Shown one piece after another: positions 1 to 64,000 of a stretch of DNA of 64,000 bases (positions within the stretch are counted from its first letter, which is position 1; every line of letters begins with the position of its first letter). The notes under the pieces were generated by a model. The model ran no database searches and was not told the origin of the DNA. It was given only the letters and a program-made list of their open reading frames with translations. This DNA is from Pneumocystis sp. 'macacae' (lineage: Eukaryota > Ascomycota > Pneumocystomycetes > Pneumocystales > Pneumocystaceae), in NCBI GenBank assembly GCA_018127085.1, contig CM030734.1, positions 310,001 to 374,000 on the forward strand, written 5' to 3'. The position numbers were made by a program, and so were the translations under genes.

Positions 1-1079
1 TTTAATATAATTTTTTTATCTGTGCCAACATTTTTAACATTATAAAATTCTCTTCCAAAAGTACATGCAAAATTCTCAAGTTTGTCTAATTTTCCTATAC
101 TATCAAATGCTTCTGCAAGATAACTCATAAGGTATGGCTGAGTAAATATTCCTGCAGCGATTCTCTTAGTATCTATTTTATGTATTCGTGGATGAGGTGC
201 TGAATCACTTCCAAGAAAAAACTTTTTATTTCCACTTGTAGCAGCATTTAAAAGTTCTTTTCTATCGGAAGGCAATTTTGCGACGGGTTTGCAATATGCA
301 TATGCATTACCTGCCCAATCATTGATTGTTAAAAAAAGATGATGAGCTGTGATGGTCCCCACGACATTATCTCCACAGATTTTGACTGCTTTTATAGCAG
401 CAGCTGTTGTACAATGTTCGAGAACAATTTTGAGTTTCGGAAATTGAGTATGCAAATTATAAAGAGTCGGTAAAAATGCATGTTCTGCCGTTAAAACAGT
501 TATATCATCGTTTCCCGAAGGACTATGAAGTTCTCCATGAATATTTAATACAAGACCATGCTTTTCCATTGCAGAAAGTGTAGGATAATATGGTTCATAG
601 CTTTCGATTCCAAACTCTGAATTCGTTGTTACGCCTTATTATATTCAATAAACCGGAATTTTTATGTATTTAAAACCTTTTGGATATGCTTTTACACCTT
701 TTTATCGTTAAATCTATTCATTTGTCTCCTTGTTAACGCTATCATTTACCCACAATTCCTACTGCTTTCGCTTGCTCAATAACAGCAGGAGTAATTTCTG
801 GACAAAGATAAAGACTCATAAGAAACGTTGTATTGCTGTCTAACGCTTCTAATTCACGCTTGTAATTTATGCACATATCAATTGTTGTAATAGGTGGTAT
901 TAAATTAGGCTTTATGTTCAATTCATCAGTAAATTATCAAAAATTCCATAAAAAAACACCATAACGTATACAACAGAGCATCCTCCAAGATGAATAGATG
1001 GAACTACTTGTTTCATCATCTCGCCTGATCTTAAATGCGTATGAAAGTCTGCGCCAGCAGACAATTCTAGGTAATCCAT
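1..1079 (-). CDS. URA4: dihydroorotase, 3' end outside window
   Basis: Dihydroorotase catalyses the third step of de novo pyrimidine synthesis, closing carbamoyl aspartate to dihydroorotate. Read on the minus strand, the protein starts MDYLELSAGADFHTHLRSGE, which contains the metal-binding HxH motif (HTH). It continues with GGCSVVYVM-PN, VKAYPKG carrying the likely carboxylated lysine, LNIHGE and LEHCTT metal-ligand histidines, and FLGSDSAPH with the catalytic aspartate. Three short introns are needed; each has GT...AG ends and restores the conserved frame, near 970-920, 750-705 and 680-635. The order of motifs matches the monofunctional URA4/PyrC type. The C-terminus is cut by the left edge after KNVGTDKKI. 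It is divergent from ARP1, with about 260 bp of shared upstream DNA. Base use is AT-rich, unlike the GC island beginning 1 kb away. Confidence 0.93.
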
Positions 1080-1338
1080 TTTTTATGATTTTGTTGAAAA
1101 TTGAGTGTAATTTACGATCAAGTCGACATATTATTTAAAACAATTTAGAAAGGAAAACGTAGAAAAATTCAGAATAAGTTATTTAGTAAGATTTACGTTG
1201 TTTTTTTGTGTTAATTCTTCTAGGCTGTTTCTTTTGTTTTTGTTTTTTTTCTCTGCAAAATATTAAATAGAAACAATATATAAAAAAAGGTGTTCTTTAT
1301 AGAAAAATATTGAGTTAAATCGGCTAAAAGCCTGTAAA
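1080..1338. promoter_or_regulatory. divergent intergenic region between URA4 and ARP1
   Basis: This 259-bp AT-rich gap separates two genes transcribed away from each other, so it must contain both promoters. It has T-rich runs around 1199-1250 and A/T-rich stretches around 1260-1320. No specific transcription-factor site is recognised. Its role as a two-way promoter is inferred from gene orientation only. Confidence 0.4.
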
Positions 1339-2835
1339 ATGGAATTTCAGGATGTGTATGGATTTGTTTCTCTGTATAAAGAAATGTTAAAATTGCTTCA
1401 GATTAACAAATCAACCCATTTGTATCGACAATGTAGTATTCTGATTATGAGCAAAGATTGAGTGTTGATGGCTGCACAGGGCTCTGGAGTTATAAAGGCT
1501 GGATTTGCTGGTGAAGATCAGCCTAAATGTTTTTTTCCATCATAGTAAAATTATAAGAACAATTGCATGAATATCTAAATAACAACACATAGTGTTGGCC
1601 GGCCAAAACATATAAGAATCATGGCAGGCGCAATTGAAGGAGACTTCTTCATAGGAAATAAATCTCAGGACCTCCGCGGCCTTCTGAAGATCAAATACCC
1701 AATAGAACATGGGATTGTCGTTGATTGGGATGATATGGAGCGAATATGGCAGTTTATATATACAGAGGAACTCAAGACCGTTTCAGAGGAGGTATACGCT
1801 GTCTCATGTGCAAAACTAGTCTTCATGCTCACTAGCACCCGGTTCTGTTGACAGAAGCACCCTTGAATCCCCGGACAAACAGGGACCAGGCTGCTCAAAT
1901 CTTTTTTGAGACTTTCAATGTACCTGCATTGTTCATGTCAATACAAGCTGTACTATCTCTCTATGCTTCAGGACGCACAACCGGCGTTGTTTTGGACTCC
2001 GGCGACGGCGTAACACATGCCGTCCCCATTTACGAAGGCTTTGCAATGCCTTCCGCCATAAGAAGAATAGACATAGCTGGCCGCGATGTAACCGAATACC
2101 TCCAGCTGCTGCTCAGAAAGTCCGGCACTGCATTCCACACAAGTGCCGAAAAAGAAATCGTCCGGATCATCAAAGAAAAATGCTCCTATGTTGCCCTCGA
2201 CCCCCGCAAAGAAGAAAAGGACTGGATCACTGCCTCCATCTCGGCCACTCACACCCATCCCAAGGGCGAGGAGTTCAAGCTCCCCGACGGAAACATCCTC
2301 CACCTTGGCGCTGAACGCTTCCGCGCACCCGAAATCCTCTTTGACCCCGAAATCATCGGCTCCGAGTACTCCGGCATCCACCACGTCGTCGTCGACGCCA
2401 TTGCCCGCGTAGACCTCGACCTCCGCAAATCCCTCTTCGGCAACATCGTCCTCTCCGGCGGCTCCACCCTGACAAGAGGTATCCGCTGTCCTGCCCTAGC
2501 CCTAGCCCTGCCCCTCAAACCCTAACCCTGTGCCCACCCCAACCCTATCCATCCAGCCCTACACACCAGCCCCAACCCTGCCCTAACACACACAGGCTTC
2601 GGCGACCGCCTCCTCTCGGAGATCCGCCGCCTCGCCGTCAAGGACGTCAAGATCAAGATCTTTGCCCCCCCCGAGAGAAAATACAGCACATGGATTGGCG
2701 GCTCCATCCTTGCGAGCCTCAGCACCTTCAGAAAGGCATGTCTGCTTCTCCCCCGCTCTCTGACCCCGCCAGATGTGGGTTAGCGCCGAGGAGTACCAGG
2801 ACGACCCCGACATCATCCACCGAAAAAGCATCTGA
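1339..2835 (+). CDS. ARP1: actin-related protein 1 (centractin)
   Basis: Arp1 forms the short actin-like filament of dynactin, which links dynein to cargo and moves nuclei along microtubules. Exons join to give [19 protein letters not shown], then [21 protein letters not shown], the long [20 protein letters not shown] block and [20 protein letters not shown]. The protein ends [20 protein letters not shown], typical of the family. The phosphate loops and the hinge glycines are present. The first exon is only 17 nt (1339-1355). At least six introns are required; the one at 2479-2595 is unusually long (117 nt) and GC-rich, and the last (2736-2772) has a GC-AG boundary. The 5' half uses AT-rich codons while the 3' half uses almost only C- or G-ending codons, although the reading frame and splice structure are continuous. 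Confidence 0.93.
2479..2595 (+). other. long GC-rich ARP1 intron with telomere-like CCCTAA-type runs
   Basis: This intron lies between the codons of STLTR and GFGDRLL. It starts GTATCC and ends ACACACAG. At 117 nt it is more than twice the usual intron length of the window. It is filled with CCCTAGCCCTAGCCCTG and AAACCCTAACCCTG, which resemble the CCCTAA strand of the TTAGGG telomere repeat. The repeats are imperfect, so this may be drift in a C-rich sequence rather than captured telomere. Confidence 0.7.
2736..2772 (+). other. GC-AG intron in ARP1
   Basis: The last ARP1 intron must be removed between LSTFRK and MWVSAEE to give the conserved C-terminus. The donor reads AAAG/GCATGT and the acceptor CGCCAG, so the intron begins with GC rather than GT. 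The remainder of the donor matches a strong GTATGT-type site with a single T-to-C change. Length is 37 nt. Confidence 0.75.
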
Positions 2836-3026
2836 CCACTGCCCGCGCACTCACACACCCGGTTGTCCCGACAACCACCCCCGGACACCCGCCGCCGTTG
2901 CCTTGCATGTCATGGACACTCTGCGCGCACCTGGCTGTCCGCACGTCCGCTGGACTGTCTATTCTCTACATACACTACTCTACACAGCCTGCTCCGCCCA
3001 CTCCGCTCCACACTGCCCACCCAGTC

Positions 3027-3052
3027 CTGTGCAGGGCCGCGGCCCTGCACAG
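3027..3052. repeat. perfect 26-bp GC-rich palindrome between convergent gene ends
   Basis: The 13-base arm CTGTGCAGGGCCG is followed directly by its exact reverse complement, so the whole 26 bp reads the same on both strands. It sits between the stop codons of ARP1 (2835) and GAPDH (3064, minus strand), 12 bp from the latter. As RNA either strand could form a very stable hairpin. A role in 3'-end formation or as a recombination substrate is possible but not shown. Confidence 0.8.
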
Positions 3053-3063
3053 CCCATGCAGCC

Positions 3064-4270
<1,207 letters not shown>

Positions 4271-4363
4271 GCAGCGGGTGTGTGCGGGGCGCGCCTTACG
4301 TGGGCACACGGCAGCACGCAGAGCGAGCGGGCAGTGGGCAGACTGAGCACTGAGTGCAGTGGG

Positions 4364-4643
4364 ATGCCGCGGGCAACAAAGGGTAGGCGGATGCAGAGAG
4401 ACGGGGCTGACAGCAGGCGTGTTGATTGAGTGGTGGGGACGAGGCAGTGGGCGAGGCTGACGGGGCAGTGACCCGACAGTGCGGCAGATCATCCTGAATC
4501 TCGACCGGCAGACACACGACATTGTGCTGGAGGACCTGGAGGAGCGGCTGCTGGTGCATGCACAGCAGATGGGGCGGATCCGTGCGGAGCTGGAGCGGGT
4601 GCTCGAGGAGAACGAGTTTGGGTCGCTGCCGGCATTTGGCTGA
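4364..4643 (+). CDS. small predicted coiled-coil protein
   Basis: No family is recognised. The clear coding part, from about 4472 to the TGA at 4641-4643, reads VRQIILNLDRQTHDIVLEDL, continues with an amphipathic heptad-like helix (LEERLLVHAQQMGRIRAELE) and ends LEENEFGSLPAFG. A first exon starting at ATG 4364 (MPRATK) joined through an intron of roughly 90 nt, with GTAGGC donor and CCGACAG acceptor, gives a protein of about 60 residues. The donor could instead be the GTGTTG some 45 nt further on. It lies only about 90 bp upstream of the divergent GAPDH start and ends 44 bp before the stop of the PQ-loop gene on the other strand. The size and helix pattern would fit a small complex subunit, but that is a guess. 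Confidence 0.5.
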
Positions 4644-4686
4644 GCGTGCTGAGCGTGCTGAGCGGGCACTGGGCGTTGGAAGCGGG

Positions 4687-5570
4687 TTAGGCGCAGGGGG
4701 GGGAGTGTGGAGAGTGGGGGAGGGCGGGGTCGGAGGGGATTCTGAGTCTGGCGGAGGCGCGTAGGGTGCGGGCAGCGCGGAGACGGAAGTAGCAGTGGCA
4801 GAGGATGATGCCGAGCTCGAGGACGATGACGGCCGAGTACGAGAGGGCGGCAAGGGAGTCGACAGCGGGCTCGAACACTGGGGTTAGCGGGGGGCGGCGA
4901 GTGGGGAGATACAGAGAGAGAGGAGGGAGAAGACGGCGCCGCCGATGTCGACAAGGAGGAAGAGAAAGGAGATGCCGCGGACAGAGCGGTGGACATAGAT
5001 GTCGTAGTATGGGGGGAGGAGGCCGATGCAGACGAGGAGAGAGGAGAGGATGCCGATGGTCTGGATGGGCCAGTGGATGGAGCGGAGGACGAGTGTCTGT
5101 GGGGTCAGAGGAGGGGAAGGAGGGCTTTATGGAGACCTTTATGGAGAGGACGGCGAGGGTTTCGAGGAGTGCAGAGGCGGCGGCAGCAGCGGTGAAGGTG
5201 GAGAGGCATTTGGGGAGGGACCATTTCTGGAGGGGTTAGTGAGGGGGAGGGGGAGGGGGATACGTTTTGGTAGTAGAGACACTGTCCCCAGGTAATGAAG
5301 CAGAGGACGGTGAAGAGCTGGGGCTGGAGCTGGAGGGGGATGTTGAAGGAGCGGGAGATGTTGTAGATGCCCATGAAGATGCCGCCGACAGACCAGAGGA
5401 GGAGCATGAGGGGCTGGAGTCCAGCAGTGTTGTGGCGGAGGTAGTTTACGATGATCTGGGGGACGAGCTGGACACACCAGAGGATCTGGGGGGTCAGAGA
5501 GGCAGGGGGAGGGTGGCCGTACGGTGCCGATTGTCCCAAGGACTGCAGCAAGCACAGGGTTGTGTGGCAT
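4687..5570 (-). CDS. PQ-loop repeat membrane protein
   Basis: PQ-loop proteins are seven-helix membrane proteins, many of them lysosomal or vacuolar transporters of amino acids. The start MPHNPVLAAVLGTIGT is joined by a short intron to ILWCVQLVPQIIVNYLRHNT, the first PQ motif with its characteristic following T-x-G-L. Next come LLLWSVGGIFMGIYNI and QPQLFTVLCFITWGQCLYYQ. A later part contains IHWPIQTIGILSSLL and LPPYYDIYVHRSVRGISFLF, which is the degenerate second PQ loop. Three introns are required. The C-terminal helix (SYSAVIVLELGIILCHCYF) is followed by a basic tail. Family membership is clear, but the substrate is unknown. Codons are strongly GC-ending. The start at 5570 is preferred because it gives the conserved N-terminus. 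Confidence 0.85.
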
Positions 5571-6842
5571 GTGCAGAGTGTGGATCTGTAGTGTTTAGGG
5601 GGGGAGGGGGTTGGAAAAGACCTGGGGTAGCAACACAAAAGAAGTCAGAGGAGCCTGGACGCTATGCAGCCTGTTGGGGCGGAGTCTGGGGCCATGTAAA
5701 TTATTTTGGTGAGTGTGGAGCAGAGCGCGTTGCCACTGCCGTGTTGCCATGGGAACGGGTTAGGGTAGCACGGTTGGGATTTGCATTGCACTGTAGTGGA
5801 AGCGTTCAGTAGATTGGGTGCCTTGGGCAGAGTCGAGTGGTGTGTTGATGTGTGCTCGGCGGGACAGGCGGAAGACGTGGTTCGGATGTATGTCTGGCAG
5901 CATTCTGCCCAAATGCTCGTTGTCAGACGGTGTTGCTGGGGCTTTTCGGCAGGGGGCTCCAAATAGGTCTGGCAGGTGCTGCAAGTGCAGACTGCCTGAA
6001 AAAACATGACAAACATGGGCGACGGTTTGACCCGGGGCGTGCTATCATGACATTGGAGTGTCTGTTGAGAAGATCGGTGGTTGTGAGTATCACACGAATT
6101 TTTTGCCTCTGAAATGGGGAAGATGGTATGCAATATCACTGGAACTGGAGAGTGCTTATGCTGCTAATTTTGCGTGGGGGGCTCAGACCTCTGCACAAAT
6201 ATTTTCATTCTGGATGTGCAAAGTAGAATTATGGATACTTTGAAGACCGTTGACCAGAATCCAGTGTTGATCCATACAAGGTGTGTAGCATTATGATTGA
6301 GACGGCTTTTTGGACAAGGAATGGACTCTGGATTGAATTGTTTTTCCTCCGTCTCATAACAAGAAATTGTGCCCATTGTTTTATCAAGATTATATTTGTA
6401 GTCCTGGGGACTCTACCTGGTAGTTTTACTTGTATACTGATTTAATTTGCATTGTTTTCAGGGTTTATCTGGAAATAATTCAGTAAAATTAAGACTATGC
6501 ATGTAATTTGGCATTTCAGGAAAGCCCCTTCAAATAGTTCTTTTATATTTTGTTTTTTAAATAACTTCTTGTTAAATATTTTCGGAATTTTTGAGTTTAC
6601 AAGTTTAAAACAGAGAAGTACTTAGTGAGGCTATTACAACGCATTTGCTTTAGTTTTTAGTTTCTGTATTCAAAGTGTCTATTATTTCATGAAAAATCTA
6701 CATATTTCATCAATTTTATCTAATTAAAAAATTTTATTCAAAAGAAATCTTAAGTTTAACATTTTAAAATATCATAAAAAAACAAGATATTCATACTTAG
6801 ATGAGTATTAATATATACTTATAAATCTTAGAAAAAAGCAAA
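5571..6842. other. gene-free transition from GC-rich to AT-rich DNA
   Basis: These 1.27 kb separate the divergent PQ-loop and MED1 genes, a much longer gap than other divergent pairs in the window (about 120-270 bp). Open frames exist on both strands but none resembles a known protein and none has a convincing intron structure. Intermediate composition between 5700 and 6400 sets it apart from the A/T-simple spacers elsewhere. At 5757-5768 there is a telomere-like GGGTTAGGGTAG. A non-coding RNA is possible but cannot be demonstrated here. Confidence 0.5.
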
Positions 6843-8518
6843 ATGACAAAAAAAGATGATATATTTGATAAATATGATTCATCTTCATCTTCAAACAAAA
6901 TACTTTTAGAGCTTGAAGAACAAATAAAAAATAATGACATAACACCTTCTGAAGTAACGGATATGTTGATTCATGCATTTGAAGAGATACAGGCCAACGA
7001 CTTTATTAATGCAGAAACATTAGAAACTCTTGGTAAAAAGGAGGGGTTTGAGTGTTTTCAAGATAAATATGAAAATGGTGTAACACTTAGTCTTGGAGGA
7101 AAAATTATTGTGATCGATGTAGTTTTAATAAAAATGTTTTATTTTAGGCTAAGACTTTTTAGATAGATTTAGAGAAATTTCCTATTTATTGGAAAGTTGT
7201 TCGTGTTACAACCACATGGGCAGATTCTTCTGGAGGGCAATACTTTTCACCATCTACAGATGCCATTCTTTTGTCTAATTTTTCAAAATCATATCGTTTA
7301 AATTCATTTAAAAGCAATTTTCAACGTCTTACATGTCTCGATCGTTTATCATCACCGCCTACATGGGATCTTTTTTCTATTATTAGATCTTTGCATTTAT
7401 CTCTTAAAAAGATTTATGATTACGAGCTTGAGATATATTTTGATGCTGAAAAAGTATTATGTGAGAAATCTGGAAAACCTGAATTCGATGTAGCAAATAT
7501 TGTAGGTTTAAGTCTTTGGTATTGGAAACAAAGACATTGTTGTTTTGTTGAACACAAGTCATGGAGAGTAATAATAGAAGCTCAAGAAAATGATCCTTCT
7601 CTTTTTTCTATTTCTTCTGCTTTTAATATTGAATGGACAAATCAGAAAGTGGATTTATTAGAGTATATTTTTTATATAATATTAAAAAAATTAATAATTT
7701 TTTAGTAATGGATACGAATGGATAACATCTTCGTCTAATTCGCCGTCTTCATCTCAGTTTGTAATGATATTGGACCCTCCTCTTGTAATCTGTTTAGAAG
7801 ATATTAAAAAAATTTGTAAAATAATCGGATTGAATGATACCTCTATTTTCTTTAAAGACGTCCAAAATGATAATGATTTAGTTTATGAAACTGTCTTGGT
7901 ATTTTTAGTATTTATATTTATCTTTTACTAATGCTATATAAGACTTCTCAATCATTACCTATACATGCAAAAAGAACAATATATTTACCTTCTTCATTAA
8001 CTCAAGATCATTTTTATATTATAGAAAAATCTACGTTATTTCCTGTATGTGTTGTAAAACGTATTCCTTTTTATCATCCTGAACATATTTATTTTGTTTT
8101 AAAGGTATATTAGTCAACAATATGTTTATGAAGTTCATTCTAATAGATACTTCGGAAGTATACTGTTCTTCAGACTCTTGTTGAAAGTTATATGAATGAT
8201 GATACTTGTAAGAATTTTTTGTTGGATCAAGTTAAATATAAAACATCTATAAAAAGCGAAACGAACATAAATATAACAACATTTTACGAAAAGGATTTAG
8301 GGATTGAAATATCGTTTTCAACAATTTACCATAATTTAAAAATAAAATTGTCAATTATAGAAAATGGACATATTATTTTAAAAGATATACAAACGAATAG
8401 ACCACTTTTTGAAAACATGATACTACAAATTGAACAAATTTTTCAAGTTTCAGAAGATCTAGGAATTTCTTGTGAATATATTAGGCAAATGCTAGAAAAG
8501 GAAAATTATTTAAAATAA
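6843..8518 (+). CDS. MED1: Mediator complex subunit 1
   Basis: Med1 belongs to the Middle module of Mediator, which links activators to RNA polymerase II. Exon 1 (6843-7118) ends in SLGGKIIVID. A 44-nt intron leads to IDLEKFPIYWKVVRVTTTWA, and later segments include SGKPEFDVANIVGLSLWYWK, VMILDPPLVI and VVKRIPFYHPEHIYF, all arranged as in fungal Med1. The final exon runs to a TAA at 8516-8518. Introns at 7119-7162, about 7673-7725 and about 7898-7942 are straightforward. The region 8105-8173 is ambiguous: a single 69-nt intron keeps the frame, but it removes an out-of-frame segment that itself looks conserved. Total length is about 470 residues, shorter than animal Med1 and in line with yeast forms. 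Confidence 0.75.
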
Positions 8519-8812
8519 TTACTATTATAATGATATATATATTTTTAGATTACTCTGTATGACAATACTCATTTTATACACTTTTACAACTATTATAAAT
8601 TTATATATTACTATATACTTAAAAAGAATAGATTATAAATTCTAATTTTTATATTTTATTTCCGATTAACGATTTTTAAAAATAAACTTTTGATCATTTA
8701 AAATAGCAAAATTAGTATTTTTAATATTGAAGAAAGTATTACATTTTATTTAAAAATATATATTTTTAGATTCAATTCAAAAAAAATATACTTAAAGCTT
8801 TATAAATTTGAA

Positions 8813-9519
8813 ATGCCACGTTGTAAGTAAATCACCATAAATGAAATTTAATTGAATTATATAAATAAGATTATTGTGATTATTGTGATGTATTTCTAAC
8901 ACATGATTCTGCTTCTGTTAGAAAAGCTCATAATGCAGGAAAAAATCATATTACAAATGTTCGAGAATATTATCAAGGTAAAATTACATTATAATATGAT
9001 TTTGAACCAATATATTAGAAATAAGCCATGAAAAAGCGCAAAATGTTATCGACTCTATAACTAGAGCCTATGAGAACCAACAAATTATGCCACCAGTTCC
9101 TGGAATGTTCCCTCATCCTATAATGTCCGGGGTACCACGTACGATTCAGAAAATATTTATATTTTTCACTAATGTATAGCACCGCCAATATCTGGTATTC
9201 CAGGGGGGTTACCTGGTAAATTGCTGTATAATTTTACTTATAAATCTAATAATTTGTTAGCACGTTCTGGTATGCTTGATACATCTTTACCACCGCCTAT
9301 ACCCGGAATGCCATTTCCGCCACCATTTGGAGTGCCGCGTATATATAAATGTTTTACCAGAATAGATTATCTTAATTATTTATAGCTCGCTTAAATTTGC
9401 CGTTTTCTGGAGGATTCGTTCCATTGCCTATTCCGCCACCAGGTATGCCTCAGGCTCAACCTAATCAACAACCTCCATTTGTATCTCAAAATATACCACG
9501 ACCCACTCCGCCAATTTGA
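8813..9519 (+). CDS. U1 snRNP protein C
   Basis: U1-C stabilises pairing of U1 snRNA with 5' splice sites. Exon 1 is only ten nucleotides (ATG CCA CGT T, 8813-8822), followed by a GTAAGT intron to 8869. The joined protein begins [20 protein letters not shown] and continues [18 protein letters not shown]. That is the U1-C C2H2 zinc finger, with the two cysteines and two histidines in place. After the finger come a helical segment ([19 protein letters not shown]) and a proline/glycine/methionine-rich tail ([25 protein letters not shown]), as in other species. Four further introns interrupt the tail, each restoring the proline-rich frame. The tiny first exon is easy to miss in automated annotation. 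The stop is TGA 9517-9519. Confidence 0.95.
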
Positions 9520-9750
9520 ATAATTTATGTACTTGAATAAAAACTTTTTAAAAAATAAAAATATTTACGCTTATAATCATAAAATATTTTTATAATATTT
9601 TATTGCTAATAGTTATATAAGAAATATTCAAAAACATTTTAGCTATTTTGCAAATAATAATAATAATTTACTATATTATTTAGGAAATTAATATTTACGA
9701 CATAAATCTAATAAATATGTATTATATCTCAAGAAATTTTTTAGCTTTGT

Positions 9751-12700
9751 CTATATCTTTCTTTTCCATCTAGAAAATATACTTCTTTTCTTTTTAAATG
9801 TATAAGAATCATTTATAAAATTTTCTTGATTATAATTTAAAGAAGTATTTTTTAAAAAATCAACTAAAGATTCTTTATGTTCAATATCTATTTTTCTAGT
9901 ACCAATAGTTCTAAAAGAATAATCATCTGAATTTAACTCATTTATAGAATCGTTTTTACAATTTATTGAACTTTGAAAATCTGTATTTCTGCGGTCGAAA
10001 TCTTGAGAAGAAAGAGTATATGAATTTAAAGAAATATCATCTAAAAATGGAAGATTTTTTCTTTCAATAGATTCTGGCGTCTGATACGGGTTTTCTAGGG
10101 AAGTATTCTTAATATAATTTGACGATATTATACCTAAATGAGTGCCATTTTTCTGAAATAGATTATTTTCCAAAATTACTGATGAATCTTTTGAAGATTG
10201 TGCTTTCTTAAGTAAACTTTTATTTCTTTTTTTATTAATTGGTAGTAATTTCTGAGATTTTATGGAATTTATAAACACATGTGGATTTTCTTTAGATATT
10301 GAATTGTTTATATTAATAGGATTTGAATTTTTTAAAAATTCAATTAAAGACTCTTCCTTTTTCTGATGCATTTTTAAATATGGTTTTAATAAATCATTTA
10401 AATCATTATCGTTTTTAAAATCATCTTCAAACTCAGTTTTTGATACTTTTTATATTTTAGCATTAGATAGAAATTTCAAAACGAACTTACAATAATCAGA
10501 GCCACTCATATTAAATGATTTTGACAAAAAATCGTGTTTAACAATTGGTTTGGAATTTAAAAATGAATTATGATGGATTTCATCAAAAGACGTTTCTGCT
10601 AAAAACTCTTTAAGAGAATCAGTAGTTGATTTTCCAGGAATAGTCGGTTCTCGTGGTTCTAATTTAATTTTGTTTTTAAATAAAGAATTTAGTGAATCAT
10701 GTGTCAATAATTCCTTTGGAGTAAGCATCCTCATATCATCATTAAAAGTAAAATTATCTTTGTATTCAGTATTATCGCAATATCTATTTATAAGTTCTTT
10801 ATTATATGAATTTGAAGTGTTTGAAATATCTGTATGATGACAAATTCCTTGATATGGTCTTTCCCTGTTAAACTAATAAATGTAAGATAAAGCCTATTTA
10901 AAAACAAATATAAACTCCTTACATCAATTTCACCTAATCCTTCTGTATTTGACGTCATTTTCATAGTTGTATTATTATCTATAAGTTTATCAAAAATTTC
11001 ATTTTTATTCTCAATTTTGTTTCCAATTTTATCTTGAGAATAATTGGAATTTAATTTGTTTGTATTTTGATATAAAATACTATTAAATTTAAATCAAGAT
11101 AAGTAGAAATTATTGATTTTACCTAGATTTTAAATGACTATCTAAAGCTGATATTTCTGATATAAAAGAATCATCACATTTAGTTTTATTTATTGGAAAA
11201 GCTGCTTGAGTTTCCAAAGATGCTTCTAATAAGAAATCTGGGTCGGTAGAATGAAAATAATTATTTTTGGCCTTAAAAAAAGACGTATCATTTGTATTTT
11301 GATTTTTTGTATATAATGTTGTTTCTAAATCTTTATCTAGAAAGGTTATAGGTGAATTACAAACATCTTGTTCAAATTCTAATGTTTTATAAGTAGGAGA
11401 CACTTCGCTGTATAATGAATTGCAAGAATGATTATGAGGAAAGACAAAACTTCGGTTATTTGTGTAATTTGCATTATAATTATGAATAAAAAAATCTTGA
11501 TTAATGTTTTTTTCTTCATTTAAAACATGTTCTTTGTTTTGATCAATTAATGAAAACTTTTGAATTTCATCTGTTAACTTTTTGTTTTTTATAAAATTAT
11601 CTTGATTTTTCAGTATGATATTTGAAAATTGGGTATTTGAATTTATATTAAATGGGTCCATAGAATTTTCATTTATATTGTTAGTAATAGAGATAGTTTT
11701 TAAAAAAGAAGACTTGTTTTCATAAATGTTAGAATTGGATATAGATTTTTTTTTAAAAGGTATTCCAGAAAAAGCATTATTTTCAATTAAATTTGTACTT
11801 GAATGTTTTTTTAAAATCGGAGTATTTGTTATAATCCCCAGAGTATCATTATTATTATAGAATTCTATTTTTTTAGATACTTGACTTTTACTTTTAGAAG
11901 TAAATGAAGAATCTATTGAACTTTTCTCTTTGCAACTAAACGAACGAAATATCTCCTATCGTATGATTAGAATTATAGATAACTTAGATAAAAAATGAAC
12001 CTTTTTTGGAGACAAAATCTGTTGAACTTTAGGATTTATTTCACACTTGTTTTCTATTTTAGAGAATATTGTTTTAAAATTATTTTCCTGGTTAATTAAT
12101 TTATTTTGTTTATCTTTTTGATAAATAGACAATCTTTCGTTAGTATCAGTATTTATAGAAAGATCCTCTATAGGTGTAACCAGATTTGTTTGATTATCAA
12201 AAAACACTGTATGACTAGAATTTTCTAATTTATGAGTTGATATTTTATCAATAAATTCATTATGATATACATCAGCGTTCGCAATATTCGCATTAGTTTC
12301 AATATCTACGTCTATTTTATGCCCTAGATTATTAAATTCTGTTTTAGTATTTTTAGATTTTTTATATGCATTAGTTTTTTCTTGTAGAAAAATTGGAACA
12401 ATAACATTAGACTCTTTAGAAATTCTTCTATTGGTTTTTAAATTTATAAAATTATCTGTAAATTTCCATCTGTTCCAGAGAGATATGATTGCCTCATCAG
12501 ATTCGAGCCCTTTGTTTAGATCAATTTCTTCAACAATTGGAAATGAATTTTTAGTTTCATTTAATCTTTGACGACATGCATTTCCTGCTGCAAGTAATAT
12601 ATGTTCTGCAATAAATTCAAGGATTGATGTAGTATATATTGCAATTGAGGGAGATATTAATTCGTCATTCCATGTAGTATTAGAAAAATTTTCTTTTTCT

Positions 12701-13137
12701 TGATCACCTAATGTAGAATATATCATACATTTTGCACGAGCCTTATCCCAAACATCATATAAACACAAACTAACTTCCTGATAATTCTCAGAAATTGACT
12801 CATTTGCCATATGTTCATCAATATATGTTTGTAATTCTGCTTCTGCTTCAGACATAGCTTCTATACCAAGCTGTGACGGTAATTCACTCAATATGCTATT
12901 TCTTAAACACGAAATACTAATTGATTGAGACGCTTTTAAAAAAACAAAAAGAATATAGTCCAGAAACTCATTAATCAGTTGTAATACTTTTGGAGAAAGA
13001 TCTAAAGGAATAGGGAAAGAATTCTTAAATTCTGTAATTGATGATAAAATAACGGATACAGCAGCTTCGCGAGAAATATATGCTGCTGATGGTATGTCTT
13101 TCAAGTTAGAAGTTGAGACATCTTTTCGCGCTTCCAT
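9751..13137 (-). CDS. large conserved fungal protein with repeated SLxEFL motifs
   Basis: No experimentally defined function is recognised. The first ~190 residues (MEARKDVSTSNLKDIPSAAY onwards) form an alpha-helical domain with SREAAVSVILSSITEFKNSF and VWDKARAKCMIYSTLGDQE, resembling a conserved N-terminal domain of uncharacterised ascomycete proteins. The remaining ~850 residues are Asn/Ser/Lys-rich and probably disordered. Exons join across introns at about 11935-11982 (48 nt), 11050-11118, 10870-10930 and 10446-10490 (45 nt, GTAAGT...CTAATGCTAA...AAAAG). The last contains an in-frame TAA that would otherwise look like a premature stop. The C-terminal third carries three spaced copies of a short motif: DSLKEFLAET, ESLIEFLKNS and ESLVDFLKNT. 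Such motifs often act as docking peptides, which is inference here. The start is the first ATG of the domain, at 13137. Confidence 0.75.
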
Positions 13138-14293
13138 AGATAAAACCTTGCCAATGCGTTTTACCTATAACAAATTAGAAAAATACGCATATAAATAACA
13201 AAAATAATTTTAAATATGTTTGTTTTTAAATATTATTTTTTTTTGTTCTTTAATTTTAAATATTATATGAAATGTTAAGTATTTTTTACATGAAAATTAA
13301 AGTTAATTTAAATAATTTCGAAATATTTCAAATTCTAATTAAATAAATATTATATTTCAAAATTTTATATTTTGAATGAGAAATAAATATAAACATATAT
13401 TTATATTATTTATATTTTAATTAAATTTTTTATAAAACTAGTTATAAATTACAAAATTCATATTAAAAATTGAATGTTTTAAAAGATATTTTATAAAATA
13501 ATATATAATAAATACTTAAAAAACAATATATAGTACTTGTTAATTTTATTTGAGAGATGTTTCTCTTTGAAAAACAATATACACATTTTATAGATAAAAT
13601 GACATTTTCAAATTACAATCGCGACTTAAATTTTAATATATTTAAAATTTAAAAAGCTTTATGAACACAAATATATCAATTTTAAAAATATTTTTATTAT
13701 TCTATAAATGTATAATTTTTAGAATATAAAAAAAGTTTTTTGCTTTTTCATATTTTGATAATAAATGAGAAAAATAAAAGCTGTAAAAAATTAGACAAAA
13801 ACTCTATTAAAATATCCCTTTAATACTATATTTTGAAATAACTTTATATTATTTTTATTGCAGATAAAGTTATATATTAATATAATATATTTTAGATAAA
13901 TAAAAAACAAAAATCAAGAAAATATATTATTTAAAATAGTAAGTAAATATTCATTACTTTTTCTCTATATATATTCCATATACAAAGTTTTAAAAATAAA
14001 TGCTTTTATGCAGTTGTTTCAAATTTTAGATACTTTATTGAGTGATGCACGTTAATCTAAAACTAAATATTTTAAAAAGGGAAAAAATATTATTAAAAAA
14101 TAAAGTTAAAAGAGACAAACTTATCTAATTCTTACATTTTATTTTTGATTAATTTTTAATGATAAATAATGAATTAAATTTCAATATCATATCAAGTGTA
14201 TTATAGGTAAAACAAAATATCCAATTATTTTTTAATGCAAAATCAAGTTAACTATTCTTGTATTAAAAGGATTTTGACGTTTAAGCCTCTGAA
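13138..14293. other. AT-rich intergenic region, nothing recognised
   Basis: This 1.16-kb spacer between two divergent genes is composed of A/T runs with no open frame of note, no tRNA-like or repeated element that could be seen, and no pseudogene similarity. Confidence 0.5.
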
Positions 14294-14868
14294 ATGTGTT
14301 TTCGCTTTTTAAATGATCCCCAAAGATACTCAAACAATCAATCAAAGTTATGTTCTAGATCATATTTTAATAAAAAAACATATAATGAAACAAATGAAGC
14401 ACAATCGGACAACGAGTATAATGATTTAGATTTTTATGATCAATTTTTTTGGGAAGGAATGCCTATATATATTGGAAAATTACCCAGAAGCGCAAAAGCA
14501 AAAGGCTGTAATGTTACATCAGAAAATATTTTGAATTTCGTTCAAAAAAACTTAAAACCACAAAACGACCATAATACTTTAATGAACATTTTCCATATAA
14601 ATCACAAATATAAAAACAGCAATACAAAAAGATGCCCTAAACATATTTTCCAGAAGTTCGATTTTGATAATTTTTATTCGAATGAATTTTCTAGAGGTTA
14701 TTAAAATATATCTAAGTAATAATAATAATATAATTATTAGAAGCAGATATACAAATGTTGAAAAAAAATAGTTTCGATTCCTTGAATAGGAAACTCAAAA
14801 CTATCCCAGAGAATGAATCTTTACACTGCTTTCATACAGAATTTTATAGGGAAAATATCCGTATATAA
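14294..14868 (+). CDS. unknown two-exon protein
   Basis: The family is not recognised. Exon 1 is 14294-14696; a 44-nt intron with GTTATT donor, CTAAG branch-like site and TTATTAG acceptor leads to exon 2 at 14741-14868. The joined frame encodes about 176 residues. It begins MCFRFLNDPQRYSNNQ, includes an acidic stretch (NEYNDLDFYDQFFWEGMPIY), then IGKLPRSAKAKGC, and ends with a basic/hydrophilic tail. No signal peptide or membrane helix is visible. The gene is convergent with MRM1, whose stop lies 73 bp away. Continuity of the frame across a good intron is the main support for it being real. Confidence 0.5.
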
Positions 14869-14940
14869 CTTTATAGGTAAATCTATAAATAACAATGAGT
14901 TTTTCGTAATCATTAATTATGTTGGAAATATTAGAATATT

Positions 14941-16233
14941 TCATGAAATTTGAATTTTTTTTTTAGTTTTTAATGTTTTTACAAATTCCGAAATTAATAT
15001 TCCAGAAGCGACAGATACCTAGTAAGAATAAATTAATTTTACATCCACGTAAAATATTTTTTGGATACATTTAAAGAATCTATTATAGAAAGAGAAAGTT
15101 GTAAAGATGGAATGGTAACTAGAAAGTCACATTCATTCATAATTAATTTTCTTATGCCTTTATCTGAATCTTGTTAAATGTTAGTTTATATATTATTAAA
15201 TTTTACTTTCGTTTCCCATTATAAGCAAAGTAGGTGATTCCGAAAGATGTATATTCAGTTTATCATATGAAGTTATTGAAGTATTACTTGTTTTTGTAAA
15301 TGGTGACACAGTGCCAATGATTTTATAGTTATTTTTTTTGAGTAAACGCAAAAGAAACAATGGATTAAAAGTTTTAAATATTTTTAGAAATTCACATGCA
15401 CCCGAAGATGCCTTATTTACAACAGGTGATAAAGGGGCGCTTTTTATATTTATTATAAGTTAGTATATAAAAATTATTACCAATTCTTTGCAGAAAGAAT
15501 TACACCATTAAGTCCGAAATAATATGCATTTCGCATGATAGCACCCATATTCATCGGATCTGTTATTTCATCTAAAAAAAGCCATAAATTTATATAATTT
15601 TTATAGTGTAAATTATCTGATATTTTAAATCCATTATTATTTAAATAATCAGCTTGAAAATTAAGAAATTCCTTATGTGTACTGAGTGAGAAACACTGCA
15701 TTGGCGATGCTTCTAAAACGAATCCCTATAAAGTTTTAAAAATAAGAAAAGAATTTATAATTCATACGTTATGTGGTCTATTGGAAGAATAATTATTCAA
15801 AATACCTTTGTTTTCCACGTATTCAACTGGAATACATAATGATTCTGACATTTTCAAAATATCACTTATATAATATTAAATTTTAAAATAATTATATATA
15901 TATTATACTCTTTTTTGTTACCATAAACATATAATTTATAGAATTTTTCCCTATTATTTGCACTTAAAGCAGCAAAAACGGGTGCTCTTCCATAAATATA
16001 TTCCTTAACCTGCCCATTATTTTTTCTTCCGCATTTTGCAAGAATTGATAATTTTGAATGATTTGAAAAATATTTTTTGTCTAAAAAATATTGATATAAT
16101 AAATTTTTATCTAAATTTATGAAAAAATCTTTAATAATAAAAAAACATTACTTGAGTAAATATTTTTAAATGTAAAATTTATTTTAGATTTTATATTAAA
16201 ATTATTTATTTTGAATTTATAATATATAATCAT
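14941..16233 (-). CDS. MRM1: mitochondrial rRNA 2'-O-ribose methyltransferase
   Basis: Mrm1 methylates a guanosine ribose in the peptidyl-transferase loop of the mitochondrial large rRNA, using S-adenosylmethionine. Exons joined on the minus strand give KEYIYGRAPVFAALSANNRE, the substrate-binding N-terminal domain, and then the SpoU knot motifs. Motif 1 is LDEITDPMNMGAIMRNAYYF, motif 2 is SPTLLIMGNE, and motif 3 is the IIDSLNVSVASGILISEF type, split by an intron. SSGACEFL lies between motifs 1 and 2 as usual. The N-terminus at 16233 is hydrophobic and basic, suitable for mitochondrial import. At least five short introns are present. It shares an upstream gap of about 200 bp with the divergent MIT1 gene. 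Confidence 0.88.
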
Positions 16234-16429
16234 AAAATTTGCTTCGAATGTAATATACATTGACGAACCATAAAATTGTTATTTAAAATAATATTTTTAT
16301 AAGAATGGCACAATTTTGTATACAAATAAAAAAGAAAACTTTTATTTGTCTTCAATAAATTTAAAAAATGAATGATTTAAGAATTTAATTATGTTAATAC
16401 TAAATCATTAATTTATTTTTAAAAAACAT

Positions 16430-21180
<4,751 letters not shown>

Positions 21181-21622
21181 ATATTACATGTCTTACTCTT
21201 TAAATTTAACTAATTTTTGTTAAAGTTTGTTAAATAACTCTGAATTTTCATATATTAGAATTTATTAAAACTATTATAAAAAATTCTAACCAATACTTAA
21301 TTTGCATTTAAATTATAACTAAAAAATCACTTTATTCATTCTTAAAGATAATTTAAAATTCCAAATTTAAAAATTTAGAAATATACATTTTTTAATTTAG
21401 TTACAAGTAATAAAATAATGTTTTATTTTTAGAATCTAACATTTTTAAAAGGATTTAGTATACTGTTTTTTAACTTTTGAATTTTTGGAAATTTTATATA
21501 ATAGAAGATTTCTTGATATTATAAAGGATAATATATGTTTTATAGCTTTTTGTTATTAAGAAAAGTTAATTTATAACTTCTTAACTGAAGTTTAGACATT
21601 CATATTTAATTGTATTTTCACA
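21181..21622. other. intergenic region between convergent MIT1 and ALG13
   Basis: This stretch of about 440 bp is AT-rich with T-runs and holds only the presumed 3' ends of the two converging genes. No coding sequence or repeat is seen. Confidence 0.5.
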
Positions 21623-22221
21623 TCAATTTAATCCCATATGATTATCTAAAATTGTTGGAAATAACGCTTTTCTAGGAAACGGAAATGGTTTTAATTCCTT
21701 CTCATCGAAATTCTCTATCGCATGCAAAAGATTCCTAAAAAATTAGTAAAAATATGAACTTATATCATGTACTATACTTTGGTGTGCTTGAAATAAGGTA
21801 TTTTTGACGACTCATTTCTTCTGTTAATTCAGTTTGATGATTATCCATTAAAGTTTCATTAACAACAATAATAAGCTGTTTTTTAAGTTCTAATGCTTCT
21901 ATAATAGACCCCGAACCTTTAAATATTAGATATTTTTACTTGTATCGTTTTAATAGAATAATTACCTGCATGTGAAATAATTAAATCTGATTCTTTAAAT
22001 GCTTTTTCAATATCTTTAGAATAATCAAATCCATTAACTTTTAATCCTTCTACTGGTTGCCAATCATTAAATATATTTCGTGAATTTCCATATTGAACCA
22101 AGATTTTAGAAAATCCGCGTCTAATCAGTGCTTTTTGTATTTCTTTTTGTTGTATAGAAGATATTAGTGCATCAAATCGTGTCGATCCTACTGTAACAAA
22201 TACAGTTTTTTCTCTAATCAT
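21623..22221 (-). CDS. ALG13: UDP-GlcNAc transferase subunit Alg13
   Basis: Alg13 is the catalytic half of the enzyme that adds the second GlcNAc to dolichol-PP-GlcNAc on the cytosolic face of the ER; it needs membrane-bound Alg14. The start MIREKTVFVTVGSTRFDALI is the family signature. ILVQYGNSRN, VNGFDYSKDI and DLIISHAG follow, and across an intron SGSIIEALELKKQLIIVVNE and LMDNHQTELTEEM. These form the GT-B nucleotide-sugar binding half. A second intron lies near 21735-21785. The stop is TGA at 21625-21623 (minus strand). No signal peptide or membrane helix is present, as expected for Alg13. Confidence 0.9.
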
Positions 22222-22333
22222 AAAAATTTTAAAAAATTTATATGTTATTTAAGATTCGTTTTATTTTAAAAATAAAATTAAAAAATATATATTAATTTTT
22301 TGTTTAAAAATAAAGCATTAATTAATTAAAATA

Positions 22334-23114
22334 ATGAAATATAAGTATTGTTCTTTTTTTTTGAGATTCTTCATATTGGAAATGTCAAAAAAAAAGTTTT
22401 TTTTTGATTCTAGAAGATTGAAATTATCAACTTCTACTAAAAATGAAGTAAATGATAAAATTGTTGCAAAAGAAAAAATATCAAAAATACGACAAAATTA
22501 TCGTGATGACAGAAAAAAAGATGTTAAAAAGCATGATAATTACGACATTACATCTTTGGGCTATATCTACCTTAATGAACACCGTGAAATTAGAGAGTAT
22601 TATCGAAAAATTGCATGGGAACTTCCTACATTGTCAAGTATGGATATAAAATAGATAAAGTTTTTATTCTAACTATTCTGAAAAAGAGTTTTCTATTTCA
22701 TATGAGCCTCCTAAAAAGTCTCAGGTTTTAAAGTTTAGATATACTAGTTATTTTGGAGAAAAGCATCCAGCTGAATCAAAAGTAACTTTAGAGATTTTGT
22801 TAAGTAATTTAACCCTTACGCCGACGGAACGTCATAAGTTGATCATTCTTGCGGGACCAAGATATAACCCTTTAACAGATATATTAAAATTTAGCTGTGA
22901 ACTATTTCCATATAGAATTCAAAATAAAAAATATTTAAATGAACAACTTCATAAGCTCATTAAAGAGGCTAAGGTACAAATAACTTTTCTGAAAAATTTA
23001 GTTAAATATATTTTGAAGGATACAAGTGATACATTTGAAGATATTCCTCAAGATTTTAGACATGTTAAATCAAAACATCGTTTAGTTTTTCCTAAAGAAT
23101 GGATTAAAAGATAA
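22334..23114 (+). CDS. mitochondrial small-subunit ribosomal protein mS35 (Rsm24-like)
   Basis: This protein belongs to the fungal mitoribosomal small-subunit family mS35/Rsm24. The diagnostic block lies in exon 2: RYTSYFGEKHPAESKVTLEI, LTPTERHKLIILAGPRYNP, CELFPYRIQNKKYL, then SDTFEDIPQDFRH near the C-terminus. Exon 1 encodes a basic leader and a conserved helix (HREIREYYRKIAWELPTLS). The intron is 49 nt, with a GTATGG donor and TCTAAC branch site. Translation may start at 22334 (MKYKYCSFFLRFF, import-like) or at the second ATG, 22382. It is divergent from ALG13, with 112 bp between the starts. Confidence 0.88.
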
Positions 23115-23782
23115 ATAAAACGTTTATTATATTTGTGATTCTTGAATAATTTTATAAATAAATTATAAATTTGCATGCGTATTATTTAATTAAATATAAA
23201 GTATTTTTTAATTAGATTTAGATTTCATTTCCTGGAAAATTAATTTTTAATAAATATATATAAGCTATAGCTAATATATATAAAAAAAACATTATGCATA
23301 TTGTATGTTTTAGTTTTGCGCAAGAATATTTACATATTCATAAATATATATATAACTCAATTATTATTATTTGAATATCTTTTGTATAAAACTGATTTTT
23401 TGATAGACTAATGTTTTACAATTATGTTAAAAATATAATTGTAAATCTTGAAATAAAGTTAACAAAAATGCATCAGAATAGTATCGTATGACTTACTTAT
23501 AAGCCTAAAAAATGGTAAAATATAAAAAAATATTCTTATAATAAATGTTATTTAAATGTTTTAAAAATTAATATATATGATATTAGTATGTTATTTTTTT
23601 TGATAATTTCATTACTCTAAAATATTAATGTGTTTTATATTATTAATCAAAAGTGTATTAAATCATTTGAAAAAATGATTTTTAAAAAGAGTATTTTTCA
23701 AATAATTTTATTGATAAAAAAAGTCAGATTCAATAATATTTACCCTTTCGGAAAACCAATTATTGTTTAATTAATTATTATT
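23115..23782. other. AT-rich intergenic region, nothing recognised
   Basis: The 670-bp spacer between two converging genes contains only A/T-rich low-complexity sequence. No gene, repeat array or RNA-like structure could be recognised. Confidence 0.5.
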
Positions 23783-26349
23783 TTATGTTTTATTATCTAT
23801 AGAAATAATATTTTTATTGCGTTTTGAATTTTTAAATATTTTGTCTTTATATTTTTTTAAAGTAGGTAACCTTTTTAATTCAAAACCGGATGGAGAAATA
23901 TTCATATAAATATTGTCTTCTTGAATAGAATAAATATTGTTAAGCATATTTGATGTACTTTTTGTTCGTTCACTTTCAAATGATGGTTTAGATGATAATA
24001 ATCTTGAAGAATTATAATGTATATTTGGTGTTGATTTATTAAAATCTATTATAATTAGCATCTTAAGAAATATAAAATTGAAATACTTGAAATTTCTAAA
24101 TTAAATTTATTAAATACTCCATATCTTTTATTTGTCGACATTGAATATGAATATAAATTCAAATCTTTAACAGGGATTTTTTCGTATTTTTTTTCTATTT
24201 TATCAGTAGAAATATTGTTTTTTCCTTCTGTTTGTGATAAACCTAATTGCTCCTTATTATTATTTAGTGCTATCATATATTCTAATTTTTTATAAGAAAA
24301 TGGAAGTTTTATAGAATTTAATTTTTCTATAGAACTATTTTCTGTATGTAATTTTTTTTTATTATCATTGTTAATATCACTATTTTTTACATCTTGTTTG
24401 TATTCTAAAAGCGGTATACTTTTTTTTGCTTTAACAGATCGGTATCTATTTATAATATTGAACTTATTTTTTTGATATTTAAAATATTCTGAAAGATTAC
24501 GTTTAATTTTATAATTACTATTTGACAACAGTGGTTCATATTTATTGATACTCTCTGCAATTTTTTGTTTATTTTCTATTGAAGAGTTTATATGAAATGA
24601 GTCAAAAGATATACGTCTATTATTCTTATTGTTCTGTTCCTAAAAACACAATTAATTTTAATTGCTTAAACGTTTCCGATTATACTTCAACAATGATCCA
24701 TTTTTTTTCTTCTAACTCTATTTCAAAAAGAACAAATTTCTCAAACATTTTTTTTCTAAATACAGGTGTTTCTTCACTGCAAGAATCAATCCATACACCC
24801 CAAAAGCTTTCGTCTAAACTAATACGACGTTTATTTGATATTGTACTTTCATTTAGCCATTCAGTATTAATTTTTGTAGCTGAATTTAATTCTGAATAAA
24901 ACTGAGTTTTGTTTACTGATAAAAATGTATTATCACACGGTAATACATCACATAAAGAAACTTCTTTTGGGGAAATACTAGGATATGTTTTAATTCTAGA
25001 TTCTTCAGAAGAATATTCATTAAATTTGTTTTCTATAAAATTTATTTAATTTATAATCTTTTAATTTTATTTTAGGTATCTTTTTACCTGAACAGGTATC
25101 CGATTTATCTGTTTTATAGACCAAATCTATTTTAAGGTTTTCTGGTTCGCTTTTAATATAATCAAATCCAAAATTTAAAAAATTTTCCCATTCTTTAGAT
25201 CCTGTTGAAGATGATGCATTTGTTAGTGTATCAGAAATACACATTAGAATTCTTCTTGATTCATCGGTTAAAGCATTTTCAATACGATTACGATGTTTCC
25301 ATAATACTGAAACAATTTCATCATCTGCATCTAAACCTTGTATTGCAACGCGCTGAAGAACAGTAAAAGCATTAGGACTTGGCATATTTACAAGCATATC
25401 AATACATAGTGTATCTTTGTGGTGAAGTGTCATCAGTGAAGATGCAAGTAAAGGATATGGTGTTTGTTCAAGTAATTTAACAAGAGATAATGGCATAGAA
25501 TTTGGAACATATAGTTCTGTATTACTATGTTGCTCTTTTATGCTTCTAAGGTATGCAAAAAATAAATGCTCGTTTGCATCAGCTGATCTAAGTCATTATT
25601 AGTATTTATTTAAAAAATTAGAGACAAAACTTTTTCCAATTGTTGTATGCTTTATGAAACCCCTGTTCCTTGTTTTCAAAATTAAATGCCCACCAACCAG
25701 CAGTTCTTGATAATTTATCTCCTGAAAGCCCATTGATTTTTGAATAAGCTGCGATGGCTGAAAGAATATTAAAAAATCCAAGAATAATGTTTTCTCGAAC
25801 TTTAGAACCAGCAACAATGGGAATATAATCAAAAAACGCATTATAAGGGTATTTTTTTTCTAGAAATGTAAACTTAATTTAACACAACTTAAAAATACCT
25901 TTTTCAAGTATTGTAAATGCTTCATAAACATCCCAACCTACTACACCATCAATTAACCTTAGCCAACACCATCGAATAATCCCGATTATCACATAAATAT
26001 CTATTAAAGGTAATTCCTGAATATATTGATCTTTCTGTAATTTTGAATCTGTTGAAAAGAATTTTCGAATAAATACTTTTGTTGATAAAACGTTAGACAT
26101 TGGTCTAAATGGTAAAAATACTAAGGGAATCATAACTCCCCTTGATTTAACTTCTACATAGCATGCTTCTAATAGGTCATATACTTCCTCATCTAACACA
26201 TAATCCCAAGACCATGGATCACCACTTCTAAAATTTTTAATATCTGTTGTTTCTGCATTGCAATGCAGGCTTTCGGATGTATTTGTTTCAGTTGAATGAT
26301 GTTTTTTAGATGAATATGGTTTTTTAAATCTATTTAAGTATTTTGTCAT
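23783..26349 (-). CDS. Msb1/Mug8-domain cell-polarity protein
   Basis: Msb1 family proteins act with Rho GTPases and formins in polarised growth and cytokinesis. The N-terminal domain is typical: GDPWSWDYVLDEEVYDLLEA, IPLVFLPFRPMSN, IIRWCWLRLIDGVVGWDVYE. After introns come ENIILGFFNILSAIAAYSK, GDKLSRTAGWWAF, KSADANEHLFFAYLRSIKE and PYPLLASSLMTLHH. A later block, SFWGVWIDSCSEETPVF to KKWIIVEV, closes the conserved region. The last ~280 residues are Ser/Lys/Asn-rich and probably disordered, running through exons at about 24528-24095 and 24045-23783. Six short introns are needed, all with CTAAT/CTAAC-like branch sites. All exons join without a broken frame, so the gene looks intact. Confidence 0.85.
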
Positions 26350-26846
26350 TTTTCAACCTTAAAATTGAAAATTTATCGCTGATATAGGATATCGTATTTT
26401 ATGTAATAGTAATAAAATGCGTTTTTAACTTTAAAATATAATTTTTATAATTTTTATCTAATTTAAAATATCTTTGTTTTAAACTTTTTTATTTCTACAA
26501 ATCGTTTGTTTTTACTAGACATTTTTATGTCTCTATTTTTAAAGAATTATAGATAAATTATTTGAAAAATATACATATAATCTTGAACTCACATACTTAA
26601 AAGGAGTTTATTTTTTGTATATCTAAATGATTTAAAGGTATAAAAATCTTAATAGCTAATCCTTTCACCTTAAAAATATAAAATAATATTATTGGATAAG
26701 AAACATAGATATATGATATTAAATAATCTAAGAAAATAATGTTATTTTGATAATTTAAATTAAAATATAAGTATTTTTATGTTTGAATTTTCAAAAAATT
26801 TAAAAAATAAATAAAAATTAGTTTATATGGCATTAATTTTTAAATT
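26350..26846. other. AT-rich intergenic region, nothing recognised
   Basis: This gap of about 500 bp lies between the start of the Msb1-family gene and the end of the dienelactone hydrolase gene, both on the minus strand. It presumably holds the Msb1-family promoter. No motif is recognised. Confidence 0.45.
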
Positions 26847-27690
26847 TTATAACGTCTTTAAGAAAAAATCGATAAGAATTTTAATACCTTCACGAAACTT
26901 TTCAACATTTTCGTTGTTAGTTAAATCTGAACGTGCTGCCATAAATCCATGGTGCATTGTTGAAAAAGTTTTAAAAATACAATTTTTTGAGAAGGGTTTT
27001 GTTTTAATTATTTCCTTAAATGCATTACAATCACTAAATGGTTCATCTTTACTTATAATAGCACATATTGGAACTTTCAAATTGTGTGCATCATTAGAGT
27101 CAACCATACTGAAAAAATATTAAAAAGAAGAAATAAATGTATTTCTTACGCAGGATGAATCATAGCAACGCTATTGATTTTATCGCCATAACGCCCTCCA
27201 CTAAGAGCTGAAAGTTTCCCCCCCCAGCAAAAGCCAAATATCGCGAGAGATTTTGCACAATCTTTTTTGAGATCTTCAATAATAGTACCTATGGTTTCTA
27301 AATTCTTTTCTAGACAAGCTGGACCATTAAAAAAATCTTTCAAAGCTTTTTTTTTTTCTTCAGTATTAGGAGGGAAAGATTCCAATGGGAAAGGACTTCC
27401 AAAGAAAAAATCCGGCATAACAATTCTCGCATTTCCAAGTCCAGCACTAAGTAAATCAACGCATTGCTTCGTTTGTGGCCAATATCTTGTAAATATGTTT
27501 TATCAGCTTTATTGATATATGTATAAAGCATTAAATACCCAAAAATATCATATATACAAATTAATGTATGTTCTTTGTTATCGCCTATTACATATGCATT
27601 AATGTTTGATATCTTTGTTATATATCCCTTTGGAATATAAGTCGAAACTACAGGAAGGAGAGAGCAACAGGCAGTATTTGATAAAGACAT
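26847..27690 (-). CDS. dienelactone hydrolase family protein
   Basis: This is an alpha/beta hydrolase of the dienelactone hydrolase family, a cytosolic enzyme class with a cysteine nucleophile. The joined exons give MSLSNTACCSLLPVVSTYIP, then EHTLICIYDIFGY, WPQTKQCVDLLSAGLGNARI and VMPDFFFG. The nucleophile motif is FGFCWGGK (G-F-C-W-G). The later part gives ICAIISKDEPF with the acid residue and FSTMHHGFMAARSD with the catalytic histidine. Introns lie at about 27480-27530 and 27108-27150. Length is about 245 residues, usual for the family. The substrate is unknown; related yeast AIM2-type proteins have no settled reaction. Confidence 0.87.
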
Positions 27691-28195
27691 TAGAACTTTT
27701 TAAATATTTTTTAAATATTAAAAGTTTAAAATTATTGATTCTAACGTGTAAAGTATTAAAAATTATTTTTAAAAAATTGATAAATTATCTTTATATTTTT
27801 AAATTTAGAATATTTCAATAAAATTAGAAAAAAAGGACTTTATTTTTTATTAAAATTATGTTTTTACACTATAATTAAAAGCTTTATTATAATTATGTAT
27901 TTTACTAAAATAATTAAAATAATTTAAAATGGGTTAAATATTTAAATCTATGGAGCTTATATATTATCTTTTTATAAATTTTAAAAAATTTTAGAGGGTT
28001 TATTTTGTTTACTAACAGAATGTTTTTTATAATATTTTGTATTAAATAAATACAAAATTTAATGTTTTATTTTTTGCACTAACAAAAAATTTTACTTTAA
28101 TACATATAATAGTATATGAATTTTTAACTAAAAAAATAATTTTACATTTTATAATAAAGACAAAAAGATTTTAGACTATCTTAGAAATTAATAAT
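27691..28195. promoter_or_regulatory. divergent spacer between the hydrolase gene and UBC12
   Basis: The 505-bp AT-rich gap lies between two genes read outward, so it should hold both promoters. It is dominated by A/T runs. No specific regulatory motif could be recognised. Confidence 0.35.
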
Positions 28196-28930
28196 ATGAA
28201 AGATAATTTTTCAAATGTAAAAAAGAAACCTAAGATTAGTGCAGCTCAAATTCGTATTCAAAAAGGTATTGAAAACATAAAAAAGATCTATAAATAATGT
28301 TTTCAGACATAACAGAACTCCTTTTACCAAAAACGTTGAAATGTATTTATAATAATTGTTTTTTTTTAATTTTATATAGAATAAAAATAGAATTCCCAAA
28401 TCCAAATGATCTTTTAAATTTTTATCTTACAATATGTCCAGATGAAGGTTATTTATAATTTTTTTTAAAAATATTTTTTAAAAATAATAGGTTTTTATAA
28501 AAATGGATCTTTTCGTTTTAAATTTAATATTGATATAAACTATCCTCATAACCCTCCTAAAGTGAAATGTTTACAGAAAATTTACCATCCAAATATAGAT
28601 TTATATGGAAATGTTTGCTTAAATATTCTTAGAGAAGACTGGAAGCCAGTGCTTAATCTTAGTGCTATTATATTTGGTTTATATTATCTTTTTCTTGAAC
28701 CGTAAACTGTTTTCTTTTTAATATTATTATTAATATTTTTAGAAATATAGAAGACCCTCTTAATAAAGGTTAGTGTTTAAGTGTTTTACTAGTGCAATGA
28801 TTAATTTTAATTTTATAAAGTTGCTGCTGATGATTTAAGAAATAATCAGGAAAATTTTAGACAAAATGTACAAATTTCCATGAAAGGTGGATATGTTTAC
28901 TCTGAAATATTTGAAAATGTTATATTTTAA
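28196..28930 (+). CDS. UBC12: NEDD8-conjugating enzyme Ubc12
   Basis: Ubc12 carries NEDD8/Rub1 from its activating enzyme to cullins. Exon 1 encodes the basic N-terminal extension ([20 protein letters not shown]) that docks on the E1. The E2 fold follows: [35 protein letters not shown], then [20 protein letters not shown], which contains the active-site cysteine. [19 protein letters not shown] and [13 protein letters not shown] complete it. The HPN motif and the NEDD8-specific spacing support Ubc12 over other E2s. At least four introns of roughly 40-50 nt are present. The start ATG at 28196 is the only one in frame with the N-terminal extension. The stop is TAA 28928-28930. Confidence 0.93.
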
Positions 28931-29319
28931 AATCAAAAATAAAATAAATATCATAAATTATATCTTTTAAATTTTATATATGAAATTAATCATATATATA
29001 TTATATAATCTTTAAAAATATATATTCTATTAGCTATTTTATATATCTAATATAGAGAGATTTTATTTATTAAAAGATTTTTTGAAACATGTCATTAAAA
29101 AATGTATTTTAAAAATTAAATTTAAAATAACTAAAATTGTTATATTTAAATATTTTATCTAATTCAAAATATATGTAAGTATATCTTCCAAAAAGAGGAA
29201 AATAAAAAAGAATTTTAATAATAATATTTATTCAAAATAAATTAACATGGTTAAAACTATTTAAATATGAAAAATTAAAAATAATGGTTTCAAAAACTAT
29301 AACATATATTAAAAATAAA
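28931..29319. other. intergenic region between convergent genes
   Basis: About 390 bp of A/T-rich sequence lie between the ends of UBC12 and the Btz-domain gene. Nothing coding or repeated is seen. Confidence 0.45.
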
Positions 29320-31276
29320 TTACATTGTTACTTCATTAGTATAGTATGTGTAACCTTGAGGATAATAACAAATCCCTTGTTCGTTACTAGAGTTATTTCT
29401 ATGAGAATTATGAGATACCGTAGAATTAATCGGAAACTTTGTAGAAACATGATTAAAATGCACAGACTCAGACCTATTTGGAACATAGTTAGATGCTGCA
29501 GATATTGCAGAATATGAATAATAATATTGCATTGGATCATAGTAATATATCATAGCATTATTATCCTGTGTTATAGAAGATATATTTGAAGATGAAGCTG
29601 GAATCGATGGTAGAGAAGAAACAGGTGTATTGTATTGGGATGGTATATTATAATAAGACGTAAAATAAGAATGACCTAGATGTGTAGAAAAGTAATAAAG
29701 TAGGGGTTGTTGAGATGTTTGATAGTCTGATTGAAAAGGTACTGGATATATCGCTAATTAGTTATTAATATTATTCAAAGACAAAAACAAAAGTACCAGA
29801 ATTAGATAAACAAATTTCTGATCCATTCTCATTAAAAACCTGTTGTGTATTTATCTTATTTGTAAGTTTTAAAGTATTTTCAATAGATGAAGATAGCTGA
29901 GGAAAAACACGTGAATCAAAATTTAACACTTTCGTAGGCTCAGCTTTATATGTATCGAATGTTAAAGATGAATGTTTATTATGTGTATGAAAATTCAATG
30001 AATTATTTATAGTATTCTTAGAGTGACTATGTAATGTTGAGAAATCCTTTAATTTTAAATAAGAATGTAATTCAGGCTGATTATTAAAAGAAGACTTATT
30101 TAGGATAGGATTATGTGCAGATGTTTCTGAATTTGTGCGTGATATCATAAATGATGATGCGTTAGAAACTTCTACAGAACTCATATTATTAAAAGAGCTA
30201 TGTGCTTGCATATTCCTAGGAACAAATTTGAAAGAGCGTTCAGGAGCCGGATAAACAATTTTCAACAATTTATTAGGAAATTTAATTTTCACGGGTTTAT
30301 CTTCTCTTAAAAGAAATCGATGAAAAAGAGGATTAAAATGGTTGGTTAATTCTTTCTTAAAGTTTCTTGTAACATTAGAAGTAGGTATTTTAACACGAAT
30401 ATTAAAAATCCTAGACGTATGTTTTAATATTTTCTCAGAACCTCTTCTAGTATTTGAAATATTAGAGTCATGTTTTTTATTGCTAAGTTTTATCTGTTTT
30501 AGATTAGTAAATGAGGGAAAAAACTACAAAAAATACTACATTAATGTCTTCATGCATTTCAAAAGCATCATGTGTCCATACATCATCCTGTAAAGATTTT
30601 CTATGAGAACTAAAAAAATTAACAAAAATATTTATATATAACACTGTAACCACTTCTTCCATTTGTTTCTTTGACAAGAATAATTATCCCTGTAGTTCTG
30701 AGACATTTTATGAGAGAGAGAAAAATTACGGTTACGACGCCTGTCATGCATAAAAAAAGAGCCAATATAAGGAACAAATGTAGGATCGGTTTTAAGAATA
30801 TCCTGATAGTCTTTATTTTTATTTTGTATTACTTTTTTTTTATCTTTTTTTTTTTTAAATTCCTTTTGAATAATTTTTACTTTTTTTTTAAAAAAATCAT
30901 TAGATGTACTGTTAAACATAGTGGAATTATTAGCACTTTTTTCCATAGGTAAAACTGACTTTGAATCTAAAACAGAAGACATACTTTCAGAATGTCTCTG
31001 ACGTCTTTTAAAGTTCTTTGTGCTATAAGTTAAAAGAATATTATGTTTTTTAGAATTAAAGTCATGTTTATCAAATTCTTCAGTTGATCCGTTACATGAA
31101 AAAGTTTCTGATGACAAAATTACATTTTCGTCTTCTGTATCATCATCATCTGTGATAATTCCGTCATTAGATTCAGATAATTCAGAATATGATGTTTCAT
31201 CAGTTCCACTTGCTTCTCCATCTTCAAACAATATATCTATCTTACGTTGCCTTCGAGGTTTAAGACAATGAACCAT
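29320..31276 (-). CDS. Btz-domain protein, CASC3/MLN51-like
   Basis: The Btz domain of CASC3 (Barentsz/MLN51) binds eIF4A3 and is one of the four core parts of the exon junction complex. The signature is present: DPTFVPYIGSFFMHDRRRNR, then across a 35-nt intron near 30602-30636 KKWLHSHRKSLQDDVWTHDA, matching the FVPRxGxFFxHD...WxHDxF pattern. Upstream are an acidic, serine-rich N-terminus (MVHCLKPRRQRKIDILFEDG) and a lysine-rich stretch before the domain. Downstream, three more exons encode a low-complexity Ser/Asn region including KIVYPAPERSFKFVPR, and a Tyr/Pro/Gln-rich C-terminus (YYYDPMQYYYSYSA). Introns at about 30505-30560 and 29755-29800 keep the frame. The assignment rests mainly on the roughly 55-residue Btz block. 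Confidence 0.75.
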
Positions 31277-31464
31277 CTCTGCTAAATTGTTTCTTAAAAA
31301 TAATCAAAATCTTAAAATTTCTAATTTACTTAAAACTTTTTTTTTTTTACATACGTTACAACTTTTTTTTTACAAAGTACAAATCACGAAAAAAAATATT
31401 AATCACATTATAAATTATCTAAAACATTATTCTTATTCCATCACATAAATAGGAGTATTTATAT

Positions 31465-31959
31465 TTAAGAATTTGCAAAACCACGATTCCTAGAACCATT
31501 ACCCTTCTTCCCAAAATAAAACCCAGAAATAATAGAAGAAATTATATAGACATAAAAAAGAATTAACAATAAATATGTAAGAGACTGAAACTCCCGACAT
31601 AGCCCTTTAGAACCTGAGAATGCTCGAGTAGATTTCACGTATTCAGTATTCAAGCATGAATGAAAGCCTGTTATGGAAACAAGGCTAATACTTGCACTAA
31701 ACGTGAAAATAAGATTCAAGATATCGTTAACAAGTGGAAGAAGAGGAGAACCCAAAAATGACAGAGTGCTTCTCAAAAACTCCAAAACTGCTGTAAATAT
31801 AGAGAAACCTGCAACAAATAGTATATAATAAATTGATGTTAATGGTTTATTCTTATTGCGCCGACGTCGTTCATTAATATCAATCGAAAATGATAATAAG
31901 AGAAGCGCTATTATGATTACTAGTATACGGATACCCAAATACAGATACTTTTCTTGCAT
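31465..31959 (-). CDS. MARVEL-domain membrane protein (Nce102-like)
   Basis: This single-exon gene encodes 164 residues with four hydrophobic segments: about 8-25 (LGIRILVIIIALLLLSFS), 42-62 (SIYYILFVAGFSIFTAVLE), 75-98 and 126-148 (SLTYLLLILFYVYIISSII). The layout and length match fungal MARVEL proteins such as Nce102/Fhn1, which organise eisosomes and sense sphingolipids at the plasma membrane. A basic loop (NERRRRNKNK) follows the first helix. Two cysteines lie in the loop between helices 3 and 4. The tail is short and basic. The family call is by topology and general residue pattern rather than a unique motif. Confidence 0.68.
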   Translation of the reverse strand: MQEKYLYLGIRILVIIIALLLLSFSIDINERRRRNKNKPLTSIYYILFVAGFSIFTAVLEFLRSTLSFLGSPLLPLVNDILNLIFTFSASISLVSITGFHSCLNTEYVKSTRAFSGSKGLCREFQSLTYLLLILFYVYIISSIISGFYFGKKGNGSRNRGFANS

Positions 31960-32560
31960 TTTTATATACTCAGATAGTCTTTAACGGTTTGTTTTATCAA
32001 AAATAAAACTTTTTTTAGCGCTTCATCGATTCCCTAGGTTTTTTTTTTTTCCTTTAAACCTTTTTTATCTATTTAAAAAAAATAAAATTTTTCAAGTATT
32101 CTAATTTTACTAAATATCTTTTTAAAAGTTATTATTGATATATATATATATATATATATATATTTCTAAACTCTAAGAGTGTTTTTATTTATTAACTTTT
32201 TTTTATACATGAAGACTACACTCGATTATTTTTAATCTACCAATAAATTTTATAACTATAATTGGGTTTCTAAAATTAGAATACTGATTCAAGGAAATTA
32301 AGAACTCTTTTTAATATTCTAAAATATATTTTAAAGAAATAGCTGTAATATTAATAAAATTTCTAATATAATTTTATTATTAAAAATACAAAATATATAA
32401 AATATTATTGAAAATAAAATATTTTTATAAAATATATTGAATATTTATGAATTTTTATTATTTATAACAGTATAATTTTTAATGATCTTTTTTATATCTA
32501 TCAATCATTATTATATCAAATCGACCTTCATCGTTTAAGTTTATAAGTGAAAAAATTGTA
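31960..32560. promoter_or_regulatory. divergent spacer with a TA microsatellite
   Basis: These 600 bp separate the MARVEL gene and the Rua1-domain gene, which are read outward, so both promoters should lie here. The sequence is A/T-rich with T-runs near 32030-32060 and a TA dinucleotide repeat at about 32138-32163. No known regulatory motif is recognised. Confidence 0.45.
32138..32163. repeat. TA dinucleotide microsatellite
   Basis: An uninterrupted run of about 13 TA units sits in the shared upstream region of two divergent genes. Its length is likely to vary between isolates. Confidence 0.85.
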
Positions 32561-34357
32561 ATGAAGGCAGAAAAGGATTTATCTTATGCATTTAGGCGAA
32601 ACGCATGTGATATTTTTTTAACATCAACTGTAAATGTATTTTCAGGCGCATATATTCCAGAAAAAAATCGGACAGGGATTACAGTTTGGCAGGATGATAT
32701 GATAGATGGGGTATTTCACTAAAATAGTTCTGTATTTCTACCTAATTGACTAGACTGTGGTTGATATCAAGTGCATAGAAAATATGCAGACAGCATCAAG
32801 TCATATATTTAATAATGATGTCACTAATTCCAATGAATCAGGAATATCGAATGAATCAGGAATATTAGATGATTCAGCAGGACCAGATGGAACGCTTGTT
32901 CACACTGGAGAAGAGGGAGTATTAATATCAGAAGGGTTAAGGGAAGGTGATTGGATGAGTAGATCATGGTATGGGCATGGTAAAAAAAGAACAATAAATA
33001 TGTCTATGAATGGCCGACGACGGCCTCTTGCAGCATTATCAACAAATACATTATCACTTAAGAAAAAAGAAATATATAGTGCTATTGCAATGTATGATTC
33101 AGCTTTCCAGTATGATCCAGTTTATACATGTAATAATTCAGCTACAATTTTTTCTATTACACCATCTCTTACAGAAATATATCACTCTACACCTGCTGAT
33201 TTTAAAATAGCATCTTTAAGTCCTGAAAATGCAGTTGAAGATATGATTTCTAATATAAATATTGCTAGCTCTTTTGCTGAAGATAGTATATTACAAGAAA
33301 AAGATACTCTTGCTCTTTCTTCATTTGTTCTTGCTCAGTTTAGGACTAAGCGTGTTGCAACTCTTCGGGCAACGACTCTTGGAAAACGCATTGGACGAGA
33401 ATTGATAAAACTTTCAAATAATACTCCGCATAAACGTGCTTTTTCTAGTAATAAAAAGAACATTGTCGCTGGTCGACAATTCCGCCGTATGCGTCAAAAA
33501 GCTACTGAAGATGAAGTTGATGATTTACCTCTTGAATCGAATCTTTCTTATTCTCATAAACGTAATGCATATTCTACACAAAAATCTATACACTCTTCAT
33601 GCACGTTTTCTGAAAAACAAAATTCTGATAATAGTATTGCGTTTAAGAGTGAAACGTCGTCAGATTCGTCTCTTTCATCTAACATTTTTTCTCCTCTTTC
33701 TTCATCAAGACCTACATCACCTTCTACTCCACCTTTAATAAGCCAGCGTTCATTTCCTGAAAATATTCCTATTCATCCGGATTTTTTTCGCTATTATCTT
33801 GCTCATCCACGCTCTACTTATTCTAATGGCAATCCTCCAATTGAATATGATGCAGATGATCTTTATAATCCACGATACATTAAGGGTGTAGGAATAAATA
33901 AAATGGGAATGTGTCCAATTTGTTGTGAAAGTGTTGAAAGAGGTGGTCAAGGAAAAGAAGTTTGGTTAAAGATGAAGATAAGTGCCTTTTGGTATTATTC
34001 TTTTAGAGAAATTCTATAAATTACTTTTTAATTATCTTTAGGTATCATATGAATTTCTTTCATGGAATTAATCCCACAACAGCACTACCTTATTCTCCTC
34101 CAGTATCCTTTCGGACAGTGCCTTTAGGATCTGTTGTTACTAATGGTTCTTCAAAAAAGAAAAAAACTTCTGGATTTACTAGTATTCCAGATAGAAAGGA
34201 AATTCTTGAAGGGAAATGTCATAAATGTAAGAAATGGGTACGTGTACAAGGCGTAAAAGAACAAGAGGTTAAAGTAGCTGAAATTTTCTGGTGGAAACAT
34301 GCTCGTAGCTGTCACGGTACTAGTCGTATTAAAGGAGAAGGATGTGAAATGAGATAA
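32561..34357 (+). CDS. transcriptional regulator with Rua1-type C-terminal domain
   Basis: The C-terminus carries the fungal domain once known as DUF4451 and now named for Rua1, a zinc-finger regulator of secondary metabolism in Ustilago. It reads YIKGVGINKMGMCPICCESV, then WLKMKISAFWYHMNFFHGIN across a 50-nt intron (33992-34041), then CHKCKKWVRVQG and WWKHARSCHG. The paired Cys and His residues (CPIC..HMNFFH, CHKC..HARSCH) suggest zinc binding. Exon 1 is 32561-32710 and a 43-nt intron joins it to exon 2 in phase 0. The central 300 residues are Ser/Thr-rich, with a basic helix (FRTKRVATLRATTLGKRIGR) and proline/serine runs before the domain. Length is about 567 residues. DNA binding and a nuclear role are inferred from the family. 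Confidence 0.8.
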
Positions 34358-34806
34358 ATTGAATTTTATCTTTATATAATATTTTTAGCTTTTTACAGCT
34401 AAGTAAAAAATATTCGTTGCAACATTTTTATAGATCGTTTATCTTTTAAAATTTATAAAATTATAATAGGTTTTAAGACATGTATTTTGCTAATCTATTA
34501 TGTTCATCATATAAATTGAATATATATATATATGTGAATATTTAATATAAGTTTATTAATTTATTTTTTATATATTATGAAAATTGATTTTGAATTTTTA
34601 TTTTTAAAATATATAATATATTTTTACTGTCTAAAATATAATATAAATTACTTATAATATTTTTAAATATTTTTAGAATTCTGGATTAATATTGGGTACT
34701 AATCTATAAAAAGACTTTGTAAATGCAAAATACACATAATCTAAACAAAAGAAAAATGAACAAAAAGTCTCTAATAATAACTAAAAAGCAATTTATAAAT
34801 ACAATT
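34358..34806. other. intergenic region between convergent genes
   Basis: About 450 bp of A/T-rich sequence lie between the Rua1-domain gene and the WetA-like gene. Nothing is recognised apart from short TA runs near 34520. Confidence 0.45.
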
Positions 34807-36192
34807 CTAATGTTTTTTACTACTTCCACTGGGTGCAACACCATTAAGAATAATTTCAGCATCACGCTCAGTGAAATTAATAAAAGACCTAGAACTTATA
34901 GGATATTTCCGTGTTTTTTTGAGTTTAGAAGGTGACAAACTACTTATGTCTTTTAAATTAATATTTTTAGATGGTTTATTTCTAATAGATGTTATTGAAA
35001 CTGGATAATTATGTTTTAGTGAAGACCACGATGCTGTTGTGTTAGGAAGATAAACTTCAAATGGCATAGATGATGATGTATTCACATAATTTTGTCTCTC
35101 ATTTATAGTTCGTTCGTAATTTGGAGAAGACAGATCATTATTATCAAAAATAAAAATTGATTTTGGTGATACATACGACTGTGTCAACATTTTAGAATTA
35201 TTTTGAACCATTGAGTCAAACGTATGATCATAAATATTATTTTTCATTGGGAATATACTTTTGTTTTTTTTTAAAGACATTCTTGATAAATAAATATCAT
35301 TGTCAGAAAAATCCGGAAAAGAGCGCTTCTTAAAAAATAATTCATCTGAAGTGTAATAATTTTGTAAAAAGGTATCATTAATAGATAACATACTAGCATT
35401 ATAATCAAATGAGTCTACTTGAGATAATTCTTGATATTCATTATCATGTAATTGTTTTGACATATCATCTGATTGTGTATTTACCTGTTTCAAAGAATTT
35501 TCTGTAGACAATTTCGAACCAGAAATCAATGGTTCTTTTAATTTATTTTCTATTAATGATGAAAAATGAGATGTTGAACACATAGAAGATGGATCAAAAA
35601 AAGGAGATATATTAGTTAAGTTGGGTGAATAAGATAATGTAGAATTTTTTTTTTTGTCATTATCTTTAAGTATATCCTCATTCAAAACAATGCTCTTATT
35701 TTCAATTATTTTTTCATCTAAGTGATCTGTTTCTTCCTTTGTATTTTTAATTGAAAAATCGAATATTTGATTAGTCGATAATACAGAGTCACTAAAATTA
35801 ACATAAATATCCGATATTTCTTCACTTTCAGATGCATCTGTTTTCTGAAAGTTATTTTGTATTAAGTCTTTATCAAATATTGATTTTGTCCAAGGTATAT
35901 CATATGAAGTTGACAATCGGAAAATAGAATTATTCGCTTCAAGATGAATATCAGTAGGATTTAAGAAATCAAAATCATCAAAAAGGTTAATATCTCTCTT
36001 GTTATCGTATTTGCATTCATTAAAGTTTGTGTCTAGAAATTTTTCAAAATTGTCAGAATGAGTATAATCTACATCATTAGATGGATATTGTGCAAAAACA
36101 TAATCAGATTCTAGATCATCTAAAAATGAAGAAGATTTGACAAATTCTGAAGTGGGTGAACATAAAGGATCAAAGATAGTTTCCATGTTCAT
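34807..36192 (-). CDS. WetA-like developmental regulator
   Basis: WetA controls spore-wall maturation in filamentous ascomycetes. This single exon encodes 461 residues, mostly acidic and Ser/Asn-rich (MNMETIFDPLCSPTSEFVKS at the start). Similarity to WetA is confined to the C-terminus, which reads SFINFTERDAEIILNGVAPS followed by GSSKKH. This closely resembles the conserved WetA end (FINFTPxDxxKILTGVAPSGSSKTKARREKE type), but it stops soon after the SGSSK, so the basic tail usual in Aspergillus is missing. Just before it comes a basic, proline-containing stretch (LKKTRKYPISSRS). The name is based on that short block, so function is uncertain. The upstream gap is long (1.24 kb). Confidence 0.65.
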   Translation of the reverse strand: MNMETIFDPLCSPTSEFVKSSSFLDDLESDYVFAQYPSNDVDYTHSDNFEKFLDTNFNECKYDNKRDINLFDDFDFLNPTDIHLEANNSIFRLSTSYDIPWTKSIFDKDLIQNNFQKTDASESEEISDIYVNFSDSVLSTNQIFDFSIKNTKEETDHLDEKIIENKSIVLNEDILKDNDKKKNSTLSYSPNLTNISPFFDPSSMCSTSHFSSLIENKLKEPLISGSKLSTENSLKQVNTQSDDMSKQLHDNEYQELSQVDSFDYNASMLSINDTFLQNYYTSDELFFKKRSFPDFSDNDIYLSRMSLKKNKSIFPMKNNIYDHTFDSMVQNNSKMLTQSYVSPKSIFIFDNNDLSSPNYERTINERQNYVNTSSSMPFEVYLPNTTASWSSLKHNYPVSITSIRNKPSKNINLKDISSLSPSKLKKTRKYPISSRSFINFTERDAEIILNGVAPSGSSKKH

Positions 36193-37435
36193 AAGTAAAC
36201 TAAATTACTTAGTAAATCTTTTAAAAAAAACTAAAATTCAATGTAAAAGAAGCTATTGTATTTTATATTTTGCTGAAAAAAAGATGTAATTGATGCTATA
36301 TTTCACAGTTTTATAAAATAATTGCTATTTTCTTTATTTTAATGTTATAATAACATAATATATTTCTTTTATTCTTTAGAAGAATAAAGCGTTAATACGT
36401 TTTTTTCAAAAAAAACTGCTAAATATTTAATATTATTTAAACCCTCGAATGAAATCAGTTCGTTATCATAGTTTTATTAGTCAAAAAAATTATTATGCTT
36501 ACTCTTCCTTTTTCGAATAATTATGTGCTTGATTCCAGAAGTGGAATATAATTTAACAGTGATATATTCATGCGTAAGAAAGCATATAAAGTCACAGTAT
36601 TCTGATATTTATTGTTAAATATAATTTTATTAATAAAAATGTTTTGATTATTTATTTTTTTATTAAATTATAATAAATTTTTAATTTTTGCTCGTAAGAT
36701 TGAACTTTAAGAAATATATAAAAAAATATTGTTGAATGAAATCATATATAAAATAATTAATATTTAAAATTAATATATTTATTTTTTAATTATACTTAAT
36801 CTTTTTTGTAATCTACTTTAATCTAATAAATTGTTAATACTTTTTAAGATTTAATAATAATATTAAAATTAAAAAAATAATTTACACATATCTAATTTTA
36901 GAAACCTAATATTAAATTATAAATTAAATATATATCTTTAATTTATAAAAAAAATATTTTTAAATTATAATATATAGAATTTAAATAACTTTAAAAATCA
37001 TAAAAGAATAAATATAAATATTTATATTTCTTAATAAAGAAAAAATATTATTAAATTGTATTCTAAAAAAAATAATTTATGCAATTTGTTTATCGGTTTT
37101 AATATTAATTTAAAATGTTTAAGCAATCGAAAATATATTAAATGTAGTTAAATTCTATATTTAACAGAAGAAAATGTTTTTAATTCTTAAATATTGTTTA
37201 TTTTAAAAATAATCAATACATAATATATTATCTTTAGTATATATTATAGTTATGAAAATACATTTTAAAATCTTATTTATTTATAAAGTCTTATTCATTA
37301 ATATAATGACATTATTCTTAATAATCTAGCTAATATAGATATACTTTGACCTTTTGCACTGGATTCTATGGGGGTTTTTATTCTCGCATATTGTTTCCAC
37401 ACTTATAAAATGATTAGTAATGTTTATAAAAACTA
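36193..37435. other. long AT-rich intergenic region, nothing recognised
   Basis: This 1.24-kb stretch between the WetA-like gene and the Mim2-like gene is composed of A/T-rich low-complexity sequence. No open frame, repeat array or RNA gene could be supported. It presumably includes the promoter of the WetA-like gene. Confidence 0.5.
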
Positions 37436-37624
37436 TTAATTACAGAAATAAGCAAATCTACGACCTGCCCATTTCCCTATAAATGGGATAAGGACCCAGT
37501 ACATGAGCATATTTAGTTGATTTAATGATTCTTGCCATTCTCTGTCTGTATCAGATGATATTATGCTTAAAGAATCTGAAATGTCTGAAGGTATATTCAA
37601 AGACTGTTCGATATATTCAATCAT
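37436..37624 (-). CDS. Mim2-like mitochondrial outer-membrane insertase subunit
   Basis: A 62-residue protein: an acidic N-terminus with SLSIISSDTDREWQESLNQL, one hydrophobic helix (NMLMYWVLIPFIGKWAGRR) and a short aromatic end (FAYFCN). Mim2 works with Mim1 to insert alpha-helical proteins into the mitochondrial outer membrane. Fungal Mim2 proteins share a W-E-E/Q..QL..LVPFLGKxxGR pattern, which this matches. The call rests on this short similarity and on size. The gene is isolated in a long AT-rich region, with 1.2 kb and 1.7 kb empty on either side. Confidence 0.6.
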   Translation of the reverse strand: MIEYIEQSLNIPSDISDSLSIISSDTDREWQESLNQLNMLMYWVLIPFIGKWAGRRFAYFCN

Positions 37625-39288
37625 GTTTTTTTTATTTTGATAGTAATGTATTTAATAAATTTAAATTTAAATACTTCTTAAATTTATTTTTAAAATTAAC
37701 TGATTTTTCATTTTATAATTTAACTATAAAAACGGTTATATTAAATATTTGAATAAGATTATTGTTAAAATTTATTTAGTAAATAAATATAATAACTATA
37801 ATAACTAAAGTAATATTATATAATTTGATAATTTTTAAATGATATAATTGTTTTTTTATAAATTTTTTTTAAAAAATATATTTTTAATTTAAACGCTGAA
37901 CTTTTGTCAAAATATTTATGTTAATTATATAATTTTTCTTTTAAATATATAATATTTTCTTAATAATATTTTAAAATAGCGCATAAATAAAAAACCTTTA
38001 TTTAAACGTCTTTTTATGTTATTAAAAACTAGTAAGATGTATTTTATATAACAATATTAATTTTATAATATATTATATATCTTTATGATTCAAGAATTGA
38101 TAAATTTGACGTTATACTGCAAAATATATGTCTATTTTTATATACTACACTAAAATAATTTATTTTAAATTAAAATTAATAATGTAAGTCTTATTTCAAA
38201 ATATTTTGACAAATTTTTTAATTTTACATAATGATAAATTTTAATACATTAAAAAAATTAAAAAAATGATAAACATTTAAGAATTATGCTTCATAGCACT
38301 ATTAATAGTAACTATAATATTTATTTAAATTTTAATTATGACCATTCATTTCATATATTAATAGTGAATTTATATTTGAAAAATACTTAATTTATATACC
38401 TTAAAAAAATTAAATGACCTAAAAATTCGAATTTTTTGGTTTCATTAGGAATTTTTTATAATTAAATTTTTAAATAATAAATTTTTTAATTTAAAATCAA
38501 ACTTTTTCAAAAAACATTAAATTAGAAATATTTAGAATCTTACCCTAAAAAATTAAAATAAGAGAAATTTAATAAAATTTTTAACTGTAAAATCTTAATA
38601 AATTATGAGAAACTATATATAGACAAGATGCATTGTTCTCAGTTTCTATATATTGTTAAACATATAGTTTTATACATTATATTCTCTTGTTTCTATAATA
38701 ATTTTATTTAAAACTGTTAAATATTTTCCTTTTCCCAAATTAATATTTTAATAGTTTAATAGGTTGAGTCTATCTAAATTATTTTTATACGTTGAAGAAT
38801 TTATATTATATCTGACTTAACATTTATTTTAAAATAATCATAATATTTTGTAAAAATATATAATCTCAAACTTAATTAAAAACTATATAAAATTGTATAG
38901 ATTACTATTCACACAATTTTACGTTTTACGTAATTCTATATTTTTTTTTGACAAAAAAATTATAGATTAAATGATATCATTGATTATTAGAAATATTATA
39001 TCATTAATTTAATTATTAAATATTTTGATAATGATTATATTAATAAATTTTTAATAAGATTTATAAATGAAACTAAACATGTAATTTGGTTCTAATTTCA
39101 GAATAATTCATTGAAGTCTTCAAAAAAAAATATTGAACAAAATTTAAACTTTGATAACTATAATATAGTAATTTTTAACTTTTTAAAATGTATAAAAATT
39201 ATATTTCAAAATATTGATGAAAGGATTTAAAAAGCATTTAAATTAAATAATTATATAGTGAATGTATAAAACCATGACTTTCAAAAAT
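37625..39288. other. long AT-rich intergenic region, nothing recognised
   Basis: 1.66 kb of very A/T-rich sequence with long homopolymer-like runs. No coding segment, tandem repeat or structured RNA could be recognised. Confidence 0.5.
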
Positions 39289-40454
39289 TTACATATCAAA
39301 AAACCTTACCTTCTTTTTAATCTTCCATAATCCAAATTTATAGCTTAATCTTATAACCAATAAATCAATTGCCATTCGTAAACTATCACTTATTAAACTC
39401 AATTTACTACCTGAAACTTCATGCCATGTTATTGGAACTTCAATTACTGGTATTAACAGAATTTCAGCTAAAATTAATATTTCTATATCAAATATCCATT
39501 TCTCTACATGTATATTTGAAAATATTATTAAAGCTGCTTTACGAGTAAATAACTTAAATCCACATTGAGTATCTTTGATGTGCCTTATTCCCATAAACCA
39601 TAAATATTTATGAAAAGCATACATCATGAAACTTCTAATTTTAGATCTCTAAATTTATTAAAATAATTTAATTATGTTCTTTAGTTAAAAAAAATACCTT
39701 TAAAATAATATTATTCGATACCATATGAGAACGAGATCCTATAGCAATACCATACCCATTTTTTTCAATTCTCTTAATTTCTTTTAAAAGATAACGTAAA
39801 TCAGAAAATTTAGATGCACCATCTGCATCAGCAAATATAATATATTCTCCTCGAGAATGAATCATTCCCTTTTCCATATTATCAATAACAAATATAACAT
39901 TGAAAAACATACATGTGTAACTGCACCACCTTTTCCTCTATTTTTTTTTAAAGCACAAACTCTAATTTCTCCTTGTTTTAATAATAAAGTTTTACTTTTA
40001 GACAGAGCCCATTCTATAGAATATTCAAAAGTATTATCTGTACTTCCATCATCCACGATAAGTATTTCCCATTTCTGATGCGTTTTAAATCTAGAAAGGA
40101 ACTCTATTGTTTCTTGTAACATTTTTGAAAGTCGCAATTTTTCATTAAAAGCAGGAACCACTACTGATAGAAAAATCTCTGCTGGCTCATCTAGTGTACT
40201 AAAACGCACTCTATCATACTCTCCTGTTGCTGATATAACTTTACAATATAATTCAGATTGATATAAAACCCGTGGTTGAAAAAAAGCTGATAATACTGAA
40301 ATCTAGAGAAATGTTCTAAAAAAAGATGATGATCAAACGTTATATAACCTACAGAAAAAAAAGAAAGAAAACAAATAATAATAATTATAACAATAAAAAT
40401 TGAAATTGACCAAAAAGTTAATTTTATGATAATCATTTTATATTGAAAATGCAT
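39289..40454 (-). CDS. ALG5: dolichyl-phosphate beta-glucosyltransferase
   Basis: Alg5 makes dolichol-P-glucose at the ER, the glucose donor for the last three steps of the N-glycan precursor. It is a GT2-family enzyme with one N-terminal membrane helix ([19 protein letters not shown]). The catalytic domain follows: [53 protein letters not shown], then [13 protein letters not shown] with the DxD metal site, [11 protein letters not shown], and [20 protein letters not shown]. Four introns are needed. The first joins FFS to [15 protein letters not shown] and lies near 40298-40351. The end at 39289 follows WKIKKK; a GTAAGG just before the stop could be another donor, so the last few residues are uncertain. 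Confidence 0.9.
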
Positions 40455-40736
40455 AATAAAACGGTGGAAAATAGTTAAAACTGTATTTTATATATTTGGG
40501 TAATAATAATATACAATTATTATAAAATTTCATAAAAGCTCAATTTTAATTTTAAATAAACAAATTTAAAAATATCAAAATTAGAATAATTATAAAAATT
40601 CGATTATATTAAGATATTATAAATAATCATTAAAAAACAAGATTTCACAAGAACATAATTTAATATCATAGAATAAACATATCATAAAAATATTCAAAAT
40701 AATATGCAAAACTTAATTTGTGCAAAGACTAAAATG
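40455..40736. other. intergenic region
   Basis: A 280-bp A/T-rich gap between ALG5 and SNF1, both on the minus strand. It should hold the ALG5 promoter and the SNF1 3' end. No motif is recognised. Confidence 0.4.
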
Positions 40737-42907
<2,171 letters not shown>

Positions 42908-43087
42908 TCCTCTAGGCTGGATTTTTTAATCTTTGAAAAAATCCTACGATAATCTTAAACTATTACAATAAAAATTACAAGAGTAAACGTATAAAATTAA
43001 ACAAAAACTTTTTTTAAAAACTTAGCTAGTACAATATATAATATATAATTTGTCTTTTTGTATTAAACAAGAAACATATAATAAAAT

Positions 43088-43933
43088 CTAAATAAGATGT
43101 TTGCGTTGAAAAAAACGACGTATATAAATAATTTCACAAACACCAAGAATAACTAAAGAAATCATGAATCCAAGGCCATAAAATTTAACTCGATCATTTG
43201 TACTTTCATTAATATCTCGCATTTTTTGTTCCCGTACTTGCAAATACTCCATTTCATTTGCAATTTCTCGAGAAATTCCTTCAATTTTTAATAATTCAAC
43301 TTCAATAGGCCTCAAGTGACGTTGAACTTCAATATCTTCCCAATTAAGAGCATCCGTGCCTTTGCTAATATCTAGTTCTATAGATCGAAAATGAATAGTA
43401 TTGTTAGGTCCTAAAGCAAGTCAATGTTTATACATATAAATTAGATTTTGTAAAAAATTGAAATCCTTGCTTGTATTCTCATACAAAAATAGAATAAAAT
43501 GCAATAAAATTTCATAACTTTATAAATATTCGGATCATTACCATAAACAAGAAGATTATTTAAACATACTATAATCGTAGATTCATCACTTGTAGTAAAA
43601 ATGACTCTTTTTTCGCCAATAACTTCCTTTGAACGACTGTATTCATTTCCATGAATGTCAGTAATCTGAATTAAATATTAGCTTTCAATTTCTTTATAAT
43701 TAAAAGCAATATACTGTCATATTTACTTTCTGTCCATCATCCAATGACCCATAAATCTTAACAAATATGGTTACTAGGGTATTAGTAGGTACAAAATTAC
43801 GGATACATCGTTGATTTTGAATGCTTGAAGGCATTGCTATAATATCAAACATTAATGAGGAAGTTGGAAGAAAAGCTATAAAGAAAAAAATTAAACACAA
43901 TAATTTTCGAATTTTAATAAAAAAAAACATCAT
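43088..43933 (-). CDS. p24 family cargo receptor, Erv25-like
   Basis: p24 proteins cycle between ER and Golgi in COPII and COPI vesicles and help sort GPI-anchored cargo. The protein has a signal peptide (RKLLCLIFFFIAFLPTSSL), a GOLD domain with its two cysteines (QRCIRNFVPTNTLVTIF and ESTIIVCLNN) and a coiled-coil region (IEVELLKIEGISREIANEME). A membrane helix follows (FYGLGFMISLVILGVCEII) and then the cytosolic tail YIRRFFQRKHLI. The FF pair and basic ending match the p24-delta/Erv25 class, whose tails bind COPI and COPII. Two or three introns interrupt the GOLD domain between 43400 and 43730. It is divergent from HSP10, with 271 bp between the starts. Confidence 0.87.
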
Positions 43934-44204
43934 AATTGATTAAATTAGTCCGTATTAATTTACTTTTCTATTGTTTGTCGAATTGTAACTTTATATTTTT
44001 GCTATATTCATAAACTCAAAGAAAATATTCAAACACTTTGAATTCAAATAACTATTTTATATGACTAAATATTCTTAAAATCTAAAAAACAATTAAGAAT
44101 TTATTTAAAAATTCGTTTCTAATTTTTTTAAATAATCTTAAATCTCGAATTTTCGACAGCAAATTAATTATTTTTTAAAGATTTTGTTCTAAAAAAATTA
44201 TTAA

Positions 44205-44639
44205 ATGGCAACATCTTTACGTTCCGTTTCATGTATTACGCCTTTAGGGAGTCGCGTGTTGATTCAACGACTTAAAGCTGAACAAAAAACAGTATCAGGT
44301 ATTTTTTTGCCGGAAAAGTATGTACTAAGATAATTTTTATAACTTTTTTTCTGAAAATCTATAATGTTTAAATATTATAATGACTAACTTTTTACTAGAT
44401 CTTTAGAAAAATTATCAGAAGGTAAAGTAGTTGCTATTGGCTCAGGGGGTTTTGATAAAGATGGAAAATCTATTCAGCCAACTGTTTCAGTAGGAGATAG
44501 AGTTATTCTTCCTGCATATGGTGGGAGCACTGTTAAAGTTGGGGAGGAGGTTCGTTTTTTTGGATAATATTTCTTTATAACGTTTTAGGAATACAGCTTT
44601 TATTCTATTAATGAACTATTGGCAATTGTATCTGAATAA
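44205..44639 (+). CDS. HSP10: mitochondrial 10-kDa chaperonin Hsp10
   Basis: Hsp10 is the lid of the mitochondrial Hsp60 folding chamber. Three exons join to MATSLRSVSCITPLGSRVLI, then QRLKAEQKTVSGIFLPEKSL, the mobile loop that binds Hsp60, then EGKVVAIGSGG, VSVGDRVILPAYGGSTVKVG and the end YSFYSINELLAIVSE. Introns are at about 44319-44400 and 44552-44589. The protein is about 104 residues, normal for the family. The start ATG at 44205 lies close to the conserved N-terminus, as expected for Hsp10, which keeps its targeting signal. Confidence 0.95.
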
Positions 44640-44826
44640 CCAACTATTTATAAAATAGCCTTGTATATACCCTGAATTACAGGGATTTGAACAAGGCGTA
44701 AAATTATAATTATTAATAATTTATAAAAATTATACAAATTTAAAAATAAAAAATTTTTTAAATGATTTTATATTCAAAAATAATTTATGATTTTTTTATA
44801 TACTAGTTTTATAGATTTTTATAAAT

Positions 44827-46265
44827 TTATTCTACTCGATATATAACACCTCCACCTAAACACACTTTATCTTTCCAAACCGCTACATTTTGCCCAGGAG
44901 CAATTCCTCGCTGCATTTTTTCAAATTCTATTTTCACCGTATTATCTTTGTATTTACTCATATAACATTTTTCTAGAATAAATTAGACTTAATATATAAA
45001 AAAATATTCAAAATTTACGGGGTTCTTGTCTATGTCTTATTTGTCCAACAACTTCACCATAATCTTCTAAAAATGGATCTATCCAATGCCATGATTTACA
45101 ATATATAACATTTTTCATTAGTGCAGGGTTGTCCCATCCTTCACACAAATATACAATACCTTTTGACGCATCTTTATTAGCAACAAACCATTTTCTATTA
45201 ACCTTATTTTTTGTTTGTGACACTGAAATTCTTGATGATTCACCAATAGTAGTACTCCATATACCTTTATCTGAAGAAATAGAAATAATATTTCCAGTAG
45301 AAATGTCAATATATGTTAACTCCTGAGGATTAAGATAGTTAGTTAAAAAATTTGCAAAATGTCTACCCGTATTTGGAGATACAAAACAAAGTCCCTGTGA
45401 TTCTTTTTTATTTGCTGTTGGCAATAAGAATTTTTTTGCAATTGCACGAACTTCACGTTTTGTAAGATCAGATAGAGGAAAAAGAGTCTAAATAATATTT
45501 AATTATAGAAATAAAATATTTAAAATATACTCGACGTAAAGAACTTTGAGAAATTTTTGATAAATATAAACATTGATCTTTATTCATATCTTTCGAACGT
45601 AATAAATGTGACGAAGACGTTGGAATATGCGTTTTAACTGCAGCATAATGTCCAGTTGCAATCCACCATTTATTACAATTTGGGTACTTTTCTTGAACTA
45701 TTTGTTGAACTTTTCTAAACAATGACCCAAATTTAATATAACTATTACAATCTACATCAGGATTTGGAGTATATCCGCTTCTATATAAATCAAGAGCTGG
45801 TTGAAAAACAAAATTCCAATAATCTCGAGAAAAATCAACATAATAGGGTTCCGGCATTGATAATACTTTTGAAACTTTCTGAACATCTAAAAAATCTTTT
45901 TGAGAAGAGCAGGAATCATCATCCTGAGTCCAATTCCGAATAAAAATACCAACAACGTCTAATCCCTATGATATTTTAGTCAAAATACTATACATATACA
46001 TGTATATATGTATGTATCTACTTTGTTTTTCAATAAAGCTGCTGCAACACTAGAATCAACACCTCCTGACATTGAAACAAATACTATTTTCAAGAATAAG
46101 TATTATATATTTTTAATACTCATAAATACTTTTATCTTGAGGTTCAAGGACATGATCCATATAAACATCATTAGAATTATATCTAACAAAAAAAAATCTT
46201 TTTAAATATCGAAATGAAAATAATTTTACTTCAAATGAAAATGTTCTCTTAGCATTTTCAAGCAT
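44827..46265 (-). CDS. SLM3: mitochondrial tRNA 2-thiouridylase
   Basis: Slm3/Mtu1 adds the 2-thio group to the wobble uridine of mitochondrial tRNAs for Lys, Glu and Gln. The PP-loop ATP-binding motif MSGGVDSSVAAALL is followed across an intron by GLDVVGIFIRNWTQDD. Next come CNSYIKFGSLF, WWIATGHYAAV, SKDMNKDQCLYLSKISQSSL and TLFPLSDLTKREVRAIAKKF. KKESQGLCFV carries the second catalytic cysteine. C-terminal segments include GQIRHRQEP and RGIAPGQNVAVWKDKVCLGG. Both catalytic cysteines are present. At least four introns are needed. The start at 46265 gives a basic leader suitable for mitochondrial import. The gene converges on HSP10, with 188 bp between the stops. Confidence 0.9.
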
Positions 46266-46698
46266 AAGACTTGTTTTTAAAATTATTTTTAAAGATTTAT
46301 ATTTTAGAAATCATCGAAAATTTAAACATTTAAATAGAAATTTTAATAATTTTTTACAATGAAAATTTATTTAGAAATTAAATATTAATTTTAGTCTTTC
46401 ATGGTTCAAATATTTAAAATTACAAAAATAGAAATATAAAAAAAATTTATAAGCTATCATTTATCAAAAACCATTTATACACATTATAAAACTAGAACCA
46501 ATTTCTGGAAACTTAGTAAGTAGAATTAATATAGGTTACAAGCAAAAAAATTAAAAACGTTTTTATTAAATAAGATTTACAACCTAATATAACCAGGGCC
46601 CTACATGATATAAAATGCCTATATGATAAATAAAACTTTTATAAAACAATTCTTAAATTTATAAAATGTTATATTTTTCATTCAAACATTCATGACTT

Positions 46699-48285
46699 TT
46701 AAACCTCATAACTATCATCTTTTTTTTCATTCATTCCTGCTTTAATTTCATTATTAGATGATTTTTTAATATTTTTGTCATCATAATTAGGTATTTTAAT
46801 TGTTTTTGTTTTCCATGGAGGTATTTTTTCTTTCCATACTTGCTCAATCTCCTCTAAAGATTTTCCGCACGTTTCAGGAAACATTAAATATACATGAATA
46901 GCCATAACTGTTGAAAATACAGCAAAAATGATAAACGTTTTCCACTGAATAGTTTTAAATGCACTAGGAACGAAAATAGCTAATACGAAATTAAAAAACC
47001 AATTTGCAAAAGTACATAATCCATTAGCTTTTGTACGTTGATTATGAGGAAAAATTTCTGAAACATAAATCCAAGCACATGGTCCCCATGTAGAAGCAAA
47101 AACGCATACAAATAAATAAGAGCATGTAATTGCAGCTTTTGCTAAATTTGGATGATCTTCCATAGTCCATTGTATATTTTCACTCCCATCATAATTAGAG
47201 ACATGACGACCACCAATAGACATAAAAGTTGATTCGGCATATAACAATATAGCCATTAAAATTGCACCATAAATGAATGTTGGTCGTCGACCCCATTTGT
47301 CGATAAAAAGAAGTGCAGGAATAGTCATAATAACATTAAGGACATACTGAATAGAAGAAGCCAATAAATTTGAAGTACCCTTATAACCAGCCATTCGAAA
47401 AACATAAGCAACATAATACATGATAACATTCATACCAGTGAACTGTTGCCAAACATGGGTAAAAAAACCAATAAAGGTTCTTTTTCGAGAGCCTTTAGCA
47501 AATAATGCTGAATAACCTGTACTATCTTGATCAATTTTGACAGCTTGTCTTATTTCTTCTATTTCAGCAACTACATCAGGATTATTGTATTCAGATTTGT
47601 TATTTACTCTAGAGATAATATATTGAGCTTCTTCCCATCGATTATGTGAAGCAAGCCATCTAGGTGACTGTGGAAGAAAGAAAACAAAAATTGAAAAAAT
47701 AAATCCAGGAACCACCTGAATACCCCAAGCAACACGAAAAGATGTTGGTCCTTTAATCCAGGTACAACCATAAGAAATATAAAACATAATACATATACCC
47801 CATGTTATTGACCATTGAAAAATAGAAATAAGACATCCACGTTTATTTTTTGGACTTAATTCAGAAATCCAAACAGGAATTTGACTAGAAGAAAGACCAA
47901 TAGCTATACTAGAAATAAAACGTCCAATGATAAGATGTAATGCATTACGAGAAACTGCTTGAATGATAGCACCAAAAATCCAGATCCAAGCACTTAATTG
48001 ACAAATAGCTTTATGACCTACTCTATTTGTAATAAATCCAGAAAAAAGGGATGATAATGCGGATCCAGCTGGCATAGATGAAGTAATAACACCTTGTAGA
48101 AAAGGGCTAGGATGTTTAAAATATTCTAAATACTGTGGAGCGGTAACCTAGATTTATATTAACATCAATATCGGACTATACATAAAACATACAAATGCAG
48201 AAACAGATGAAATATCAAATCCAAAAAGCATTGCACCGATAGTTGCAGCTGCTGCAACTGCTACAGGATGGTAAATTGTATACAT
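46699..48285 (-). CDS. sugar transporter of the major facilitator superfamily
   Basis: A twelve-helix MFS sugar porter. Exon 1 encodes MYTIYHPVAVAAAATIGAML then FGFDISSVSAF, the usual first helix. After a short intron near 48150-48195 come AGSALSSLFSGFITNRVGHK, the first conserved loop motif, IIGRFISSIAIGLSSSQIPV and WISELSPKNKRG, the PET-xRG-like motif. LPQSPRWLASHNRWEEA stands in for PESPRWL. Later, VWQQFTGMNVIMYYVAYVF is the QQxxGxNxxxYY signature of hexose porters, and FIDKWGRRPTF and PETCGKSLEEIEQVWKEKI follow. The total is about 510 residues. The substrate is probably a hexose but cannot be fixed from sequence. It is the last intact core gene before the decayed antigen-gene region. Confidence 0.9.
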
Positions 48286-51200
48286 TTGTATAAATCTTTT
48301 CTTAAAGTTTAAAATTATATATATATTTTTTTAATCTTTTATGGATAACACGATAGTTTTTTGTATATTTTCGTTTTATATATATTATATTGAAAAAATA
48401 TATTAATTTTTTATTTTAAAAAATTCTATATAATTTTAGATTATTTACATGTTTATTATAAATAATTATTCAATATTTATTAATATAACTGTTTTTTATA
48501 AAAAATAAACTTCTTCATTTAACTAAATTTTTCTTATTTTAGAAATACGATAAAACACTAAAAACGCTAAAAGTTTTTACGAATCACCTGTTTTTAAGTT
48601 TCACAGTATTTAACTCTTATCATCACAAGTTTTGGTATAGAAGTTAAAATTAGCTTTTACAAAAAATAGTAATAAAATTGATTTAAAACTTATGAACTTT
48701 TATCTTTATTATCTTTATTTTTAATTTTAACATCTATTTTAAAATAAAATTTACATGTTAAATGTATAAAAAAGAGAAATAAAAACACTATAGGTAAAAT
48801 ATTTTATATATATAAAAGTTTAAATTTTATAGAGGACTTAAATTTAATTAATATTATTTAAACGATTATATTTAAATTTTTTTACTGAAAACAGAAAATA
48901 ATAAATAAAATATTTTACACTTTTAAATAAGAAATTTAAATATTCAATTATTTTAAAAAACAAGGTTTTAATAAAAAGTTAAACTATTTCTAAAAATATA
49001 TTATTCTTTTAAAATGAAGTTTTTTTAAAATAATCTTTTTACTTTCTAAATATAATATACATTATTCATAAGGATTTTTTATATATCAAAAATATTGTAT
49101 TTTTAAATTGAAATCAATCCAATAACAAAAAATTAGTTTTTTCATAATTATCATAATTATTGTTATTAAAAAAGTATTTAAATGGTAGAAAAAAATAATA
49201 TAATTGTAAATTTTTCTGATTATGATTAAAAAAATAAGGTAATCAAACAATTTCAATATAATGAATTTAATTTAAAAGCGTTTTCTAAAATAAAAATTCA
49301 TTATAAAAATATATTCTCTTTAATATATTTTCTGCCTTTTGAGCTAGAGGAAAAATTAATATAAATACTATATATTTTTTAGTGAAAAAGATTAATGAAA
49401 ATTAAAAAGAATAAAAATGCAAAATGATAATATTAGACTATTTTAACTTTATTCTTTAAAAGAAATACATCTAAAGAGATTAGTAAAGGTTCCTATTATT
49501 CAGAAATACGCACCCAATGATTAAAATATTGCTATAAAACATTTCTAAGAATGCATAAATGTTATTCTATAATTTAAATTGACATAAGAAAATTTAAAAA
49601 ATTCAAAAATAGACATAAGGAAAAGAAAAAAATATATACAATTAAATTTGTCTTTTGTTTCTGTTAAATTAACATTTATATCAACATAAAAGTAGACATG
49701 TGATACTCTACAAAAAAATAATTTTAAAAATTTTATTTGAAAATAATAAATAAAATGTTACCATTCTTTTGATATCATTTGTTCGCAATAATCTAAATGG
49801 CACTTAAAAATACAAAAATGTATCTAAAAATAATATTTTAGAGTTCAAAAATTTTCAAGATTTATATTATACAGCTATAATATTAATTAAAATATAAAAA
49901 ATAATTACTTTTAATTAAAGAAGCAAGCTAAAAAATTAAAATTACAGAAATAAAAGTCTAAAATCAGTTTATCTTTAATTTAATTAACTTCATAATATAA
50001 TGTAAATTAAAAATCTTTAGGAAAAATAACTATGAAATATAAAGTTGTATTGTTTTTATTCAAAATTGCACAGTAAAGTTAAAATATTCTAGATAAATAT
50101 AAAAAACTGTTATAAAAAAGTGTAATTCATCAATAAAGACCAAAAAATAAGGTATTTGATATTTTTTATTACTAAATGAAGTTTAAAGATTTTAAAAATT
50201 GATAAGTAAATATTAAATATTTGAAAACAATCAGTATTTTTATTAATCTATAAAAAACTATTATAATCTCTTTACCTTATCATAAACAAAGCTCATGTTT
50301 TTACAAAGAAATTCATATAAAGATTTTAATTTTTAAAATAAAGATTCTAAAAAAATCAAAAGATCTAATTAGGCAATTCAAAAAATAAATAATCAAGTCA
50401 TATTGTAGATTATTATTTTAATCTCTTAAAGAATATAAAAGAATTCTGGAAAATTATTAAAAAATATCTATTAAAAAACGTACTTATAAATTTTATAGTT
50501 CTTATAGTTATAAAAAAATCTTATTATTTTGATAAAAGGTAAAAGAAACATCTGGAACTTTATTGTTAATAGATATTAGAAAAAATATCTAATAGTACAT
50601 AATATATATAATATTATAAAAAATTAAATATAGCTTATATGATATATTATATTAAGACTAATATTGGTAAAAAATAAAAAAGATAAATGGGTAACTAAAA
50701 ATCCAAATTAAATCATATATTAGTGAAAGGGCACTATAGAAAAATTCTTAAAATTAAGATCAAGTGACCACAAAACTTCTAAGAAGTAGAAAGAATATTA
50801 AGGACAAAAATTATATAATGATATTTAAATATTTATGAATATAAATATCTAAAAAATGTATAATAACAAAACATTAATTCACAATATCATATTCTAAATA
50901 AAGATGATCAGTCTTGAAAACAAATCTTTAAAGAAAATTAAAAACATATAAGTTATAAAAAATAATGAAAAGAAGTCATCGAAATTTATATTTCCAAATA
51001 ATAAGTTGCAGAACAATATTATTAAAATCAAACTTTGATAATTAACCTTAGACTAAATAATTTTTTATTTAAAATATATAAAATTATGATATTATAAATA
51101 AGTAAATATAAGTCATTATTAAAAATGTGGAATATATTTTAAACAAAATTGTGCTTAGAATTTTATATTTTAAAAATGATTTTATATAGAAGTCTAAACT

Positions 51201-51375
51201 TTTCAAATATAAATTTGTTAAAAGATATCAGAATACATAATAATGACGAAGTAATCTTTGTTCGTGTATTTATTATCTTAATTATTATTATTTATTATTA
51301 TTTATTATTTTTCCAAAATTTTTCGATATTTTATGAAATATTTTTTATAAAATTCTTTAGTTATTATTGTTATAG
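48286..51375. other. AT-rich gene-free region, possibly decayed
   Basis: About 3.1 kb without any supportable gene. The sequence is A/T-rich and full of short stop-broken frames. Some stretches around 50,300-51,000 have fewer simple runs than true spacers and may be old coding sequence, but no alignment to a family could be made by eye. The boundary with the MSG relic to the right is at the degraded start near 51376. Confidence 0.45.
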
Positions 51376-54139
51376 ATAAAAACATTTTTACTAACTGCTT
51401 TTTTAATATAATATATATTTTTTCAAAATATTAGTATTTTATTTTATTTTATTGTTTAATTTTTCTTAGAATTTATTCAAAAATTTATTTCATTAGACTT
51501 ATCATTAGATTTATTATTAGATTCATTATTAAATTCATTATTGAGTCTAATAAATTATAAGAACCTTTAAAAGTAACAGTAAAATACAAATACTCTAATT
51601 TTTATTTATTAAAAAAAAAGATTTTGATTTTAATTTTAAAAAAGAATGTAACCAAATGATTAAGTTAAAAGAATGTTTTGATAGGTTAAAAGATACAAAT
51701 TTAAAATCTGAAAATTTATGTCCTGCGTTCGAAGGATTTTGCAAAGAAAAGATAAAAAGTATTATTTTCAAATAAAATTATTGTCAATTTTAGTAAAACC
51801 GAGGATGTTTTTATTAAAAATATCAAAAATTTAGGATTTCATCTGAAAAGAAATTAGTATAACCATATTTTCATCTAATAAATATTTTTCTGAGAACCTT
51901 TTAATTTTTTTATTCTGTAATAATATAGTTAAACAATGTTATGAAACAACTAAGAATTTAATCTATAAAGTTTTTTTAAAAGGTCTTAGTATAAATTCAA
52001 AGAATAAAACGGTGTGTGAAGCAAAAATTAAAGATTCTTATCAAAAATTAGATATAAAAATTTTTTTATTTAATCTGATTTTGGTCCCAGAAAAAATCAT
52101 ATATCATATTTTTAGTAAAAATGCAAAATACAGTTGCAAGTCTTAAAAATATCAAAGATATATTAAAGACAGTTATAAATTGAAAGAGGCATGCTATTCT
52201 CTATTTGAAAAATATTATTTCTATTTACAAAATTATAAGATAGACAAGAATAGATGAAGTTTAAGAATCACTGTCAAAAAAAATATTGTATACCCCTTCT
52301 TTCATGGTTTTTTTTCTAATTTAATACTTTCTTTACTTGCATTTTAAAGAAATAAGTTTTTAATAGCTTTTCTCAGAAGTAGTAACTTTTGATGTTTTTC
52401 TTAGTAAATACTTTTTAATAAGATTTTCTTGTTTTATTTTCAAACTATTATAAAGAAAAATAATCTAAGGAACTTGAATAATATTCAAAAATATACCAGC
52501 CATTTAAAAATGCATTTCTTTTGAATATTTGACGAAAGAATTGACAAGTATATGCAATACAACTATTATAACGAAGTATACGGGAAATTAAACAATAAAT
52601 TACAGGAATATTAGAATATGAAACAAACATATTATAAATCCTCATTTTATAAACAAAAAAGGTATTAAAAAAACGACCTTTTAGTTTGTTTCATAATTTA
52701 TATTCAAACTTAAATGTCTAAATAAATTAGTAGAAAACTAACAGCTAGACATAACAATATAATTTTATTTCTGATGTCTAAAGCTAGAAAAAATATGAAA
52801 AGTATTTATAGAGCACAAAAGTTCCTATTTACTGTATATTTTAAATAAAATAAGTGATTATTCATGAAAAAAAGATTATATCATTTTGGAAAAAAAATGC
52901 AAAGATCTAACAAAAGATTTTAATTAGTATAGTACCCCTTGTAACACACTAATAAAACGTCCTACTTATTTAAAGAATACAAAAAAACTACAAAAGCTTT
53001 TATTATATAAAAATACAGATATTTTAGTAAACGTTAATAATTGTGCAATACATTTGAGTATGAAGTCTCATTAATAATTTGAAAAAAAAAACAAATCTCT
53101 TTACTCTTATTTTGAGAGAGATACAATGATGTGTGTAAAAAACTGTCCTCGTAAATTAAAATAAAGCGATGATAATATAAACGAACTTTATTTGAAGTCC
53201 AAAGATTTTAGAGTATTTTGTAAAAATCCTTAGTAAAAGTTTTCATGTGTAATAGTATAAAAGGTTCTTTAATAGAAAAAAATACATGCCTTAGATGATT
53301 AAATAACTATTGCATAAATTTGATATAATCCAACGAAATTCTTAGACTTATTTCAAAAATATAAGATGAAATAAAGAGTAAAACTTATAATAAGTTTATC
53401 ACTTGGACAAAAAGATTCTTTGCATTTTAAGCTGAATAAAGTAACTAAGGATTTAGAGAATGAACCAGATAAATTCAAAAAAACTGAAGAATTAGCCAAA
53501 AAGTTCTTAATAACTTGGATTTATTTTTAATTTCTAAACATAGAAAAAACAAAATTGTCATTTAATATATATAGTAATTTTACAGCTTATATTAAAAGCA
53601 TCTATTCAATAAAGAATCCTAGATATACAAACACCGATTTGTCATGGATTAGCATTGGATTTGGTGTTATTGTTTTTAGAACTGTATTTAGAAGGCTAAC
53701 GCTGATAATGATCATTTTATTTATTAATGCATCTTCAAAAATGATTTTTCTAGCTTTAAATTTAGCAAAATATGTGAATCTTGTAAGGAATTTGTGTTAT
53801 TTAAAATAGTATTTTTACCAACATCTTGTCGAAAATAACAGTCAGCCATTATAGAGTATCCATTTAGTGACTAGCATGACAGCAACAATTGATGAAGAAT
53901 GCACACTTTATACAAAGATTCATACAAAAATTAACTGAATAGTAATTAAATCAATACCTACAGAAACAAAACAGCTATTTCGTAAAAATAAAAAATGTGA
54001 GTCCATTCCATGCACAACAGAAAAAGAAACACAAAAAGAGGAGTTTGAGGATGGAGATAGAAGAGACAAAGATGTAATGCTGAATAGGAAAATAAAAAAT
54101 GTCTGGATTAAAAGTGACGAGTTTTGTTATATTAGTTAA
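51376..54139 (+). pseudogene. decayed MSG-family surface glycoprotein gene
   Basis: This stretch aligns from end to end with the living MSG gene at 56958. The start codon has become ATA at 51376, but the leader-like sequence, the CAAAATATT before the first intron, the T-rich intron and the acceptor TTAGAATTTATTCA (near 51463-51480) match the functional copy almost base for base. After it come cysteine-patterned fragments such as KECNQMIKLKECFDRLKDTN and FEGFCKEKIKS (about 51640-51765). Further fragments lie near 52180-52260 (YKLKEACYSLFEKYYFYLQN) and 53440-53520. The end also matches: KKCESIPCTTEK at about 53990-54025 corresponds to RQCKPTKCTTKG of the live gene, and a stop follows at 54137-54139. 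Many stops and frameshifts show that it is dead. The KR cleavage site after the leader has become KF. Confidence 0.72.
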
Positions 54140-56957
54140 TGGATGTTATTATTTTGATTTAGGTGAAGATGATAATTATTTACACTGAATCATAAAATAA
54201 AGAGGTACAAAAAATGTATACTTTAGAAATATAGAAGATTTAGAAGGGTATTTGACGAAAATATCTAATTAAATATTTATTATAAAAACATAGAAAATTT
54301 AGTAACACTTGAGCTTAAAAATATGATCCTAAAAAACCAAAAATTATTATACTAAAAAAATGAATTTAAAAAAACTTCATAAAAAGACAAAACAAAGAAA
54401 CTATTCACATTGAATTTATAAAAAGAGTATTTTACATACATCCTATATGAATTTATATTGCTCTATAAGGTATTCAGATAGATACCAATTGAAACAAAAA
54501 TACTGGAGATTTTAAAATTAAACAAATTGTAGCTGCCTATTTTATTTTCATTGATATCCTAACACTGAATTTAACATAAAATAAAATCATACAGTGCATA
54601 AAACAATAATTTTAAAAAGCTAAATAAAAATTAAAGAGTAATCTATAAATATAATTATTTCCAAATCTATCATGATATTGTTATTTAAAATAAAGTAGGC
54701 TGTAAATTAGATTTAATATTGTATTTTTTTATATTATAATCTAAAATAAGAATAGAGTGAAAACAATTTAACTATTCAATAAGTGAAATTGATCTGAGGT
54801 TGTTTGTTAATGTATGATAATATAGATATAGATATTTTTTTTTAAATCACATTATCGTTCCTTAATCATGACTGAATCTTAATATTTTGGTATATGTCCT
54901 CATTAATGACACATTATGGTAATGTAGGTGCCAAGTGTTGTATATTTTCTACTATCATGGTTATTATAAGTGTTTATTTTTCATCCTAAATTATTAATGT
55001 GATAAAACTAATTTGATGACAAAATGCTATTGTTTTAAAAGTATTTATTGTAAACAGAGATTTATGTGATGCTTTAAATGCTTTATATTATAACCGGAAT
55101 AATGAGAAATACTGTTTAAATAATTTATGAAATTGCATAGCAAACTATGTTATTAAAAGGTGTTATGCTTTGATTTTTTGTGTTTAACGGATTGTAGTAA
55201 TAGACTATATAAATATATTTTAGATATATGCAATAAATTAGAGTTTGTAAGTAAGATATTTTTTAAAGAGCGTTATTCTTGAAATGATTTTTAATATAAT
55301 TTCAGAAATCAGAACTTAAAATCTTTAACCTATTAAACTGGGAATTCTAAAATTAAACTAATTTCATAATTGAATTTTAAATTATACCTTTTAAATGAAA
55401 TTTAATCCACCTCATTACTTTCAGTAAAATATAAGATTTTGATTTTAACAATAGTACTAAAAAATGTTAATCATTTTTTTATTTTTTATTTAGTGATTCA
55501 AAAAATATATTCTTTAGAAATACATTAATAGAATATAAATATTAAAAATAGTCATGTTATCAGAAACAATAAATACACGATTTTACCATTAAAAATAAAC
55601 CAAATTTCAAATATATTTTTGTCATTGAATTATATGAAATGCTATCTTTTACGATGAGCATGATTTAGTAGATAATAGAAATAATTTTATCTCAACAGAT
55701 TAACCAGATTATTATTACATGGTTTACATTACGTTTTGTCTATATTAAAATGCATATACTTTAATTCTAGGAAAACTTTTTAAATACACACACAAATATC
55801 TATATAGCTATTTTTTAAAAAATATTTAAAATATTTAAAACAATAGTTTATAAAATAGAATAATCTATATCATGACTACTTAGAATCTTAACTATAGAAA
55901 AATAATGAAATGTAAAATATCTTAAAAAAAAATTAAGAAGATACAAACTAAAAATCCTTAATCATAAAAATAAATATTTAAGGAATATTTCTAAATTTAT
56001 AAAATTACAAATATTTTTAACAATTATGAAATGTTTATTTTTAAAGAAAAAGTCTCAGATAATATCATAAAACTAAAGAAAATTCAATAAACTTTATAAA
56101 ATAAAAACTTAATTTTTTGGGAATTTGGAAATTTTAAAAAACAAAAATTTAAAATGAAAATTAAAAAATTTCTTAAAAATAATGAAAAAATGTTTCAGAG
56201 TTTATGAATACCAAAATATAAAAAAAAAAACTTGTATTAAACTGCCAAAAAAGAACAAAAATCTTAAAATCAAAACTTAACGGAGCATACGAAGATATTC
56301 GATAAATTTCAAAAAGAGTAATTGTTACGGTCTAAATAATGTTTTTTTATAATTTGAACTATGCCAAGACAGGAAAGATCAGAAAAACATTTTTAAAAAT
56401 ACGAAAGAATATCATATAACATAACTTTAAACTCGGATTTCAGCTCAATAAAACCAAATATAAAAAATAAATAAAAATAAACAATAAATAAATAAATACA
56501 TGGAATGATTTTAGATAAAACATAAATAATCAAAATCCTACTATATTTTTAAGACATTTTACAAAATCTGATAAAACTAAATTTAAAAAATATAAAAATT
56601 ATGATAATGTGTATATTTGTAAAAATATAATAAAATATGCTGAATAATAATAATAAAAACAACAAAGCGTCACATTATAAAAATATTAGATAATAAATTA
56701 CATTATTTTGAATTTTTACTATATTTTAAAAATTATTTTTTATAAAAATTTACATGTTTAAAAATAAAAACTTAATGAAAAATCAAAAGATCTAAATCTA
56801 ATATAAAATAATATAAAATAATATTTATCTATCTATTTATTAAACGTGTATTATTAGCTACGTGTGTTATCGTTTATCGTTTGAGAACTTTTCTCGATAT
56901 TTTTGATCTCAAATATGAAACATTCCCTATAAAAATTATTATTTATTGTCATTATAA
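54140..56957. other. AT-rich region upstream of the MSG gene
   Basis: 2.8 kb with no supportable gene. The part from 54700 to 55700 is less A-biased than its surroundings but has no readable frame. The final 150 bp before 56958 (around 56850-56920) contain a slightly less AT-rich segment with repeated TATCG/CTCGA-like words and are the likely promoter of the MSG gene. No named element is recognised. Confidence 0.4.
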
Positions 56958-59900
56958 ATGAAGGTATTTGTGTTAGCTGGATTTCTTGGCATAGCATATG
57001 CTTTTTTGGAAAATATTGGTACTGTGTTTTTTCTTTTTTTTTGTTTTTAACTTTTTCTAGAATTTATTCACAAGAGATCTGCATTAAATTCTTCAGTAAA
57101 TACATCATTAGTTTTACCAACGTATGAAAACTCTTAAGTAGCACCTAAATGTACAAAATTAACAATTTTTTTATCTAGTAAAGAACAAGTTTTTATTTTA
57201 ATCTCAAAAGATACTTTAAATGGTCAATGCAAAACAAAATTAAGAGAATACTGCGAAGAATTGCGAAATATGGGGCTTTCAGATAAAATGTTAGCTTTTT
57301 ACTCAGAAATGAAGGACTTTTGTGGAAATGAAGAATATGAAAAAACATGTAATAACTTTAAAAAAAATATTGAACCATATTGTGAAAAACTTGAAAAGAT
57401 ATTAGAAAATTTTACTACTGGGTCACTAGAATTCTATAAACAGTGCTTAATGCAAACTGAATGTATTTTATTACAGCAAGCATGTCCGCAAAAACTTAAA
57501 GAGAAATGTAATAATTTAAGAAGTTTATGTCAACAAGAAAAACGGAATAATCTGATGACAGTGTTTCTTTTAAGAGCATTTTCCGGAAATTTGAAAAAAA
57601 CAGAAGATTGCGAAAAAGTAATTGATGAGAAATGTCTTATGTTCATGGGAGAAAGTGATGAATTAATGAAATTTTGTTTAACTGCCTTAAATAGATGTGA
57701 AAATCTTATAAAGTTGGCTAAAACTAAATGTGAAGAGATAGAAGTAGCTACGCAAAACCTTCGAAGCTTTATAGACACTTGTACAAACATTGAAACATTA
57801 AAAAAAATGTGCATTTTATCTCTTAAAGGATGTTATTTTCACAAATCAAATTGCAATGCTAGTTTTCAAAATATTTGTAAAGGATTAGAAGAAAAATGTG
57901 GAGAGGAAAAGAAATACATACCATCTTATTTAACACTTGATCCACTAGAAAAAGAGATTACATTAATCGACAAAATAGAATACAAAGAATTATTTGAGGA
58001 TGAAATTGGAAAACCAGGAACAAAGGATACGATTGATCTTTTAGCATTAATTTCAAATAATGACATGAGTGCTTGTGAGTCTAATATTGAGAGATGTTAT
58101 AAGTTTTGTAGTTCTTTACCTCAACTGAAAGATCTATATGATAACACTGAAAAAAAAATGAAACAAAGTAAAAAAGAAATCTGTACTAACATAAAAGATA
58201 AACTGAAGTCTAAATGCGAGACTTTAAAGTCGAGATTGTATAGCTTATCAATGTCAAGCGCCGAGAATGATGATGATTCTATAGTTTTGGGATGGTTTGA
58301 GCAATCTGGTGATCTCGATGAAAGACTTTGTATAAATTTGGAGTCTGAGTGTTTTTATTTGCAAAAGCATTGTACTAATATAAATATTAAAATGGATAAT
58401 GCATGCACCAATTTAAAATCAACATGTTTAAAGACACGACTTTTTAGAAAAAGTTATCAATTATTTCAGGATCTGTTAAGAGGGAAAATGCATATTTTAG
58501 CAGAAGATGATTTTTTTGAAATTTGCGCCAATGAACTATTGGAACTATGTAAGACAAAAATTGGAGTTCAGAACCCTATATTAATAGATTTTTGTTTACG
58601 ACCATGGGATACTTGTTATGTACTTGGAAGTGATATTGAAAGGCAGAGTCGCAAACTTAGAATCAGTTTAGGCTGGAACAGGGATTTCCCGAATGAAGAG
58701 AACTGCAAAGAATTACAAGAGAAGTGCGAAACATTAGGGAAAGATTCAAGAATGAACAATTTGCCGTGTCTTACGTTGAAAGAACGATGTGATCATTTAA
58801 GGAATGCAAAGGAATTAGAGGAGATTTTGTTAAAAAAAATAAAAAAATTAAACAATTTGGACATATGCATAAGAGAAGTAGCAAAAGTATGCAATAGCAT
58901 GTCCAGAACAAAGAGAACAGGGTTTTCTCTTTCGTGTATACGATTAAACATTACTTGCCAAATGATTGCTAGAGATATTAAGTTTAAATGTAATACTTTA
59001 GGAAAGAACATGGATTTTATGAAAGTTTTAGAAAAAACAAAGGATGAGAATACAGCTAAAGGACCAGAATGCGACCTCTGGGAACCCTATTGTGATAAGT
59101 ATATGTTGAATTGTGAAAAACTTGTAGAAGATAGTGGAAAGGATGGAAAATGCAAGGAATTAAAAAAAAATTGTGGATCATATCGCAACTTACAGAACAG
59201 AGAAAATGAAGTTATGTATATGTTACAAGGAAGCCTTAAAAAAGATAAGTGTAAATCTGTTCTTGATGAACATTGTTTAAATTGGACTAAAACGAACAAT
59301 AATACATTTAAGAACTTTTGTAATGACAATACTGGTGTTAAAAACGATGCAGCTAGAATAGAGTTGTGTCAAAAACTAGAAAAACGAATGAAAGAAAGAT
59401 GTACAAAATTGTTTACGAAACTAAATACTATGGCAACAGAAATAGAAGAGAATGTAGGTGTTCTTGAAGAATTGAACAAAGTTGCAGAGAAAGCATTAAA
59501 AAATGTAAAACTTACTTTGGATAAACAGAAAACAGATATAAATCACGCAGCATTGATTCTACTTTATAATGCAAATGCAAACATAAAAAGAGATCTAAGA
59601 GCAGACGCACTTCAGAAGGATTATCCTAAATATCTGCAACAGAAGGATGCAAATGTAAATATTACTGATGGGGAAGCTATGGCGTTTGATGCAACAACTG
59701 AAGCGTTAAAAGTATATGTAGAAGTGAAAGCAGAATGCAAAAATTTATTATTAGAGTGTGGATTCAAAGATGATTGTTCTGAATATAAAGGTGCATGCGA
59801 GAAAATTAAGGAAGCGTGCAATAAATTGGAACCATTAAAACTTAAGTCCTCAGAGAAAGAAGCAACTAATCAAACTATTATAGAGGCTACTATCACAGAA

Positions 59901-60209
59901 ACAATTATTATCGAAACAAAGTCAGATGGAACGCAAAAGACAGTAACAGCAGAAGGACAATGTCTCTTGGTTCGCACAATGGACAGATGGGTTACGAGTA
60001 CCTCGATATATACGCGCACATCTACACAGACATCTATCGTAACATCAACTGTGACATTGACATCGCAAAGGCAATGCAAGCCTACGAAGTGCACGACAAA
60101 AGGTGAAGAGGATGCAGGAGATATAAAACCGAGTGAGGGGATCAGGATGAGTGGGTGGAGTCTGATGAAGGAAATAATACTGGTGATGGTTATTTCGGCC
60201 GTGGTTTAG
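56958..60209 (+). CDS. major surface glycoprotein family protein with own leader
   Basis: MSG proteins are the abundant, antigenically variable coat glycoproteins of Pneumocystis and mediate contact with host matrix. Exon 1 (56958-57018) encodes the signal peptide MKVFVLAGFLGIAYAFLENI. A 42-nt intron and a 61-nt exon 2 give EFIHKRSALNSSVNTSLVLP, with a KR site suited to Kex2-type cleavage. A second intron (57122-57178, 57 nt) contains an in-frame TAA at 57135-57137 and leads to the long third exon. The mature protein has repeated CxxxxxxC modules with many leucines and lysines, the MSG pattern. It ends in a Ser/Thr-rich stalk (TSTSIYTRTSTQTSIVTSTV) and a hydrophobic tail (LMKEIILVMVISAVV) that looks like a GPI signal. 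Total is 1050 residues. With its own start and leader it should be expressed independently, unlike the gene at 61295. Confidence 0.88.
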
Positions 60210-60335
60210 AATGAATGAGTAAAATTGGAAAAAAGCATATGCATTTGGAATGACATTTAGAATGAACAAAATTTAGGGAACAGTATCTATATTTAGGATA
60301 AGTATAGCTTAGGAGATGGTATGTGTATTTGTATT

Positions 60336-60455
60336 CAACAATACACCATTTTAAATTGCACCAACCTATATTTTTCAACAATACACCATTTTAAATTGCA
60401 CCAACCTATATTTTTCAGCAATTCACCATTTTAAGTTGCATCAATCTATATTTTT
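60336..60455. repeat. three tandem copies of a 40-bp unit
   Basis: The unit contains CACCATTTTAAATTGCACC. Copies 1 (60336-60375) and 2 (60376-60415) are identical by eye. Copy 3 (60416-60455) differs at several positions (CAGCAATTC for CAACAATAC, TTAAGTTGCATCAATC for TTAAATTGCACCAACC). The array starts about 125 bp after the MSG stop codon. Confidence 0.93.
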
Positions 60456-60693
60456 CATCCAACTAATTTATATTTGTTATACTTTTTCGTAATCTGTTTT
60501 CTATTTATTCATATACATTCATTCTGAGGACATTTTTGAAAATGTAACCAACAATTAAGGCAGAAGCTAAGAGGATACCCTTTAAAAATAGTTAATATGA
60601 AATGTCATGAGAAATACAATTATTAAGCATTTTATTTGATTTTATGGGAAGTTTTGTATTTAAATTTGTAGGATATAATACAGGAACATTTTG

Positions 60694-60762
60694 AAATGGG
60701 ATTTATTAGCATTGTTAAATGGGATTTATTGGCATTATTGAATGAGGTTTATTAGCATCATT
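60694..60762. repeat. three tandem copies of a 23-bp unit
   Basis: The unit is of the form AAATGGGATTTATTAGCATT followed by GTT. Copies begin at 60694, 60717 and 60740; the second and third differ from the first at a few positions each. The array lies about 240 bp after the 40-bp array in the same inter-MSG spacer. Confidence 0.85.
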
Positions 60763-61294
60763 TAATCATCTCATAAAAGGAATTTAATGGGTTCAAAGGA
60801 ATATTTGCGGGACAAATTAGCATGTATTGGAATATGGGAAATATAATCATGTATTTATTTAATTTAAAAAGCAGATGTTTTAAAAATATTATCTAAAATT
60901 GATATTTATTTTCTTAAAATAATTTCTATTACGTATTTTTATTTTTTTAAAATACACTAGAAAGTCAAACCTTTTAAAGAAAAGAAAAACCTGCATTTTG
61001 AAAGAACCTTGTTTCTTCATAAATATAAACCGATTCATATTTTCAGCTTGTTTTCAGAATTTATAGTAACGTACCACGTATATTAAAAGAACTTAAGATT
61101 GTTTCAAGAACCTTTTGAGAACAAAGATTCAATGCATACTTTTATTGCAAACAGAATTCTTTTAAACCATATTTATACTTGAGAAAGGACATACAAAACA
61201 GTTGAGATGACTAAGCAAAAGTACGCTTCATAAACTCGGCACAGAACTGCACATGAAATAGAAGCCAAGCACGCGACGTATTCTAAAGAGTTCA

Positions 61295-61330
61295 GCACGG
61301 GCAGTGGCGCGGGCGGTCAAGAGGCGGGCA
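61295..61330 (+). other. conserved recombination junction element (CRJE)-like sequence with 12-bp duplication
   Basis: In Pneumocystis a short conserved GC-rich element heads each silent MSG gene and also ends the single expression site; recombination between them switches the expressed coat. Here GTGGCGCGGGCGGTCAAGAG is in frame with the MSG below it and encodes ARAVKRRA, resembling the MARAVKRQ-type junction of rodent species, but with GTG where ATG would stand. A related 12-bp copy, GCACGGGCAGTG (61295-61306), lies immediately before GCGCGGGCGGTC (61307-61318), so ARAV is encoded twice. KRR supplies the Kex2 cleavage site. Identification rests on family knowledge and position. Confidence 0.75.
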
Positions 61331-64000
61331 CAGCAAGCACAGAATGTATATGAGGATGAAGAGATTCTTTTGGCTTTGATTGTGAAAAAAGATTATAAAG
61401 AAAATAAATGTAAAGAAAGTTTAGAAAAGTATTGTAAAGAATTAAAAAGTGCTACACTAGAAAAGAAAGAAATACATAAAAAACTTGAAGGCTTATGCGA
61501 AAATGGAAAGCAGCAGGCAAAATGCACAGAATTGAAAGACAAAATTACTCAAAAATGCACTGAATTTAAAGACAAACTCAAAACAGAAGCTGAAAAAGAT
61601 ATTTCAAATTTAAAGGATGAAGATTGCAAAAAGAATGAGCAAAAATGCTTGTTTTTGGAAGCAGCATGTCCAACAGAACTTAAAGATGACTGTAATAAGT
61701 TGAGAAATAAATGTTACCAGAGGAAGCGTGATGAGGTAGCAGAAAAAGTTCTTTTAAGGGCACTTAGTGGGAGTCTTAAGAAAGAAGATTCATGTAAGGA
61801 GAAGCTCAAGGAAGTTTGCCCAGAATTGAGTGGAGAAAGCGATGAATTGACGGTGCTGTGTTTTGACGAGAAAACGTGTGGAAGCCTTATAGCTAAGAAA
61901 GAAAGTATCTGTGAATCCCTCAAAAATGAACTTAAAGATCTGGAAAAAAAAGATGGGTTGGAAACGAAATGCCTGCCATTACTTAAGAAATGCTACTTTT
62001 ACAGCACAGATTGTAATGATAAAGATAAACCACAATGCGAGAAACTCAAAAGTAGTTGCGAAGAAAAGGGGATAATTTACGAGAAACCGGGTTCAGACTT
62101 TGAGCCCACGCGACCGGGGCTTACAGTGACAGAAGAAATAGAGCTGCAGGAGCTTTATGGGGAGGCAGCAAGGGATGGGGTCTATATTGGGCGACCGCCC
62201 ACAAGAGATGCAACTGAACTTTTGCTCCTGTTGAGTCGGGACAGTGCAGGAACAGGGGTTAAAGAAAACTGTGAAAAAGTACTTAACACAAAATGCAAGG
62301 ATCTTAAAGAATATAAACTTCTGAAGGGTTTATGCAATGATAATGGTAAAGCAAATGATAATGGAACGGAAGAATGCACTAAATTGGAAGAAAAACAAAA
62401 AGACAGCGCCAAGGATCTCACTACAAAAATTGGAAATAAATATCTTTTTGGAACTAAGTTGAATACAATTGTTGGATGGCATGGTCTACCAACATTTATT
62501 AGTGAGAAAGACTGCAGAACTTTGGAGTCAGACTGTCTTTATTTTGGAGGCCAAGGAGGTACAGACAACCCCTGTAGTAATCTAAGAGCTGCATGCTACA
62601 AAAAGGGACTCGATGCTGTAGCAAATGAGGCGTTGCAACACGAATTGCGGGGTTCATTGCAAGGTTCAAATGGAACGTGGCTTGAAAATCTTGAGAAAGG
62701 GATAGTAAAAGCCTGCAAAGAACTAAAAGGACTGAGCGATGAATTGTTCGTCCTGTGCATGGACCCGAAAAGCACAGCGCTTACGCTTTCAACAGATTTG
62801 CGGATGAGGGCAGTTCGTTTGCAGGAGCTCTTGAACGAAAGACGGGATTTCCCGACAACGAAGGATTGCAAGGAGTTGGAGAAAAAGTGCGAGGACTTGG
62901 GACCGGATTCAAGGGAAATTGGGTGGCCGTGTCACACGCTGAATCAAAATTGCAGACGGTTGGAGAGTGCAGAACAGATGGAGGAGGTGTTGCTGAAGGA
63001 GAAGACAGAAAATTTGGATGACTTTGATCAGTGTGTAGAAAGCTTAAGGAAACAATGCAATGCATGGAACAGGAGGAATCGGTTTGCTCTTGCATGCCTG
63101 GCGCAGAATGTTACGTGCAGGATTATCACGAAGAGCGTCGAGTCCAAGTGTGCAGCATTAGACGGGCATATGAAAACAGAAAAAGTTGTAGAAAATGCGA
63201 AGGATGACAAAAAAGAATCATTGTGTAGCTCTTGGTGGCCATATTGCAATAAGTATATGTCGAGCTGCAAGAACTTGATGACCGCAAATGACGGAAAATG
63301 TGAAGAACTTAAAAAGGAATGCGAAACAGTCATTAAACGACTGGAATTGGAAGAGAAAGCACTCAATGAGCTAAAGGGTAGCTTGAAAACAGAGGGAGAA
63401 TGCAAGACAACACTTGACAAATACTGTACGCAATTGACGAATGCAAGTAATGGGCTTGAGACTTTGTGCATAAGCAAAGAAAAAGGAAAAGAAAATGATG
63501 ATGTTAGAAAGGAACTCTGTAAGAAATTGATAGAAGAAGTGAAGAAGCGGTGTCCTGAGCTGACGGAAAGGCTTATAGAAGCCAGCAAGGAACTGCAAGA
63601 AAAAGAAAAAGAGTATACGAAAATAAAGGACGAAGCAAAGGAAGCGATGGAAGCAGCAAAACTTGTTTTAGTTACAACGAAAGCAACAGGCAACGGCTCA
63701 GGAAATAAAGTAGAAGTAGCAGCAAAAAACGAAAAGAAATTTAAGCTTGTTAAGAGAGATGCAGCAGCAAAGGTGCATGTGACAGAAAAGGAATTAAAGG
63801 CATTTGATTTGGTATCGCAGGCGTTGAGTTTATATGTAGAATTGAAAGAGGAGTGTCAAGATCTACTGAAGGACTGTGGGTTTAAAGAGGAGTGTGAAAA
63901 ATGTCAAGATGCATGCAAAACGATAGAAAGCAAATGTAACGAATTAAAACCATTGGAGGTGACGGAGCACAAAGTGCAGATAGAGACAAAGAATATAACA
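61295..64000 (+). CDS. donor-type major surface glycoprotein gene, open at right edge
   Basis: One uninterrupted reading frame runs from a TAG at 61259-61261 to the end of the window, with no ATG at its head. It begins ARAVARAVKRRAQQAQNVYE, then DEEILLALIVKKDYKENKCK, and continues with the leucine/lysine/cysteine modules typical of MSG (CKESLEKYCKELK, EEKCLFLEAACPTEL-like, KNEQKCLFLEAACPTELKDD). There is no signal peptide, so expression would need recombination that places it behind the shared leader of the expression site. It parallels the gene at 56958 module for module but is clearly less AT-rich and has no introns. The Ser/Thr stalk and GPI end must lie beyond 64000. It is most like the largest MSG class (often called A1). 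Confidence 0.88.

Follow-up and report, generated by a model that had tools for sequence, protein, structure and literature searches.

Mirrored strand skew in GC islands of Pneumocystis sp. 'macacae' suggests fixed sites of recurrent break repair

A GC island of Pneumocystis sp. 'macacae' has its centre near 4 kb; on the left side the + strand is rich in C, on the right side in G. This inner strand-skew structure is the main point of our analysis, and it was absent from an earlier description of the same DNA (the sequence-only reading). From sequence comparisons, we consider it on balance probable that the island belongs to a set of several dozen long-lived, fixed sites where the chromosome breaks centrally time and again and is mended through homologous recombination. 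These would most likely be meiotic double-strand-break hotspots, with repair favouring C on the strand ending 3' at the break.

The GC island and its genes

Pneumocystis sp. 'macacae' is a very AT-rich lung fungus. In the window, which is the whole 64,000-nucleotide stretch that was analysed and to which all positions refer, GC content climbs to 57-67% over 1965-6042 from a background of about 30%. Measured per 500 bases, it was 0.30-0.34 as far as 1.5 kb, 0.42 between 1.5 and 2.0 kb and 0.57-0.67 between 2.0 and 6.0 kb, then 0.40 (6.0-6.5 kb) and 0.24 (6.5-7.0 kb); no value between 6.5 and 60 kb was above 0.384. The maximum-scoring GC segment places the island core at 1965..6042, with a GC of 0.616 versus 0.281 for the 10-kb flank, so that sliding windows and segment scoring both confirm the island proposed by the sequence-only reading. 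Its start had been called sharp, but the left edge is a gradual ramp within ARP1 (1400..2300), where GC goes from 0.30 to 0.60 over about 1.4-2.3 kb with no abrupt step. The right ramp covers 6042..6700.

The island runs through four intact genes: ARP1, GAPDH, TFB5 and a PQ-loop gene. ARP1 (centractin; 1339..2835, + strand) was identified from splicing, the Pfam Actin profile and Pneumocystis relatives. Its seven exons, with a GC-AG last intron, span the island edge and splice to an open frame of 385 residues, which bears out the claim that the island starts within an intact gene. The proposed change along ARP1 from AT-rich to C/G-ending codons also held: GC3 per 40-codon block was 0.23, 0.45, 0.53, 0.40, 0.55, 0.60, 0.75, 0.88, 0.85 and 0.81, hence 0.23 in the first block and 0.75-0.88 in the last four. 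GC is raised in introns and in GC3 alike. The six ARP1 introns have, in order, a GC of 0.28, 0.40, 0.23, 0.43, 0.62 and 0.68, and the five GAPDH introns lie at 0.51-0.68, in agreement with the GC-rich introns that had been described. GAPDH (3064..4270, - strand), which contains the skew switch, has six exons that splice to an open frame of 340 residues, and a solved GAPDH could be aligned over residues 1-334. A Gp_dh_C profile search of the genome returned the island GAPDH as the sole match. On the + strand, a Pfam match (PF06331) revealed a TFB5-like TFIIH subunit that was missing from the earlier gene list, with an exon near 4461..4640 (coordinates without a fixed start). The PQ-loop gene, whose earlier placement in the island is supported by Pfam PF04193, consists of two exon pieces on the - strand (4887..5644, without fixed ends).

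The marked composition change might by itself suggest foreign DNA or a chimeric assembly. Yet ARP1 is unbroken across the edge, ARP1 and the LSD1-like gene of a second island have other Pneumocystis species among their best matches, and the same pattern is present at 26 loci. We therefore regard the chance of foreign or chimeric DNA as practically negligible, in line with the sequence-only reading, which had taken the DNA to be native.

Strand skew across the genome

Within the window, the C-rich left arm (1965..3850) has a + strand skew of -0.15 to -0.52 in 200-base windows (2.2-3.7 kb), while the G-rich right arm (4300..6042) has a skew of +0.31 to +0.60 (4.3-5.9 kb). The skew-change zone (3600..4300) includes the cumulative-skew minimum at 4067 and the crossover of GAPDH fourfold sites near 3.8 kb. 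Fourfold sites of GAPDH number 20 C:2 G before this switch and 9 C:97 G after it.

Of the 19 contigs, 16 have interior sites marked by runs of 16 or more G/C bases, 32 such sites in all; the island, which had been presented as a single oddity, is thus one of many. We analysed 25 of these sites and the window (26 loci). The sites outside this set are at 117 kb on C9, 144 and 401 kb on C11, 73 kb on C12, and 152, 508 and 580 kb on C14. Contigs C2, C3, C4, C5, C8, C9 and C10 each carry two or three analysed islands. A candidate on the 10.8-kb contig C19 (L033), outside the 32, was rejected as an island: in 500-base windows its GC does not exceed 0.56, and its skew is uniformly positive. Each of the 26 analysed loci is a GC island in which C gives way to G in the same order. 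The first sign test used the cumulative-skew minimum as centre, which by construction favours the expected order; repeated with a midpoint taken from GC alone, it again gave a C-rich left and a G-rich right side in 26/26. The mean skew contrast of the 26 islands was 0.564, versus -0.002 +/- 0.037 for a block-permutation null. Single loci are weaker evidence than the whole set, because the lowest island contrast (0.204) falls below the largest absolute value among 12 AT-rich control windows (0.274). A chance origin is excluded since the structure repeats at 25/25 additional interior sites examined.

The islands extend about 2-3 kb each way and are mirror-symmetric about a point. Over 21 islands, aggregate skew passes from -0.38 to +0.36, and the folded profile is smooth and gone at about 3 kb. 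A and T are depleted equally (folded-strand A/T ratio 0.91-1.17). Near the centre C and G are both raised, while farther out it is chiefly C on the centre-pointing strand: the strand running 5' to 3' toward the centre has C in place of A, T and G, at fourfold sites too and whichever strand is coding.

We considered whether each island is a highly efficient replication origin, with skew arising from leading-strand mutation. The sign would fit, as the rightward strand is G-rich as at a bacterial-type origin, and Koren et al. interpret the skew of Candida albicans in this way (PMC2924309 / PMC3459929, available parts). The extent does not fit: rather than reaching toward a point of fork convergence, island skew ends at about 3 kb, whereas these sources give about 20 kb and a jump of 9% for Saccharomyces cerevisiae origins. 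Nor is there a matching T excess, as A equals T on the folded strand, and the doubled GC content is unpredicted by origin models. Replication origins are therefore quite an unlikely cause.

Transcription or codon choice, with skew and GC tracking expression or translational selection, would tie the skew to the coding strand. To separate coding strand from side of centre, fourfold sites were counted in matched domains within 2.5 kb of the centre, in 27 of 30 scanned exon pieces; the three dropped had no Pfam match, and two retained pieces scored slightly below the curated cut-off. More than 400 bases from the centre, left-side sites had 263 C:15 G on + strand genes and 294 G:42 C on - strand genes, and right-side sites 418 G:28 C and 250 C:56 G, respectively. 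Closer than 400 bases, the counts were weaker with unchanged sign (left, 50 C:13 G and 45 G:25 C; right, 67 G:8 C and 27 C:22 G). Skew is decided by the side of the centre and not by the coding strand. Coding-strand skews do occur in fungal genes: the 5'/3' gene skew of unicellular fungi, as described in the available part of PMC3315797, likewise shows in the choice of amino acids as well as at fourfold sites, and GAPDH and TFB5 form a divergent pair around a spacer near 4271-4460. That skew is set by the coding strand, however, whereas here coding strands are C-rich toward the centre and G-rich away from it on either side, the skew reverses inside GAPDH, and introns are GC-rich as well. The fourfold counts refute a link to the coding strand, and we consider transcription or codon choice a very unlikely explanation.

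Comparison with relatives and searches at island centres

In the LSD1-like protein (second island, L011), changes unique to P. macacae tended toward GC-rich amino acids, comprising 8 gains and 1 loss of GARP residues and 7 losses and 0 gains of FYMINK residues. P. canis changes comprised 1 GARP gain and 3 losses, and 4 FYMINK losses and 2 gains; P. jirovecii was intermediate in composition. At the protein level, the GC part of ARP1 has one GARP-type difference or none, and GAPDH has 11 polarised changes on the P. macacae line and 9 on that of its relative, with no strong bias. Among third-position exchanges, the LSD1-like protein right of the centre has D/N/H to E/K/Q at 6:0 versus P. canis, the GC part of ARP1 has the reverse (E/K/Q to D/N/H) at 4:0, and GAPDH shows no signal, with 1:1 and 2:2. 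The GAPDH of the relative (P0002) may share the island. These comparisons indicate that compositional pressure alters amino acids, and that at the LSD1-like locus this pressure is apparently stronger in P. macacae than in related species.

A search for a centre motif among 6-10-mers enriched within 400 bases (23 loci) returned G/C-mixed words, which are expected because the C-rich arm meets the G-rich arm there. The top words for k = 7, 8, 9 and 10 occurred in 22, 15, 9 and 7 of 26 loci, and the maxima of 60 Markov simulations were 22, 14, 10 and 6. Two top words, GCAGCAGC and GCGCAGCCGC, were one locus above the simulated maximum, a weak signal from which we claim no motif. No Rfam match to an RNA gene was found at the centres of 14 loci scanned, and a tRNA scan with the bacterial code found one tRNA in 22 loci. 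Among titles and opening lines of abstracts, mostly of non-subscription literature, we found no description of such islands in Pneumocystis, bar a remark on Mis12 in PMC10327204. None of the terms 'gc content', 'gc-rich', 'isochore' and 'hotspot' appears in the available text of the paper on the P. macacae genome (PMC7940399).

Possible origin of the islands

The sequence-only reading had proposed gene conversion at a long-lived hotspot. This remains a good candidate, considering the GARP drift of the LSD1-like protein in P. macacae, with recombination itself being something we infer; its ordinary GC-biased form fits poorly because it is strand-neutral, whereas the gain here is mostly C on one strand. 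A reported example of GC-biased gene conversion at a stable recombination hotspot is the mouse Fxy gene, which lies at the pseudoautosomal edge. Like the islands, such hotspots, as available parts of a yeast tract model (PMC3020949) and of work on gerbil GC-outlier clusters (PMC7403616) describe them, combine GC that rises locally in coding as well as non-coding DNA with edges on the scale of conversion tracts, amino-acid drift and a possible start within a gene. They differ in that G and C do not gain alike in the islands: the gain is of C on the centre-pointing strand and of G on its partner, and it changes strand at the centre.

Under recurrent break repair, the chromosome would be broken repeatedly at the central point, and 5' resection would leave the centre-pointing strand as a 3' tail. 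Correction of heteroduplex would then keep C on the tail, and so G opposite, or else the bias might be linked to the newly made partner strand. Fading at about 3 kb would be in keeping with how far resection and conversion tracts reach. The mirror order at 26/26 loci, the fourfold counts, the switch within GAPDH and the GC-rich introns support such repair. The GARP gain of the LSD1-like protein, the 6:0 and 4:0 exchanges and the Spo11-type and Rad51-family matches found in the genome are consistent with it. Human meiotic hotspots offer a suggestive analogy: in the available part of PMC7615360, they have strand-asymmetric mutations across the flanking 2 kb, mirrored within about 2 kb of the break site, and resection exposes 1-2 kb of single strand per side. 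Against this, the human asymmetry consists of rare mutations in which C and A are lost on the 3'-tail strand, while the islands show near-fixed composition with C gained on the would-be tail. Further points against break repair are the lack of a clear centre motif, the balanced GAPDH exchanges, the GAPDH changes without strong bias, and the weakest island contrast lying under the control maximum. Pneumocystis is also regarded as homothallic in partly available sources, which counts against it because selfing would weaken gene conversion, a process dependent on heterozygous sites. Finally, C. albicans centromeres bear a similar mark and are not known as meiotic hotspots.

This last likeness underlies the main rival, namely that the islands are kinetochore-associated, centromere-like sites, several per chromosome, at which recombination-coupled repair leaves a Candida albicans-like skew. 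According to the available parts of PMC2924309 and PMC3459929, centromeres of C. albicans and C. dubliniensis show a negative-to-positive GC-skew jump (74% in C. albicans) that is over by about 3 kb; their GC is raised and their position kept over time. The islands show a jump of similar size (the 21-island aggregate above) over a similar reach, also with raised GC and probably a lasting position. Moreover, Mis12 ChIP in P. macacae gave about 4-6 peaks per chromosome, tending toward GC-rich regions (PMC10327204, available part). The Candida centromeres differ in that each chromosome has a single one, where AT skew switches in the opposite sense and GC dips locally, whereas the islands occur several to a contig (four sites on C14, for example) and within genes, with neither AT switch nor GC dip. 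In the same part of PMC10327204, each P. macacae chromosome has just one Mis12 peak that is heterochromatin-flanked and homologous to P. murina and P. carinii centromeres, the mapped centromeres of those two species are on average 3.9% lower in GC, and the authors themselves leave ChIP artefacts open. A single island per chromosome as the centromere was rejected on the multiplicity of islands and this lower GC. Centromere-like sites are, in our view, a rather doubtful explanation. A bolder form, which we judge unlikely, is that P. macacae chromosomes have several fixed genic centromere-like loci where kinetochore proteins would meet recombination repair, the islands being a fossil record that matches the published Mis12 peaks. 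Chromosomes would then be multi-site, no longer monocentric in the strict sense, and a skew like that of Candida centromeres would generally mark recombination repair centred on a point.

Significance

The polarity of the mirrored skew makes it possible to distinguish GC islands caused by break repair from those due to replication or transcription. It may also inform the dispute over the skew of Candida centromeres. Since housekeeping proteins in the islands are driven from their usual amino acids, codon-usage, phylogenetic and primer work, GAPDH included, should allow for the islands. If recurrent break repair is the right explanation, the repair bias would be for one base on one strand, outside standard gene-conversion theory, and genome sequence alone would expose recombination hotspots in a fungus not amenable to continuous culture.

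A GC island within intact genes

The window (bases 310001-374000) lies on contig C15 (385,180 bases) of a genome of 8.27 Mb in 19 contigs. The sequence-only reading had placed a sharp GC island here, starting inside ARP1. In 500-base windows, GC rises from 0.30 to 0.57-0.67 at 2.0-6.0 kb and falls to 0.24 at 6.5-7.0 kb, and no such window between 6.5 and 60 kb exceeds 0.384. The island is therefore real, but its edge is a ramp. GC3 climbs from 0.23 to 0.88 along ARP1, and the last two ARP1 introns have GC contents of 0.62 and 0.68, against 0.23-0.43 for the first four, which bears out the change to C/G-ending codons and GC-rich introns that had been read from the sequence. The last of these introns (window 2736-2772) runs GC...AG, not GT...AG; its GC donor is perhaps a product of T-to-C drift in the left arm.

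Four genes lie in the island. As had been claimed, splice structure and frames are intact: ARP1 and GAPDH splice into complete open frames, while TFB5 and the PQ-loop gene are backed by Pfam matches. This gene continuity, together with the evidence from relatives, rules against an origin as foreign DNA, which had already been considered unlikely. GAPDH was the sole match returned for Gp_dh_C in the genome. Searches with GAPDH or ARP1 gave no P. macacae entry among the best 120 listed, where other Pneumocystis ARP1 proteins were present; GC-island genes may be absent from the P. macacae annotation. At the far end of the window, GC reaches 0.48 in the final 2 kb, after a long ORF (57261-60209) that we take to resemble a Pneumocystis major surface glycoprotein, and skew is uniformly positive in these last kilobases.

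Strand skew switches at the island centre

GC skew of the plus strand, in 200-base windows, is -0.15 to -0.52 at 2.2-3.7 kb and +0.31 to +0.60 at 4.3-5.9 kb. The change falls inside GAPDH, a minus-strand gene, whose fourfold sites show 20 C:2 G to the right of position 4067 and 9 C:97 G to the left of 3850. With C-ending codons at one end of a gene and G-ending codons at the other, codon choice or expression is hardly the cause.

Similar islands across the genome

A full listing of forward-strand runs of at least 16 G/C bases contained 70 runs: one G/C element in eight copies, most of them close to the ends of contigs, four homopolymers, a single run on C19, which is a small contig, and 57 interior runs at 32 sites on 16 contigs. 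All 25 interior sites that were fetched (25/32) are GC islands, unlike the site on C19, which was fetched as well. Island length is 2.65-6.16 kb (20 islands in 10-kb loci, and the window). The list is incomplete, as the window island lacks any such run. With 18 sites holding one run and 7 holding two, a rough Chao calculation gives about 55 sites in all.

With midpoints set from GC alone, skew was negative on the left and positive on the right in all 26 islands (25 fetched and the window). The mean left-right contrast was 0.564 (range 0.204 to 0.812), against -0.002 +/- 0.037 under block permutation; every island exceeded its own 95% level and 21 exceeded all 400 permutations. Twelve AT-rich control windows showed the same order in three cases, the opposite in two and neither in seven, with a largest contrast of 0.274. 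Picking sites through G/C runs cannot create a C-to-G order. The original observation is confirmed, and the phenomenon is larger than first described.

The repeated G/C element (C3:306, C4:553169, C8:480287, C10:472864, C13:6509, C15:374631, C16:10593 and C16:338686) spans at least 23 bases, and most copies lie within ~13 kb of a contig end. The C15 copy is just past the window, near the surface-glycoprotein-like ORF. The poly-G/C homopolymers of at least 16 bases in this AT-rich genome are at C6:520751, C10:17583, C10:306591 and C12:166683.

Skew follows the side of the centre, not the coding strand

In 27 exon pieces with Pfam matches, we counted the fourfold sites that lie over 400 bases away from the centre. 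Left of the centre, plus-strand genes had 263 C:15 G and minus-strand genes 294 G:42 C; on the right, the counts were 418 G:28 C and 250 C:56 G, respectively. Skew is set by the side of the centre, and this rule, with the switch within the single gene GAPDH, defeats an explanation by transcription. Relative to A+T, and to a local background of 1227 fourfold sites in 13 window ORFs (A 0.39, C 0.056, G 0.066, T 0.49), log enrichment on the strand running 5' to 3' toward the centre was 3.96 for C and 1.80 for G. When composition is folded onto this centre-pointing strand, C reaches 0.39-0.43, up from ~0.15, in the 1.25 kb nearest the centre, and G reaches only 0.20-0.27. A and T drop together (ratio 0.91-1.17), and the effect is mostly gone at 3 kb.

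Pfam matches within the islands are to ordinary housekeeping families, including squalene synthase, histone, Cdc14-like SIN component, adenylosuccinate synthetase, SWIRM/amine oxidase (LSD1-like), CLC channel, RSC4-like, Peptidase_C50 (separase), Cdc20-like, DEAD helicase and ubiquitin hydrolase, among others. The sole tRNA in 22 loci, a tRNA-Cys gene (L013:5151-5229), lies 40-120 bases right of its island centre (5114). A telomere-like word, CCCTAACCC, occurs at window 2479-2595 and in other left arms (9/23 left arms; mean elsewhere, 3); it is probably the branch-site CTAAC within C-rich introns.

Island genes in related lineages

Three island genes (LSD1-like, ARP1 and GAPDH) were compared at the protein level. 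P. macacae has a GARP/FYMINK ratio of 1.17 over 452 shared columns of the LSD1-like protein (locus L011). The ratio is lower in P. jirovecii (0.82) and lower still in P. canis, P. wakefieldiae and two further relatives (0.62-0.65). Ten other fungi have 1.04-1.88, so taken by itself it could reflect retention as well. Species-unique changes point to a GARP gain on the P. macacae line: its 21 changes include 8 GARP gains and 1 loss, and 7 FYMINK losses and no gains. The corresponding GARP gains and losses, then FYMINK losses and gains, are 3, 1, 2 and 1 in P. jirovecii (7 changes), 1, 3, 4 and 2 in P. canis (11), 2, 3, 4 and 4 in P. wakefieldiae (14), and none (2 changes) and 1, 0, 1 and 4 (12 changes) in the two further relatives.

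Third-position exchanges from D/N/H to E/K/Q on the right of the LSD1 centre number 6:0 against P. canis, 3:0 against P. jirovecii, 8:0 against P. wakefieldiae, and 5:1 and 8:1 against the two further relatives. The GC part of ARP1 shows the reverse exchanges (E/K/Q to D/N/H) at 4:0, 4:0, 4:1 and 3:0 against four relatives. Both have the predicted sign, in comparisons that lack independence, as all include the P. macacae tip. Between P. macacae and P. canis, ARP1 differs at 17/226 residues in the GC part and 6/159 before it. The GARP fraction of GAPDH is 0.341, versus 0.284 in the Pneumocystis-like relative P0002 and 0.237-0.270 in 12 other fungi; GAPDH gave no third-position exchange signal.

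Origin of the islands

Replication origins fail as an explanation, as reach and amplitude do not match. A centromere-like nature is a serious alternative, given the Candida albicans centromeres, which passages of PMC2924309 and PMC3459929 describe as marked by a 74% skew jump, average again at ~3 kb, and by raised GC, and given a remark in PMC10327204 that P. macacae Mis12 peaks, ~4-6 per chromosome, tend toward GC-rich regions. The C. albicans skew was first read as origin activity (PMC2924309) and later argued to be non-replicative (PMC3459929). The P. macacae islands are alike in jump, reach and GC, but lack an AT-skew switch, are genic and occur several to a contig, and lower GC is described at the centromeres mapped in two relatives (PMC10327204).

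A process that has a fixed centre, reaches 2-3 kb to either side, has strand polarity and ignores transcription fits double-strand-break repair. After resection, the centre-pointing strand would remain as a 3' tail. The composition indicates that on this strand C (G on the partner) beats A, T and G alike. This looks like biased correction or retention, since one mutation type alone would lower A and T to different degrees; tail deamination would remove C and so cannot be the main force. At human hotspots, C>N changes on the 3'-tail strand are described in PMC7615360. The genome has matches to Spo11-type (TP6A_N), Rad51-family and UDG-family proteins. Of the proposed GC-biased gene conversion at a hotspot, recombination is supported in outline; the strand-specific bias seen in these islands is not predicted by its ordinary form. 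We infer that the breaks would be meiotic in nature.
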